Below, one piece after another: positions 1 to 52,745 of a DNA stretch of 52,745 nucleotides. Where the stretch lies: positions 1-52,745 of the forward strand of contig CAJXKB010000011.1 of the NCBI GenBank assembly GCA_913055825.1. Direction: 5' to 3'. The notes under the pieces are model-generated. The model was not told the origin of the DNA and searched no databases. It saw only the letters and a program-made list of their open reading frames with translations. Position 1 is the stretch's first letter. The number at the start of each line of letters is the position of its first letter. Both the position numbers and the translations under genes were made by a program. This DNA is from an uncultured Bacteroidota bacterium (GTDB lineage Bacteria; Bacteroidota; Bacteroidia; Bacteroidales; F082).

Positions 1-90
1 CTGAGTTTGTCACAGCTTTAATGGTTTCCTCAGCACATCAAAATAGGAATTAGCCATGTAAAATATTTCCCGGCATAAAATTTGATACCG

Positions 91-123
91 TTTGTAAGGA
101 TTCCAAAATTAGTATTACTTTTG
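91..123 (+). promoter_or_regulatory. Bacteroidota promoter of ssrA (tmRNA)
   Basis: TTTG at 91-94 and TACTTTTG at 116-123 match the Bacteroidota -33 (TTTG) and -7 (TAnnTTTG) consensus, with an ideal 21-base spacer. Transcription would start about 25-30 bases before the mature tmRNA end, which fits a precursor trimmed by RNase P. This is the best complete promoter in the window. Bases 1-90 hold no gene that I recognise. Confidence 0.75.
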
Positions 124-156
124 CAATCCTTTATCAAGATATGTTCTTTGACATAA

Positions 157-553
157 GGGGCTGACTGGTTTTGACAGCATTTGAATGGATAAGTAAGCAT
201 GCCGGGCAAGGTAACAAAACCCGTAAAACTAAGTTACAATCTATTTTATTTGGCGAAAACAATTACGCTCTCGCAGCCTAGTCGAAGTTTAGTAAACTGG
301 CTTAATCCCTGGTCAAGGTTACCGGGGACGGGACGGCTCGCAGGTGGAGATGTTCGATTCCGGCCTGATATCGAGTCGCAAGCAATTTCGAACTGGTTCT
401 GTTTTTGTCTGGAGAACAGGATGAGATAAACAGACTAAGGTAATATTTTGGGTGTTTGTCCCCGTATATTGCCCTACAACCAACGACAAACTAAGCATGT
501 AGAAAGCTTATTGGTTCCGTGTTTGGACGAGGGTTCGAATCCCTCCAGCTCCA
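157..553 (+). ncRNA. ssrA: tmRNA (SsrA), tag GENNYALAA
   Basis: Transfer-messenger RNA rescues stalled ribosomes together with SmpB and tags the nascent chain for proteolysis. The 5' end GGGGCTG (157-163) pairs with CAGCTCC (546-552) as a tRNA-like acceptor stem. A T-arm with GGTTCGAATCC lies just before the 3' end. The tag reading frame starts at the GGC at 252 and reads G-E-N-N-Y-A-L-A-A, followed by TAG at 279-281. This is the tag type known from Bacteroidota such as Porphyromonas. The CCA tail is not encoded: the bases after the discriminator A553 are CAA. A 76-residue reading frame across the region is not a gene. Confidence 0.97.
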
Positions 554-579
554 CAAAATTATTTATAATTTAAAATACA

Positions 580-651
580 GGTCCCGTAGTTCAACGGATA
601 GAATGTCAGATTCCGGTTCTGATGATTCGGGTTCGAATCCCGGCGGGATCA
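580..651 (+). tRNA. tRNA-Arg (anticodon CCG)
   Basis: A full cloverleaf can be drawn. The acceptor GGTCCCG (580-586) pairs with CGGGATC (644-650). The D stem is GTTC/GAAT. The anticodon stem TCAGA/TCTGA encloses the loop TTCCGGT, with CCG at 613-615. The T arm has the loop TTCGAAT. Anticodon CCG reads the arginine codon CGG. CCA is not encoded. It lies 26 bases after the tmRNA and may share its transcript. Confidence 0.95.
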
Positions 652-685
652 CTTTCTAAAACCCAACAAGTTAATTATTAATCTG

Positions 686-1279
686 TTAGGGACGTATTGT
701 GATAAACACGGGCGATTTTCTGATCTTCTTCCCCGCGTGGTGCCAAAATCTGAATTTAAAAACCAACCCCAATTTTTTAATCTCCTTTTTGCTTTGGCCT
801 CCCAAAACCATATTCATCACCTTAACTATTGAACCCGATTTAACCAACCTAACCAAATCAAAATTGACGCGAACCGGAAAAGTCACCTTTTTTTCAGGAG
901 AAATGCGTATTTCATGGCCTATTATTCCCTTTGCCAAAGTATCGCTCCGGGTTAGTAACAGCCAGTCGGCACCCTGAACAATCGCAACTTCCGAAGCCGG
1001 ATTGTATCCTGCAACCGTAACCTCCATCACCGATGGCAAACTCCCTTGCAGCATTTGCCGGCCCAAAATCAACATCTGGCTGAAATCAAAAGTGGAATAG
1101 TTTTTTATTTTAGAGACATCTATCCCTGCAACACTTCGCATCTGCGCATTTACCACTGTAAAACGGCTATGCACAAAACGGTCAAATTCTTGTGTTTGCC
1201 GGTAAATACCACACGAATAAACCAACAGAATTAAAACTGCAAAAACAATCAGCGATAATTTTCCGGCATTTTTCGGCAT
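686..1279 (-). CDS. LEA type 2-like lipoprotein or membrane-anchored protein
   Basis: The protein has 197 residues. A hydrophobic N-terminus (about 7-22) ends in Val-Tyr-Ser-Cys, so Cys23 may be lipidated, although Tyr at that place is unusual for a lipobox and an uncleaved anchor is possible. The middle part (about 85-150) has the pattern of the LEA type 2 beta-sandwich: a V-x-V-x-x-Y-N-P segment, then an alternating hydrophobic strand with G-A-D-W-L-L-L, then a Pro-rich edge before a final strand. The partner is unknown. It begins 23 bases after the typA stop and is probably cotranscribed with typA. It converges on the tRNA-Arg gene. Confidence 0.6.
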   Translation of the reverse strand: MPKNAGKLSLIVFAVLILLVYSCGIYRQTQEFDRFVHSRFTVVNAQMRSVAGIDVSKIKNYSTFDFSQMLILGRQMLQGSLPSVMEVTVAGYNPASEVAIVQGADWLLLTRSDTLAKGIIGHEIRISPEKKVTFPVRVNFDLVRLVKSGSIVKVMNMVLGGQSKKEIKKLGLVFKFRFWHHAGKKIRKSPVFITIRP

Positions 1280-1302
1280 GCTTCCAGTTTATTGCATCGT
1301 AT

Positions 1303-3105
1303 TTATGCCTTGGCAGCCCGTTTCCGATCATGCTCATTAAGCAGAATCTTACGTAAACGCAGTGAGCGAGGTGTTACTTCAAGGTACTCATCCTCCCGGA
1401 TGTTTTCCATAAACTCTTCCAGCGAAAAACGCACAGCCGGCGGAATCAGCACTTTGTTATCCGATCCGGATGCACGCATATTGGTAAGCTTTTTACCCTT
1501 ATTCACATTTACCACAATATCTTTATCGCGCGTACTCTCGCCAATCACCTGTCCGGCATATACTTCATCGTTAGGGGCAATGTAAAAACGTCCACGGTCG
1601 ACCAGTTTCCAAATGGCATAAGCCACAGCCGTGCCGGTTTCCATCGAAATTAACGCCGCATTTGAGCGGGCATTAAACTCACCTTTCCAGGGTTCAAAAT
1701 CTTTAAACCGATGGGCAATAATGGCTTCTCCCTCGGTAGAGGTAAGCACAAGATTCCGCAAACCTATAATACCTCTCGATGGAATGTTAAACTCCAGCAA
1801 CATACGATCGTTTTTCGGTTCCATGTTTAAAAGCTCACCTTTGCGGTTTGTAACAATATCAATCACACGGCCCGAAAAATTTTCAGGGACCAGAACTGTT
1901 AAACTCTCAACAGGCTCATGTTTTACGCCATCAATTTCTTTGATAATTACCTTGGGCTGACCTAGTTGGAATTCATATCCCTCACGGCGCATGGTTTCAA
2001 TTAAAATAGACAAATGCAAAATGCCCCGGCCATAAACCATCCACGCATCAGCCGAATCGGTATTCTCCACACGCAGAGCAAGATTTTTCTCAGTTTCCAA
2101 CATCAAACGGTCCCTGATATGGCGCGAAGTAACATATTTACCTTCCTTTCCGAAAAACGGGGAATTGTTAATGGTAAAGAGCATGCTCATGGTAGGCTCA
2201 TCAATTTTTATGGGAGGTAGTCCTTCAGGGTTTTCAAAATCAGCCACCGTATCACCAATTTCAAAATCTTCAATTCCCATCAATGCAATAATATCGCCCG
2301 CATGTACCACACCTTTATATTTTTCCTTTCCAAGACCCTCAAAACGGTATAATTCTTTAATTTTTGATTTTTCGATCTTTCCGCTACGTTTTACCAGCGA
2401 CACATTCATACCGGCCTGTAACGAACCACGCATCAAACGCCCCACAGCAATTCTGCCCACATACGACGAATAATCAAGCGAAGTAATTTGCATTTGCGGG
2501 GTACCTGCCTTAAACTCAGCCGATGGAATATGCTCCAAAATCACATCCAACAGATATGAAACATCCGTTGTCGGATTTTGCCAGTCAGGCCCCATCCATC
2601 CTTGTTTCGACGAACCATAAACCGTAGGAAAATCCAGCTGTTTTTCCGAAGCCCCAAGGTTAAACATCAAATCAAATACCGCTTCCTGCGTCTCCTCGGG
2701 ACGACAATTGGGCTTATCCACTTTGTTGATAACCACAATAGGAATCAATTTTAAATCGATGGCCTTTTGCAACACAAAACGGGTTTGCGGCATGGGGCCT
2801 TCAAATGCATCAACTACGAGTAACACGCCGTCAGCCATGTTCAAAACCCTTTCCACTTCACCACCGAAATCGGAGTGACCGGGAGTATCGATGATGTTAA
2901 TCTTAACACCTTTGTAACGAACCGACACGTTTTTCGACAAAATAGTAATGCCTCTTTCACGTTCAAGGTCGTTACTGTCAAGAATCAGGTCGCCCATTTC
3001 CTGGTTTTCACGAAAAAGTTTTACCTGGTATAACAACCTGTCAACCAGCGTAGTCTTACCATGATCAACATGTGCGATAATCGCAATATTTTTAATCTCA
3101 TTCAT
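1303..3105 (-). CDS. typA: translational GTPase TypA/BipA
   Basis: A ribosome-associated GTPase related to EF-G that helps 50S assembly and growth under stress or cold. The 600 residues match the family length. The P-loop A-H-V-D-H-G-K-T-T is at about 11-19, followed by switch I with R-G-I-T, then D-T-P-G-H and N-K-V-D in order, so the GTPase centre is intact. The beta-barrel, EF-G-like domains III and V and the TypA-specific C-terminal domain follow. The start is the ATG 27 bases downstream of a good -7 box (3133-3140). It is first in a two-gene unit with the LEA-like gene. Confidence 0.97.
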   Translation of the reverse strand: MNEIKNIAIIAHVDHGKTTLVDRLLYQVKLFRENQEMGDLILDSNDLERERGITILSKNVSVRYKGVKINIIDTPGHSDFGGEVERVLNMADGVLLVVDAFEGPMPQTRFVLQKAIDLKLIPIVVINKVDKPNCRPEETQEAVFDLMFNLGASEKQLDFPTVYGSSKQGWMGPDWQNPTTDVSYLLDVILEHIPSAEFKAGTPQMQITSLDYSSYVGRIAVGRLMRGSLQAGMNVSLVKRSGKIEKSKIKELYRFEGLGKEKYKGVVHAGDIIALMGIEDFEIGDTVADFENPEGLPPIKIDEPTMSMLFTINNSPFFGKEGKYVTSRHIRDRLMLETEKNLALRVENTDSADAWMVYGRGILHLSILIETMRREGYEFQLGQPKVIIKEIDGVKHEPVESLTVLVPENFSGRVIDIVTNRKGELLNMEPKNDRMLLEFNIPSRGIIGLRNLVLTSTEGEAIIAHRFKDFEPWKGEFNARSNAALISMETGTAVAYAIWKLVDRGRFYIAPNDEVYAGQVIGESTRDKDIVVNVNKGKKLTNMRASGSDNKVLIPPAVRFSLEEFMENIREDEYLEVTPRSLRLRKILLNEHDRKRAAKA

Positions 3106-3132
3106 CGATTTGCGGTATTAAATTTAGGGCTG

Positions 3133-3162
3133 CAAAGATACACTTATTATACACGCAATCAA
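3133..3162 (-). promoter_or_regulatory. Promoter of typA
   Basis: Read on the minus strand, TATCTTTG (3140-3133) matches TAnnTTTG. A TTG (3162-3160) lies 19 bases upstream as a -33 element. The box ends 27 bases before the typA start codon. Confidence 0.6.
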
Positions 3163-3464
3163 CACTAAAACAAAAGAAACCTTTTCAGTAAAAATCAATG
3201 CCGAAATATAATAATCAATTGTCTTTATTGGGCAGCTGTCATGCCAATACATGCCAACGGGCTGTCCGCTCATAGTCCTCGTTCCTGTGTAAATTGCAAA
3301 TTTAAAATCATCAAATTTCTGTGCGTCAGAACTTCAAGTTTGCTGATGGCTTATTTCAGATTTGCAGTCACCCGCAACACCCTTGCCATTCGCTAATGTT
3401 TCCTATCAACCCGGCACATACAAAGACTTGCACCATGTTAGATTATTACCATGCACGACATACT
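3163..3464. other. Intergenic region without a recognisable gene
   Basis: About 300 bases between the typA promoter and the Thx terminator. No convincing reading frame or known RNA was found. The segment 3237-3460 is richer in G and C than the AT-rich stretches around it and looks like decayed repeat or mobile material, but no second copy is present in this window. Confidence 0.4.
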
Positions 3465-3490
3465 AAAAAAACGGGGCAGACACCCCGTTT
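3465..3490 (-). terminator. Intrinsic terminator of the Thx gene
   Basis: An eight-pair stem, AAACGGGG (3469-3476) with CCCCGTTT (3483-3490), and a six-base loop. On the minus strand it is followed by a run of T (complement of the A run at 3465-3471). It lies ten bases after the Thx stop codon. Confidence 0.85.
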
Positions 3491-3499
3491 CTCCAATGG

Positions 3500-3844
3500 T
3501 TATTCTTTTTCTTTTGGCTTTTTCTCCTTTTCTTTTTTAGGAGTTGCCTTTTTAGCCAGAGTTTTTTTGGCTGCCGGTTTCTTTGCAGCTTTTGGTTCCG
3601 CTTTTTTTGTAGCTGTCTTGGTTGTTGTTTTAGTTGTTTTAGTTGTTTTAGCAGTGGTGGAGGTCTTTTTTACCGGTGCTCTTTTCTTTTTAGGTTTTTC
3701 TTTTACCGGAGTTTCAACTTTCGGTTCGTCGGCAACAACAGCTTTGGGAACGTATTTATTTTTTTTTGATTTCCTTCTGCGGATTCGTCCATATGATCCG
3801 TTAACAATTTTTCCTCTTTTGGTTTTTTTGTCGCCTTTTCCCAT
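3500..3844 (-). CDS. 30S ribosomal protein Thx with a long Lys/Ala/Thr-rich tail
   Basis: Residues 1-30 (start M-G-K-G-D-K-K-T-K-R-G-K-I) match the small basic protein Thx/bTHX, which in Thermus is about 27 residues long and sits in a cavity at the top of the 30S head. Here the protein runs on to 114 residues. Residues 35-114 are almost only Lys, Ala, Thr, Pro and Glu, like a histone H1 tail, with K-T-T repeats coded by a perfect 9-base tandem repeat. The start codon directly gives the conserved Thx N-terminus. It has its own -7 box and its own terminator, so it is a single-gene unit between trmH and typA. That the core is Thx is well supported. The role of the tail is unknown. Confidence 0.85.
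   Translation of the reverse strand: MGKGDKKTKRGKIVNGSYGRIRRRKSKKNKYVPKAVVADEPKVETPVKEKPKKKRAPVKKTSTTAKTTKTTKTTTKTATKKAEPKAAKKPAAKKTLAKKATPKKEKEKKPKEKE
3624..3650 (-). repeat. 9-bp tandem repeat, three perfect copies, inside the Thx tail
   Basis: Three perfect head-to-tail copies of GTTGTTTTA (plus strand), in frame with the Thx gene, coding for the K-T-T-rich stretch. A unit that is a multiple of three can change in number by slippage without breaking the frame. Confidence 0.85.
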
Positions 3845-3904
3845 TGTTATATGTTTTTATGATGATTAATTTCACGGTAAAATTATCAAAAAAAATCGTT
3901 GAAA

Positions 3905-3912
3905 CAAATCTA
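3905..3912 (-). promoter_or_regulatory. -7 promoter box of the Thx gene
   Basis: TAGATTTG on the minus strand fits TAnnTTTG. It touches the trmH stop codon and leaves a leader of about 50 bases before the Thx ATG. No clear -33 element was seen. Confidence 0.5.
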
Positions 3913-4599
3913 TCACCTATTTTTCAGCCGCTGAAGAAATTCTTTCTCAATTAATTCGGAACGTTTAATGCTTCTTCGGGTCCATTCTAACAAAATATCC
4001 AATTTTTCATCTTTAGAAAGTTGCCACGAAATATCCGATTTTCTCAGCTTTTCTGTCAGCGTAAAAAGCGTGAGGGCTGCCGAAACAGAGATATTGTAAC
4101 TCTCGGTAAAACCATACATGGGAATACGCAAATATTCATCGGCATTTTGAATGGCGGTTTCCGATAAACCTTTTAATTCGGTACCGAAAACCAAAGCTAT
4201 TTTCCCGTCCAGTGAAATTTCATCCAGATTTTTATCCTCGGCATGCGGCGTAGTGGCCACAATACGATAGCCTTGTTTACGCAAAACATCATAGGCTTCT
4301 AAGGTATTTTCCTTCGATTTATTATACTTAACCAAATTCAACCATTTTGAAGAACCCATAGCCACTTCCGGATTTACTTCGTACCTGTTTCTGTTTTCGA
4401 TAATGTGAATATCCTGAATACCTGTTAAATCGGCACTGCGCAATACGGCACTGGCATTATGTGGTTGGTAAATATCTTCAAGCACCACCGTGATGTATCG
4501 GGTACGATATTGAATTATCTTATCAAATAATTGTTTTCTGTTATCGGTAAGATAAGAGGACAAAAAGGTTAAAATTTCTTTTTTTATTTTCGTTTCCAT
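3913..4599 (-). CDS. trmH: tRNA (guanosine-2'-O)-methyltransferase, TrmH family (SpoU)
   Basis: A SPOUT-fold enzyme that transfers a methyl group from S-adenosylmethionine to the ribose of a guanosine, in TrmH at G18 of the tRNA D-loop. The three SpoU motifs are present: N-A-S-A-V-L-R-S near 48-55, F-G-T-E-L-K-G-L-S near 138-146, and I-P-M-x-G with Y-N-I-S-V-S-A-A-L near 158-178. The last two build the trefoil knot that binds the cofactor. The protein has 228 residues, within family length. TrmH is preferred over RlmB because there is no N-terminal ribosome-binding domain and motif 1 resembles TrmH (Q-P-H-N-A-S-A). The gene stands alone. Confidence 0.88.
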   Translation of the reverse strand: METKIKKEILTFLSSYLTDNRKQLFDKIIQYRTRYITVVLEDIYQPHNASAVLRSADLTGIQDIHIIENRNRYEVNPEVAMGSSKWLNLVKYNKSKENTLEAYDVLRKQGYRIVATTPHAEDKNLDEISLDGKIALVFGTELKGLSETAIQNADEYLRIPMYGFTESYNISVSAALTLFTLTEKLRKSDISWQLSKDEKLDILLEWTRRSIKRSELIEKEFLQRLKNR

Positions 4600-4678
4600 C
4601 CTTAAAATTTGAGATTAAGGTATTTTTAAACTAAAGGGGGAAACACTGTGCATTTCTCCCCTTTCAGCTTTTCAGTCT

Positions 4679-7270
4679 TTATAAATCTTTTTTCGGATAC
4701 ATGGCATTCCACCATTCAGGCTGGTTTTTTAAATATTTGGCAAACCAGGCAAAAATGGTTTTCTGCCAAAGAATACGTTTATTGTATTCCATGATGTGAT
4801 GGTTCTGGCCTTCTACTTCAACAAGTGTTACCGGTCGGCCCAGCAGTTTTAATGCCGTATAAAGCTGAATACTTTCTCCTGTGGGCACATTGGTGTCGGC
4901 AGTGCCATGCAATAATAAAAGTGGTGTGTGAATTTTATCTGCAAGAAAAAGCGGACTATGATTCACATACAGTTTTGTATTATTCCACGGAAAGCTGTTT
5001 GCCGAAGCCACCGAACTGTACAAATAGCCCCAATAACCCTGTCCCCAGTAGGAAGTTATGGAACTAATACCGGCATGGGCGATGGCCGTCGTGAAAATAT
5101 CGGTTTGCGTTTGCAGGTACATGGTCATATACCCGCCGTAAGAAGCCCCGAGACAGCCCACCTCTTTTGGGTTAACGCCGGGATGTGCTTTCAGGAATTT
5201 TTTCGTACCCTCGATAATGTCGCTGGCATTTTCTTTTCCCCATCCGTTTACGTGCAGGGCCGAAAAATCCTGTCCGTAACCAGTTGCCCCGCTGGGTTGC
5301 AAATCATAAACGATGTAACCCATGGCAGCAAATAGATTTTTAGGATAACGACCTCCGAAATCGCGTCCCGTGGGACTCGTGCCACCATAATAATAAACAA
5401 TAAGCGGATATTTTTTGCCGGGGTCATAATCAGGTGGATAGTAAATCCTGCCCTCAATAGTCAACCCTTTTTTGTTTACAAAATTCCAATCTTCCGTTTT
5501 CCCGAATTTTACATTGGAAAAGAAATTCTTTTCAGGATCATCCAGCAGTTTTTGTTTTGATGTTGCAATATTGAAATCCCAGGCAACAGCAGGATGGGAG
5601 ATACTGCTTCCCGAATAAGCCATGGCTGCACGTTGCCGCGCGAAACTCATTTGATTAACCATGTCTACCTTGGTATTCAACTGTTTATAAACACCCGATT
5701 CGGGATTATATACCCATAAATCCCTGTATGTACGATCCTCGGCAAGAATATAAATCTTATTATCAACCGGATTCCAGTAGGCATCCTGAATAGAGGGGTT
5801 GAAATCTTTTGATATGGCCTTTACCGTCTTCGATTTTATATCATAAATATAAGCCTGAATATCGAAATCGTTGGGGATTTTGGCCTTTTTCAGATTTGTG
5901 CCTGCCCCACCAAACATGGCCGCACTTCCGGTAACTATCAGTTGCTTTCCATCCGGCGAATAACTAACACTACCACCGAAATTAGCATCCCAAATCGTAT
6001 CGACTTTCCGGCTTGCAATGTTCATTTGCATCAATATCTGGCGCGTAAACGGCCGTTTGCTATAATCAGGAAAACTTTGAGAAAAAAGAATACGCTGTCC
6101 ATCGGGGCTAATGTCCTGAAGTTGATTGGTTAAGTAGCCATAAGTTAAAGGGGTAACCGAAAGGTCGCTTATTTTCAGCAAGTATAGTTGTGTCCTTGTA
6201 CGGTACCAGGGCCACCTGTCAGGCATGCCTTCCAGTTTGAAAACCCCTGTGGTATTTTTATCTTGTTTTTCCTTTACTGAATAAATCAAAAATTTACCAT
6301 TGGGGCTCCAGCTATAACCTGAAAAACGTTTTACCCGGCTCAAAAGTGGTTTTTCCACGTGCGTATTCAAATTAAAAACTACGAGATTTGTATTCTCACC
6401 AAACTTACCAAGATAACTGATTGAATGTGAGCCAGGGATCCATTGTGCCGAGCGGATAGTGCTGTGCCTGGAAGAAAAAATAAGTGCTCCGGTTTTTACA
6501 TTCTTTATCACAAACCAATTATCTGTTTTCCCTTTTGGGGGGAAAGTTTCGGAATAATTAAGCATCACAAGACTGCCATCGTCCGAAAGGCTGCTGCTCT
6601 TTAACTGTTGTCCGTGCAACAAATGGGCAATGTCCATAAATTGCTCATTTGAAGTAGAAATAGTTAAGGCATTTCGTGGAAAATCGTTGCTGAAATTTAC
6701 GTAAGCTTGCACCTGCCACGCAAGGCTGTCACCCGCTTTGTACAACGATTTAATGAGAAGGGCATATTTTCCGGGCTCTAACTTAAGCCGGAGTTTCTTT
6801 GTTTGAACTTTTCCTGTTGATGTATATTGTGAAAGCTTTTTTACTCCGTTAACAAATACTTCAAAATTTTGGGCACTGGAAATGTTAATTGAAACCGGAA
6901 CATACTGATGGGCTTGTAAATAGACCATTTGCCAGTTTACAGCATAAGGGTTAGTCCCGGTGGTTTTGAGCTTTGCTCCGTCAGATATTATTTTCCAGCG
7001 AAGTATTCCTGTTTTTGTCTGCATAAAAACATCACCGGCCTGTGGATTTTTAATGGCTTTTTGCTGAAATTTTAAAAGGTCGGCATCTGTAAAACTTTTT
7101 CCCATTAAATTATTCTTCCGGTGAAAAGCGGGGTATTGCACACCGACCGGGCCGGCATTAATCCATTCATTTATTACTTGTTTTTGTTGCGTTGTCTGCT
7201 GTGCATAAATGTAATTTTCGGTTCCCGTCATAACGAGGATACCGATTAATAAGGTTAATATTTTATTCAT
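4679..7270 (-). CDS. S9 family serine peptidase (prolyl oligopeptidase type), secreted
   Basis: The 863 residues begin with a signal peptide (about 1-23, ending Ile-Tyr-Ala). A long N-terminal half has repeated S-P-D-G or S-P-N-G segments typical of beta-propeller blades. The C-terminal alpha/beta-hydrolase domain carries G-A-S-Y-G-G-Y with the nucleophile Ser near 708, an Asp in H-G-T-A-D-T-N near 788 and a His in G-Q-N-H-H near 824. Family members cut oligopeptides, often as dipeptidyl or acylaminoacyl peptidases; the specificity cannot be read from sequence. It lies only three bases after the upstream gene's stop and shares its transcript. The export signal suggests periplasmic peptide digestion. 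Confidence 0.9.
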   Translation of the reverse strand: MNKILTLLIGILVMTGTENYIYAQQTTQQKQVINEWINAGPVGVQYPAFHRKNNLMGKSFTDADLLKFQQKAIKNPQAGDVFMQTKTGILRWKIISDGAKLKTTGTNPYAVNWQMVYLQAHQYVPVSINISSAQNFEVFVNGVKKLSQYTSTGKVQTKKLRLKLEPGKYALLIKSLYKAGDSLAWQVQAYVNFSNDFPRNALTISTSNEQFMDIAHLLHGQQLKSSSLSDDGSLVMLNYSETFPPKGKTDNWFVIKNVKTGALIFSSRHSTIRSAQWIPGSHSISYLGKFGENTNLVVFNLNTHVEKPLLSRVKRFSGYSWSPNGKFLIYSVKEKQDKNTTGVFKLEGMPDRWPWYRTRTQLYLLKISDLSVTPLTYGYLTNQLQDISPDGQRILFSQSFPDYSKRPFTRQILMQMNIASRKVDTIWDANFGGSVSYSPDGKQLIVTGSAAMFGGAGTNLKKAKIPNDFDIQAYIYDIKSKTVKAISKDFNPSIQDAYWNPVDNKIYILAEDRTYRDLWVYNPESGVYKQLNTKVDMVNQMSFARQRAAMAYSGSSISHPAVAWDFNIATSKQKLLDDPEKNFFSNVKFGKTEDWNFVNKKGLTIEGRIYYPPDYDPGKKYPLIVYYYGGTSPTGRDFGGRYPKNLFAAMGYIVYDLQPSGATGYGQDFSALHVNGWGKENASDIIEGTKKFLKAHPGVNPKEVGCLGASYGGYMTMYLQTQTDIFTTAIAHAGISSITSYWGQGYWGYLYSSVASANSFPWNNTKLYVNHSPLFLADKIHTPLLLLHGTADTNVPTGESIQLYTALKLLGRPVTLVEVEGQNHHIMEYNKRILWQKTIFAWFAKYLKNQPEWWNAMYPKKDL

Positions 7271-7273
7271 GAT

Positions 7274-8173
7274 TTAGAATTTTGGTTGCTTTTTCACTAC
7301 TGACTTTTCAGGAAACGATGGAAAACCATCATCATTATTTTGATCATCCCATGGGTTATTCTTGCCCGGGACGGGAGCATTCATATCTAATTGCATAATT
7401 TCTTCAATACTTGCAGGACGATATGATTTGGGGGGCATAAATAGTTCAGGACTTATTGCCATTTGCTTAACTTTTTTTAATTGAGTAATCTGTTTGACAC
7501 CCTGCGGGAGATAAACTATTGATTTTACAATTAAACCACTCTTAAGTAAATTGGCATAGCCTGATGTATGTGAAATCATATTCTCCCTTGATTGCGGGTT
7601 CATTGAGCGGGTAAACAACAACAATTTACTCACATCTGTTTCACCATAAGGCTTTTTATCGAAAGTTACCCACAAGGTCTCCTTTAGTAGTACGCTGTCC
7701 AACCTGATTGAATACTCAAAAGTCTTAAAATCGCCTATTTGCTGAACCTTACCTGTTTTTTGAAACTGCACAACCGGAACAGCAGCCGATGAATCGGGAA
7801 ACATATCCGAGCTATCCATTTTGCGGATAATCTTACGAAGCGTATCTTTTTGATTGACAGGAGCACGTAACAACAACATCTGGAGTTGTTGCTTCATCAG
7901 TTGATTGGTTTGATGCTTCAATTCCCGGGGTGTCCCCTTCCAGAATATCCTATGCTGCGGAAAAATCAATGTGAGCTCTCCTTTATTTAAGTTTAAAATA
8001 CTGATGGTCGTATTACCGTCAATACGTACCATATTTTGTTGAATAAAAGTAGTTTGAAAACGATGATTTCCGAGATTATCATGGCTTTCTTCTATCACAA
8101 CCCACCCAGCAAACAGTGATTGATGAAGAAAGACCCCTAGTAAAACCAGGATGTAAAATGAGCCCTTTTGCAT
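7274..8173 (-). CDS. Secreted DUF4412-like protein
   Basis: The protein has 299 residues. A signal peptide (about 1-22) is followed by a beta-rich region in which short strands carry an R-I-D-G turn and a 'N-L-N-K-G-E-L' strand, as in DUF4412 proteins that bind or sense periplasmic material. The C-terminus is polar and Pro/Asp/Asn-rich. No catalytic residues are visible. It is the first gene of a two-gene operon with the S9 peptidase, so it may be an accessory or chaperone of that peptidase; this is inference. The DUF assignment rests on pattern only. Confidence 0.5.
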   Translation of the reverse strand: MQKGSFYILVLLGVFLHQSLFAGWVVIEESHDNLGNHRFQTTFIQQNMVRIDGNTTISILNLNKGELTLIFPQHRIFWKGTPRELKHQTNQLMKQQLQMLLLRAPVNQKDTLRKIIRKMDSSDMFPDSSAAVPVVQFQKTGKVQQIGDFKTFEYSIRLDSVLLKETLWVTFDKKPYGETDVSKLLLFTRSMNPQSRENMISHTSGYANLLKSGLIVKSIVYLPQGVKQITQLKKVKQMAISPELFMPPKSYRPASIEEIMQLDMNAPVPGKNNPWDDQNNDDGFPSFPEKSVVKKQPKF

Positions 8174-8228
8174 AAATTATTGCTAAATACCTTTTTAAAA
8201 TTGTTTAAAACAGATGTTTTTAACCAAA

Positions 8229-8236
8229 CAAAGTTA
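8229..8236 (-). promoter_or_regulatory. -7 promoter box of the DUF4412-S9 peptidase operon
   Basis: TAACTTTG on the minus strand fits TAnnTTTG. It lies 55 bases upstream of the first start codon. It is back to back with the plus-strand box at 8278-8285. Confidence 0.5.
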
Positions 8237-8277
8237 AAAAAATAGGATATCGCATTTTATTATTAGGAATAAAAATT

Positions 8278-8285
8278 TACTTTTG
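8278..8285 (+). promoter_or_regulatory. -7 promoter box of the TPR gene
   Basis: TACTTTTG fits TAnnTTTG. The in-frame ATG at 8283 lies inside this box, so it cannot be in the transcript. This supports the ATG at 8307 as the real start. Confidence 0.6.
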
Positions 8286-8306
8286 CACTCTTTAAAATTA
8301 TCGGAG

Positions 8307-9008
8307 ATGTCGAAACAAAAACAAAAAGAAGTTAAAACACAGCAGCAACTTGAGAATATTGAAGAAACGCTGACCAAAACCGAAGAATTTATTGTCAATA
8401 ACCAAAACACACTTACCATTGTAGTAATCGTGCTGATTGCTATTGTATTGGGTTTCTTTGGTGTGAAGAAATACTATCTTGAACCAAAAAACAAAGAGGC
8501 TCAGGAACAAATTTTCCCTGCCCAGCGTTATTTCGAAGCCGATTCGCTTGATAAAGCTCTATATGGCGATGGTAACAGTTTGGGATTTGTTGATATCGCC
8601 AAAAACTACAGCATTACAAAAGCCGGAAATCTGGCCAACTACTATGCCGGTATCTGCTTTTTGAAGAAAGGCAATTTCGATCAGGCTATTCATTACCTTT
8701 CCGATTTTGATAACGATGACGAAATGGTTGCCCCAATGGCAAAAGGGGCGCTTGGCGATGCCTATCTCGAAAAGGGGAATAAGGAAAAAGCATTGTCTTA
8801 TTATAAATCGGCTGCTCAACTTAGGGACAACGAGTTTACCAGCCCGCTTTTCTGGTTAAAAGCAGGTGAACTTGACGAGGAAATGGGACAATACAATGAT
8901 GCTATTGCATCTTACACCACCATAAAAGAAAAATATTTTAAAAGCGAAGAAGCACGGAATATTGACAAATATATTGCCCGTGCCAAAGCTGCAAAAGCCA
9001 ATCAATAA
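8307..9008 (+). CDS. Membrane-anchored tetratricopeptide protein (YfgM-like)
   Basis: The protein has 233 residues from the ATG at 8307; an upstream in-frame ATG at 8283 overlaps the -7 box and was rejected. The Lys/Gln/Glu-rich N-terminus is followed by one membrane segment (about 35-54) and a periplasmic part with two or three TPR-like helix pairs: N-Y-Y-A-G-I near 110, G-D-A-Y-L-E-K-G-N near 150 and L-K-A-G-E-L-D near 185. The layout matches YfgM/Tim44-like proteins that work with periplasmic chaperones at the translocon. The exact role here is not known. It is a single-gene unit closed by a strong terminator. Confidence 0.7.
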   Translation: MSKQKQKEVKTQQQLENIEETLTKTEEFIVNNQNTLTIVVIVLIAIVLGFFGVKKYYLEPKNKEAQEQIFPAQRYFEADSLDKALYGDGNSLGFVDIAKNYSITKAGNLANYYAGICFLKKGNFDQAIHYLSDFDNDDEMVAPMAKGALGDAYLEKGNKEKALSYYKSAAQLRDNEFTSPLFWLKAGELDEEMGQYNDAIASYTTIKEKYFKSEEARNIDKYIARAKAAKANQ

Positions 9009-9022
9009 AATTAACGGATAAG

Positions 9023-9058
9023 AAAAAAACCTGGAGGTAATCCCTCCAGGTTTTTTTT
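9023..9058 (+). terminator. Strong intrinsic terminator after the TPR gene
   Basis: An eight-pair GC-rich stem, CCTGGAGG (9030-9037) with CCTCCAGG (9043-9050), a five-base loop and eight T. The preceding A run can extend the stem, so it may work in both directions. Confidence 0.95.
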
Positions 9059-9089
9059 GTTTTAAATAAAATAACAAGAAAGCAATGCA

Positions 9090-9097
9090 TACCTTCG
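9090..9097 (+). promoter_or_regulatory. Possible -7 box of fmt (variant)
   Basis: TACCTTCG differs from TAnnTTTG at one base. It ends eight bases before the ATG at 9106, so a transcript from it would be nearly leaderless. Confidence 0.35.
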
Positions 9098-9105
9098 CAA
9101 CAAAT

Positions 9106-10086
9106 ATGAATAAAGTGAAAAAACAAGATTTCCGCATTGTTTTTATGGGGACACCCGATTTTGCTGTTCCCTCTTTAACTGCAATTGTTGAAGCCGGTTA
9201 TTCGGTTGCCGGAGTAATTACCGCACCTGACAAGCCTGCCGGCAGGGGAAAAAAGATTCACATGTCAGCAGTGAAAGCCTATGCGTTGGCTAAAGGTTTA
9301 CGTATTTTACAACCGGTAAATTTAAAAGCTCCCGATTTTGTTGAAGAACTTAAGATGCTGAAAGCCGACCTGCAAGTGGTAGTTGCATTCAGGATGCTTC
9401 CAGAAATCGTATGGGCCATGCCACCTTATGGCACCATTAACCTGCATGCTTCACTCTTGCCGCAATACCGCGGAGCAGCACCCATTCATCATGCAATTAT
9501 GAATGGCGAGCAAAAAACCGGACTTACCACTTTTCTGTTACAAAAAGAAATTGATACCGGTCAGATTTTGATGCAGAAAGAAATACCTATAGGCCCGAAT
9601 GATAATGTTGGACAGCTGCATGATAAAATGATGAACGTGGGTGCCGGACTTCTTGTCGAAACCATCGAATTAATCAGAGCGAAGCAAATTCAACCTCAGG
9701 ATCAGTCAACATTAGTTAAAAATATAGAAATCTTAAAGCCCGCCCCAAAAATTTTCAAAGAAGACTGCCTTATCGACTGGAATAATGATGCACGGTCGCT
9801 GCACAACTTTATCCGCGGATTAAGTCCGTATCCAACTGCTTATAGTACTTTACTGAGCCCGTCAGGCGAAAGTTTCCAGATGAAGATATTCAAAGCAACT
9901 CCAGAAATTTCCACTGAGCAACTTCATCCCGGCACTATTGTTACTGATGGGAAACAAACAATGAAAGTAGCTTGTGTGGATGGTTTTATCCGTTTACTGG
10001 AAGTTCAGCAATCCGGAAAAAAGCGAATGCCAGTTTCCGATTTCCTTCGGGGTTTCCATTTGGATGAAGAATGGAAATTCCTCTAA
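9106..10086 (+). CDS. fmt: methionyl-tRNA formyltransferase
   Basis: Transfers the formyl group of 10-formyltetrahydrofolate to Met-tRNA(fMet) for initiation. The formyltransferase domain opens with F-M-G-T-P-D-F-A-V near 13-21. The active-site stretch H-A-S-L-L-P-Q-Y-R-G-A-A-P-I is near 112-125, and the catalytic Asp lies in K-E-I-D-T-G-Q-I-L near 147. A C-terminal OB-like domain binds tRNA. The protein has 326 residues from the ATG at 9106; an earlier ATG at 9085 lies upstream of a possible promoter box and adds only seven unconserved residues. It is a single-gene unit between two terminators. Confidence 0.95.
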   Translation: MNKVKKQDFRIVFMGTPDFAVPSLTAIVEAGYSVAGVITAPDKPAGRGKKIHMSAVKAYALAKGLRILQPVNLKAPDFVEELKMLKADLQVVVAFRMLPEIVWAMPPYGTINLHASLLPQYRGAAPIHHAIMNGEQKTGLTTFLLQKEIDTGQILMQKEIPIGPNDNVGQLHDKMMNVGAGLLVETIELIRAKQIQPQDQSTLVKNIEILKPAPKIFKEDCLIDWNNDARSLHNFIRGLSPYPTAYSTLLSPSGESFQMKIFKATPEISTEQLHPGTIVTDGKQTMKVACVDGFIRLLEVQQSGKKRMPVSDFLRGFHLDEEWKFL

Positions 10087-10195
10087 ACCGCTTTATTAAC
10101 CATGGTTTCAGCCCTAATTTTTAAAATTTTCGGCCTCTCTTATCAACAAAATGGCCAATTTATTAACATTTTGAGCTGTTTTTAGGGGTATATAC

Positions 10196-10225
10196 TTGCT
10201 TTTTATGGAATTACTCTTATATTTG
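10196..10225 (+). promoter_or_regulatory. Promoter of the HU gene
   Basis: TATATTTG (10218-10225) fits TAnnTTTG, and TTG (10196-10198) lies 19 bases upstream. The leader before the ATG at 10263 is about 30 bases and AT-rich. Confidence 0.7.
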
Positions 10226-10262
10226 TTCATCAATGTTTAAATGTTAATTAAAATTTACAACG

Positions 10263-10535
10263 ATGAACAAAGCTGAACTAATTGATGCTATGGCTGCAGG
10301 TGCAGGTTTAACCAAAGCCGATGCAAAAAAAGCGCTTGATGCTTTTATTGGAGCAACAACCGATTCCCTCAAAAAAGGAGATCGTGTTGCATTGGTAGGA
10401 TTCGGATCATTTTCCGTATCCACCCGCTCGGCCCGCAAAGGCCGTAACCCTCAAACGGGTAAAGAAATTAGCATCCCTGCTAAACAAGTTGTTAAGTTTA
10501 AAGCAGGAGCTGACTTGGCAAAGGGGATAAAATAA
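10263..10535 (+). CDS. hup: HU family DNA-binding protein
   Basis: A nucleoid protein that dimerises and bends DNA. The 90 residues match HU length. The N-terminus M-N-K-A-E-L-I is followed by two helices, then G-F-G-S-F (about 46-50), then the DNA-binding beta arm with R[14 protein letters not shown] (about 55-70). The Pro in the arm that intercalates in DNA is present. It has a complete promoter and a strong terminator, so it is monocistronic. Confidence 0.96.
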
Positions 10536-10555
10536 TTTTTACTCCAACAAAAATC

Positions 10556-10590
10556 AAACGTCTTATGCCTGATGCATGAGGCGTTTTTTT
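10556..10590 (+). terminator. Intrinsic terminator of the HU gene
   Basis: A thirteen-pair stem with wobbles (10556-10568 with 10574-10586), loop CTGAT and seven T. It lies between convergent genes and its A-rich left flank could also stop transcription coming from the glycosylase side. Confidence 0.9.
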
Positions 10591-10602
10591 ATGGTTGAAA
10601 AA

Positions 10603-11211
10603 TTACTTTTTTGCAGTACGATATCTTTCATCTTGTAAAATAAAACGATATGGGAGCCTGGCATCGTTGCCTGCATAATCAACGCCAACGCGCTGCGCCG
10701 ATTTTATTTGTGATGGCAACACATTAATGCCTTGGGCTATCCATAATATATCGCTTTGCAAAGAAATCGTATTTTGTTCCAGTGATATTCCCAAAGCCTG
10801 ACATAATTTAGCCGGGCCATTGACCAAAACCGCAGATAAATTTTGTTGCTTCCGCCGTTTTAATATCAAATCTGTTCCGTCAGTAGGAATTATACCACGA
10901 ATAAGCACTGCGTCCGGAATACCGGCCGTGGCTGTAACCACATTAAAAAGGTGATGCATCCCATAACTAAAATAAACATAAGCAATTCCACCTTGCCGAA
11001 ACATTACTTCGGTGCGGGCAGTTTTTCGCCCGCCGTAGGCATGGGATGCTTTGTCGTGAACTCCGGCATAGGCTTCAGTTTCGGCAATTATTCCTCCGGT
11101 AAGTTTCCCGTCTGTTTTGGTGAATAACCTCATCCCGATAAGTGATCGGGCCACTTGTATAACATCTTCCTGCAAATAAAAACTTTCCGGAATTTTATTT
11201 AACCTTTTCAT
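10603..11211 (-). CDS. 3-methyladenine DNA glycosylase (AAG/MPG family)
   Basis: Removes alkylated and deaminated purines to start base excision repair. The 202 residues carry the AAG marks: L-I-G-M near the start, I-I-A-E-T-E-A-Y-A-G with the general-base Glu near 43, A-S-H-A-Y-G-G-R-K-T-A-R near 55-65, and Y-V-Y-F-S-Y-G-M-H-H near 77-86 with the Tyr that flips the base. The start is the ATG at 11211; the longer frame opens with TTG at 11220. It is the last gene of the orf105-mutL-rhomboid-rhomboid run, 42 bases after the previous stop. Confidence 0.93.
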   Translation of the reverse strand: MKRLNKIPESFYLQEDVIQVARSLIGMRLFTKTDGKLTGGIIAETEAYAGVHDKASHAYGGRKTARTEVMFRQGGIAYVYFSYGMHHLFNVVTATAGIPDAVLIRGIIPTDGTDLILKRRKQQNLSAVLVNGPAKLCQALGISLEQNTISLQSDILWIAQGINVLPSQIKSAQRVGVDYAGNDARLPYRFILQDERYRTAKK

Positions 11212-11253
11212 GTTTTGCAATGATATTTCTTATTCTTTGACAAGAAATCATTT

Positions 11254-12189
11254 TTATGTTTTGTTACTTGACCTAAAAAGTAACTCCTTTTCTTCTTTAC
11301 TTAAACTAGCATATCCCGATTTGGAGATTTTATCCAGAATTTTATCAATCTCATGCTGCTTTGCAGCTTTCCTCGCATTATAATCTTCATCAGTCATAGG
11401 CCTTCCCGAATCAGGCCTGCTGGTTTTAAAAGTCTCGTCATAATATTTTTTCTTCAACGAAATTGAAGGAAAATGAAACCCATCGAATATGCGGTAAAAA
11501 TCGTTGCCCTTTTTCAACGACAGGGCATACACAAAACCCCAAAGTGCACCACCGAGATGGGCAATATGCCCCCCGGGATTATTCGATTGGATACTTAAAA
11601 TATCAAGCAACACAAATCCGATAGCGAGATATTTAAGCTTTATTCGTCCCAGCAAAAATAGATGTACCGTGTAATCGGGCACGTAAGTCGCAATGGCAAT
11701 GATGATGGCTAAAATCGAAGCGGAAGCCCCCAGCGCAACTGAGATGTTACGAATGGGGGCAAACACGGGGAAAAGATTGAAAGCCAACATGTAAAAAACA
11801 GCCCCGGCCAGTCCGCCCATTAAATAAGTAAATAATAACTTTCGTTGACTCAAATATTCCGTAAACAAGATTCCACCAAAATAAAGCATAATCATATTGA
11901 ATAGCCAGTGCAAAAAACCTTCGTGCAAAAACATATAAGTAATCAACGTCCACGGCATCTGAATCCACTGATGTAAATCGGAAGGAAGTGCCATATATTG
12001 CCCTAACAGGCTCAGACCGGAAGAAGCGGAGGCAGGAGCAATCAGCCAGGTAAATAAATTGACAATCTTCACCATGATATAAACCACAGTGTTGATCAAA
12101 ATGAGTCGTGACAACACGTTCTTATCAAGAAATATCTTTTTTAATATTTCTCCTGTATTTCGCTGGGGCTGATGAGTATATCCATACAT
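11254..12189 (-). CDS. Rhomboid family intramembrane serine protease with cytosolic tail
   Basis: The protein has 311 residues with about six membrane segments. The catalytic Ser156 sits in L-G-A-S-A-S, and His211 in H-I-A-H-L-G-G. The H-x(n)-N segment F-L-H-W-L-F-N-M near 92-99 also fits. Rhomboids cut substrates within the membrane. The last 85 residues are soluble and end in a helical D-K-I-L-D-K-I-S-K-S-G-Y-A-S-L-S-K segment, seen behind many Bacteroidota rhomboids (DUF6576-like). It lies 28 bases after the second rhomboid. The substrate is unknown. Confidence 0.9.
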   Translation of the reverse strand: MYGYTHQPQRNTGEILKKIFLDKNVLSRLILINTVVYIMVKIVNLFTWLIAPASASSGLSLLGQYMALPSDLHQWIQMPWTLITYMFLHEGFLHWLFNMIMLYFGGILFTEYLSQRKLLFTYLMGGLAGAVFYMLAFNLFPVFAPIRNISVALGASASILAIIIAIATYVPDYTVHLFLLGRIKLKYLAIGFVLLDILSIQSNNPGGHIAHLGGALWGFVYALSLKKGNDFYRIFDGFHFPSISLKKKYYDETFKTSRPDSGRPMTDEDYNARKAAKQHEIDKILDKISKSGYASLSKEEKELLFRSSNKT

Positions 12190-12217
12190 AAGTAAACCAG
12201 ATTGAAGTATTGGTTAA

Positions 12218-13081
12218 TTACATTTCCGGACCGAGAAGTTTACCTTTTTTCTTCCAATACATGATAATCAATAATCCTACCAACATGCCACCGACATGGG
12301 CAAAATGTGCCACATTATCACCCGGACGGTTACTAATTCCCGAGAATAATTCAAGCAGGCCATATCCAAGCACGAACCATTTTGCCTTGACAGGAATAGC
12401 AAAGTAAACATAAATCATTGAGTTCGGGAACATCATGCCAAAGGCAAGCAAAAGTCCGAATATAGCTCCGGAAGCACCTATCACAACCATTTGGTTTATC
12501 ATTTCGGCTTTATAAGCCGATAAAAATGTAATAATTTGTTGAATAGCCGCATGGGTGGCCTCATCCATCTGTAAAAGGTTCACATTGTGATTGAAGCTGT
12601 TGATATCAGCTTGTGTCAGGGTACTGCTAATTTGCCCCACATGAAATCCATACTCGTGAAAATATAACTCAATCCCCTGAGCTGTAGGCTGGTCAATAAT
12701 TTGGTTCAACAGTGCCAGATTAGGTTGTAACGTAAAATGTATCCAGATGATATAAACTACTGCCGATCCTAATCCGGTGAGTATATAAAAAATCAGAAAC
12801 TTCTTGCCACCCCAAACATTTTCAATAACGTTACCAAACATCCATAAAGCAAACATATTGAATAAGATATGCTCCCATCCGCCATGCATAAACATATAGG
12901 TAATAAACTGGTAAACCCTGAAGTTAGAGGCTCCTGGATAGTGCAACCCGAGAATATTTATCAGGTCGATATGATATTTTTCCAGCGCCAGCGTCGCAAG
13001 AAAAAACAAAGTATTAATAATGAGTAAATTTTTTACCACAGGGGGTAAAATTCGAAATCCGCCAGGTCTGTATTGTTGCAT
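12218..13081 (-). CDS. Rhomboid family intramembrane serine protease with loop insertion
   Basis: The protein has 287 residues. Ser204 lies in I-G-A-S-G-A, and His262 in H-F-A-H-V-G-G. An E-H-I-L-F-N-M segment near 70-76 supplies the conserved Asn. Between the third membrane segment and the Ser-bearing segment there is a polar stretch of about 80 residues (117-197); the neighbouring rhomboid has about 15 there. This could be a substrate-gating or sensing loop. It is 15 bases after mutL and 28 before the other rhomboid. The two differ in tail and loop, so they are not a recent duplication. Confidence 0.9.
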   Translation of the reverse strand: MQQYRPGGFRILPPVVKNLLIINTLFFLATLALEKYHIDLINILGLHYPGASNFRVYQFITYMFMHGGWEHILFNMFALWMFGNVIENVWGGKKFLIFYILTGLGSAVVYIIWIHFTLQPNLALLNQIIDQPTAQGIELYFHEYGFHVGQISSTLTQADINSFNHNVNLLQMDEATHAAIQQIITFLSAYKAEMINQMVVIGASGAIFGLLLAFGMMFPNSMIYVYFAIPVKAKWFVLGYGLLELFSGISNRPGDNVAHFAHVGGMLVGLLIIMYWKKKGKLLGPEM

Positions 13082-13096
13082 AATAAATTTTCGTTG

Positions 13097-14923
13097 TTAC
13101 TGTTTCATAAAAGCACTTATTTCCTCAAGGCGAATAATGCCTAGTGTTTTAGCCCCGTCAGGAGCCGTGTCGGGAAGCTGGCACTGAAAAAGCCTGTTGA
13201 ACAAATCTGCCATTTCTTCATTGTTTAAACTCGTTCCTGATTTTACTGACATTTGTGCAGCCATTGCCCTGGCCAGTCTTATTTTTTTATCTTTTCCCGG
13301 CTCTTTACTGTATTTTTTATAATCTTCAATCAGTAGTTCCAAATTAGCCTGAATATCATGTCCACTCACATCGGCAGGAATGCCATTTACCACAAAGCGG
13401 TTTGGGCCAAAACTTTCGAGTACATAACCCAACTGATGCAGCAACTCCTTTAGGTCAACCAAAATAGAGACATCTTCCGGTGAGAAATAAATATCGTGCG
13501 GAAAAAGCTGTTGTTGCGAAGCCTGTTGCCCACCGGCAAGTAATTTAAGATACTGCTCATACAGCACTCTTTCATGGGCCTTTTGCTGGTCGATGAGGAG
13601 CAAGCCCGAGCGTACATTACAGGCAATAAAACGTTGATGTATCTGGAAAAATATTGTGGGTTGATGTTCTTCTTCCCAGAGCTGTTTTTGTTTACCGGAT
13701 GTGTCAGTTGTGGTATTTGTTTCTTCGTTATTCTGTTGAAAAAATTTTTCCCAATCCTGTTTGTTATGTATGTTTTGGTGAAATCCCATGGAGAGCTGGG
13801 ACTTAGTTTCTTTTTTAAACGGGTTGTAATCGGGATTGACTTTGATTTCAGGAGGCCTTATTTCGGCCCCTGCCGGATGTTGAAAAGCCATCTCGATACC
13901 CGGCTCTACATCAAAATCTATTGTCGGGGTAAGGTTATGCATTCCAACTGATTGTTTTACAGCTGCATGAAGTACTGCATAAACATAACGTGCATCTTTA
14001 AAGTTAACCTCAGTTTTGGTGGGATGAATGTTAACATCAATGTCAGCCGGATCTGTTTCTATATGAATAAAAAAGGATGGAAAAGCGTCTGCCGGCATAA
14101 GTTCGGTAAATGCATTGGCAACCGCATGATTTAAATAGGGATGTTTAATGAAACGGTTATTGACGAAAAAATACTGTTCACCTCTCGTTTTTTTTGAATA
14201 TTCGGGCTTTACAATAAAGCCACTAATTGAAAGGATATCGGTTTTTTGATTTACCGAAAGCAGACGCTCGTCGTAAACCTTTCCAAATATGCCGACAATC
14301 CGCGATTTTAAACTACCTTTGGGTAAGCGGAATACCACTTTATCGTTGTGCACAAAACCAAAAGTAATTTGTGGGTTTATCAGGGCAATGCGATTAAATT
14401 CTTCAAGGATATGACGGGTTTCCGCATTATTCGATTTTAGGAAATTCCGTCGGGCAGGCACATTAAAAAACAGATTTTTCACCGAAATAATTGTGCCGCT
14501 TTTACAAGGACAAGGCTCCTGGCCCAGCACTTTGGAACCTTCAATTCGCAGGCAGGTACCCAACTCATCCTCATGGGGCTTTGTTTTCACCTCTACCTGG
14601 GCTATCGCTGCTATTGATGCCATAGCCTCACCGCGAAATCCAAGCGTATGAATGGCAAAAAGATCTTCTGCTTTTGTAATCTTAGAGGTGGCATGGCGCT
14701 CGAAACACATCCGGGCATCAATGGCCGACATGCCACTACCATTGTCGCTGACCTGTATCAACGTTTTTCCGGCATCCTTAATAAGTAAATTTATTTCAGT
14801 AGCTCCCGAATCAACACTGTTTTCCATCATCTCCTTCACCGCGGAAGCAGGCCGCTGTATTACTTCACCGGCAGCAATCTGGTTAGCAACGGAATCGGGT
14901 AATAGTTTGATGGCATTTAACAT
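13097..14923 (-). CDS. mutL: DNA mismatch repair protein MutL
   Basis: Couples MutS mismatch recognition to strand incision and removal. The GHKL ATPase domain is complete: G-E-V-I-Q-R-P-A-S-A-V-K-E near the start with the catalytic Glu, D-N-G-S-G-M, and H-T-L-G-F-R-G-E-A. The protein has 608 residues. The C-terminal endonuclease motif DQHA(X)2E(X)4E reads D-Q-Q-K-A-H-E-R-V-L-Y-E at 445-456, so the His and Ala are changed to Gln and Lys. The usual C-P-H-G-R-P-T motif near the end reads A-P-D-G-A-K-T (about 587-593). Dimerisation seems kept; nicking activity is doubtful. It is second in the repair/rhomboid run, ten bases after orf105. Confidence 0.96.
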   Translation of the reverse strand: MLNAIKLLPDSVANQIAAGEVIQRPASAVKEMMENSVDSGATEINLLIKDAGKTLIQVSDNGSGMSAIDARMCFERHATSKITKAEDLFAIHTLGFRGEAMASIAAIAQVEVKTKPHEDELGTCLRIEGSKVLGQEPCPCKSGTIISVKNLFFNVPARRNFLKSNNAETRHILEEFNRIALINPQITFGFVHNDKVVFRLPKGSLKSRIVGIFGKVYDERLLSVNQKTDILSISGFIVKPEYSKKTRGEQYFFVNNRFIKHPYLNHAVANAFTELMPADAFPSFFIHIETDPADIDVNIHPTKTEVNFKDARYVYAVLHAAVKQSVGMHNLTPTIDFDVEPGIEMAFQHPAGAEIRPPEIKVNPDYNPFKKETKSQLSMGFHQNIHNKQDWEKFFQQNNEETNTTTDTSGKQKQLWEEEHQPTIFFQIHQRFIACNVRSGLLLIDQQKAHERVLYEQYLKLLAGGQQASQQQLFPHDIYFSPEDVSILVDLKELLHQLGYVLESFGPNRFVVNGIPADVSGHDIQANLELLIEDYKKYSKEPGKDKKIRLARAMAAQMSVKSGTSLNNEEMADLFNRLFQCQLPDTAPDGAKTLGIIRLEEISAFMKQ

Positions 14924-14933
14924 AGGGACAGCC

Positions 14934-15251
14934 TTATTTGGAGATTACACCAAAGAGGGCAAGAAATTTCTCAACCAGGTCTGTAAAAAGAATTACATAA
15001 ATACTACCAAAAATAAAAACAGCATATATGAAATATGTAATAAGTTTTGCAGCCTGGTTTCCTCCGTATCCCGAACCCGGCTTTTGCCAACGGCTTGACA
15101 TCTTCAGGCGAATCCGTTCTTCAGCGCTCAAATTAGAATCATAGCCCAACTCAGCTTTACGACGTTCCCATTCTTCCTTTTTGGGATCGTAATGCCGGGG
15201 TTTATAATTAAACTTTTTGGCTTTAGGTGTTCTAAAAAAAACAAGACGCAT
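14934..15251 (-). CDS. Small conserved single-pass membrane protein upstream of mutL
   Basis: The protein has 105 residues. The first 65 are very basic and polar with W-E-R-R-K and A-E-E-R-I-R-L-K-M segments. One membrane segment follows (about 69-90), with a short hydrophobic end. No function is known to me. I have the impression that small proteins of this shape precede mutL in other Bacteroidota. It heads the operon, with a -7 box 20 bases upstream. Confidence 0.7.
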   Translation of the reverse strand: MRLVFFRTPKAKKFNYKPRHYDPKKEEWERRKAELGYDSNLSAEERIRLKMSSRWQKPGSGYGGNQAAKLITYFIYAVFIFGSIYVILFTDLVEKFLALFGVISK

Positions 15252-15271
15252 GGTATTTTCCTTTCAAACAG

Positions 15272-15279
15272 CAAAGATA
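15272..15279 (-). promoter_or_regulatory. -7 promoter box of the orf105-mutL operon
   Basis: TATCTTTG on the minus strand, the same octamer as at typA, trxA and the E1 gene. It ends 20 bases before the orf105 start codon. Confidence 0.6.
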
Positions 15280-15332
15280 AGAAATTCTAAGCGATTTTGT
15301 CCGGTACACCAAAGAATTCAAACAACAGGGTA

Positions 15333-16709
15333 TTAATTTTTGTTAACGAGCGGATGGTGGGCTTTAAAATATTCAATAGCATTTACAACCTTTTGATCTT
15401 TCGGGATTTGCCCATTTGAAATTGCAGCAAAAATGGCTGACAGATTTTTAAATATTACATTTTTGGGATGCAGTTCATCATACCAATAAGTCCCCGGACG
15501 CTTGTTTTTTAAAGTTTCGTAAAAATGTGTAAACCCACGTGCATCCACGTGATAAACATTGTTATATTCTTTGCCTAACTCAATTAGCATCTCATTAAAT
15601 TCAAAAATAAGTGTTTTTACAATGGATTTTTGAACGTAAGGATCGATAATTCCCTTCGCCATAAGCGGCTCCTTTAACCATTCGCCATTATCCATCAACA
15701 TCCTTAACCCAAACCGTTTATGAAAACTGGGTATGGCATAATCGTAACCCTGTGTAATTATTTTTACCGATTTGAAGCGGTTAGTGTCGACTTTTCGCAA
15801 AGATTCAAACAGAATTTTATATTCAAGTTTGGTCGTGACTGTCCAACGATAGAAATTTTTATTTAAGTATCTGCGCCCGGTAACAATTTGATTAACCAAT
15901 GATGTGTCTATCTTTTGTCGATAGTAATCCATCGAATCCCCGTAAGCTTGGTAGTCGATCGGACAATAAAATTCATTACACATGGGTACTGATTTATGCA
16001 TCATTCGCAGGATTACATAATCACGAAAATGTTGAAGAAAAGGGTCGTCTTTATCTTTAGGTGTCAGCCGTATTAGCCCCGACAACCTTGAATCACCAAC
16101 CAGATCGTTCCCTCCGCCACTTATGATGACCACATCCGGATTAATCTTAACATAATCGAATTCATATTTTAACGATGAAATCATATTGGAGACCCAATCA
16201 CCGCCATGTGCCAGACTGTAAATAGCTAAATTGGGATACTTCATTAAATAATCGGTAATATCGTTAAGAAAAACGGGATATTCGAACCAGGAATCACCTT
16301 CTATAAGTACCACCTTGTGCTGAGGATAAAGCCTGCGATCCCGGAATCCGGAGCGTATTTTCTTGTGGAATTTCTTCATCTTACCATTGTTGGCTTCCTT
16401 ATTTAATACTCCAATAAAGCCTTCTTCTGAATGTGAAAGATTTAGAAAAAAAGAACTTTTTCCAAAATAAACCGAATGGATCAGATTGTTTAATTGTAAG
16501 ATATTCACATGTTTAAGATGTTGATTTAGCCGAATCCAGTTGGGGTCGTTTCGGTTAAAAAAACTTGTGGGATGAACCCATAAAGAATCCATCAACCGGC
16601 TGACTACAATATTTCCTACAGAATCGGCCTTAGGTATTTTGGTTTGAGCAAATGAAACTGGTGTCCAGATAAGTAAATGAAATGCCAGAACAAAATAGAG
16701 TTTTTTCAT
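15333..16709 (-). CDS. Secreted SGNH/GDSL-like hydrolase
   Basis: The protein has 458 residues from the ATG at 16709. A signal peptide (about 1-21) ends Ser-Phe-Ala. The SGNH blocks appear in order: I-E-G-D-S-W-F with Ser140, a Gly in A-H-G-G-D-W near 175, G-G-G-N-D-L near 205, and D-E-L-H-P near the C-terminus with the Asp and His of the triad. Such enzymes are esterases or lipases acting on sugar acetyls or lipids. A helical N-terminal part (30-130) precedes the hydrolase core. The open frame continues 61 codons upstream into a repeat element; that part is not coding. Gene partner and substrate are unknown. Confidence 0.8.
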   Translation of the reverse strand: MKKLYFVLAFHLLIWTPVSFAQTKIPKADSVGNIVVSRLMDSLWVHPTSFFNRNDPNWIRLNQHLKHVNILQLNNLIHSVYFGKSSFFLNLSHSEEGFIGVLNKEANNGKMKKFHKKIRSGFRDRRLYPQHKVVLIEGDSWFEYPVFLNDITDYLMKYPNLAIYSLAHGGDWVSNMISSLKYEFDYVKINPDVVIISGGGNDLVGDSRLSGLIRLTPKDKDDPFLQHFRDYVILRMMHKSVPMCNEFYCPIDYQAYGDSMDYYRQKIDTSLVNQIVTGRRYLNKNFYRWTVTTKLEYKILFESLRKVDTNRFKSVKIITQGYDYAIPSFHKRFGLRMLMDNGEWLKEPLMAKGIIDPYVQKSIVKTLIFEFNEMLIELGKEYNNVYHVDARGFTHFYETLKNKRPGTYWYDELHPKNVIFKNLSAIFAAISNGQIPKDQKVVNAIEYFKAHHPLVNKN

Positions 16710-16763
16710 GCAGGTAAAGGTATTGATTTTAGTGATTTGAATATGGACGCTTCCATAAATTAC

Positions 16764-16928
16764 TAAGGCATTATTACTAAATAAGTTGGACAAAGCAGGC
16801 GATATTATTTTGTGCGGTAACAAGGCAAAAAATGTAGACATAGCAGTAGCTATGGCGAGGCTTTTTAACGCAGTTAGCGTGCAAAAGAACAAGCCAGAAT
16901 GGTCAAGTTATTTCGTAACAATGCCTAA
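16764..16928. mobile_element. 165-bp foldback MITE-like element
   Basis: The ends are 22-base imperfect inverted repeats (16767-16788 and 16904-16925, 19 of 22 match), both starting G-G-C-A-T-T and flanked by TAA on each side as a possible target duplication. The inside is also an imperfect palindrome around a CATAGC-AGTA-GCTATG hairpin (near 16840-16855), so a strand could fold on itself over its whole length. There is no coding capacity. A further copy of one end lies at 33897-33920. It is probably a non-autonomous element moved by a transposase encoded elsewhere. The other bases of 16710-17032 hold nothing that I recognise. Confidence 0.75.
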
Positions 16929-17032
16929 GGGTTTCACTAAAATTATCATTTTTATGTGCTAATTATTCATAAAAAAATTTCTATCCTGATTTTTTTTTAT
17001 ATCATTGTAAAAAAGAAATTGGATCGAATCGA

Positions 17033-17839
17033 ATGAAAGGTAAAGTTGTAATAATCACGGGAGCAAGTTCCGGAATTGGTAAAGCGTTGGCTTATGAGTT
17101 TGCCGGCCACGGTGCCAAAGTGGTACTGGGTGCCCGGAATCAGACGCAGTTAAAGGAAATATCCGAAGACATTAAACAAAAGGGGGGCGAAGCTGCCTAT
17201 CTTACCACTGATGTAAGCAACGAAAATGATTGTAAAAATTTAATTCTTACTGCCAAGCAAAAATTTGGAAAGATTGACGTACTGATAAACAATGCGGGTA
17301 TCTCAATGCGGGCCCTTTTTCAGGATGCAGATTTAAGCGTTATCAAAAGACTGATGGATGTAAACTTTTGGGGAACAGTTTATTGTACAAAAAAAGCTTT
17401 ACCCTATTTATTGGAAAGCAAGGGAAGTGTAGTTGCCGTATCATCGGTGGCCGGTATCAAAGGGCTTCCCGGAAGAACGGGATATTCGGCTTCCAAATTT
17501 GCCATTCATGGATTTATGGAAAGCCTTCGTATCGAGAACAGGAAAACAGGTCTTCATGTTTTGATGGCTTACCCGGGATTTACAGCTTCCAATATCCGTA
17601 ACACTGCATTGGTTGCCGATGGTTCACAGCAGGGAAAATCGCCTTTGGAAGAAGGGAAAATCATGTCGGCGGAAGATGTCGCTGCCCATATTTACAAAGC
17701 TGTTATAAAGCGTAAAACTTCAATGGTGTTAACGGGAGAGGGAAAGCTGACCGTATTTTTGAGTAAATTCTTTACTAAATGGCTGGATAAACTTGTATAT
17801 AATCACATGGCTAAAGAACCCGGTTCACCTTTTAAATAG
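17033..17839 (+). CDS. Short-chain dehydrogenase/reductase (SDR family)
   Basis: The protein has 268 residues. T-G-A-S-S-G-I-G near 9-16 binds NAD(P). N-N-A-G is near 87-90. The active site has the Ser of S-S-V-A-G near 139 and Y-S-A-S-K near 152-156. The Arg at the end of the second strand (G-A-R-N near 34-37) suggests NADP preference. The C-terminal 60 residues are basic and amphipathic, as in SDRs that attach to membranes or lipid substrates. The substrate is not predictable. It is followed after 29 bases by the two-repeat protein and may share its transcript. Confidence 0.9.
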   Translation: MKGKVVIITGASSGIGKALAYEFAGHGAKVVLGARNQTQLKEISEDIKQKGGEAAYLTTDVSNENDCKNLILTAKQKFGKIDVLINNAGISMRALFQDADLSVIKRLMDVNFWGTVYCTKKALPYLLESKGSVVAVSSVAGIKGLPGRTGYSASKFAIHGFMESLRIENRKTGLHVLMAYPGFTASNIRNTALVADGSQQGKSPLEEGKIMSAEDVAAHIYKAVIKRKTSMVLTGEGKLTVFLSKFFTKWLDKLVYNHMAKEPGSPFK

Positions 17840-17868
17840 ATATTAATAGTTAACAAAAAGAAATAAAA

Positions 17869-18321
17869 ATGGTTAGTTCGTATGAAATCATCCCTAAACA
17901 AGGATTGGGAGAATTAAAGTTCGGAATGGATATGGAAAAAATTGTTTCAGCTCTTGGCGAACCACAGGAAATAGATAATTTTGAAGGAGACGAAGAACTA
18001 AATGCAGTACTGCTTCATTACTGGGACAAAGGCTTTTCAGTATTTTTTGAAGGGCTCACCCGCCAAGTAGTAGCGGGTATTGAAACTGATTATTCCGACG
18101 CTACACTTTTTGGCGAAAAAGTAATAGGCATGTCGGAAGCAGAAGTCATTGACTTAATGAAACGCAACGGACATCCCGATTACGATAAAGAAACGGAAGA
18201 AGGTGACACCCGCCTTTCTTACGAAGAAGAGATGGTGGATTTTTATATGCGTGATGGCAAAGTGGCCTTTGTAAACTGGGACGTGATTGTGGATGAAGAA
18301 GGAAATGTAAGCGATATTTAG
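17869..18321 (+). CDS. Acidic two-repeat protein of unknown function
   Basis: The protein has 150 residues, no signal peptide, and is very acidic. It is built of two related halves: residues 12-60 (G-E-L-K-F-G-M, then a helix, a G-E-P turn, a strand) and 80-135 (G-E-K-V-I-G-M, a helix, a G-H-P turn, a strand pair). The 'G-M-(x)3-(E/D)-(V/I)' helix start recalls SmpA/BLIP-like folds, which also occur as tandem repeats, but no assignment can be made. It lies 29 bases after the SDR gene. Confidence 0.65.
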   Translation: MVSSYEIIPKQGLGELKFGMDMEKIVSALGEPQEIDNFEGDEELNAVLLHYWDKGFSVFFEGLTRQVVAGIETDYSDATLFGEKVIGMSEAEVIDLMKRNGHPDYDKETEEGDTRLSYEEEMVDFYMRDGKVAFVNWDVIVDEEGNVSDI

Positions 18322-18422
18322 CTAATCGCTGCCATAACAACAGAAGGACAATTTCACCGGGTGGAAATAGGTATATCGCTGCACTTTAAAATCTGCATCA
18401 GAATAGTTGAGCTAAACCCGGG

Positions 18423-20897
18423 CTATCCTTCTGCTTGTTCCACTTTAAATTTAAGATATTGTAATACAAAACGCAGTTCGCTATACGAAATATGTTCACC
18501 CAAAGCAGATTTCGTTTCGCCCAGCGTGGTGTTGGGATTTTCCTCAAAAAAGTTTTTGATTTTTGCTATTTTATCAGGCTTAACCAATTGCTCAACAGGT
18601 ATTTTACCTATTCCTACATAATAAGCCAGATGACCTTCAATGGTGGAGAGAACCAGTTGCCGCTCTTCGGCAATTTCAGCAATTGTCTTCCCGGCAGACC
18701 AAAGGTCAAAAGAAATTTGTTTGCTGGGTATCTTTGCGACTTTTACAGATATTTCATCCGCTTCAGCCGTTTTGGGTTCAAGTTGATGTTTCGTGCAGTA
18801 GTCATCGATAATTTTGAGTAATTCTTTCCCAAACAGTTGTACCTTTTTTTCCCCGAAACCTTTCACCGCTTTCAGCGCAGCTTTATTTCCGGGCAGGTGC
18901 CGGGTAAGCTCCCTCATGGTTCGCAAAGGGAGAACGCGGTAAACTTCCCAACCCATTTCAGCGGCTTTTGAATTTCTCCATTTTCTGATGATTTCGTATA
19001 ATTCGGGATGAACTACAGATTTATCCGGTAGAGCTGCAGGTTTTTTTCGCGATTTCTTTACTGTTTGTTCTTCAATAGAAGCTTTAGCCCGTGCTTCAAG
19101 ATAATCTTTGACAACGAACCCGTTTTTCACTGCTTCAAGACAAGTAAGTTGAAAGTTCGTTTCCTTAACTAAATTGTCCAGCGCATTTTTTACCGCTTTG
19201 CGAACCGTTTTATTATCTGTCTCAAATGTAAAATCCTTTTTGTAAATATGTGTGTTCAGTTTGTCTGAAAAATACATGGCAGCTTTTGTAACTCGATCTT
19301 GTAAAATCGTATTTTTCTCCACATGAGGCTCTTTTTCAAGCAGGTAAAGCAGTTGAGGTTTGAATTTCAAAGAAACTTCCGTAATCTCCTGCTTGACATT
19401 TTTATTCATTCCCGAAAATATTTCAGCAGGATTGCCCTGTAAGCTGCCGGCATGTTCATTAAACAATTTAATGCAGTAGTAAATTTGCCGCTGGATGATG
19501 CTGAAATCAAAAAGTTCGGTCAGTAGTTTCTGCTGATAATTATTTTTTGATGTTTCCAGAACAGACTGATCAGGTTGATTTTTTTCGTAGGCCTTAATAA
19601 AACTTTCAACCGTTTTATCATGCTTAATACTATTTCCGTCGATGGGAGTGCTCAATATCAGACCTTCAAGCGATTTGCAGCGACTAAGCGCAACATAAAC
19701 CTGACCGTGGGCAAAGGCCGCCTGCGCATCAATGATAGCATGTTCAAAAGTAAGGCCCTGACTTTTGTGAATAGTGATAGCCCATGCCAGTTTTAAAGGA
19801 ATTTGCGTAAAAGTACCTTCAACTGTTTCGGTGATTTCTTTGTTTTCTTCATTTAGCGAGTACTTCATTTTTTCCCATGCCAGAGGTTTTACCAAAATAT
19901 CTTCATCATCGCCTTCACATTTTACCCGGAGTGATTCTTTGTCAATTTGGGTAATGGTACCTATTTTGCCATTGTAAAAAAGCTTTTCAGGGTTCGGATC
20001 ATTTTTCACAAACATAACCTGGGCACCTTTTTTCAGCTTAAGCTTGGGAAGTGTAGGGTAGTTGTACTCGGGGAAGTTACCGCCTATCAATGCATCGAAA
20101 ACATGCAATTTTCCCGGCAAACGCTTCAATCGCGAATCGTTAATCTGGTTAGCCTTGGCGTTGTGCGTGGTAAGGATGATGTAGCCGGCTTTATCGGGAT
20201 TAAAGTCGGGTTGGTGCCTGGCATTCAATGCTTTTATAGATTTATCGTCAAGTTGGTCATCACGAATTTTGTTCAGCAAACGGATAAATTTTTCATCTTT
20301 TTGCCTGTAGACATATTGTAATTCAATACTCACATATTGCGTTTTTGCCAAAGCATTACTACTGAAGAAAAAAGGCGTATCATAATGCTGGCGCAGCAGC
20401 AGCCATTCGTCATCTTTTACTACAGGAGCAAGCTGTTGGAGGTCACCAATCATCAACAACTGAACGCCGCCAAAAGGCATGTTTCTGTTTCGAAACCGGC
20501 GCAACGTCGCATCGATACCATCCAGTAAATCGGCACGCACCATACTGATTTCATCAATTACAAGCAAATCCATGCTTTTGATAATGTTAATCTTCTCGCG
20601 GTTGAACCGCTTTGCCTGGGAATGGCCGCCCGAAGTTCCCGATTCGGCAATCTGATACTCCGGCAATTGCGGGCCAAAGGAGAGTTGGAAAAAAGAATGA
20701 ATGGTAACACCGCCGGCATTAATGGCTGCAACACCTGTAGGCGCAACAACAACCATCCTTTTTGGTGAATGCTTTTTTAAATTGTGTAAAAAGGTGGTTT
20801 TACCTGTGCCTGCCCTTCCTGTCAGGAAGATGTTTCGCCCGGTAAAATGTACAAAATCGTAGGCCAGTTGTAACTTGGAATTATTTTGAAAGTTCAT
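18423..20897 (-). CDS. Pif1-like superfamily 1 helicase with HRDC and HTH tail
   Basis: The protein has 824 residues from the ATG at 20897; the longer frame adds nine residues ahead of it. The helicase core has G-R-A-G-T-G-K-T at 27-34, A-P-T-G-V-A-A near 52, V-I-D-E-I-S-M near 128, a Q-R-like loop, and H-K-S-Q-G-L-T-F with V-A-L-S-R near 375-405, as in Pif1/RecD2 5'-3' helicases. A long linker is followed by an HRDC domain (about 635-700) and a helix-turn-helix of the RecQ-C-terminal kind (about 720-766). It probably resolves G-quadruplex or R-loop type structures. It is divergent from uvrB. Confidence 0.88.
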   Translation of the reverse strand: MNFQNNSKLQLAYDFVHFTGRNIFLTGRAGTGKTTFLHNLKKHSPKRMVVVAPTGVAAINAGGVTIHSFFQLSFGPQLPEYQIAESGTSGGHSQAKRFNREKINIIKSMDLLVIDEISMVRADLLDGIDATLRRFRNRNMPFGGVQLLMIGDLQQLAPVVKDDEWLLLRQHYDTPFFFSSNALAKTQYVSIELQYVYRQKDEKFIRLLNKIRDDQLDDKSIKALNARHQPDFNPDKAGYIILTTHNAKANQINDSRLKRLPGKLHVFDALIGGNFPEYNYPTLPKLKLKKGAQVMFVKNDPNPEKLFYNGKIGTITQIDKESLRVKCEGDDEDILVKPLAWEKMKYSLNEENKEITETVEGTFTQIPLKLAWAITIHKSQGLTFEHAIIDAQAAFAHGQVYVALSRCKSLEGLILSTPIDGNSIKHDKTVESFIKAYEKNQPDQSVLETSKNNYQQKLLTELFDFSIIQRQIYYCIKLFNEHAGSLQGNPAEIFSGMNKNVKQEITEVSLKFKPQLLYLLEKEPHVEKNTILQDRVTKAAMYFSDKLNTHIYKKDFTFETDNKTVRKAVKNALDNLVKETNFQLTCLEAVKNGFVVKDYLEARAKASIEEQTVKKSRKKPAALPDKSVVHPELYEIIRKWRNSKAAEMGWEVYRVLPLRTMRELTRHLPGNKAALKAVKGFGEKKVQLFGKELLKIIDDYCTKHQLEPKTAEADEISVKVAKIPSKQISFDLWSAGKTIAEIAEERQLVLSTIEGHLAYYVGIGKIPVEQLVKPDKIAKIKNFFEENPNTTLGETKSALGEHISYSELRFVLQYLKFKVEQAEG

Positions 20898-20913
20898 AAT
20901 AATTGATGAAAAA

Positions 20914-20921
20914 CAAAAATA
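20914..20921 (-). promoter_or_regulatory. -7 promoter box of the helicase gene
   Basis: TATTTTTG on the minus strand, 16 bases before the start codon. The plus-strand uvrB box at 21021-21028 has the same octamer. Confidence 0.5.
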
Positions 20922-21020
20922 CAAATTTCAACGCTCTATTTTATAAATCAAACCATTTGTTTTTTTGGTGAATCATTTGCCGGCTTTTGTGGATTGCCGT
21001 TAAAATTTTAAGATTTACCG

Positions 21021-21028
21021 TATTTTTG
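21021..21028 (+). promoter_or_regulatory. -7 promoter box of uvrB
   Basis: TATTTTTG ends eight bases before the uvrB ATG, so the message is predicted to be leaderless or to carry only a few bases. No convincing -33 element at the usual distance. Confidence 0.5.
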
Positions 21029-21036
21029 CAAATCCA

Positions 21037-23058
21037 ATGGATTTTAAACTCACATCAGAATATCAACCTACAGGTGATCAGCCGGAAGCTATCCAGCAGC
21101 TTGTGGAAGGATTAAACCGGGGTGATGATGCACAGGTTTTGCTGGGTGTTACCGGATCGGGTAAAACCTTTACCATTGCCAATGTGTTGGCGCAGGTAAA
21201 CCGACCGGCTCTCATTCTCAGCCACAACAAAACACTCGCCGCGCAGCTGTACGGCGAGTTCAAACAGTTTTTCCCGGAAAATGCAGTGGAATATTTTGTT
21301 TCATACTACGATTATTACCAGCCCGAAGCCTATCTTCCTGTGACCAATACTTATATTGAGAAAGACCTCTCGATTAACGAAGAAATTGAAAAATTACGCC
21401 TGAGTGCCACATCGTCTTTGCTGTCGGGCAGAAGGGATGTGATTGTAGTCTCTTCGGTTTCCTGTATTTACGGCATTGGAAATCCTGACGATTTTACAAG
21501 TAATGTCATTAAGCTGCAAAAAGGACAATTGCTTAGCCGTAACCGTTTTTTACAATTACTTGTAAATTCGCTTTATTCACGAAATGATGTGGAATTGAAC
21601 CGTGGTAATTTTCGTGTGAAAGGCGATACGGTAGATGTTTATCCCGCTTACGCGGATATTGCTTTCAGGATTATTTTTTGGGGAAACGAAATAGATTCCC
21701 TCGAAAGTATTGAGCCACTTTCAGGGAAACGAATCGAAAACCTGGATTTGATAACTATTTATCCGGCCAATATATTTGTAACCTCGCAAGACAAGATGAA
21801 ATCTTCTCTCATGGAAATCCAGATGGATATGCAGAAACAGGTGGATTATTTTCACGAAATAGGTAAACACCAGGAGGCCAAACGGCTGGCTGACCGGGTA
21901 ACGTACGATGTTGAGATGATGCGTGAGCTGGGCTATTGTTCGGGTATTGAGAATTATTCGCGTTACTTTGACGGCAGGGATCCCGGTACACGCCCCTTTT
22001 GCCTGCTCGATTATTTTCCTGACGATTACATTACTGTGATCGATGAAAGCCATGTGACCGTTTCACAGATAAGGGCCATGTATGGCGGGGATCGTTCGCG
22101 AAAACAAAATCTGGTGGAATACGGTTTCCGGCTGCCTTCGGCCATGGATAACCGTCCTTTGAAATTTGACGAATTTGAACAGTTAAGCGGACAAACCATT
22201 TACGTGAGTGCCACACCGGCCGATTATGAATTGCAAAAATCGGAAGGTGTTGTTGTTGAACAGATTATCAGGCCTACAGGTTTACTTGAGCCTCAAATTG
22301 AAGTGCGTCCAAGCTTGAACCAGGTGGATGATCTGCTGGATGAAATCAGCCTGACGACAAAAGCAGGCAACCGTGTTTTGGTTACGACACTTACCAAAAG
22401 AATGGCTGAAGAACTCACCAAATACCTGCTGAACCTGAACATCAAAACCCGGTATATCCATTCGGACGTGGATACGTTGGAACGCATTGAAATCATGCGC
22501 GATTTGCGATTGGGTAATTTCGACGTCCTTGTGGGGGTAAACCTGTTGCGCGAAGGGCTCGATTTGCCGGAGGTGTCACTGGTGGCAATTTTGGACGCCG
22601 ATAAAGAGGGATTTTTGCGATCGGAACGGTCGCTTACGCAGACAGCAGGCCGTGCCGCCCGGCACCTCGACAGTAAAGTGATTTTTTATGCCGATAAAAT
22701 CACGAAATCCATGCAACGGACCATAGACGAAACCAATCGAAAACGCGAAAAGCAGATGGCTTACAACCTGAAGTACGGTATTACTCCCACACAAATCATT
22801 AAATCGACGGACGACATCATGGGGCAGACGGCAGTAGCCAATTCACGTCAAAAAGCCTTACATGCTTATGTCGAAAAAGAAAAATCCGGTATTGCCGCCG
22901 ATCCTGTCGTACAATACATGAGCCCCGCCGATATCAGGGAAAATATTGAGAAAAACAAAAAAGATATGCAGGCAGCTGCGAAAGAACTTGATTTTATTGA
23001 GGCTGCCCGCCTCAGGGACGAGAATAAAGAATTAGAAAAATTACTGGAACAGAAATAA
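21037..23058 (+). CDS. uvrB: Excinuclease ABC subunit UvrB
   Basis: Damage-verifying helicase of nucleotide excision repair, loaded by UvrA and later binding UvrC. The 673 residues match the family. Walker A G-V-T-G-S-G-K-T is at 37-44. The beta-hairpin that locks onto damage carries Y-Y-D-Y-Y-Q-P-E-A-Y near 88-97. V-I-D-E-S-H is near 337, and the Q-T-A-G-R-A-A-R motif is near 537. The UVR domain that binds UvrC is at about 632-670. The start follows directly on a -7 box. The next gene begins nine bases later. Confidence 0.98.
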   Translation: MDFKLTSEYQPTGDQPEAIQQLVEGLNRGDDAQVLLGVTGSGKTFTIANVLAQVNRPALILSHNKTLAAQLYGEFKQFFPENAVEYFVSYYDYYQPEAYLPVTNTYIEKDLSINEEIEKLRLSATSSLLSGRRDVIVVSSVSCIYGIGNPDDFTSNVIKLQKGQLLSRNRFLQLLVNSLYSRNDVELNRGNFRVKGDTVDVYPAYADIAFRIIFWGNEIDSLESIEPLSGKRIENLDLITIYPANIFVTSQDKMKSSLMEIQMDMQKQVDYFHEIGKHQEAKRLADRVTYDVEMMRELGYCSGIENYSRYFDGRDPGTRPFCLLDYFPDDYITVIDESHVTVSQIRAMYGGDRSRKQNLVEYGFRLPSAMDNRPLKFDEFEQLSGQTIYVSATPADYELQKSEGVVVEQIIRPTGLLEPQIEVRPSLNQVDDLLDEISLTTKAGNRVLVTTLTKRMAEELTKYLLNLNIKTRYIHSDVDTLERIEIMRDLRLGNFDVLVGVNLLREGLDLPEVSLVAILDADKEGFLRSERSLTQTAGRAARHLDSKVIFYADKITKSMQRTIDETNRKREKQMAYNLKYGITPTQIIKSTDDIMGQTAVANSRQKALHAYVEKEKSGIAADPVVQYMSPADIRENIEKNKKDMQAAAKELDFIEAARLRDENKELEKLLEQK

Positions 23059-23067
23059 TATCTTCAC

Positions 23068-24459
23068 ATGCTACACGAAATTATTCCAACAGCTCGTAAA
23101 GCTCTACAATTGAACCTCGACAGCAATTTCTATGGTACTTTTGCCGAAATTGGTGGCGGACAGGAAGTTGCCAGGCAGTTTTTTCTGGCAGGAGGCGCAT
23201 CGGGGACCATTGCCAAAACCATATCAGCATACGATAAAAGTTTTAGCGATGCCCATTACAACGAAAATAAAAAGGGTCGCTACGTGTCGGAGGACCGGCT
23301 GAATAAAATGCTCCGACATGAGTATCACGAAGTGTTTAAATTACTTAAAGATACGAAACAGGAAACTAACTTTTTTGCTTTCGCTGATACGGTCGAAATA
23401 TTAAATTATTCTAAAACCAATTACAGTCATGGCTGGATGGGCGTAAAGTTTCAACTTAACCCCGGCCAAAAAGCCAACAAAGTCATTATTCATGTTAAGT
23501 TGCTCGAAAATGATGCACAGTTACAGCAAACTACTTTGGGAATCCTGGGAGTCAATTTGCTTTATGCCTGCAAATATTATCACCATAACCCAACTCAATT
23601 TTTAAAATCACTCCTCGATAACCTTTCACGCGACCGTTTTCGCGTAACTACCATGAAGATGTCGGGCCCCGATTTAAATTATGTTGATAATCGCCTGCTG
23701 GCTGTGCAATTGGTTAAAAACGGAATGTCGCATGCCATGATGTTTGATAAGGATGGTCATGTACAGCAACCTTCGGATATGCTTTATAAAAAGAATGTTT
23801 TAGCATTTAGAGGCAGTTTCCGTCCCATTACTTATATTTCAAGGGATATTCTTCGAAAAAGCTTTGAATTATTCCAAAAAGATGAAGATTATGAAGCAGA
23901 TAACACGTTTTCCTTTTGTGAGATAACACTAAACAATTTATTATCAGAAGGTGAAATAGACGAGCGTGATTTTTTAGAAAGAATTAATATGCTCAACGAA
24001 ATCGGCCAAAATGTGATGGTCTCCGACTTCAAGGAGTATTACCGTCTTGCGGAGTTTTTCAGCCAGTTTAAATTAAAACAGCTACGGGTAGTGATGGGTG
24101 TCCCCACACTGGAAAAAGTAATGGAACCCAAATATTACACCCACCTGAAAGGCGGATTACTGGAAGCAATGGGGAAATTATTTGCAAGTAATACAAAACT
24201 TTATGTTTATCCTACTTTAAAAGGCGATTCGTTAATTACTTCGAAAGGTATCCGCCTTGCCGAAAAACACCGGCTATTATATGAGTATTTGCATGAAAAC
24301 CGCTTTATTATAGACCTGCATAGTGATATGTCAAAGCAATTGCACGTTAGATCGCGTGACGTGTTAAAAATGATACAGGACAACAATCCCGATTGGGAAA
24401 AATATGTTCCCATGATTGTGGCGAAATCCATAAAAGCTAAAGGATTGTTTCAAAAGTAA
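23068..24459 (+). CDS. Conserved protein of unknown function
   Basis: The protein has 463 residues, no signal peptide and no membrane segment. The N-terminus has N-F-Y-G-T-F-A-E-I-G-G-G-Q-E-V-A (about 21-36) and G-G-A-S-G-T-I-A-K-T-I-S-A-Y-D-K-S, which look highly conserved. A later segment M-S-H-A-M-M-F-D-K-D-G leads into a C-terminal half with helix-rich, leucine-rich stretches. I recall proteins of this shape in Bacteroidota and cyanobacteria, sometimes mislabelled as TonB receptors or nicotinate-nucleotide enzymes. No catalytic motif is clear. It follows uvrB by nine bases and ends three bases before a convergent gene. Confidence 0.75.
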   Translation: MLHEIIPTARKALQLNLDSNFYGTFAEIGGGQEVARQFFLAGGASGTIAKTISAYDKSFSDAHYNENKKGRYVSEDRLNKMLRHEYHEVFKLLKDTKQETNFFAFADTVEILNYSKTNYSHGWMGVKFQLNPGQKANKVIIHVKLLENDAQLQQTTLGILGVNLLYACKYYHHNPTQFLKSLLDNLSRDRFRVTTMKMSGPDLNYVDNRLLAVQLVKNGMSHAMMFDKDGHVQQPSDMLYKKNVLAFRGSFRPITYISRDILRKSFELFQKDEDYEADNTFSFCEITLNNLLSEGEIDERDFLERINMLNEIGQNVMVSDFKEYYRLAEFFSQFKLKQLRVVMGVPTLEKVMEPKYYTHLKGGLLEAMGKLFASNTKLYVYPTLKGDSLITSKGIRLAEKHRLLYEYLHENRFIIDLHSDMSKQLHVRSRDVLKMIQDNNPDWEKYVPMIVAKSIKAKGLFQK

Positions 24460-24462
24460 AAT

Positions 24463-24873
24463 TTAAAAGCTCTTAAAAATACGGGCTTGCGAAACCCCAG
24501 GGGCTTTGACATCAATATCCAGAAAATATCCGAATGGGGTTTGTGTACATTCATAATCGGCATTGTGCATTCTTGCTTCGGCTTTATCAAATAGATCTTT
24601 AGTGAAATGCGGATCGGCTTTGCTTGCCGATAAATGAGCAAAAGAGTGTAACACAACTTTTCGTGTATTATTCTTTTTAGCACCCCATTTCAGGTTTTTC
24701 ACCAGTTTGGTTTCTACCGATTTGGCATTTTCTTCATCTTCAGCTTCTGTTTGGATAAAAGCCACCAGGGTATCTTCAAATACACCACTATCATTAACTT
24801 CAGGAAAATCTTCCAGGGTTTTACTCACTGGGTTAAAAGCAAATCTTTCACAATAAATCATTAATAATTTCAT
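24463..24873 (-). CDS. Free-standing archaeal-type ThrRS editing domain (tRNA-Thr_ED)
   Basis: The protein has 136 residues. It starts M-K-L-L-M-I-Y-C-E-R-F-A-F-N and has V-V-L-H-S-F-A-H-L-S near 75-84, both characteristic of the N-terminal editing domain of archaeal threonyl-tRNA synthetase, which shares its fold with D-aminoacyl-tRNA deacylase and removes serine from tRNA-Thr. No synthetase domain follows. It may act in trans as a deacylase on mischarged tRNA; this is inference. A -7 box (24889-24896) lies 15 bases upstream, so it is transcribed on its own. It is convergent with the unknown protein gene. Confidence 0.85.
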   Translation of the reverse strand: MKLLMIYCERFAFNPVSKTLEDFPEVNDSGVFEDTLVAFIQTEAEDEENAKSVETKLVKNLKWGAKKNNTRKVVLHSFAHLSASKADPHFTKDLFDKAEARMHNADYECTQTPFGYFLDIDVKAPGVSQARIFKSF

Positions 24874-24888
24874 GTTATATTTTTTTTA

Positions 24889-24896
24889 CAAAAGTA
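24889..24896 (-). promoter_or_regulatory. -7 promoter box of the ThrRS-ED gene
   Basis: TACTTTTG on the minus strand, 15 bases before the ATG. No clear -33 element. Confidence 0.5.
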
Positions 24897-24946
24897 CGAA
24901 AGCGAAATATATGCCGGGCAGTAAATAGGGGTGCGCAGAAAAATTA

Positions 24947-25513
24947 TTATTGCAGTCGCTTGATCATTTGATCATCCAAAAGGGAGAATAATAGATCAGG
25001 GGAGAGCTTTCGCCAGGCAAACTCATCGAATTGTCCGCCAAAGGCAAAAAAATGATCGATGTTGGCCGTTTCAAATTCTTTCCTGACATGATCACGAAAA
25101 TTAAGGGCGACTATCCATCCATCTTCCAGATTATCAAACCATTCGGCATAATAATCATCGGTATCGGCATGGAAATCAAGTATATTGTCCCCAATCATCA
25201 CAAAATATTGAATGCCTTCATCAAGCAATGGCTCAATCACATTGCGATACAAAAACATAATGTCGTTGTACAACACATCATTCCACTCTCCAAACAACTC
25301 AATGATAGCATGATGCTTTTCATAATCGGCAAATAACACTTTCAGATAAAGCGTTTGCGAACCAAAATAATCCCATTGTGGATGGATATAATAATTATAA
25401 ATGGTATTTTCAAAATATACCTCGCTGTTTTGTCTGCCGAAAAAAGGTGATTTTTCATCTTCAGAAGCAATGTAGAGGTTCCTCCAGCTGTAAAAAGGCT
25501 CAATAGTATGCAT
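24947..25513 (-). CDS. Acidic protein of unknown function
   Basis: The protein has 188 residues from the ATG at 25513; the longer frame opens with GTG one codon earlier. It is soluble, acidic and unusually rich in Phe, Tyr and Trp, with a helix-strand pattern. Segments such as F-V-M-I-G-D-N-I-L-D-F-H, E-W-F-D-N-L and G-G-Q-F-D-E-F-A-W stand out. I do not recognise a family. It starts 29 bases after crcB and probably belongs to the DUF493-crcB unit. Confidence 0.65.
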   Translation of the reverse strand: MHTIEPFYSWRNLYIASEDEKSPFFGRQNSEVYFENTIYNYYIHPQWDYFGSQTLYLKVLFADYEKHHAIIELFGEWNDVLYNDIMFLYRNVIEPLLDEGIQYFVMIGDNILDFHADTDDYYAEWFDNLEDGWIVALNFRDHVRKEFETANIDHFFAFGGQFDEFAWRKLSPDLLFSLLDDQMIKRLQ

Positions 25514-25542
25514 CACATGAGTAATTAGGAAGAGTTTGAAAC

Positions 25543-25917
25543 TTAAATGCCTTTTGAAAATAAATAGCCACCGATACTTAATGATATCCCCAGGATATTG
25601 GTTATCAAAAGATAGACTGTCATCAAGGTAAACTCACCTCCTTTTATTAAACTAAAGTTGTCAAAAGCAAAGGTGGAAAAAGTAGTAAAACTTCCCAGGA
25701 TACCCACAAAGATAAATAATCGAAGGCCGGGAGAAGCATAATTTCGGGTAAAATACCCCCATAAAAAACCGATGGCAAGCGAACCAAGCAGGTTTACGGT
25801 AAGTGTAGCCCAAGGAAAGTCGCTGTGATGATGGGAATCGACAAATTCATACACCAAAAAACGAAGCACAGCACCTACACTGCCCCCAAAAGCCACCGCT
25901 AATAATTTAATCAACAT
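25543..25917 (-). CDS. crcB: Fluoride ion transporter CrcB/Fluc
   Basis: A dual-topology dimeric fluoride channel that keeps cytoplasmic fluoride low. The 124 residues have four membrane segments. The signatures G-G-x-x-G-A-x-x-R (about 11-19), N-x-x-G (about 43-46) and G-S-F-T-T-F-S-T-F with the pore Phe residues (about 76-85) are present. Only one copy is here, as expected for a homodimer. The start codon overlaps the stop of the DUF493 gene (TAATG). I saw no fluoride riboswitch upstream of the unit. Confidence 0.94.
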   Translation of the reverse strand: MLIKLLAVAFGGSVGAVLRFLVYEFVDSHHHSDFPWATLTVNLLGSLAIGFLWGYFTRNYASPGLRLFIFVGILGSFTTFSTFAFDNFSLIKGGEFTLMTVYLLITNILGISLSIGGYLFSKGI

Positions 25918-26237
25918 TACAAAGCATATTTAAGACCTTCAACCTGACGAAGCATGGCGTATAGCTTTTCAAATTGAATTTTATTTACTACAGTTATTTT
26001 AAAGGTAAAACTGACATATTTTCCCCTGCTGCTTATCTTCTTGCCACTATATAGATAATTCATATTCAGGTTTTTAAAAACGGCAACCAGGTGCTCTCTG
26101 TTGACATCATCATCAATAGTGGCATCCATCACAGCCTTAAGCATATAGGTAACCGGAAATTTAACTTTTTTGCCCTGCATAGACATAGGTAACTGTGATT
26201 CCCTTTTACCCGAACCGTTTGGGGAATATTCGTTCAT
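25917..26237 (-). CDS. DUF493 family protein (YbeD-like)
   Basis: The protein has 106 residues from the ATG at 26237; the longer frame opens with TTG near the promoter box and was rejected. A ferredoxin-like fold with K-V-K-F-P-V-T-Y-M-L-K near 25-35 and the ending strand-helix pattern with F-T-F-K-I-T-V fits DUF493/YbeD, small proteins of unknown or lipoate-related function. The overlap TAATG with crcB implies translational coupling. A -7 box (26261-26268) lies 23 bases upstream. Confidence 0.75.
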   Translation of the reverse strand: MNEYSPNGSGKRESQLPMSMQGKKVKFPVTYMLKAVMDATIDDDVNREHLVAVFKNLNMNYLYSGKKISSRGKYVSFTFKITVVNKIQFEKLYAMLRQVEGLKYAL

Positions 26238-26260
26238 TCCATGAATTTTCAAAATTTCGG

Positions 26261-26268
26261 CAAAAGTA
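26261..26268 (-). promoter_or_regulatory. -7 promoter box of DUF493-crcB unit
   Basis: TACTTTTG on the minus strand. It ends 23 bases before the ATG at 26237 and just upstream of the TTG at 26252, which supports the shorter protein. Confidence 0.5.
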
Positions 26269-26299
26269 TATTAAAAATGTTGTCAGCCTGTGGTTCAGG

Positions 26300-28717
26300 C
26301 TAAAAAAATACAGGGAATTTATCGGGGTGATAATTATGCATGAGCTGATAAATACCTTCAAAAACATCTTCGGCATTGGGATTAGAGAAATAATCGCCAT
26401 CTGTTCCATATGCAGCCCTGTGTGCTTTAGCCGTGATTGTAAGCGGTTCAATATCCAGGAATTTAAACCCATTATGCTCCTCCAAGATTTTTTGCATCAT
26501 GTACGACGTAGCACCTCCTGGAACATCCTCATCAAAAAATACAATTTTATTGGTTTTTTTTAACGACTCAAGAATGATGCCCTTAATATCAAACGGAATT
26601 AAAGTTTGTACATCAACAAGTTCCACGTCAATATCAAATTTCTCCAACTGTTGAATAGCATCATTGGCAATACGGACACACGAGCCGTATGTGACCAGTG
26701 TAACATCTTTTCCCCGCCGTAATATTTCAGGAACACCCACGGGCGTTTTAAATTCACCGATATTTTCAGGTTTTTTCTCACGCAAACGGTATCCGTTCAG
26801 CGGCTCAATAATCAGCACCGGCTGGTCCGATTCGAGGTAGGTATTGTAAAAACCTGCTGCCTGGGTCATGTTGCGTGGAACCGCAACATGAACACCCCGG
26901 ATGGAATTGATAACCATGCTCAGAGGGGAGCCTGCATGCCAAATCCCTTCGAGTCGGTGGCCGCGTGTACTAACTATCATGGGTGCTTTTTGTCCGCCCC
27001 GGGTGCGATAATGCGTTGTCGCCAGGTCATCGCTCATCACTTGCAAACCATAAAGCAGATAATCGAAATACTGGATTTCGGCAATGGGACGAAAACCACG
27101 CAGGGCAAGGCCAAGTCCTTGACCGATAATGGTTGCCTCGCGGATTCCGGTATCAAATATACGGTGTTCGCCATACTTTTCCTGAAGTCCTTCGTAGGTT
27201 TGGTTCACACCTCCAATTTTTCCTACATCTTCACCAAAAGCAACCACCAATGGATTATGTTGAAAAATGTAATCAAAATTATCCCTTAAAATTTCCCTGC
27301 CGGGAACAGTGGGGGAATCATCCACATATTTTGCGGGTGTAAATTCTACTTTTAACGCAGAAAGTTCAGATTCACTATACAAAAAATCATCATATTGAAA
27401 TTGACTTTCCTGCATCTCTTTTTTGAGCCATTCGGCGATATGGTTTTTAAGGGTTTTCCCTCCATATTGACAATCGTCACATAAATACCGCATCACTTTT
27501 CGGGCCGTACTGTAAATATCTTTTCGCAAGGGATCGCCCACACGTTTTAATTCAGTCGCCATCTGTTCAATTTCATTCTGATGCAGACACTTACAATGCG
27601 ATAATTGCATGATACTCAATAAGTCAGAACGTTTTCTCTCAAGTGGGGCTTTATAATTTTTCCATGCTTTTTTCCGGGCTTCACGAACACGTTTAACAGC
27701 CTCCTGCTCAATGGCATCAAGATCATCGGCCATGGCAATGTTTTCTTTTAATATCCACTCGCGCATATGGCGAATGCCATCGCGGTTTTCTTCGTCACGT
27801 AATTGCTCAGGCGTTTTATAACGTTCGTGTGAACCGGAAGTAGAGTGTCCCTGAGGTTGGGTACAGCCGGTAATATGGAACAAAACAGGGGTGTGGTTTT
27901 TACGACATAAGGCAATGCCTTTCCGGTAAGTGTCAAGGAGTCCCGGATAATCAAAGCAGCTAACTTTGAATATTTCGATCCCATTGGTACCTTTTTCTTT
28001 TTGAAACCCTTCGAGAATTTTAGAAATATCGCCTTTGGTGGTTTGATAGCGGTTGGGGACCGAAATACCCCATTGGTCGTCCCACACCGATAATGCCATG
28101 GGAATTTGCAGCACACCGGCTGCATTTAGTGTTTCAAAAAAATAGCCTTCGGATGTGGAAGCATCACCGATGGTACCAAACGCCACCTCATTGCCTTTGT
28201 TTGAAAATTGGGAGAGCTTGTGTAAAGCAGAATTTTCCCTGAATAGTCGGGAAGCCTGCGCCAAACCCAACAACCGGGGCATCTGACTGGCTGTAGGAGA
28301 GCTGTCGGCAGCACTGTTTTTTTGCTCCATAAGGTTTTTCCAATGTCCTTTGTCATCTAAGCTGCGGCTGGCAAAGTGATTGTTCATCAGGCGGCCGCCA
28401 TTGGCCGGATTGGCATTTATATCAGTATCACCATACAATTGTGCAAAAAATTCTTCAAGGTCCATCATCCCGCTGGCCAGCATAAAGGTTTGATCGCGGT
28501 AATAACCCGATCGCCAGTCCCCTTTTTGGAAAACCCGTGCCATTGCCAGCTGGGGAATTTCTTTGCCGTCACCAAAAATGCCAAATTTGGCTTTCCCGGT
28601 CAGGACTTCCCTGCGCCCCAATAAACTGGCTTGCCTGCTTTCGTAGGCAATGCGATAATCAGATAATATTTCTTCTTTGGTTAAATTTAATGAATAGGAA
28701 TTATTTTTTGTACTCAT
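26300..28717 (-). CDS. Fused 2-oxoacid dehydrogenase E1 alpha-beta subunit
   Basis: Thiamin-diphosphate E1 component that decarboxylates a 2-oxoacid and passes the acyl group to the lipoyl arm of E2. The protein has 805 residues from the ATG at 28717. Residues 1-430 are E1 alpha, with a G-D-A-S-T-S-E-G segment (thiamin motif G-D-x(n)) and a His-rich phosphorylation-loop region H-S-T-S-G-S-H. Residues 470-805 are E1 beta, with G-E-D-V-G, G-I-R-E-A, and D-V-Q-T-L-I-P-F. The alpha-beta fusion is common in Bacteroidota. Branched-chain or pyruvate substrate cannot be decided, and E2 and E3 are not in the window. The upstream in-frame start lies inside the -7 box. Confidence 0.92.
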   Translation of the reverse strand: MSTKNNSYSLNLTKEEILSDYRIAYESRQASLLGRREVLTGKAKFGIFGDGKEIPQLAMARVFQKGDWRSGYYRDQTFMLASGMMDLEEFFAQLYGDTDINANPANGGRLMNNHFASRSLDDKGHWKNLMEQKNSAADSSPTASQMPRLLGLAQASRLFRENSALHKLSQFSNKGNEVAFGTIGDASTSEGYFFETLNAAGVLQIPMALSVWDDQWGISVPNRYQTTKGDISKILEGFQKEKGTNGIEIFKVSCFDYPGLLDTYRKGIALCRKNHTPVLFHITGCTQPQGHSTSGSHERYKTPEQLRDEENRDGIRHMREWILKENIAMADDLDAIEQEAVKRVREARKKAWKNYKAPLERKRSDLLSIMQLSHCKCLHQNEIEQMATELKRVGDPLRKDIYSTARKVMRYLCDDCQYGGKTLKNHIAEWLKKEMQESQFQYDDFLYSESELSALKVEFTPAKYVDDSPTVPGREILRDNFDYIFQHNPLVVAFGEDVGKIGGVNQTYEGLQEKYGEHRIFDTGIREATIIGQGLGLALRGFRPIAEIQYFDYLLYGLQVMSDDLATTHYRTRGGQKAPMIVSTRGHRLEGIWHAGSPLSMVINSIRGVHVAVPRNMTQAAGFYNTYLESDQPVLIIEPLNGYRLREKKPENIGEFKTPVGVPEILRRGKDVTLVTYGSCVRIANDAIQQLEKFDIDVELVDVQTLIPFDIKGIILESLKKTNKIVFFDEDVPGGATSYMMQKILEEHNGFKFLDIEPLTITAKAHRAAYGTDGDYFSNPNAEDVFEGIYQLMHNYHPDKFPVFF

Positions 28718-28741
28718 GAATCTTTTTACACTTTTGAATTG

Positions 28742-28749
28742 CAAAGATA
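28742..28749 (-). promoter_or_regulatory. -7 promoter box of the E1 alpha-beta gene
   Basis: TATCTTTG on the minus strand, 24 bases before the ATG at 28717. It overlaps the upstream start of the longer frame and so argues against it. Confidence 0.6.
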
Positions 28750-28854
28750 GTAATTAAAATGATTCTAAATAATGTGAAGATAAAGTGTCTGAAGTGTGCT
28801 AAAGTTTGCCCGCAGCACTCCCACGGAGGAGCGTTTGAAGTTGAAAAAATTTAT

Positions 28855-28862
28855 TATTTTTG
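28855..28862 (+). promoter_or_regulatory. -7 promoter box of ppk2
   Basis: TATTTTTG with a TTTG at 28834-28837 (17-base spacer). It ends ten bases before the ATG, so the leader is only a few bases. Confidence 0.5.
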
Positions 28863-28872
28863 AAAGAAAAAC

Positions 28873-29706
28873 ATGGAAAAGCAAGCTGAAGGTTCACTTT
28901 TTAACAAGCATGGTAAGCTGAAAAAATCGGTTTACGAAGAGGAATTACACAAACTGCAAATAGAGTTGGTAAAACTTCAGGAGTGGGTTAAGGCAAAAGG
29001 CAAACAGGTCGTGATTATTTTTGAGGGTCGTGATGCAGCAGGGAAAGGCGGAGTTATCAACCGTATCACCGAGTGTACCAATCCACGTGTGGTGCGTGTG
29101 GTAGCCCTTGGAGTACCTACGGAAAAAGAGAAAACCCAATGGTATTTTCAGCGATATGTTTCGCAGTTACCAGCTGCCGGAGAGATGGTGCTTTTCGACC
29201 GCTCGTGGTACAACAGAGCTGGCGTAGAACGTGTAATGGGCTTTTGTAGCGATGACCAATATTGGGAATTCCTCAGGGCGTGTCCTTATTTTGAACGCAT
29301 GCTCATTCGCTCGGGGATTATCCTGATTAAATACTGGTTTTCGGTAAGCGAAGAAGAGCAGGAAAAACGCTTTCAGGCGCGGCTCAACGATCCGACCAAA
29401 AGATGGAAACTCAGTCCTATGGACTTAAAGTCGCGAGACAAATGGGTGGAATATTCAAAGGCTAAAGACGATATGTTTTCTTATACTGACACAAAGATAT
29501 CACCTTGGTATGTAGTGAATTCCGATGATAAAAAAAGAGCCCGGCTGAATACCATCCACCATCTGTTAAAGTTAATTCCTTATGAAGACTTAACACCGCC
29601 ACCCATCGAACTCAGTCCCCGCATTCCCGAAAAAGGCTATGTTCGCCCGCCCATGCAGGAACAAACTTTTGTGCCTGATATTTTCGGCAAAGAGAATAGT
29701 GTTTAA
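28873..29706 (+). CDS. ppk2: Polyphosphate kinase 2 (PPK2 family, one domain)
   Basis: Uses polyphosphate to phosphorylate nucleotides (class I: nucleoside diphosphates). The 277 residues form one domain. Walker A F-E-G-R-D-A-A-G-K-G-G is at about 50-60, and Walker B F-D-R-S-W-Y-N-R-A-G near 113-122. The lid helix with W-K-L-S-P-M-D follows near 180. There is no second PPK2 module. The 20-residue start with Lys and Glu helix is typical of short class I members. It is a monocistronic unit. Confidence 0.92.
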   Translation: MEKQAEGSLFNKHGKLKKSVYEEELHKLQIELVKLQEWVKAKGKQVVIIFEGRDAAGKGGVINRITECTNPRVVRVVALGVPTEKEKTQWYFQRYVSQLPAAGEMVLFDRSWYNRAGVERVMGFCSDDQYWEFLRACPYFERMLIRSGIILIKYWFSVSEEEQEKRFQARLNDPTKRWKLSPMDLKSRDKWVEYSKAKDDMFSYTDTKISPWYVVNSDDKKRARLNTIHHLLKLIPYEDLTPPPIELSPRIPEKGYVRPPMQEQTFVPDIFGKENSV

Positions 29707-29735
29707 CAATGACAGTAAAGTCCTATAAAAACGGT

Positions 29736-29786
29736 CGTCATAGCAATGAGCTTCAAAGGGTTGTAGGGAGAGCGAAGAAACTATCT
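29736..29786. repeat. Possible degenerate REP-like extragenic sequence
   Basis: The start CGTCATAGC and the later AGCGAAG resemble the widespread GTCATTGCGAGCGAAG type of extragenic repeat, but no second copy is in the window and the match is loose. Confidence 0.25.
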
Positions 29787-29863
29787 TTTTTTGAAAAGAA
29801 TTTTTAATTTTTCATTTAAAAAATATTACCATGCAGTTTATAGTGTTTTTCAAACTTTATGTC

Positions 29864-32293
29864 ATGAATAAAATTCTAAAATTTACTGCCCCATTCCTCT
29901 TCGTAAGCCTGTTTTTCCTTTCGATAGGATGTAAAAAGGTTCAAACCGAAACCCTGCGCATTAAAGGGCTTTATCAACAAGTTGAGGTTCTTCGCGACAG
30001 TATTGGAATCAATCATATTTATGCAAAAAATCAACATGACTTGTTTTTTACACAAGGTTATTGTGTAGCCCGCGATCGTCTTTTTCAACTCGAATTATGG
30101 AGAAGACAAGCCACCGGAACTACTGCTGAAATTCTGGGCCCAAAAGAATTAAAAAGAGATATTGGCGCTCGCTTATTCAAGTTCAGGGGCAATATGAATA
30201 AGGAAATGAATCATTACCACCCACAGGGAAAAGAAATTATCACTGCTTTTGTGGAAGGAATCAACACTTATATTCGCAAGATAAATAAGCACAAAGACCT
30301 GCTACCGATTGAGTTTAAACTACTTGGCATTACCCCTCACGAATGGACGCCTGAGGTTGTTATTTCGCGCCATCAGGGATTGTTATATAATATCAATGAC
30401 GAACTTAAAACCGGTCAGGCTGTTGCTTTGGCTGGCGTGAAAGAAGTAAAAAAGCTAAATTGGTATCATCCAAAAGATCCGAATATTAAATTAGACACAG
30501 CCATAAACGCAAAAGCACTGTTGAGCTCAAAGATCCTTGAAATTTACAACGCTTTCCGGCATCGGGTTAATTTTAAAAATGATTTGGAAGCGGCTTTGCT
30601 AAAAAATAATAACAGCCGAAAGGCACGACAAGCCATTTCAAGACTCGAGGATATTTTTTCGGAGCAGGAAGTTCAGCTAACCATGACAGGGAGCAATTCA
30701 TGGGTTGTAAATGGAAAACATACACAAAGCGGTTACCCTATTTTGGCCAATGACCCGCACCGTACCATTGCAGTTCCTTCGCTACGCTACATGGTTCATT
30801 TACATGCACCCGGATGGAATGTAATTGGCGGCGGCGAACCGGAAATACCGGGTGTTTCCATCGGACATAATTCTTACGGAGCCTGGGGGCTGACCGTTTT
30901 CCGTACCGATGCCGAGGATTTATATGTGTATCGGTTAAATCCTAAAAACCTGAACCAATACCGTTACAAGGGGAAATGGGAAAACATGAAAATCATTTAT
31001 GATACCATTCCTGTAAAGGGGCATAAACCGGTAGCCGTTCAATACAGATATACCTGTCACGGGCCTGTAACGTATATTGATACTGTTCATCAGGTGGCTT
31101 ATGCCATCAGATGCGGCTGGCTTGAGCCGGGCGGGTCACCCTATTTAGCTTCGTTGCGAATGGACCAGGCTAAAAGCTGGAAAGAATACCGTAATGCATG
31201 CAGTTATAGTAATATACCCGGTGAAAATATGATGTGGGCCGATAAAAATGGGAATATCGGATGGCAGGCCGTTGGTATTTCCCCTATCCGGAGAAATTTC
31301 AGCGGACTGGTTCCTGTTCCCGGTGACGGGCGATACGAATGGGATGGTTTTTTACCCATAAAGGAAAAACCTCATATTTATAATCCTGGCAACGGATTCT
31401 TTGCAACAGCCAACCAAAACCTTACTCCTGATAACTATAATCATTGGGATGCCATTGCCTACTTGTGGTCAGATGATTACCGTGGCAACCGCCTGAACGA
31501 AGTACTGGGTTCCGGAAATAAGTTCGACATCAACGACATGGAAAAACTACAGACCGATGTGCTCTCAATTCCTGCCCGGCAACTTTGCCCTATGTTGAAA
31601 CAAATTCCCGAGAAGGATTCTCTGGCCCGTAAAGCGAAAGACAGCATAGAAAACTGGAATTTCAGGTTAGATAAAAATTCAATTCCTGCGGGGATTTATA
31701 ATGCCTGGGAACAGGAGATTGTTACTGAGGCAAAATCAAAGTTTATTCCGAACAAAATAAAAGGCTTAGTCAATCTTCAACTCACAAAAATTATCCGTTG
31801 GATTCGACATCCCGGAATAAACTCTGTTTTCAAAACATCTGACAAAAGAAATAATTTTTTACAAAAAACTTTTGCGACAGCAGTGCAAAATATGGAAACA
31901 GAATTAGGAAGGGATATGGGCAAATGGCAGTTCGGACAAGCAAAATATAAACACATTACCATCAAAAATGCTTTTAGCTTCATGCTTAGTACCGAAATAC
32001 GGAAAAAAGTAAACATGGGGCCTTTGCCGAGAGGGGGAAACAGCTATACTGTTTGTGCCACTTCATCGAAAAATAATCAATATAAAGGTGCCAGTTTCCG
32101 GATTATTGCAGATACCAAAAACTGGGATAACTCGGTGGGCACCAACACACCTGGCCAATCGGGAAACCCGGATAGTAAGTTTTATAAAAACCTGTTCAAC
32201 AGCTGGGCCAATGATCAATATTTTCCGCTTTATTTCAGTAAAGCCAAAATCGAAACTGTCATGGACAACAGATTGATTTTGAATCCTAAATAG
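29864..32293 (+). CDS. Penicillin amidase (acylase) family lipoprotein, Ntn hydrolase
   Basis: Cleaves amide bonds, in relatives of beta-lactams or acyl-homoserine lactones. The 809 residues start at the ATG at 29864, which opens a signal peptide ending in S-I-G-C, so Cys is lipidated. After an alpha chain of about 250 residues, T-G-S-N-S-W has the Ser277 that becomes the N-terminal nucleophile after self-cleavage at Gly276. The oxyanion segment N-G-K-H and the S-I-G-H-N-S-Y-G-A-W-G-L-T block near 340 follow. The upstream ATG at 29831 would put a Phe-rich stretch before the signal peptide and was rejected. It faces the periplasm; the substrate is not known. Confidence 0.88.
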   Translation: MNKILKFTAPFLFVSLFFLSIGCKKVQTETLRIKGLYQQVEVLRDSIGINHIYAKNQHDLFFTQGYCVARDRLFQLELWRRQATGTTAEILGPKELKRDIGARLFKFRGNMNKEMNHYHPQGKEIITAFVEGINTYIRKINKHKDLLPIEFKLLGITPHEWTPEVVISRHQGLLYNINDELKTGQAVALAGVKEVKKLNWYHPKDPNIKLDTAINAKALLSSKILEIYNAFRHRVNFKNDLEAALLKNNNSRKARQAISRLEDIFSEQEVQLTMTGSNSWVVNGKHTQSGYPILANDPHRTIAVPSLRYMVHLHAPGWNVIGGGEPEIPGVSIGHNSYGAWGLTVFRTDAEDLYVYRLNPKNLNQYRYKGKWENMKIIYDTIPVKGHKPVAVQYRYTCHGPVTYIDTVHQVAYAIRCGWLEPGGSPYLASLRMDQAKSWKEYRNACSYSNIPGENMMWADKNGNIGWQAVGISPIRRNFSGLVPVPGDGRYEWDGFLPIKEKPHIYNPGNGFFATANQNLTPDNYNHWDAIAYLWSDDYRGNRLNEVLGSGNKFDINDMEKLQTDVLSIPARQLCPMLKQIPEKDSLARKAKDSIENWNFRLDKNSIPAGIYNAWEQEIVTEAKSKFIPNKIKGLVNLQLTKIIRWIRHPGINSVFKTSDKRNNFLQKTFATAVQNMETELGRDMGKWQFGQAKYKHITIKNAFSFMLSTEIRKKVNMGPLPRGGNSYTVCATSSKNNQYKGASFRIIADTKNWDNSVGTNTPGQSGNPDSKFYKNLFNSWANDQYFPLYFSKAKIETVMDNRLILNPK

Positions 32294-32377
32294 CAATTTT
32301 CGGCCTTATATTTTAAATTCTGCGAATAGTTGTAAAAATAACTACATTTAGGTATTGATATGCATAAAAAATGACCT

Positions 32378-32385
32378 CACTTTTG
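32378..32385 (+). promoter_or_regulatory. Likely -7 box of the flavodoxin gene
   Basis: CACTTTTG differs from TAnnTTTG only in the first base. It lies 26 bases before the ATG. Confidence 0.4.
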
Positions 32386-32411
32386 CATTATGAATTTTAA
32401 ACATTAAAACA

Positions 32412-32918
32412 ATGCAAAAAATAGGAATATTTTATGGTTCGTTAACCGGAAACACGGAATTAGCTGCAAAGCAAATTCAAAAAGAATTTGGTGCAGATGT
32501 GGCAAAAATTTTTGATGTTGCCAAGGCAAAAGCAGATGATATCGAGCAATTTTCCAATCTTATTTTTGCTTCGTCCACGTGGGACGATGGTGATATGGAA
32601 GAAGATTTTGAAGATTTCCTCCCGGAAATTTCTTCTGTAAATTTAAAAGGGAAAAAAGTAGCCATTTTTGGTTGTGGAGATCAGGAAAGCTATCCCGATA
32701 CATTTGTTGATGCTATTGGCAAGATATATGAGGCTGTTAAAGAAAAAAACTGCGAAATTGTCGGCATGGTTTCAACAGACGGGTATGAATTTGAAGACTC
32801 AAAAGCAGTGGTTGATGGCCGGTTTATCGGTTTGCCTCTGGACGAAGAAAACCAAAGCGATTTGACCGACGACAGAATAAAAACCTGGGTAAACCAGTTA
32901 AAAAAGGAATTTGATTGA
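32412..32918 (+). CDS. fldA: Flavodoxin
   Basis: An FMN electron carrier that replaces ferredoxin when iron is short. The 168 residues match the long-chain type. The phosphate loop Y-G-S-L-T-G-N-T is at about 8-15. The S-S-T-W-D-D-G near 54-60 and G-C-G-D-Q-E-S-Y-P near 88-96 loops hold the flavin ring. Many acidic residues on the surface fit its partners. It converges on the ferritin-like/VIT1 gene. Iron-dependent control is plausible, but I saw no Fur-like box. It could supply electrons to the Rnf complex encoded further on. Confidence 0.93.
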   Translation: MQKIGIFYGSLTGNTELAAKQIQKEFGADVAKIFDVAKAKADDIEQFSNLIFASSTWDDGDMEEDFEDFLPEISSVNLKGKKVAIFGCGDQESYPDTFVDAIGKIYEAVKEKNCEIVGMVSTDGYEFEDSKAVVDGRFIGLPLDEENQSDLTDDRIKTWVNQLKKEFD

Positions 32919-32954
32919 TTAAGCCTTTGGAAATAGTTATGCCGTGTATTTTCT

Positions 32955-32977
32955 CGTCCCCGCTTGCAACGAGGACG
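32955..32977. repeat. Convergent intergenic hairpin, 7 paired bases
   Basis: CGTCC-c-CG (32955-32962) pairs with CG-a-GGACG (32970-32977) with a CTTGCAA loop. No T run follows, so it is not a standard terminator. It sits between the convergent flavodoxin and VIT1 genes. Confidence 0.4.
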
Positions 32978-32982
32978 GGATT

Positions 32983-33855
32983 CTATATTGAAACTCCCAG
33001 CCAGGCCTTTGCCAAAAAACCAATCCCAAACGAGATGGCCGCCACACCCAGAGAGATCAAAGCCATAGACAGAAAACGCTTCCTGAAAGGGACATCTTTG
33101 GCCACAGAAATATAGTAATTGTAAGCGGCAATAATTAAAAGGGTTATCACCAACATCAGCACCATGGCCTGTTTTACACTTTCCAGCAAAAAGTAAGGGA
33201 ACACCAGTAAAATTACCGTTACCAAATAGGCCACCCCCGTGTATATAGCAGCCGTTACAGGGTTGATATCCTCATTTTCTTCACCCTCCTGTGATGCTAA
33301 GTAACCTGATGAAGCCATCGACAATGCCGCAGCAATTCCCATAATGAATCCCGTAACACCAATCACAATATTATCGCTAAAAGCAAAACTCAAACCCACG
33401 AGCGTTCCGGTAAGTTCCACCAGTGCGTCGTTCAGCCCCAGTACAATTGCGCCTACATAAGCTAAACGTTTGTCTTTCAGAATATCAATCAGCTCATGCT
33501 CATGTTCTTCTTCCTCAGACTGAATTTGAACCACCTCCGGATAAACCTTGGCTACTTTTTCATACACTTCCTGCGCACGGGCTTCTCCCCCTTCCATCAA
33601 TTTCAATGCAAAGCTTAAGCCGAATATCCGCGCAAGCCACACAAAATAAAATACTTTAAGCCGATTGTGCTTAATTTCTTTTCCACTAATATTTTCCCAA
33701 ATATGATAATGCCTGAGCTCGTCATCAGCTATTTTTGCCAACAATTTTTTATTATGTCCTTCCTCACAGGCATCGCTTAAACGCTTGTAAATATGATACT
33801 CCGTAATTTCTGCCTTTTGTTGCTGTAAGGCCGTTTCATTTGCTTTTTTTTCCAT
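32983..33855 (-). CDS. Ferritin-like domain fused to VIT1/CCC1 transporter
   Basis: The protein has 290 residues from the ATG at 33855. Residues 1-130 form a ferritin-like helix bundle: E-I-T-E-Y-H-I-Y, D-D-E-L-R-H-Y-H-I-W (about 45-54), and a run of Glu and His E-E-E-E-H-E-H-E near 110-117 for iron. Residues 135-290 have five membrane segments with L-G-L-N-D-A-L-V-E-L-T and A-A-A-L-S-M-A-S-S-G-Y as in VIT1/CCC1 metal carriers. This is the layout of MbfA-type proteins that export iron. It may be expressed when iron is high, opposite to the flavodoxin; this is inference. Confidence 0.9.
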   Translation of the reverse strand: MEKKANETALQQQKAEITEYHIYKRLSDACEEGHNKKLLAKIADDELRHYHIWENISGKEIKHNRLKVFYFVWLARIFGLSFALKLMEGGEARAQEVYEKVAKVYPEVVQIQSEEEEHEHELIDILKDKRLAYVGAIVLGLNDALVELTGTLVGLSFAFSDNIVIGVTGFIMGIAAALSMASSGYLASQEGEENEDINPVTAAIYTGVAYLVTVILLVFPYFLLESVKQAMVLMLVITLLIIAAYNYYISVAKDVPFRKRFLSMALISLGVAAISFGIGFLAKAWLGVSI

Positions 33856-33896
33856 ATAAATGTTTATAATCAAATTCTAACATCATCTTCCGGCTT

Positions 33897-33920
33897 TAAG
33901 GCATTGTTACGAAATAAGTT
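33897..33920. repeat. Solitary end of the MITE-like element
   Basis: TAA followed by GGCATTGTTACGAAATAAG matches the terminal repeats of the element at 16764-16928 almost perfectly (it equals the right end except at one base). A weaker inverse segment TTTCTGTAACA lies at 33950-33960. This is probably a truncated or internally deleted copy, upstream of the ferritin-VIT1 gene. Confidence 0.6.
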
Positions 33921-34039
33921 TATCCTGCCGGTTTGTAAAAATATAATACTTTCTGTAACACTTTCCGCCTTTACAACACAAGAATTATCACAAAGGTTTT
34001 TTTTGTTATGACAAAGTACACGCTTTTCAACCATCAAGT

Positions 34040-34705
34040 TTAATTTTCAATATTCTCGATAGCTTGGTAGATAAAATCATTAAGGCCTTTCATGTGACGA
34101 AACCAGTTTAGCACTTCTCTTCCGAAGTCAGGCCTTACGATTTCGTCATCACTTATAGAATGCAGCACTGTAAAATCCTTCAGTTTAAGCAGGTCAATTT
34201 CAGGAAAGGCTGCCGGGAAACCTTTGGGTGGCCGGATCAGTCTTTCCCCCCTGATTTCTCCAAAAATATTTTTAAACGCAGCATTATTAAGAATGGCTTT
34301 AAATGCATCAGGTCGAAAATATATTTCCGAACGTATAGCTTTCAAAACAGAAGGTCCGGGACGATATGAACCTCCTCCGGCAAAGCTTTTACCCGGTTCT
34401 ATATGCAAATAATATCCGGTAGGGGATTTACGGCCGGCAGGTCCTATAAAAACGCCAAACGCAGTTTTGTAGGGTAACTTATTTTTTGAAAAACGTACAT
34501 CCCTGTAAATCCGGAATATACACTGCTTTGCAGAAACATTTTGCAATTTAGGATCAACGATGGATAATTCAGGTAAAATTTCCTCATCAATGAAAGCTTC
34601 GACTTCTTTTCTCGCCTTATCGTAATTTGACTTATGCTGTTTGAACCATTCCCGGTTATTGTTTTTTCTCAAATTTGTCAGAAATTCAAAAATAAAATTG
34701 TCCAT
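34040..34705 (-). CDS. DUF2461 family protein
   Basis: The protein has 221 residues, soluble. The start F-L-x-x-L-x-x-N-N-x-R-E-W-F near 8-21 and the later F-R-I-Y-R-D-x-R-F-S-K-N-K-x-P-Y-K-T (about 63-80) are the DUF2461 signature, together with G-Y-Y-L-H-I-E-P-G. The function is not known. It is alone, divergent from the beta-barrel genes. Confidence 0.92.
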   Translation of the reverse strand: MDNFIFEFLTNLRKNNNREWFKQHKSNYDKARKEVEAFIDEEILPELSIVDPKLQNVSAKQCIFRIYRDVRFSKNKLPYKTAFGVFIGPAGRKSPTGYYLHIEPGKSFAGGGSYRPGPSVLKAIRSEIYFRPDAFKAILNNAAFKNIFGEIRGERLIRPPKGFPAAFPEIDLLKLKDFTVLHSISDDEIVRPDFGREVLNWFRHMKGLNDFIYQAIENIEN

Positions 34706-34738
34706 AATAAAAAATTTATTAATTTTAAGCGGCTAAAA

Positions 34739-34754
34739 TACACACTATTGTGTA
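34739..34754. promoter_or_regulatory. Short inverted repeat between divergent genes
   Basis: TACACA (34739-34744), CTAT, TGTGTA (34749-34754): a perfect 6-6 inverted repeat 19 bases before the outer-membrane gene and 34 bases before DUF2461. It could be an operator, or chance. Confidence 0.3.
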
Positions 34755-34772
34755 AACCCTAAACCAACCCTT

Positions 34773-35624
34773 ATGAAACCTAAAAAATACTTCACCGGCC
34801 GAAGCGTGTTTTTCCTGTTTTTCACAGGATGGCTGGCCTTTATCCCTTTTAAAAATGTTGCAGCCGATGGCTTTTGGAATAGCGTTGGCGCCCGCGAGGC
34901 GGGGATGAATGGTGCTTCGGTAGCACTGCACGATTTTTGGAATGCACAAAACAACCAGGCAGGAATAGCAGATTTTAAATCCTTGTCAGTTGGTATCGCA
35001 TACGAAAACCGGTTTTCAGTGAATACAATGGGCCTCAGGAGTTTTGCATTTATCCTTCCGGTAAAATGGGGCGTAACAGGCCTAAGTATTAACTATTTCG
35101 GTTATTCGCTTTATCACGAAATGAAAATCGGGGTGGCTTACGCCCGCAGCTTTGGCCCGCATTTTCGTGCAGGCGTACAGTTCGATTACCTCCAAACCGG
35201 GTTGGGTGAAGGATACGGTCATTTTCATAACCTGACATTTGAAATCGGGTTGCAGGCCGACCTCACTCCTAACTTGTGCATCGGCGCCTGGGTTTTCAAT
35301 CCTGTTTCCATGAAGTTTAATTCTTATCAAACGGAACATATTCCCGTTGTTTACCGTTTGGGGCTTGCCTATAATTTTTCAAAGAAACTACTTGTAACCG
35401 TTGAGGCAGAGAAGAATACAGATGTCAATACTGTTTTGATCCGTGCCGGAATGGAATATGTTTTTAAGGAACGTTATGCTTTTCGTATCGGTCTGGGTAC
35501 ACAGCAGGAAATATTTTCGATGGGATTTGGCCTGTACTGGAAACATCTTCAACTCGATCTGGCAGCCCGCATGCATGCTTCGCTTGGTTTTTCGCCGCAA
35601 GTCTCACTGGAGTATAAGTTCTAA
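34773..35624 (+). CDS. PorV/PorQ-like outer-membrane beta-barrel protein
   Basis: The protein has 283 residues. After a signal peptide (about 1-31) the mature start has the segment S-V-G-A-R-E-A-G-M-N-G-A-S-V-A-L-H-D-F-W-N-A-Q-N-N, the usual N-terminal plug helix of the PorV/FadL-like family. Alternating hydrophobic strands follow to the last residue Phe, as in beta-barrels. Its place just before a second outer-membrane protein gene (two bases apart) suggests one complex. The transported molecule is unknown. Confidence 0.8.
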   Translation: MKPKKYFTGRSVFFLFFTGWLAFIPFKNVAADGFWNSVGAREAGMNGASVALHDFWNAQNNQAGIADFKSLSVGIAYENRFSVNTMGLRSFAFILPVKWGVTGLSINYFGYSLYHEMKIGVAYARSFGPHFRAGVQFDYLQTGLGEGYGHFHNLTFEIGLQADLTPNLCIGAWVFNPVSMKFNSYQTEHIPVVYRLGLAYNFSKKLLVTVEAEKNTDVNTVLIRAGMEYVFKERYAFRIGLGTQQEIFSMGFGLYWKHLQLDLAARMHASLGFSPQVSLEYKF

Positions 35625-35626
35625 CC

Positions 35627-37750
35627 ATGAAACTTTTTTTCCGACATATTATTATTTTAGTTTTACTCGCATTTACCCTACAGGCCGAAGCCGGAATTTC
35701 TGACACACTTCAGTCCAACACAACGGATCAGATAAATAACCAGCTCGAAAATATGGCTGAAAATACCGATCTGCAACTTGATTTTTCTGACCTGACCGGC
35801 GATTATCTTTATTATTCAACTCACACTATAAATATAAATGGGAATCAATCCGACAAACTGTTACAGCTGCATTTAATTAATGAGTATCAGTTTATTTCCA
35901 TTCAAAATTACATCAGGCAAAACGGTCCGATCCTGAGTAAATACGAATTGCAGTTTATTCCCGGATTAGACCGGTACACACTGAGCCAACTGCTTCCTTT
36001 TATCAATACCACTCCCCCATCTAAATCAGGGCACCTTTCGTTGCGAAAAGCTTTAAAATCCGGACAGCACCAAATTATTTTACGCTACCAGCAGCAGATT
36101 GAAAAGCCATCAGCTTACAAAACACCTCCCGATTCTGCTTTTGAGCATCCGGGCTCAACATATCTGGGCCCACCCGAAAAATTGTACCTTCGTTATGGTT
36201 TTAATGCTTCCGAACGAATCAGGTTTGGAATAACTGCCGAAAAAGATGCAGGTGAAATTTTCCCTTTTTCGCCCGTAGGCGACAGTGTTTTACAACTGCT
36301 CCACGGCAAAAAACCCGGCTTTCCCGATTTTCTTTCAGCCTTTGCTTACGTTTCAGGGATTGGCATCCTAAAAACGGCAATAATCGGCGATTATCATCTC
36401 GAATTCGGGCAGGGACTTACGCTGTGGTCGGGACTTACTTTCGGCAAATCATCAGCTGCCTGTAATGTGAAATATTTCGGCCGTGGCATCCGGCCGAATA
36501 CATCAGTAAATGAAAACCGTTTTTTTCACGGAGCTGCAGCTACACTTGGATACAAAGATGTGGATATAACACTGTTTTATTCTAATCAAAAAGCAGACGG
36601 AAACCTGCTGCCTCCGGACAGTGTGGGAAAAGAAAGTATCAGCAGTATCCAGGAATCGGGTAACCACCGGACAATCAATGAGCTGTTAGATAAAAACGCA
36701 TTACGCATCCGGGCTTACGGGTTACATGTTTCCTATGCACACCAACATTATTCTGTAGGTGCCACTTATTATAAAACGTTGTTTAACCCGCCGTTAAAAT
36801 CAGGAAACAAGCCTTATCAGCGTTTTTATTTTCAGGGTAACCAGCTGCAAAATATTGGTATTGATTTTAACTATTCATTTCAGAAAGTTATGGTTTACGG
36901 CGAAATGGCCGGCAACCCGGGAAAGAATGTTTCGGCAGTAGTGGGAATCGACACTTATTTAAACGACCGGTTGAGGTTTAGCCTGCTTTATCGAAATATC
37001 TCAAGGAGTTATCAGGTTCTTTTTGCCAGCCCTTTTATAGAGAACAGCAGAGTAAATAACGAACGGGGCATCTATCTCGGCATGGTTGCTTTACTTGCGA
37101 AAAACATTCAACTTTCGGCTTATGCTGATTATTATTCTTTTCCGTGGTTGAAATATCGCGTGAATGCGCCGTCAACGGGAAAGGCCTTTTTAGTACAGTT
37201 GAATTATGATTTATTGCCCAAACTCTCAATGTATTTCCGGTTCAGGTATAAAGAAAAACAGGAAAATGTAAGTAGTGATTATGGCCACACAGACATCCTG
37301 GGCACAACGAATGATTTTTCTTATCGCTATTTTATCACATACTCAATCTTTGATTTTTTACAGCTAAAAAACAGGTTGGAATATGTACTGTATAAGAACG
37401 AGGGCATTCGCGAAAAAGGAGTCTTATTTTATCAGGACCTCCTGTACCGGCCGGCTTCTTTTCCGTTGGAATTCAGCTTTCGTTATGCCCTGTTTGATAC
37501 CGATGGTTGGGAAAGCCGAATTTATGCCTACGAAAATGATGTGTTGTACGCCTTTAGTATTCCGCCATACTATGGCAAAGGAGAGCGTATTTATCTTATG
37601 CTCCGTTGGAAACCGGCGAAAAGAATGAGCCTTTGGCTTCGGTTTGCACGGACCACCTGGTTTGACAGGACAGAAATTGGATCGGGCCCTAATTTAATTT
37701 CCGGAAATCACAAAACAGAAATAAAAATGCAGTGGATGTATAAATTTTAA
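35627..37750 (+). CDS. Outer-membrane beta-barrel protein with N-terminal helix-hairpin-helix region
   Basis: The protein has 707 residues. A signal peptide (about 1-22) is followed by a ComEA-like helix-hairpin-helix part, with L-S-K-Y-E-L-Q-F-I-P-G-L-D near 103-115. From about 150 to the C-terminal Lys-Phe the sequence has alternating aromatic and hydrophobic residues typical of a large outer-membrane beta-barrel. Such HhH-barrel proteins are known in Bacteroidota, with no agreed function; DNA uptake is a possible but unproven idea. It sits two bases after the PorV-like gene. Confidence 0.8.
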   Translation: MKLFFRHIIILVLLAFTLQAEAGISDTLQSNTTDQINNQLENMAENTDLQLDFSDLTGDYLYYSTHTININGNQSDKLLQLHLINEYQFISIQNYIRQNGPILSKYELQFIPGLDRYTLSQLLPFINTTPPSKSGHLSLRKALKSGQHQIILRYQQQIEKPSAYKTPPDSAFEHPGSTYLGPPEKLYLRYGFNASERIRFGITAEKDAGEIFPFSPVGDSVLQLLHGKKPGFPDFLSAFAYVSGIGILKTAIIGDYHLEFGQGLTLWSGLTFGKSSAACNVKYFGRGIRPNTSVNENRFFHGAAATLGYKDVDITLFYSNQKADGNLLPPDSVGKESISSIQESGNHRTINELLDKNALRIRAYGLHVSYAHQHYSVGATYYKTLFNPPLKSGNKPYQRFYFQGNQLQNIGIDFNYSFQKVMVYGEMAGNPGKNVSAVVGIDTYLNDRLRFSLLYRNISRSYQVLFASPFIENSRVNNERGIYLGMVALLAKNIQLSAYADYYSFPWLKYRVNAPSTGKAFLVQLNYDLLPKLSMYFRFRYKEKQENVSSDYGHTDILGTTNDFSYRYFITYSIFDFLQLKNRLEYVLYKNEGIREKGVLFYQDLLYRPASFPLEFSFRYALFDTDGWESRIYAYENDVLYAFSIPPYYGKGERIYLMLRWKPAKRMSLWLRFARTTWFDRTEIGSGPNLISGNHKTEIKMQWMYKF

Positions 37751-37756
37751 CACAAT

Positions 37757-37789
37757 AAAAGCTGTCCCACATTTGCGAAACAGCCTTTT
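37757..37789 (+). terminator. Weak terminator-like hairpin after the HhH-barrel gene
   Basis: GCTGT (37761-37765) pairs with ACAGC (37780-37784), extended by A/T runs, and TTTT follows. It has a large loop, so it is only moderately convincing. Confidence 0.45.
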
Positions 37790-37811
37790 ACAATTCATTT
37801 GTCACCTAAAC

Positions 37812-37844
37812 CTATGGATTTCCAATCCATAGTGGGTTGGTTTT
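37812..37844 (+). terminator. Perfect 9-bp hairpin, possible second terminator
   Basis: CTATGGATT (37812-37820) and AATCCATAG (37824-37832) form a perfect stem with a three-base loop. A T run begins nine bases later. It lies four bases before the end of the convergent trxA gene, so it may serve either gene or be a repeat. Confidence 0.45.
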
Positions 37845-37847
37845 TCA

Positions 37848-38165
37848 CTACAGGTATTGCTCCAATTTATTTACCAAAACCTGTTTGGGAACAGAACCTA
37901 CCTGTTTGTCAACTACTTCACCATTTTTAAAAAATAATAATGTAGGAATATTTCTAATACCATAACGTCGGGCTATGGCCGGATTATGATCCACATCCAT
38001 TTTGCCCACCAAAACCTGGTCGCTGTATTCTTCACCAATTTCCTGGACTATAGGGCCTATAACACGACAAGGGCCACACCATACCGCCCAAAAATCAACA
38101 ATCACCGGTTTGTCTGAATGAAGGACCAACGCGTCAAAATTTACATCTGTTAATTCTAAAGCCAT
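37848..38165 (-). CDS. trxA: Thioredoxin
   Basis: A small thiol-disulfide reductase of the cytoplasm. The 105 residues match thioredoxin. The active site W-C-G-P-C lies near 29-33, with D-F-W-A at 25-28 in front, and the cis-Pro in I-P-T-L near 74-77. There is no signal peptide. It lies 121 bases after rnfA and has its own -7 box. Confidence 0.95.
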   Translation of the reverse strand: MALELTDVNFDALVLHSDKPVIVDFWAVWCGPCRVIGPIVQEIGEEYSDQVLVGKMDVDHNPAIARRYGIRNIPTLLFFKNGEVVDKQVGSVPKQVLVNKLEQYL

Positions 38166-38190
38166 CTTTTCTGATTTTTAATTATGGGTG

Positions 38191-38198
38191 CAAAGATA
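38191..38198 (-). promoter_or_regulatory. -7 promoter box of trxA
   Basis: TATCTTTG on the minus strand, 25 bases before the ATG. A TTG lies upstream but at a short distance (15 bases). Confidence 0.55.
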
Positions 38199-38286
38199 AT
38201 TAAGAATTTGTAACAATAACGCATCCGGTGGTAATGAGAAATCAGATGCCGGGCTAATTCTTATTTTTCCCTGCTTAAAACTGTTC

Positions 38287-38862
38287 TTACTTCACCATTC
38301 CTGTAAACCCCATAAAAGCCATTGCCAAAATTCCTGCTGTCACCAGTGCAATTGGGATACCACGCATGCCTTTTGGGACTTCGATAATATCGAGATGCTC
38401 GCGGATACCGGCAAAAATCACTAATGCCATAGTATAACCAATAGCTGTTGAAATGGAAAACACAACGCCTTCAAGCAAATTAAAGTGTTTTTGCATCGTT
38501 AATATGGCCACGCCCAGTACGGCACAATTTGTTGTGATAAGAGGAAGGAAAATTCCCAAAGCCTGATAAAGCGCCGGGCTGACTTTTTTGAGCATAATTT
38601 CGACCATCTGCACCAATGCTGCAATCACTAAAATAAAAACGATAGTTTGCATAAATTCCAATCCGTAAGGAATAAGGATGTAATATTGAAATATCCAGGT
38701 AGTCATGGTGGCCAGGGTCATAACAAACAATACAGCCCCACCCATGCCAATGGAGGTAGAAATTCGTGTTGATACGCCTAAAAAAGGACAAATTCCCAGA
38801 AACTGCGTAAGGACAATATTACTAACAAAGATGGCAGATATGATAATTACAAAATAATCCAT
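38287..38862 (-). CDS. rnfA: Electron transport complex subunit RnfA
   Basis: An integral membrane subunit of the Rnf complex, which couples ferredoxin:NAD+ electron transfer to Na+ or H+ pumping. The 191 residues have six membrane segments. V-L-x-x-F-L-G-I-C-P-F-L-G-V-S near 18-32 and a second T-N-C-A-V-L-G segment near 110-116 carry the Cys residues that in the family bind an iron-sulfur cluster inside the membrane, together with RnfE. The last gene of the rnfBCDGEA operon, eleven bases after rnfE. Confidence 0.95.
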   Translation of the reverse strand: MDYFVIIISAIFVSNIVLTQFLGICPFLGVSTRISTSIGMGGAVLFVMTLATMTTWIFQYYILIPYGLEFMQTIVFILVIAALVQMVEIMLKKVSPALYQALGIFLPLITTNCAVLGVAILTMQKHFNLLEGVVFSISTAIGYTMALVIFAGIREHLDIIEVPKGMRGIPIALVTAGILAMAFMGFTGMVK

Positions 38863-38873
38863 GGCAAATAGAG

Positions 38874-39458
38874 TTAAACTGTTTTATTAATTTTATTAAC
38901 AAGAGCGATGATATAACCCAAGGCAATAAAAGCACCAGGGGCCAACACAAATACTAACATTAAATCGCCTTTAATAAGATGAACACCAAAAATAGCGCCG
39001 CTTCCAAGTAACTCGCGGGCCCCGCCAAGTATGGTTAATGCGAATGCAAACCCAAGCCCCATGCCCAGTCCGTCAATTACTGACGACCAAACCGTATTTT
39101 TTGAAGCAAAGGCTTCGGCACGTCCGAGCACGATACAGTTGACCACAATTAAAGGGATAAAAAGGCCAAGTTGTTCATATAAAGCAGGTGCATAGGCTTG
39201 CATGGTCAGCTCGACAATGGTAACAAATGAGGCAATAATAACAATGAAAGATGGAATTCTGACTTTATCGGGAATTTGGTTTTTCACCATTGAAATTACC
39301 ATATTCGACATGGTAAGTACAAAAGCCGTAGCCAGACCCATTCCCAGGCCATTCAAAGCAGAGGTAGTTGTACCCAACGTAGGGCACATGCCCAAAAGCA
39401 GGACGAACACCGGATTTTCTTTGAGAAACCCTTTGGTAAAATTCTGTATCTGATTCAT
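38874..39458 (-). CDS. rnfE: Electron transport complex subunit RnfE
   Basis: The protein has 194 residues and six membrane segments; homologous to RnfA and of opposite topology. [17 protein letters not shown] (about 15-31) and [13 protein letters not shown] (about 108-120) give the two Cys motifs. RnfA and RnfE together enclose the membrane iron-sulfur cluster. It follows rnfG by 67 bases, the largest gap in the operon. Confidence 0.95.
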
Positions 39459-39525
39459 GGTTTTTCTATTTTATACTTAAATGGTTAATTAAGATTCTGT
39501 AACATGTGTGTATCGAATCATTCTC

Positions 39526-40104
39526 TCATTTAATTTTTTCTTTTTCAAATGTATCATAAGCTCGTTGTACAGCGTCGCAGAAAGCACGTGAGCTGATGGT
39601 CGCAGCAGTAATGGCATCAACATCGCCCCCGTCTTTTTTAACTTTTAATTTAAAATCGGCCGGGTTTTTCCCCATAAACTGATCGGGAAAATCAGATTTA
39701 CTTTTTTGTAATTTAGTTCCTAACCCGGGAGTTTCTTTAAGGCTCAGGATAGAGGTGTTGTAAATGGTCCCGTTAGGCAAAAATCCTATCATAGCATCAA
39801 TACGTCCGCCAAAACCTTTATCAGTATAAGTATTTACGGCCACGCCCACCACCTTGCCGGCTTTACTGGCCACGTTAAATTGTAACGAATCGTCTCCGTC
39901 GGCATCAGGCACTTTAACAACTTTCAGATTGTCGAATGCCGGTAAAACAGCTTTGATAGCTTTGGTCTGTTTTTTCTGTTTGGCGATGGCAATGGGCTTT
40001 TTGGTAACAACATAAACCGCTCCCAGGGCAAGGGCAGCAAAAGCAGACACGGTAAAAAGTGTTACTATCATGTTTAAAAAACTCGATTCTTTTTTTGAAG
40101 CCAT
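39526..40104 (-). CDS. rnfG: Electron transport complex subunit RnfG
   Basis: The protein has 192 residues with one N-terminal membrane helix (about 10-30) and a periplasmic FMN-binding domain. D-A-I-T-A-A-T-I-S-S near 164-173 is the flavin attachment motif (S/T-G-A-T in the family), where a Thr carries covalent FMN; the Gly is Ala here. It passes electrons between RnfD and the other subunits. Fifty bases after rnfD. Confidence 0.93.
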   Translation of the reverse strand: MASKKESSFLNMIVTLFTVSAFAALALGAVYVVTKKPIAIAKQKKQTKAIKAVLPAFDNLKVVKVPDADGDDSLQFNVASKAGKVVGVAVNTYTDKGFGGRIDAMIGFLPNGTIYNTSILSLKETPGLGTKLQKSKSDFPDQFMGKNPADFKLKVKKDGGDVDAITAATISSRAFCDAVQRAYDTFEKEKIK

Positions 40105-40154
40105 TTTGTCAATATTTTAAAAATTATCTTCTGTTTTAGATACAAGCCATTACT

Positions 40155-41162
40155 TTATTTTATCAATTCTACACCGGGCCGTGCACCAAATCGCCTGGGT
40201 TTAAATCCCCTGTCAATCAACGGGACAACAGAATTCATCAGCAGAATAGCAAAAGAAACGCCTTCGGGATAAGCTCCCCAAACCCGGATAAGCATAGTTA
40301 TCAAACCAATTCCAAATCCAAAAATCAACTTGCCACCACGGGTCATAGGCGAAGTAACCATATCAGTTGCCATAAATATAGCCCCCAGCATTAATCCACC
40401 GGTTAATAAATTAAATACAGGATCGGTAAATTTTCCCGGATTAATCCACCACAAAATTCCTGAAAAGACGAAAACCGTAAGCAATACGGAAACAGGAATT
40501 TCCCAGGTGATAATTTTTTTCCTCAACATGTACAAACCACCCAAAATAAGGGCCAAAGCAGAAACCTCACCCATGGAACCACCCATCTGCCCGACAAGTG
40601 CCTGCATATATGATGGAAGGTGCTGCGTAAGCTCGGCCATACTTTTACCGGCACCCAGGCCTTCTTTGATAAATCCTAAAGGGGTAGGACCGGTGATAAC
40701 ATCGGCAAGGCCCATAGGTAAAACTGCCGCTTTAGGCCATGATGTCATCTGTACCGGAAATGAAACAAGCAGAAAAACCCTGGCAACCAATGCGGGGTTA
40801 AAAATATTCTTTCCTAATCCGCCAAACGACATTTTTGCAATTCCAATGGCTACCAATGCACCAACAATAACCATCCACGAAGGAAGATTTGAAGGGACAT
40901 TAAAGGCCAGTAAAATACCGGTAACCAAAGCCGAGCCATCGGTAATAGTAACCGGTCCTTTAATTAAATATTTTTGAATTATCCATTCAAAAAACAAGCT
41001 AAAAATTACAGAGAGTAATAATACCCTCACAGCATTAAGACCAAAAAAGTACACTGATACCAGCACCGCAGGCATCAGCGCAACTACCACGCCATACATA
41101 ATTTTTTTGGTCGAATTATCCCCGTGAATATGTGGAGACCCTGATATGGTAAGCATATTCAT
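40155..41162 (-). CDS. rnfD: Electron transport complex subunit RnfD
   Basis: The protein has 335 residues and about nine membrane segments. The T-D-M-V-T-S-P-M-T segment near 265-273 has the Thr that carries covalent FMN. G-G-L-G-K-N-I-F-N-P-A near 116-126 is also a family signature. RnfD forms part of the ion-coupling membrane core. It lies 44 bases after rnfC. Confidence 0.95.
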   Translation of the reverse strand: MNMLTISGSPHIHGDNSTKKIMYGVVVALMPAVLVSVYFFGLNAVRVLLLSVIFSLFFEWIIQKYLIKGPVTITDGSALVTGILLAFNVPSNLPSWMVIVGALVAIGIAKMSFGGLGKNIFNPALVARVFLLVSFPVQMTSWPKAAVLPMGLADVITGPTPLGFIKEGLGAGKSMAELTQHLPSYMQALVGQMGGSMGEVSALALILGGLYMLRKKIITWEIPVSVLLTVFVFSGILWWINPGKFTDPVFNLLTGGLMLGAIFMATDMVTSPMTRGGKLIFGFGIGLITMLIRVWGAYPEGVSFAILLMNSVVPLIDRGFKPRRFGARPGVELIK

Positions 41163-41206
41163 ATGTTTATTTCTTTCGGTTCATTTGAATCATTAATCAA
41201 TTGGTA

Positions 41207-42547
41207 CTACTTTTTATGTCGCGCCCTAATCAGCCCGCCTACCTTATTTTTTCCCAGTCGCAAATAGTCCAGAAGCGGAATATTTGCCGGACAAGTATAT
41301 TGACACGACCCACATTCGATACAATCCATAATACGCTCTTTTTCAGCCATATCGTAACGACTGGCACGTGCCGCCCTCGCCAACAGGAAAGGCTCAAGTC
41401 CCATGGGGCACGCTTCTGTACACTTTGAACAACGGATACAGGGGCCTTCCTCTTTGCGGTGGCTTTCTTCAACGGGCATAAGCAAAATTCCCGAAGAGCC
41501 TTTCACAACCGGTACATCTTCCGAAAAAAGTGCTTTGCCCATCATTGGGCCTCCACCGATAATCTTTCCTGTATTTTCAGGTAGCCCCTCGGCAGCTTCA
41601 ATAAGAAATTTAAGCGGTGTTCCAATTCTGACTTTAAAGTTAGAAGGTTTTTTAACAGCTTTCCCTGTTACTGTTATTATGCGATCGATTAGAGGTTTAT
41701 TTTTCTGAACGGCTTCATAAACTGCAAAGGCCGTACCTACATTCTGAACCACACATCCCACCTCAATGGGCAGCTTCGTTGAAGGGACTTCGCGATTTAG
41801 CAAAGCCTTGATCAATTGTTTTTCGCCACCCTGCGGATATTTTACCATCACGGGCTGCACACTGATTCCGGCATAACTTTTGGCTAATTCGGTCAAATGC
41901 CCAATAGCATCCGGCTTATTGTTTTCAATACCGATTATTGCTTTATCAACTTTTAACGCCCTCATCAACAGCTGGGTACCCACCATGATTTCAGGTCCTT
42001 TTTCCAACATAAGCCTATGGTCAGCAGTAAGATATGGTTCGCATTCCACTCCGTTGATAATCAAATATTCGGCTTTTTTACCGGGAGGCACCATCAATTT
42101 CACGTGGGTAGGAAACGTAGCGCCACCCATCCCAACAATACCGGCAGTTTTTACTTTTTGAATTATCTCTTCAGCAGTCAGATTAATATCAGATATTAGT
42201 TTATCTGAAATATCAATTCCGTCTTCCCATTTATCACCATCCACGTTAATAATAACCGCAGGGCGCCGATAGCCGGAAGCATCTACCACGTTATCCAATT
42301 TAAAAACCGTGCCCGAAACCGGCGAATGCAAGTTAGCTGAAATAAATGACTCTCCGCTTGCTATCAACTGGCCCGCTTTTACTTTATCACCACGCTTGAC
42401 CAATGCTTTGGAAGGAGCACCCAGGTTTTGTCCCAAAGGCACCATAACCCGGGGTGGTATAGGTAAAACTTCGATAAATTTATTGGCTGATAATTTATTT
42501 TCAGGTGGATGAATTCCTCCCAATGTAAAAGTCTTTAAAAACCCCAT
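41207..42547 (-). CDS. rnfC: Electron transport complex subunit RnfC
   Basis: The soluble, NADH- and FMN-binding subunit. The 446 residues open with G-G-I-H-P-P-E-N-K, the start typical of the family. The NADH/FMN domain has G-M-G-G-A-T-F-P-T near 140-148. Two 4Fe-4S clusters come from C-I-R-C-S-K-C-T-E-A-C-P (about 368) and C-I-E-C-G-S-C-Q-Y-T-C-P (about 405). It ends in a basic tail. Its start codon overlaps the rnfB stop (TAATG), which suggests coupling. Confidence 0.96.
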   Translation of the reverse strand: MGFLKTFTLGGIHPPENKLSANKFIEVLPIPPRVMVPLGQNLGAPSKALVKRGDKVKAGQLIASGESFISANLHSPVSGTVFKLDNVVDASGYRRPAVIINVDGDKWEDGIDISDKLISDINLTAEEIIQKVKTAGIVGMGGATFPTHVKLMVPPGKKAEYLIINGVECEPYLTADHRLMLEKGPEIMVGTQLLMRALKVDKAIIGIENNKPDAIGHLTELAKSYAGISVQPVMVKYPQGGEKQLIKALLNREVPSTKLPIEVGCVVQNVGTAFAVYEAVQKNKPLIDRIITVTGKAVKKPSNFKVRIGTPLKFLIEAAEGLPENTGKIIGGGPMMGKALFSEDVPVVKGSSGILLMPVEESHRKEEGPCIRCSKCTEACPMGLEPFLLARAARASRYDMAEKERIMDCIECGSCQYTCPANIPLLDYLRLGKNKVGGLIRARHKK

Positions 42548-43539
42548 TATTTTTCAGATTTATTCTTAATATGTTCTGAACCAACAACTTCTTTATTAAC
42601 ACTGCCTGTCTGTGATTGCCCTTTAATCCCTATAGCCTGAGTTACAGTATTTTGCATTTTATCTTCTTCATTCTTTTTTAGCGGCACAGTTTTTTCAGCT
42701 TTCGGTTTTCTGGGTTTAAAATTCACTTCCCAGATAGCAGATGTTGGGCACACCTCAACACATTTGCGACAAAGTTTACATTTTTCAAAATCAATATAAG
42801 CGAGGAAACTGGTGATGGTTATGGCATCAAACTCACAAACTTTTTCACACTTTCCACAACCTATACAGGCCACTTCGCAATTCTTTTTAGCTGGTGCCCC
42901 TTTTTCTTTGTTCACACATGAGACAAAAATCCGCTTGTCGCGAGGGCCTTTCTTCCGCAACTCGATAATATCGCGCGGGCAGGCAATAACACAAGCACCG
43001 CATGCCGTACATTTATCATTCACAACCGGCAGACCGGTTTCCGGGTTCATGTGTATGGCATCAAATTCACAAGCTGCCACACAATCGCCCAAACCAAGAC
43101 AACCATACTGGCATCCGCCTTCGCCCGAATACAATGCATTGGCAAAAGTACAGGAAGTAGCCCCCTCAAAGTTAACCTTGTCAGGAGAGTGGGCTGCCGT
43201 CCCGTTACAGCGGACAACCGCAATCATAGGAGCATGTTCTTCAACCTCCAGTCCAACAATAGCAGCTACTTTTTGCATAACTTCGTTACCGCCAACCGGA
43301 CAAAATAAACCGTCCAGCGATTTTTCATTCTTGGCCTGTCTTACTGCATTTTCAGCAAATGCACGGCAACCCGGGAAACCACATCCTCCACAATTGGCAG
43401 AGGGCAAGGCTTCTTCAACCTCATCAATTCTGGGATCTTCGTAAACCTTGAACTTGCTGGCTACAAAGTACAGGATGACCGCCGAAATAAGGCCAAGTCC
43501 CCCAAGAACCGCAACGGAAATAAGAATTACATTATTCAC
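42547..43539 (-). CDS. rnfB: Electron transport complex subunit RnfB, GTG start
   Basis: The ferredoxin-facing iron-sulfur subunit. The 330 residues start at the GTG at 43539 (V-N-N-V-I-L-I); a longer frame from 43617 begins upstream of the predicted start of transcription. A membrane helix (about 4-24) is followed by a C-G-G-C-G-F-P-G-C segment near 50-58 and then by several ferredoxin pairs: C-T-A-C-G-A-C, C-I-G-C-G-K-C and C-K-L-C-R-K-C. The last 65 residues are polar, Lys/Gln/Asn-rich and variable. First gene of the operon. Confidence 0.95.
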   Translation of the reverse strand: MNNVILISVAVLGGLGLISAVILYFVASKFKVYEDPRIDEVEEALPSANCGGCGFPGCRAFAENAVRQAKNEKSLDGLFCPVGGNEVMQKVAAIVGLEVEEHAPMIAVVRCNGTAAHSPDKVNFEGATSCTFANALYSGEGGCQYGCLGLGDCVAACEFDAIHMNPETGLPVVNDKCTACGACVIACPRDIIELRKKGPRDKRIFVSCVNKEKGAPAKKNCEVACIGCGKCEKVCEFDAITITSFLAYIDFEKCKLCRKCVEVCPTSAIWEVNFKPRKPKAEKTVPLKKNEEDKMQNTVTQAIGIKGQSQTGSVNKEVVGSEHIKNKSEK

Positions 43540-43848
43540 TTTCGTTAATTTAATTCGAAGATTTTTTTCAAGATGTACAAAATTAGAATTATTCCTGTAT
43601 CCAAACACTATTCCCAAAGCTCACAAAAACGGTCATATTGTTTTATATATCAGCTTATTACAAGTCTGAGGAAATTAAACTTCCAACACATTAGATTCTA
43701 TCATATTGAAAGCTAATCACTTTCATAATTAAGTAAAAGGAATATAAATTAGAAAAGGTACCTTTATTTAGAAACATTTTACAAAACAGACAGTTAACCT
43801 GAATCACTCATGAATTTTTGTTATGAGAAGTCTTACTATTGCCGGAAA
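43540..43848. other. Gap between rnfB and rseC, no gene seen
   Basis: About 310 bases. On the minus strand TAATTTTG (43578-43585) looks like the -7 box of the rnf operon. The rest, AT-rich, holds no reading frame or RNA that I can support. rseC is therefore near the rnf genes but not coupled to them. Confidence 0.5.
43578..43585 (-). promoter_or_regulatory. -7 promoter box of the rnf operon
   Basis: TAATTTTG on the minus strand fits TAnnTTTG and lies 38 bases before the GTG start of rnfB. A CAAA (TTTG on minus) is 16 bases upstream. Confidence 0.5.
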
Positions 43849-44268
43849 TTACTTTAAATAGTATCGAAAGTGCTTTGTGAAAAAGCCTTTCAGCAAATAC
43901 AAACCACCGTAATAAGGAATCAGTAATGCGATAGCCAATATGCCGGACAGGCCTTGGTCAAGTCCCAGTTGAAGAAATAAAATCAAACCCAAAAACAGTA
44001 CCAAAAAAGGGAAAAAGTAACCCAAAACCACTGCCCAGTTTCCATAGGACTGCTTCATTTCAATCACCACATTATCCCCTACTTTTACCTGATTATTTGG
44101 ATATAAATCAACTTCTATAATTTTTTCCTGGACATCGCTAACCGAACAAACATTTTTTAAAGAACATGAAATGCATCCGGCTTTGGCAATAATAGAGACT
44201 TCCGCCCTGTTTCCGTTAATCTTACGAACCACCCCCGGATGATCCACTTTTTCCTCGCCAAGTGCCAT
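43849..44268 (-). CDS. rseC: RseC/MucC-like membrane protein
   Basis: The protein has 139 residues. A cytosolic N-terminus (about 1-75) has the Cys group G-C-I-S-C-S-L-K-N-V-C, then two membrane segments (about 77-97 and 104-124) and a basic end. In Proteobacteria RseC works with Rnf to keep SoxR reduced. Here it lies upstream of the rnf operon on the same strand, so a link with Rnf is likely, though no SoxR gene is in view. Confidence 0.85.
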   Translation of the reverse strand: MALGEEKVDHPGVVRKINGNRAEVSIIAKAGCISCSLKNVCSVSDVQEKIIEVDLYPNNQVKVGDNVVIEMKQSYGNWAVVLGYFFPFLVLFLGLILFLQLGLDQGLSGILAIALLIPYYGGLYLLKGFFTKHFRYYLK

Positions 44269-44357
44269 AGTTTTTGTTTTGGTTTACAAAAGTAAAAAAC
44301 TTGTGCCAATTTTATCACTACCCACATGAATGAGCACCTTACAGTTACCGGAAATGG

Positions 44358-45050
44358 TTATGGTGTGGATAAAGAAACGGGAAGTATCTTTCCATTGAAA
44401 TACTGATGGCCGTTAAGCGTAAAATCGGCAATAAAATCTGCCATTTGAACAGCCGACAACGGAGCTTTATAGCCCGGGAATGCTTGTGCCAGCATCTCTG
44501 TTTGCGTTGCCCCCAACGCCAGTGCATTGACCTTAACACCTTGTTCAGCAAATTCCTCTGCCAAGCATTCAGTTAAAATGGAAAGAGCTCCTTTGCTTGC
44601 ACTATAAGCCGACAACCCCTTAAATTTCGCACTTCCCCCGACGCCACCAATACTCGAAATATTAACGATGTGCGTGTCCTTATGCATGAGTGGGAAAAGC
44701 TGCCGTACCAATCTAAAAACTGCAAACACATTAATATTGAATGTTTTGGCAATTTCCTCATCACACAGTTCAAGGAAAGGTTTATTGACTAACCAACCTG
44801 CATTATTCACAAGTGCATCCAACGTGTTGAGTTGCTGCTTAACTGCTGCAAACAACGGCTGATAATTTTCTGTCGTCAAATCGAACGTCAAAATATGTAG
44901 CTTACCGGAATAACCGGAGGTTTCTCCGGCAAGACGATGAAGTTTCCCTTCGGAGCGTGCAAAAGCCAGCACCTCATGCCCCCCGGCTACAAATTTTTTT
45001 GCTAACTGAAAACCAATTCCGCTACTGGCCCCGGAAACAATAATTTTCAT
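44358..45050 (-). CDS. Short-chain dehydrogenase/reductase (SDR family)
   Basis: The protein has 230 residues from the ATG at 45050, which gives the usual M-K-I-I-V-S-G-A-S-S-G-I-G start; the open frame extends 47 more codons into the upstream gene and is not real. N-N-A-G is near 78-81, the catalytic Ser in I-S-S-I-G near 127, and Y-S-A-S-K near 143-147. No second domain. It lies four bases after a lipoprotein gene. The substrate is unknown. Confidence 0.9.
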   Translation of the reverse strand: MKIIVSGASSGIGFQLAKKFVAGGHEVLAFARSEGKLHRLAGETSGYSGKLHILTFDLTTENYQPLFAAVKQQLNTLDALVNNAGWLVNKPFLELCDEEIAKTFNINVFAVFRLVRQLFPLMHKDTHIVNISSIGGVGGSAKFKGLSAYSASKGALSILTECLAEEFAEQGVKVNALALGATQTEMLAQAFPGYKAPLSAVQMADFIADFTLNGHQYFNGKILPVSLSTP

Positions 45051-45054
45051 AGCA

Positions 45055-45801
45055 TTAGTTGCGTTTAATTTCATTTTTTTGAAGTTGCTCCCGCATACGT
45101 TTTGAATCGGTTGCACTGATGGTAAGCGTCCCCGATTCATCCACCGTGATGGCAATATTGTATCGTGGATTTTGGGCAGCGCCCAAATCAAAGTTCATAT
45201 ATACGGCCCCTTTGATAATTTCATCGCCATATTTTTGTTTCATTTCAAAGGCAGATTTATACTCTTTAGCAAGCGGAATCCGGGCACGTCCGGCAATTAT
45301 ACTTGCCTGTTGCATGGCTTTAAGATAGGGACCATGATAAACCAATGTAACCGAATTAAATCCTTCGCCCGGGTTGTTTTCAGCAGTTACCTGTGAAAAA
45401 TCTTTATCTAATTGTAAACCTTGTGGAAGTGTCAGACCCAATGATTTAGCCCACGCAGGGAGGTCGGTAGCCGGGTGTTTGTTGGTTGTATGCGCCACCT
45501 CGCGGCCTAATGTTTTATTAATGGCATCGATCCTGCGCTGTGCTTCCTGGTCCGAAATTTTTCCTGCATCACGTTGTTTTTTAACCGCTGCAATCTTGGT
45601 ATCCATATCATCCATCAACCGCATGGTTTTGTCCACCTTTTTAATGCTCCGCTCAAATTTATTCAGCTTAACGTCAAACTTTTTAGAGTCATCCGGCTTT
45701 TTTGACGGGTTACATGCAGCTGTCACAAACAAAAATCCCAGCAAAAGGTATAAGGCTATAAAGATTGTGTTATTGATTCTTCTGTGGTGATAATTAATCA
45801 T
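45055..45801 (-). CDS. Lipoprotein of unknown function
   Basis: The protein has 248 residues. The signal peptide ends in V-T-A-A-C, so Cys30 is the likely lipid site. A charged helical segment (about 40-100) with many Lys and Asp residues is followed by a strand-rich C-terminal part (150-240) that ends in Lys and Arg. I do not recognise a family. It shares a transcript with the SDR gene. Confidence 0.7.
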   Translation of the reverse strand: MINYHHRRINNTIFIALYLLLGFLFVTAACNPSKKPDDSKKFDVKLNKFERSIKKVDKTMRLMDDMDTKIAAVKKQRDAGKISDQEAQRRIDAINKTLGREVAHTTNKHPATDLPAWAKSLGLTLPQGLQLDKDFSQVTAENNPGEGFNSVTLVYHGPYLKAMQQASIIAGRARIPLAKEYKSAFEMKQKYGDEIIKGAVYMNFDLGAAQNPRYNIAITVDESGTLTISATDSKRMREQLQKNEIKRN

Positions 45802-45993
45802 AAGTATTTGTGTTTATAGAGATTCCTATTACTTTTGGAAGACCATAAAGCAATTAATTTCAATCAGATATCTGCCTGTTTCAAAAACGATAAAATAAGT
45901 TCTCCTTTTAAAAGTTTCAAATGTAATATAATTCAGCATGATTATTCAATTGCGGACAGGAAAAGTTTTCAGCAATTTTTAAACCGAAATGAG

Positions 45994-46001
45994 TACCTTT
46001 G
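45994..46001 (+). promoter_or_regulatory. -7 promoter box of the DUF4783-nadC-yihY operon
   Basis: TACCTTTG, 19 bases before the ATG of the DUF4783 gene. No convincing -33 element was seen. Confidence 0.55.
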
Positions 46002-46020
46002 TCCTGTAATTTAAAAGGCT

Positions 46021-46422
46021 ATGAAATTCAAAACATTGGTATTAATTCTTTTGTTTACCTCCGTTTCTTTCACCGGTTTTTCTCAAAGCCACGATAAAAT
46101 AAAAACGGATTTGGTTAAGACCTTTGTTTCCGGAAAATCGACTACGCTTGATGCGTATTTTGAAGGATTTGTGAGTGTTCAATTACCTGATCACTCCGGT
46201 CTTTTTCCAGCCACCCGATCAAAAATTTATTTGGAAACATTTTTGAAAAATCATCCTGTAAAGAAATTTTCTTTAAAAAAAAGCGGTACAACCGGCAATA
46301 ATTATTTCTTAATCGGGCTGCTTGAATGTCATTCCGCGTCATGGAATGTGTATTTTTTATTTAGCCCGGACAAAGGAAATTATAAGATTCAACAAATAGA
46401 AATAGAAGAAAGCGAAAAATGA
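46021..46422 (+). CDS. DUF4783 family secreted protein
   Basis: The protein has 133 residues. A signal peptide (about 1-21, ending Gly-Phe-Ser) is followed by a small NTF2-like alpha-beta fold with L-V-K-T-F-V-S-G-K-S and F-L-K-N-H-P-V-K-K-F-S. The family occurs in Bacteroidota next to nadC, as here, where it overlaps nadC by four bases (ATGA). The function is unknown. Confidence 0.85.
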   Translation: MKFKTLVLILLFTSVSFTGFSQSHDKIKTDLVKTFVSGKSTTLDAYFEGFVSVQLPDHSGLFPATRSKIYLETFLKNHPVKKFSLKKSGTTGNNYFLIGLLECHSASWNVYFLFSPDKGNYKIQQIEIEESEK

Positions 46423-47252
46423 CGCTTGAAGAGATCATACAAATAGCACTGGACGAAGATTTGGGAAGTGGAGACCACAGTTCGTTGGCCACAATCCCGG
46501 CAACTGCCAGGGGTTCAGCGGTTATGCTGGCAAAAGAAAATGGAATTGTTGCCGGCTTACAAGTTGCAAAACAGGTTTTTACACAATACGACCGGAAAAC
46601 AAAAGTTGAACTTCTAAAAAAAGAAGGTCAATCATTACAAGCCGGTGACAAAATCATGAAAATTAACGGGTTGTCGCGATCGCTTCTTGCGGCAGAACGC
46701 ACATCCCTGAATTTCATCCAGCGGCTGAGTGGTATTGCAACTTTTACACATAAGGTAGTACAAAAACTTGAAGGATTGAATACGCGCGTGCTGGATACCC
46801 GAAAAACAACACCGGGATTACGTATGCTTGAGAAAATGGCTGTCAGGGCCGGTGGAGGTGAAAATCATCGTTTCGGATTATACGATATGATTATGATTAA
46901 AGACAACCACATCGACTTTGCGGGGGGGATTACCGAAGCCATCAGCAGAACAAAGGCATATTTGAAAAAGAATCATCTTGATTTGAAGATTGAAATTGAA
47001 GTACGCAATTTTTACGAGCTTGAGAACGTATTAAAAACTGGTGATATTCAACGTGTTATGTTGGATAATTTTAGTCCGGATGATCTTCGCTCAGCTTTAA
47101 AACTGATTAATGGCCGATTTGAAACTGAAGCTTCGGGAGGAATTTCCATCAATAATATTCGTCAGTATGCCGAAACAGGAGTCGATTTTATTTCGGTAGG
47201 CGCATTGACACATCAAATTAAAAGCCTCGACATTAGCTTAATAGCTTTGTAA
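46419..47252 (+). CDS. nadC: Nicotinate-nucleotide pyrophosphorylase (quinolinate phosphoribosyltransferase)
   Basis: Converts quinolinate and PRPP to nicotinate mononucleotide in NAD synthesis. The 277 residues match the family. E-D-L-G-S-G-D-H-S-S near 10-19, E-R-T-S-L-N-F-I-Q-R-L-S-G-I-A-T near 89-104, and D-T-R-K-T-T-P-G-L-R near 124-133 hold the binding Arg and Lys residues. D-N-H-I-D-F-A-G-G near 164 and the C-terminal S-G-G-I barrel segment complete the active site. The start overlaps the DUF4783 gene by four bases. Confidence 0.97.
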   Translation: MTLEEIIQIALDEDLGSGDHSSLATIPATARGSAVMLAKENGIVAGLQVAKQVFTQYDRKTKVELLKKEGQSLQAGDKIMKINGLSRSLLAAERTSLNFIQRLSGIATFTHKVVQKLEGLNTRVLDTRKTTPGLRMLEKMAVRAGGGENHRFGLYDMIMIKDNHIDFAGGITEAISRTKAYLKKNHLDLKIEIEVRNFYELENVLKTGDIQRVMLDNFSPDDLRSALKLINGRFETEASGGISINNIRQYAETGVDFISVGALTHQIKSLDISLIAL

Positions 47253-47270
47253 AGTTATAACAGAAAATTT

Positions 47271-48239
47271 ATGCTGAGATTTCGCAATAACCCGTTAAAG
47301 AAAAAGCTGCTCTTGATGGGGATAAATATCAGGCGACTATTACGCTTAATTATTCTTCCAGGTTTTGAAGGTATGCCGCTGTATGATGTGCTTGAATTTT
47401 TTTTTCGCGGACTCTTCAAAGGCGTACTCACATACCGCGCCGCTGCCATTGCTTATAATTTTTTCCTTGCCCTGATTCCTTTTGTAATGTTTCTTTTCAC
47501 ACTTATCCCTTTTGTAACCGGCGATCAATACCAGATTTATCTCCTCGACTTATTAAAAGAGGTAATTCCTTCCAATATTTTTGAAATGGTTAAAGATACG
47601 GTAATAGAAATTATTCGCCGTCCGCATCAAGGTCTATTATCAGCAGGATTTTTCATGGCCATATATTTTGCCACCAATGGTGTGGATGCCATTATCGAAG
47701 GTTTTAACCAAAGTTACCATACAGAGGAGAAGAGACCCTGGTGGCGCCAAAAACTTGTTGCCTTCGGGCTGATGCTGATTTTGTCTGTGCTCGTTTTCAT
47801 TTCTTTTTCATTATTAGGGTTTGGCGAACTTTTGATTCGTTTATTAACAAAAAAACATTTGATAACCAGCGGGATATCAATCTTTTCATTACAACTGTTG
47901 CGTTGGTTTGTCATTCTGTTTGCCACATTGCTCAGCACCTCCATACTTTATTATTTCGGACAACTAAAAAAATCGAAAAGTATCCGCTATCGTTTTTTTT
48001 CGGCAGGATCAGTATTATCAACAGGTTTATTTATCGTAGGCGGTATTGTTATTAAACTCTATTTCGAGAACTTCTCGCGATATAACATTTTGTTTGGGTC
48101 CATTGGTTCACTTATCATTTTATTGGTATGGATTTATTATAATGCCTTTATCATACTGATTGGATTTGAAATGGATAGCAGCATCCGGCAATCTCATTTA
48201 GAATCCATGAAAAAAAGAAGGTATAAGATAGTTAAGTAA
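47271..48239 (+). CDS. YihY/BrkB family inner-membrane protein
   Basis: The protein has 322 residues with about six membrane segments after a basic N-terminus. T-Y-R-A-A-A-I-A-Y-N-F-F-L-A-L-I-P-F near 55-72 is the YihY signature, and F-G-S-I-G-S-L-I-I-L-L-V-W-I-Y-Y near 272-289 is the last conserved segment. No transport substrate is known. It lies 18 bases after nadC. Confidence 0.88.
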   Translation: MLRFRNNPLKKKLLLMGINIRRLLRLIILPGFEGMPLYDVLEFFFRGLFKGVLTYRAAAIAYNFFLALIPFVMFLFTLIPFVTGDQYQIYLLDLLKEVIPSNIFEMVKDTVIEIIRRPHQGLLSAGFFMAIYFATNGVDAIIEGFNQSYHTEEKRPWWRQKLVAFGLMLILSVLVFISFSLLGFGELLIRLLTKKHLITSGISIFSLQLLRWFVILFATLLSTSILYYFGQLKKSKSIRYRFFSAGSVLSTGLFIVGGIVIKLYFENFSRYNILFGSIGSLIILLVWIYYNAFIILIGFEMDSSIRQSHLESMKKRRYKIVK

Positions 48240-48268
48240 TACCCGGTACTCGCAATATAAATACTCAA

Positions 48269-49330
48269 ATGTTACAAAAGAAAAGAAACATATCTTCTAT
48301 AATTTACATTGCTCCGGGCCTTTCCAGTTTTGTGCGGGGCGATATTTCTTTTCTTTCAAAAAAATACGACGTCCTGTTCAATACATACGACTGGAGAAAT
48401 AAAAAACTTGTCCCTTTTTACATGCTGCATCAAATTTATTTTATGCTGAAACATCGGAAAGCAACAAAAGCAATAATCATCTCTTTTGGTGGATATTGGT
48501 CATTTTTTCCCAGTTTGGTTGGAAGGCTTTTTAAAATTCCAGTTTACATTATTTTAAATGGAGCTGATTGCTCCTCAATTCCTTCTATTAATTATGGCGA
48601 CTTAAGGATTCCCTGGTTAAAATGGATTATTCATCAATCTTATAAGATGGCCACACTTCTTCTACCGGTAAGCGCTTCATTAATTAAAACGAAAAACACC
48701 TATCTCTCAAATGGCAAAGAGAGTCATCAGGGGTACAAACATTTTTTTCCGGATATTCGAACAAGAAACAAAATCATTCCCAATGGATTTGATGTTAAAT
48801 TTTGGAGAAAAACCGAAAGAACCAAAAAGAATCCAAACTCTTTCATAGCCGTATTTTCAAACAAACAATTTGTGCTTAAGGGTGGGGATTTAATACTCGG
48901 GATATCCTCAAAATTTCCAACTTGCAATTTTTATATAGCGGGCTGTGAGAAGCCTTCCGGTATGGAAAGAGAATACCACAACATCCATTTCCTGGGAAAA
49001 TTAAATCCGGTAGAATTGAGGCAATACTATAGCCAATGCCAGTTTCATTTTCAGCTTTCCATTTTTGAAGGATTTGGTTGTGCATTGGCAGAAGCCATGT
49101 TGTGCGAATGCATCCCAATCGTGTCTTCGGTAAATAATTTACCCGAAATAATTGGAGATACCGGCTTCGTTCACCAGCATAAAACGTTAGATACGCTCGA
49201 TGTTATTATTCGTAAAGCTTTATCTATACAGGATAAAGACAAATGGGGTAAAGCTGCAAGAGCACGTATTGAAAATAATTATAATATCGCAAAGCGTGAA
49301 AAAGAGTTTATCACACTTATTGAAAGCTAA
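48269..49330 (+). CDS. GT4-like glycosyltransferase (GT-B fold)
   Basis: The protein has 353 residues, with no signal peptide. The C-terminal half has the GT4 pattern F-E-G-F-G-C-A-L-A-E-A-M-L-C-E-C-I-P near 271-288, with the two Glu residues seven apart that bind the sugar nucleotide. The start of the second domain is F-V-L-K-G-G-D near 191-197. The N-terminal half is a Rossmann fold that would bind the acceptor lipid. Donor and linkage cannot be read. First gene of the polysaccharide region, 29 bases after yihY. Confidence 0.85.
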   Translation: MLQKKRNISSIIYIAPGLSSFVRGDISFLSKKYDVLFNTYDWRNKKLVPFYMLHQIYFMLKHRKATKAIIISFGGYWSFFPSLVGRLFKIPVYIILNGADCSSIPSINYGDLRIPWLKWIIHQSYKMATLLLPVSASLIKTKNTYLSNGKESHQGYKHFFPDIRTRNKIIPNGFDVKFWRKTERTKKNPNSFIAVFSNKQFVLKGGDLILGISSKFPTCNFYIAGCEKPSGMEREYHNIHFLGKLNPVELRQYYSQCQFHFQLSIFEGFGCALAEAMLCECIPIVSSVNNLPEIIGDTGFVHQHKTLDTLDVIIRKALSIQDKDKWGKAARARIENNYNIAKREKEFITLIES

Positions 49331-49375
49331 GGAAAGTTTCACAAATCGTTGTAATAGTAATAACTGCTGAATTAT

Positions 49376-51193
49376 ATGTGCGGAATTAACGGTATTTTCT
49401 CAACAACAAGAATAGACAGGTTGGACATTCGCTTGCAAGAGATGAATGACTCTATTTTCCATCGCGGCCCTGATGCCGGAGGAATCTTTTCCGAAAACGA
49501 GAGTTTTGGCTTAGGACATCGCCGTTTGTCTATCATCGACACCAGCGAAGAAGCTAACCAGCCCATGCATTCCCACACCGGGCGGTGGATTCTCGTTTTC
49601 AACGGCGAAATATATAACTTTCAGGAAATTAAAAAAAAGCTGCACTACCCTTTTCATACATCTTCGGATACCGAAGTTATCCTTGCTGCCGTCGAAGAAA
49701 AAGGTGCGGACTGGTTTATCAACGAGGCCAACGGCATGTTTGCCATAGCTCTGTACGACAAATTAAACACCGAACTTTTCATCATCAGGGACCGTTTAGG
49801 CATCAAACCATTATATTATTATTTTGATAATAGGACTTTTGTTTTTTCATCCGAAATCAAAGCGATATTAAACAGTGGACTTGTTGAAGCTGAGTTTAAC
49901 GAAAAAGCTGTGGACGAATACCTTGCCAACCGTTACATTCGTTCACCCTACACATTTTTTAAAGATATTTATCAGGTTGAACCGGGAACTTATATTAAAC
50001 TGAACCACGAACTCAAACCGGAAAACATAAAATATTGGAAGCTGCCACAAGACTTCAACACCCAAACCGTATTCAACGAATCGCTTATCTTACAGCAATT
50101 TGATGAGGCATTAACGAAAGCTATCCGGTATCGTCTAATTGCCGATGTACCGTTAGGAACTTACCTGAGCGGCGGAGTAGATTCCAGTTTGATTACAGCC
50201 ATTACCTCCTTAAACAAGAAAGAAACCGTCAACACATACACTATTGGTTTTAAAGAGTTAAACGAATTCTCCTTTTCGGAGATGGTTGCAAAAAAGTACC
50301 ACACAAACCATCATAAAATTTTAATAAACATTCAGGATTATCTGGCAAACTGGGAAAAACTTATTGCCTTTAAAGATGCACCACTGGGCGTCCCTAACGA
50401 AATCCCACTGGCATTGATGTCGGAGAAGCTCAAAGAAAATATTACCGTTGTTTTGTCCGGTGAAGGTGCCGATGAACTAATGGGTGGTTATGGCAGGATA
50501 TTCCGGTCACCTTTCGATTTTCAAAACAAAAATTCAGGCACAGACTTTTACGATTATTTTATCGCCAAGTACGATTACGTGCCAAGGGGCATGAGGGACG
50601 CACTAATTAATACGCCAAAAGATTACAGGCTTGAATTTGACGAAAAAATCAGAAAAGAATTCCGTAACAAACCAAACGAAGAAAACGTATTCCGGTTCTT
50701 TCATAACTATCATGTTAAAGGACTTTTACAACGGGTTGACATGACTACCATGCAAACATCAGTTGAAGCAAGGGTACCCTTCCTTGACCATCATCTTGTA
50801 GAATTTTCCTATACCGGAATTCCATACGACCTAAAACTGAAGTGGAATGATGCCATTGCAAAAACAAAGGCAGCCGGTATCACGGCAGACCATTACAGCG
50901 AAACGCTGGACACCCCAAAATATTTGTTACGTAAAATAGCCGGAAAATACCTGCCACAAGAAATTATCAACCGCAAAAAAGTAGGTTTCCCCGTCCCGTT
51001 ATCCTCTTGGTTTGCCAATCTGGAAAACCTCGCCAATGAGCTGCTTCCCCATACCTCATGGTTGAAAAAGAATGCCCTTCAGGATTTAATTGTCGAAAGC
51101 AAAAAAGAGACAAGGGCGGGGCAAATTTTGTGGATGTTCATAAATATCGAAATTTTTAGAAAAAAATATTTCCAAAAGCAATGGAAATGGTAA
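49376..51193 (+). CDS. asnB: Asparagine synthetase, glutamine-hydrolysing (AsnB)
   Basis: Makes an amide from an aspartate-like carboxyl, glutamine and ATP. The 605 residues match the family. Cys2 after Met (M-C-G-I) is the glutaminase nucleophile; R-G-P-D-A-G-G near 31-37 and the glutaminase domain run to about 190. The synthetase domain has the pyrophosphate loop S-G-G-V-D-S-S near 265-271 and S-G-E-G-A-D-E near 361. In sugar loci such enzymes often amidate a uronic acid or other polymer acid instead of free aspartate; this is a real alternative here. Confidence 0.93.
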   Translation: MCGINGIFSTTRIDRLDIRLQEMNDSIFHRGPDAGGIFSENESFGLGHRRLSIIDTSEEANQPMHSHTGRWILVFNGEIYNFQEIKKKLHYPFHTSSDTEVILAAVEEKGADWFINEANGMFAIALYDKLNTELFIIRDRLGIKPLYYYFDNRTFVFSSEIKAILNSGLVEAEFNEKAVDEYLANRYIRSPYTFFKDIYQVEPGTYIKLNHELKPENIKYWKLPQDFNTQTVFNESLILQQFDEALTKAIRYRLIADVPLGTYLSGGVDSSLITAITSLNKKETVNTYTIGFKELNEFSFSEMVAKKYHTNHHKILINIQDYLANWEKLIAFKDAPLGVPNEIPLALMSEKLKENITVVLSGEGADELMGGYGRIFRSPFDFQNKNSGTDFYDYFIAKYDYVPRGMRDALINTPKDYRLEFDEKIRKEFRNKPNEENVFRFFHNYHVKGLLQRVDMTTMQTSVEARVPFLDHHLVEFSYTGIPYDLKLKWNDAIAKTKAAGITADHYSETLDTPKYLLRKIAGKYLPQEIINRKKVGFPVPLSSWFANLENLANELLPHTSWLKKNALQDLIVESKKETRAGQILWMFINIEIFRKKYFQKQWKW

Positions 51194-51243
51194 TTTTATC
51201 AACACAATAAAAACAACCAAATACGAAATAGATATGTTTAAAA

Positions 51244-51249
51244 GAGGTG
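51244..51249 (+). promoter_or_regulatory. Shine-Dalgarno-like site of the cytidylyltransferase gene
   Basis: AGGTGA, in the run AGAGGTGAT, fits the 16S rRNA tail and lies eight bases before the ATG at 51258. Bacteroidota genes rarely show such a site, so it supports this ATG over the in-frame ATG at 51234. Confidence 0.5.
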
Positions 51250-51257
51250 ATGAAAAA

Positions 51258-51680
51258 ATGATTATCGGTTACACGTCCGGCGTATTCGACCTGTTTCATA
51301 TCGGACACCTTAACCTGCTGAAAAATGCCAGAAGCCTGTGCGACAAGCTAATTGTTGGCGTTACCAGCGACGAGTTAGTCGCCTATAAAAACAAAAAGGC
51401 CATCATTCCCCATCAGGAAAGAATGGAAATCGTACGAAATATCAAATACGTGGATGCCGTTGTTCCTCAATACGATATGGATAAATTCAAAATGTGGAAA
51501 CGATTAAAATTTGACGTTATGTTTGTGGGTGATGACTGGTTTGAAACTGAAAAGTGGAAAAAATTCGATGAGCAATTTAAATCTGTTGGCGTAAAAATCA
51601 TTTACTTTCCGTACACCAAAGGCGTTTCCTCCACTTTAATTAATGAAATGCTGAAAAAACAAAGAAACATAGAAAAATAA
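51258..51680 (+). CDS. Glycerol-3-phosphate cytidylyltransferase-like protein (TagD family)
   Basis: Joins CTP and a polyol phosphate to a CDP-polyol, in TagD CDP-glycerol. The 140 residues start at the ATG at 51258 after a Shine-Dalgarno-like site, giving the family N-terminus. F-D-L-F-H-I-G-H near 10-17 has the H-x-G-H motif. The end has Y-T-K-G-V-S-S-T-L-I near 122-131, where R-T-x-G-I-S-T-T is usual. Relatives use other polyol or ethanolamine phosphates. Its neighbour is a TagF-like transferase, which fits a CDP-glycerol route. Confidence 0.87.
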   Translation: MIIGYTSGVFDLFHIGHLNLLKNARSLCDKLIVGVTSDELVAYKNKKAIIPHQERMEIVRNIKYVDAVVPQYDMDKFKMWKRLKFDVMFVGDDWFETEKWKKFDEQFKSVGVKIIYFPYTKGVSSTLINEMLKKQRNIEK

Positions 51681-51738
51681 TTTCAGCTGAAAAACAAGAC
51701 TGGCTGCCCTGCTGTATCCGTTTTAAACCGTTAAATAA

Positions 51739-52745
51739 ATGGCTAAAATTTTTATCAATTTCTTTAAATATAGCCTGGAAAAGATTTACCAACTAGCCTG
51801 CTTTGTGTTAAAAGAGGATAATTCCATCATCATTGCCGGTCACGGGGCCAAGTATTTGACGGGGAACAATGCCTATCTGTTTCGTTATTTTGAAAGTACC
51901 CGACCGGATTTCAACTATTATTTCTACACGAAAAACAAAACCGTTTACAATGAACTCAGGGTAAAATATCCTGAAAAGGTTCTATATGCTTATCGGTGGA
52001 AAACCTTTATTAAACTTGTAAAAGCAGGTGTGCTGATTGTTACGACAGGATCCGATGACTTTTTCCCCTACCCTTTAGACGCAAAGAAAAAAATCATCAA
52101 TATCTGGCACGGAACACCCATAAAAAATATTGGCTTTTTGATTACCGAAGCTGATCAAAAGTCACTGACTTTATTTTCGGAAGCCATTGATTATTTCTGT
52201 ATTTCTTCTAAATTTGAAGGAGAAATCATAAAAAAAGCCTTTCACCTGTCCCAAAAAAAACTATTGCTGACAGGACAGCCCAAAAACGATTTCATACGGC
52301 AAAACCATTCGGAATTTTTAAAAGCACACCCCTATCTCAACAAAAAAGTTATTCTTTATGCTCCGACTTTTCGCGATGTGGGAATGGAACAAAAGACATT
52401 AAATGAACTGTTGCCACTGCAGCAGCTTCAGGAAATACTGGAAAAATACGACGCCTGCTTTTTGTACCGAAACCACATCAACACCACTGAGCAACAAATC
52501 ATTGAGGATTTCGACAGAATTATTCCGGCTTCATTTGCCGGTTTCCCGGATGCACAGCCAATACTTTATCATACCGATATTTTAATCACCGACTATTCGG
52601 GAATTTATTTTGATTTTCTGTTGCTCAACAGGCCTGTCGTTTTTTACACTTACGATTATGGAACCTACCGGGAAAAGCGTAACTTTTTATTTCCTTTCGA
52701 AAAAAACACACCCGGGCCTAAAGTACATACACCTGAGTTACTTAT
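51739..52745 (+). CDS. CDP-glycerol glycerophosphotransferase (TagF-like), cut by window end
   Basis: At least 335 codons from the ATG at 51739 with no stop before the window ends. W-H-G-T-P-I-K (H-G-T-P near 124-127), T-G-Q-P-K-N-D, Y-A-P-T-F-R-D and T-D-Y-S-G-I-Y-F-D are the signatures of the TagF/TarF family, which moves glycerol phosphate from CDP-glycerol onto an acceptor. Gram-negative members add it to capsule or O-antigen. It follows the TagD-like gene by 58 bases and is its natural partner. The true length is unknown. Confidence 0.88.
   Translation, partial: MAKIFINFFKYSLEKIYQLACFVLKEDNSIIIAGHGAKYLTGNNAYLFRYFESTRPDFNYYFYTKNKTVYNELRVKYPEKVLYAYRWKTFIKLVKAGVLIVTTGSDDFFPYPLDAKKKIINIWHGTPIKNIGFLITEADQKSLTLFSEAIDYFCISSKFEGEIIKKAFHLSQKKLLLTGQPKNDFIRQNHSEFLKAHPYLNKKVILYAPTFRDVGMEQKTLNELLPLQQLQEILEKYDACFLYRNHINTTEQQIIEDFDRIIPASFAGFPDAQPILYHTDILITDYSGIYFDFLLLNRPVVFYTYDYGTYREKRNFLFPFEKNTPGPKVHTPELL

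Follow-up and report, generated by a model that had tools for sequence, protein, structure and literature searches.

The window analysed here, a stretch of 52,745 nucleotides from an uncultured member of the Bacteroidales, contains a 159-bp imperfect palindrome set between direct TAA repeats, which together occupy 165 bases with exact coordinates 16764-16928. The element itself extends from 16767 to 16925 and is described on the + strand, the orientation used in the alignment discussed below (A4). The TAA triplets lie at 16764-16766 on the left and at 16926-16928 on the right. Directly after the first of these comes the left terminal inverted repeat, GGCATTATTACTAAATAAGTT (16767-16787, + strand), and the right terminal inverted repeat, which reads GGCATTGTTACGAAATAACTT on the - strand, lies at 16905-16925, the right boundary on the + strand being AAGTTATTTCGTAACAATGCC-TAA. 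With the triplets excluded, the two 21-base ends differ at three positions. The palindrome runs from end to end, and an apical inverted repeat, CATAGC/GCTATG (16839-16854, + strand), forms the tip of the hairpin in both DNA and RNA folds. When the 165 bases are folded as DNA, the free energy is -30.5 kcal/mol, with a z-score of -5.45 in comparison with shuffles, and the RNA folds of the two strands have z-scores of -5.17 and -5.15. The initial annotation, which had described a 165-bp MITE-like foldback with inverted ends and flanking TAA triplets, is therefore borne out with respect to the architecture of the element. A covariance model that includes the window copy in its training set scores this copy at 169.3 bits on the + strand and 70.4 bits on the - strand.

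The element lies between two genes whose transcription points away from it. The left neighbour (15333-16709, - strand) encodes a GDSL-lipase-like protein for which both Pfam scores are below the cut-off, and the right neighbour (17033-17839, + strand) encodes a short-chain dehydrogenase. One + frame is open across the window copy for 54 codons, and a minus frame is continuous with the reading frame of the left neighbour up to 16892. However, an equally long frame is present in 152 of 1000 shuffles of the element, no codon-position bias was seen in the diversity of the element, and the + frame that is open in the window copy is broken in other copies. For these reasons a coding function is unlikely, and the element is treated as non-coding, as had been claimed from the outset, even though its + frame is open. 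Elsewhere in the window there are a tmRNA (157-556) with a tRNA beside it (580-651), as well as a match to the Rfam group-II-D1D4-3 intron on the - strand at 3265-3377 (35.1 bits, E 0.0016).

A lone end next to TAA had also been reported at position 33897, and it proved to be a truncated copy with an exact 21-base end. This remnant, which represents one end of the 165-bp element, occupies 33897-33933 on the - strand, starts with TAA and has no second end. The perfect 21-base end, TAAGGCATTGTTACGAAATAA, lies at 33897-33917, and similarity to the element runs for about 37-38 bases (82%) and then ceases, which is why we regard it as a truncated remnant; the corresponding profile match covers model positions 129-165 (E 0.0027). 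A degenerate 21-base end pattern occurs with 0-1 mismatches at only three places in the window, namely the two ends of the element and the end at 33897, whereas shuffled windows (n=5) contain on average 0.2 matches at up to three mismatches.

The genome from which the window derives (G000) is a 3.1-Mb draft of 145 contigs and shares its genus with G001, G002, G006 and G011. Three full-length copies are present in it, namely the window copy on contig C11, a copy on C64 (94%) and a copy on C50 (86%), together with an internally deleted copy on C37 and truncated copies on C20, on C39, at 33897 of the window and at other places. Matches with E < 1e-10 were found at six places in this genome, and the 24-base end occurs in it seven times at up to three mismatches, compared with none for the reversed control. 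The notion of a repeat family that is common in this genome thus holds, and copies are present in its relatives as well. In a search of 100 relatives, own genome counted, in which the best candidates of each genome (up to eight) were scored, nine genomes matched the 165-bp element; four of the 11 other genomes of the genus (G001, G002, G006 and G011) were among them, and the presence of the element across the genus is patchy. With the best candidates, up to 25 per genome, scored, 13 places were obtained in G006 and 15 in G002, several of them partial or cut by contig ends, and the 15 places in G002 include one element of a sister family (C258). Sister families of 166 and 205 bp, which share these ends, are present in G006, G002 and G000; an additional inner hairpin of about 39 bp distinguishes the 205-bp form.

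Other repeats are found in the company of this family. G006 and G002 contain a second family of palindromic repeats, about 163 bp long and with ends GAAGCTGTTTAAAG, which was seen at L155 (G006 C28) and at L165, L166 and L167 (G002 C208, C147 and C11). The MITE-like element occupies the same TTA/TAA of this repeat in G006 C23 and in G002 C208 and C11, and a truncated end is present in C147; its location at one site of the repeat in both species would reflect either a hot spot or an old composite. A third repeat (..AGCGCATCAAAATAGGAATTAGCC) has 11 further places in G000 among the matches listed, adjoins the copy on C37 (left flank of L004), and is represented in the window by fragments at 30-55 and 38246-38267.

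How the element inserts can be read from its flanks. At 56 distinct near-full sites, each covering at least 120 model positions, identical direct triplets are present at 37 (TTA/TTA at 24 and TAA/TAA at 13), unequal triplets at eight (TCA/TTA at four, TAA/TTA at two, TGA/TTA and TTA/TAA at one each), and the triplets are unreadable at 11. As the repeats are direct and not inverted, the triplets are target duplications and not part of the ends. The joined flanks of 13 sites were furthermore compared with 12 genomes of the genus, and exact empty sites containing a single TTA were recovered for two loci: the copy on G006 C23, which has empty counterparts on G006 C28, G006 C8 and G002 C243, and the copy on G002 C49, which has empty counterparts on G002 C213 and C71. 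These empty copies come from cases in which the element sits within another repeat. At G006 C10, TCA and TTA flank the element, and TCA is found at the empty site. Three sites in G006, on C10, C8 and C19 (L046, L055 and L057), have TCA as the left and TTA as the right triplet, C19 being at an unrelated site. For the window copy no informative empty site was obtained, the left gene not being syntenic in the 10 relatives that have the right-hand gene, and at G000 C50, where the end of the adjoining gene is retained in G011 and G007, divergence of the intergenic sequence prevents an exact joint from being drawn. The number of copies, the identical duplications at 37 of 56 sites and the exact joints at two loci, all of them features that the initial annotation had proposed to look for, support its view of a non-autonomous element. 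It had also suggested regulatory effects on neighbouring genes; among the 50 of the 56 sites with enough flank, the flanking genes (++ at 10, -- at 9, divergent at 14, convergent at 9 and incomplete at 8) show no clear bias in orientation.

The ends of the element are found well beyond the genus. Of 393 genomes of the order, 18 contain TWAGGSMTTGTTACGAAATAA with no more than one mismatch. These represent 16 genera and 16 families and have a total of 115 sites, which are counted ends and not proven elements, compared with two sites for the reversed control. From the relatives, 17 two-ended elements with lengths of 62 to 286 bp were read, of which 11 are 163-167 bp long and alignable with the window element; G513a, G433, G238, G069, G396 and G426s, which differ in length and match mainly in their ends, were excluded from A4. 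The other loci of the order that were searched for element pairs had no clear second end. Short forms of 61-75 bp that retain both ends exist, and the interior of the element may therefore be dispensable for movement. On contig C90 of G238 (L264 1501-2013), five short MITE-like units follow one another head to tail at 102-bp spacing as a tandem array, each bounded by ends of this kind, the right ends having 3-4 mismatches. A related foldback in G027 (L045 1465-1628) has a similar core, with 84.9 bits in the covariance model, and termini without TAAGG.

Identity to the window copy is 92-93% for the copy in G255 and 89-90% for that in G358, each from another family, and is about the same for the C64 copy of its own genome (93-94%). 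Similarly, a copy in G002 is 93% identical to that in G454, which belongs to another family, and the identity between the elements of G000 and G006 is 90% on A4 and 90-93% by BLAST. In contrast, the conserved genes by the window copy have a DNA identity of 67-73% in 10 of the 11 other genomes of the genus, with 73% in G006. In the element tree, the copies from G002 and G011 cluster with that of G454 of another family (0.993), and those from G000 and G006 cluster with those of G255 and G358 of another family (0.83), the tighter grouping of the window copy with G255 and G358 having a value of 0.71. These groupings cross families although G000, G002, G006 and G011 are members of one genus. Because the identity of the elements across families (up to 92-93%) exceeds that of genes within the genus (67-73%), horizontal spread between species and families of the order is likely and represents the simplest reading of these comparisons, although part of the signal could be mimicked by strong constraint, by differential loss of old subfamilies or by contamination of the drafts.

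A duplication of TWA together with ends that start with GG indicates the IS5/PIF-Harbinger group of transposable elements. Given the TTA or TAA duplication and the GG at the start of its ends, the enzyme that moves the present element is probably an IS5/PIF-Harbinger-like transposase. We tested 45 transposase loci, 42 of which are of the PF01609 family (7, 10 and 25 loci from 1, 4 and 13 genomes, respectively) and three of the PF13586 family (12 genomes), one place being in both. At none of these 45 loci, which come from fragmented drafts, did any end pair have fewer mismatches than the best pair among 15 shuffles; the lone low value, at L294 (6 mismatches, with a shuffle minimum of 5), combines a real MITE end with a weak partner. 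G002 and G006, with many copies each, have one PF01609 match apiece. Wide-spaced end pairs in G000, G002, G006 and relatives from the order were considered as autonomous partners and rejected, as one end always has 3-4 mismatches. The 1665-bp pair on G000 C87 encloses regulator and sensor genes, and no transposase is among the seven proteins of the wide intervals at L187, L266, L267, L272 and L275 (TauE, rhodanese, enoyl-CoA hydratase, DUF6150, alginate export, sodium symporter and ParE-like). A full-length element with the same ends and a transposase, as envisaged in the initial annotation, was thus not found at the 45 loci, which cover two transposase families, or between those wide-spaced ends whose genes were examined; as repeats are frequently missing from draft assemblies, an autonomous partner may nevertheless exist. 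A plasmid collection had no match to the 165- or 166-type element, a phage collection had none to the 165-type element, and viral contigs contained no exact match to one end pattern or one core pattern.

The nearly palindromic interior that had been pointed out in the window copy is part of a hairpin that is conserved as a whole. Alignment A4 consists of 24 full-length copies from eight families in 168 columns with few gaps, the homologues being 163-167 bp long with the duplications included, and its consensus structure has 45 pairs. Paired cells amount to 93.8% in A4 and to 80.7% in shuffles, and double changes are present in 26 of the 45 pairs, 20 of which lie in the inner helices. None of 500 shuffles equalled the alignment in any of five measures, and sliding one arm by 1-3 columns reduced pairing to 40-47%. 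As related sequences can beat shuffles without any structure and an alignment-derived structure favours itself, the changes were also mapped on the tree, where about 36 pair-keeping double changes were counted, compared with 0-3 for slid pairs. They are spread over about 17 branches, where most of them affect one pair on its own and none more than two adjacent pairs. Certain mirrored mismatches are kept as well, namely A.G at 44/127 in 21 of the 24 copies, and G.A at 62/108 and C.A at 63/107 in 18 copies each. When 52 distinct copies were considered, the terminal branches had 71 pair-breaking single changes and 12 Watson-Crick double changes, whereas the internal branches had 27 and 19, respectively (Fisher p 0.001, based on averaged and rounded parsimony counts). 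We read this difference as suggesting that pairing is kept in lineages that are still moving and lost in copies that have settled.

On the basis of these results, the element is very probably a MITE of a new family, which appears to spread horizontally, maintains its whole hairpin and would be moved by a DDE-type transposase from elsewhere. According to the mechanism that we propose, this transposase, most likely of the IS5 or PIF-Harbinger kind, would recognise the ends of about 20 bases and insert the element at TWA, and the family would be transferred between species, and also across family boundaries, within the order. Lineages that still move would keep the whole 159-bp imperfect hairpin paired, and not the ends alone, while copies would decay once inserted. 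Pairing of the whole hairpin in moving lineages suggests that the folded form may take part in the propagation of the element. It is conceivable, although on balance doubtful, that the folded full-length imperfect hairpin, as single-stranded DNA or as RNA, is itself the working part for movement or recognition, that selection on movement keeps the approximately 45 pairs and some mismatches fixed in the interior order-wide, and that the family spreads horizontally without a recognisable autonomous parent.

The main rival to selection on pairing is template switching. The element would then still be a MITE, but its hairpin would persist by quasipalindrome correction, in which one arm is copied onto the other. 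According to the passages of PMC8794818 that deal with this process, template switching creates and maintains hairpins and yields compensatory changes, and a point change followed by correction would resemble the mostly isolated double changes seen here. However, copying of one arm onto the other should erase the three mirrored mismatches, which are kept in 18-21 of the 24 copies, and the double changes, distributed over about 17 branches, comprise single pairs or at most two neighbouring pairs and no long tracts. Moreover, a mutational process should also act on immobile copies, whereas the changes on terminal branches are mostly breaks. We therefore consider template switching an unlikely explanation, albeit one that deserves serious weight.

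It is still less probable that one strand is transcribed as a functional 165-nt hairpin, of use to the element or to the host, and that selection acts on this RNA. As RNA, the + strand gives the better fold in 23 of the 24 copies, with a mean difference of 9.8 kcal/mol, and its z-score is the lower of the two in 18 copies. Returns to Watson-Crick pairs are also more frequent from G.U (28) than from A.C (10; p 0.008, rounded counts), but G.U pairs are themselves commoner, and new G.U and new A.C pairs occur in a ratio of 57 to 43 (p 0.19). Although suggestive, these fold and G.U comparisons are only that, and other observations speak against an RNA. Co-directional flanking genes have no orientation bias (++ 10, -- 9), the Bacteroidetes-type -7 promoter motif is not present in or near the window copy, and Rfam covariance models gave no match at E values up to 1 in four element-bearing loci, nor any at the gathering score for the window copy. 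Single-strand transposition of a REPIN-like element by a RAYT (Y1) transposase is highly improbable, as the hairpin shape and intergenic location would fit but the 3-bp target duplication with exact empty sites is at odds with the lack of duplication expected of REPIN/RAYT systems, and Y1 enzymes are not known to make such a duplication.

Several known families invite comparison with this element. Tourist-like MITEs and the PIF-Harbinger and IS5 (IS1031 group) elements have 3-bp TWA or TNA duplications and ends that start with GG. The present family resembles them in both respects, but the matching transposase was not found here. As a general kind, MITEs with long hairpins are known, as outlined in parts of PMC2229807 and of the review PMC10969869. 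The sections of PMC2229807 on the Correia or NEMIS elements of Neisseria (about 107 and 155 bp) describe a similar size, a long hairpin, terminal inverted repeats, a target duplication and two size classes that result from an internal insert, comparable to the 166- and 205-bp forms found here. However, those elements have TA ends and 24-bp repeats, whereas the present family has a TWA duplication and ends GG..TTGTTACGAAATAA and belongs to another phylum. For the enterobacterial ERIC and YPAL elements, which measure about 127 and 168 bp, respectively, the same source describes long stem-loops like those seen here, with no transposase shown, and, for YPAL, both filled and empty sites, again as in our case; unlike the window family, YPAL has duplications of 3-26 bp and internal repeats, the comparison with ERIC and YPAL being by description and not by sequence (PMC2229807).

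Within the Bacteroidota, the BrickBuilt, MITE239, MITE464 and MITE700 elements of P. gingivalis are intergenic and show nesting of one MITE in another, and their ends are common to IS5-family elements, as stated in the relevant passages of PMC4596501. Those ends (GAGAC.. or ACGT..) and the tandem-repeat bodies set them apart, and no end among those listed there equals the present one (PMC4596501). MITECca01 of Cardinium (~240 bp, IS982-derived) is likewise a high-copy Bacteroidota MITE that is intergenic and nested in other elements; as described in parts of PMC9769881, its parent IS982 element is present, whereas no parent was found for the window family. A search by topic, not by sequence, of what is accessible of the open-licence PMC literature on MITEs and Bacteroidota gave no earlier description of this family.

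This family is distinguished by a hairpin that covaries along its whole length in eight families, together with its likely spread across family boundaries. The usual explanation of MITEs relies on their ends and leaves the interior free, whereas here the pairing of the interior can be traced over eight families, and pairs are broken more often by recent changes than by those on internal branches. The function of MITE hairpins thereby becomes directly testable. If the spread is indeed horizontal, the exchange of DNA between families of one order could be traced naturally with this family, as its elements are far more alike across families (up to 92-93% identity) than the genes beside it are within the genus (67-73%).
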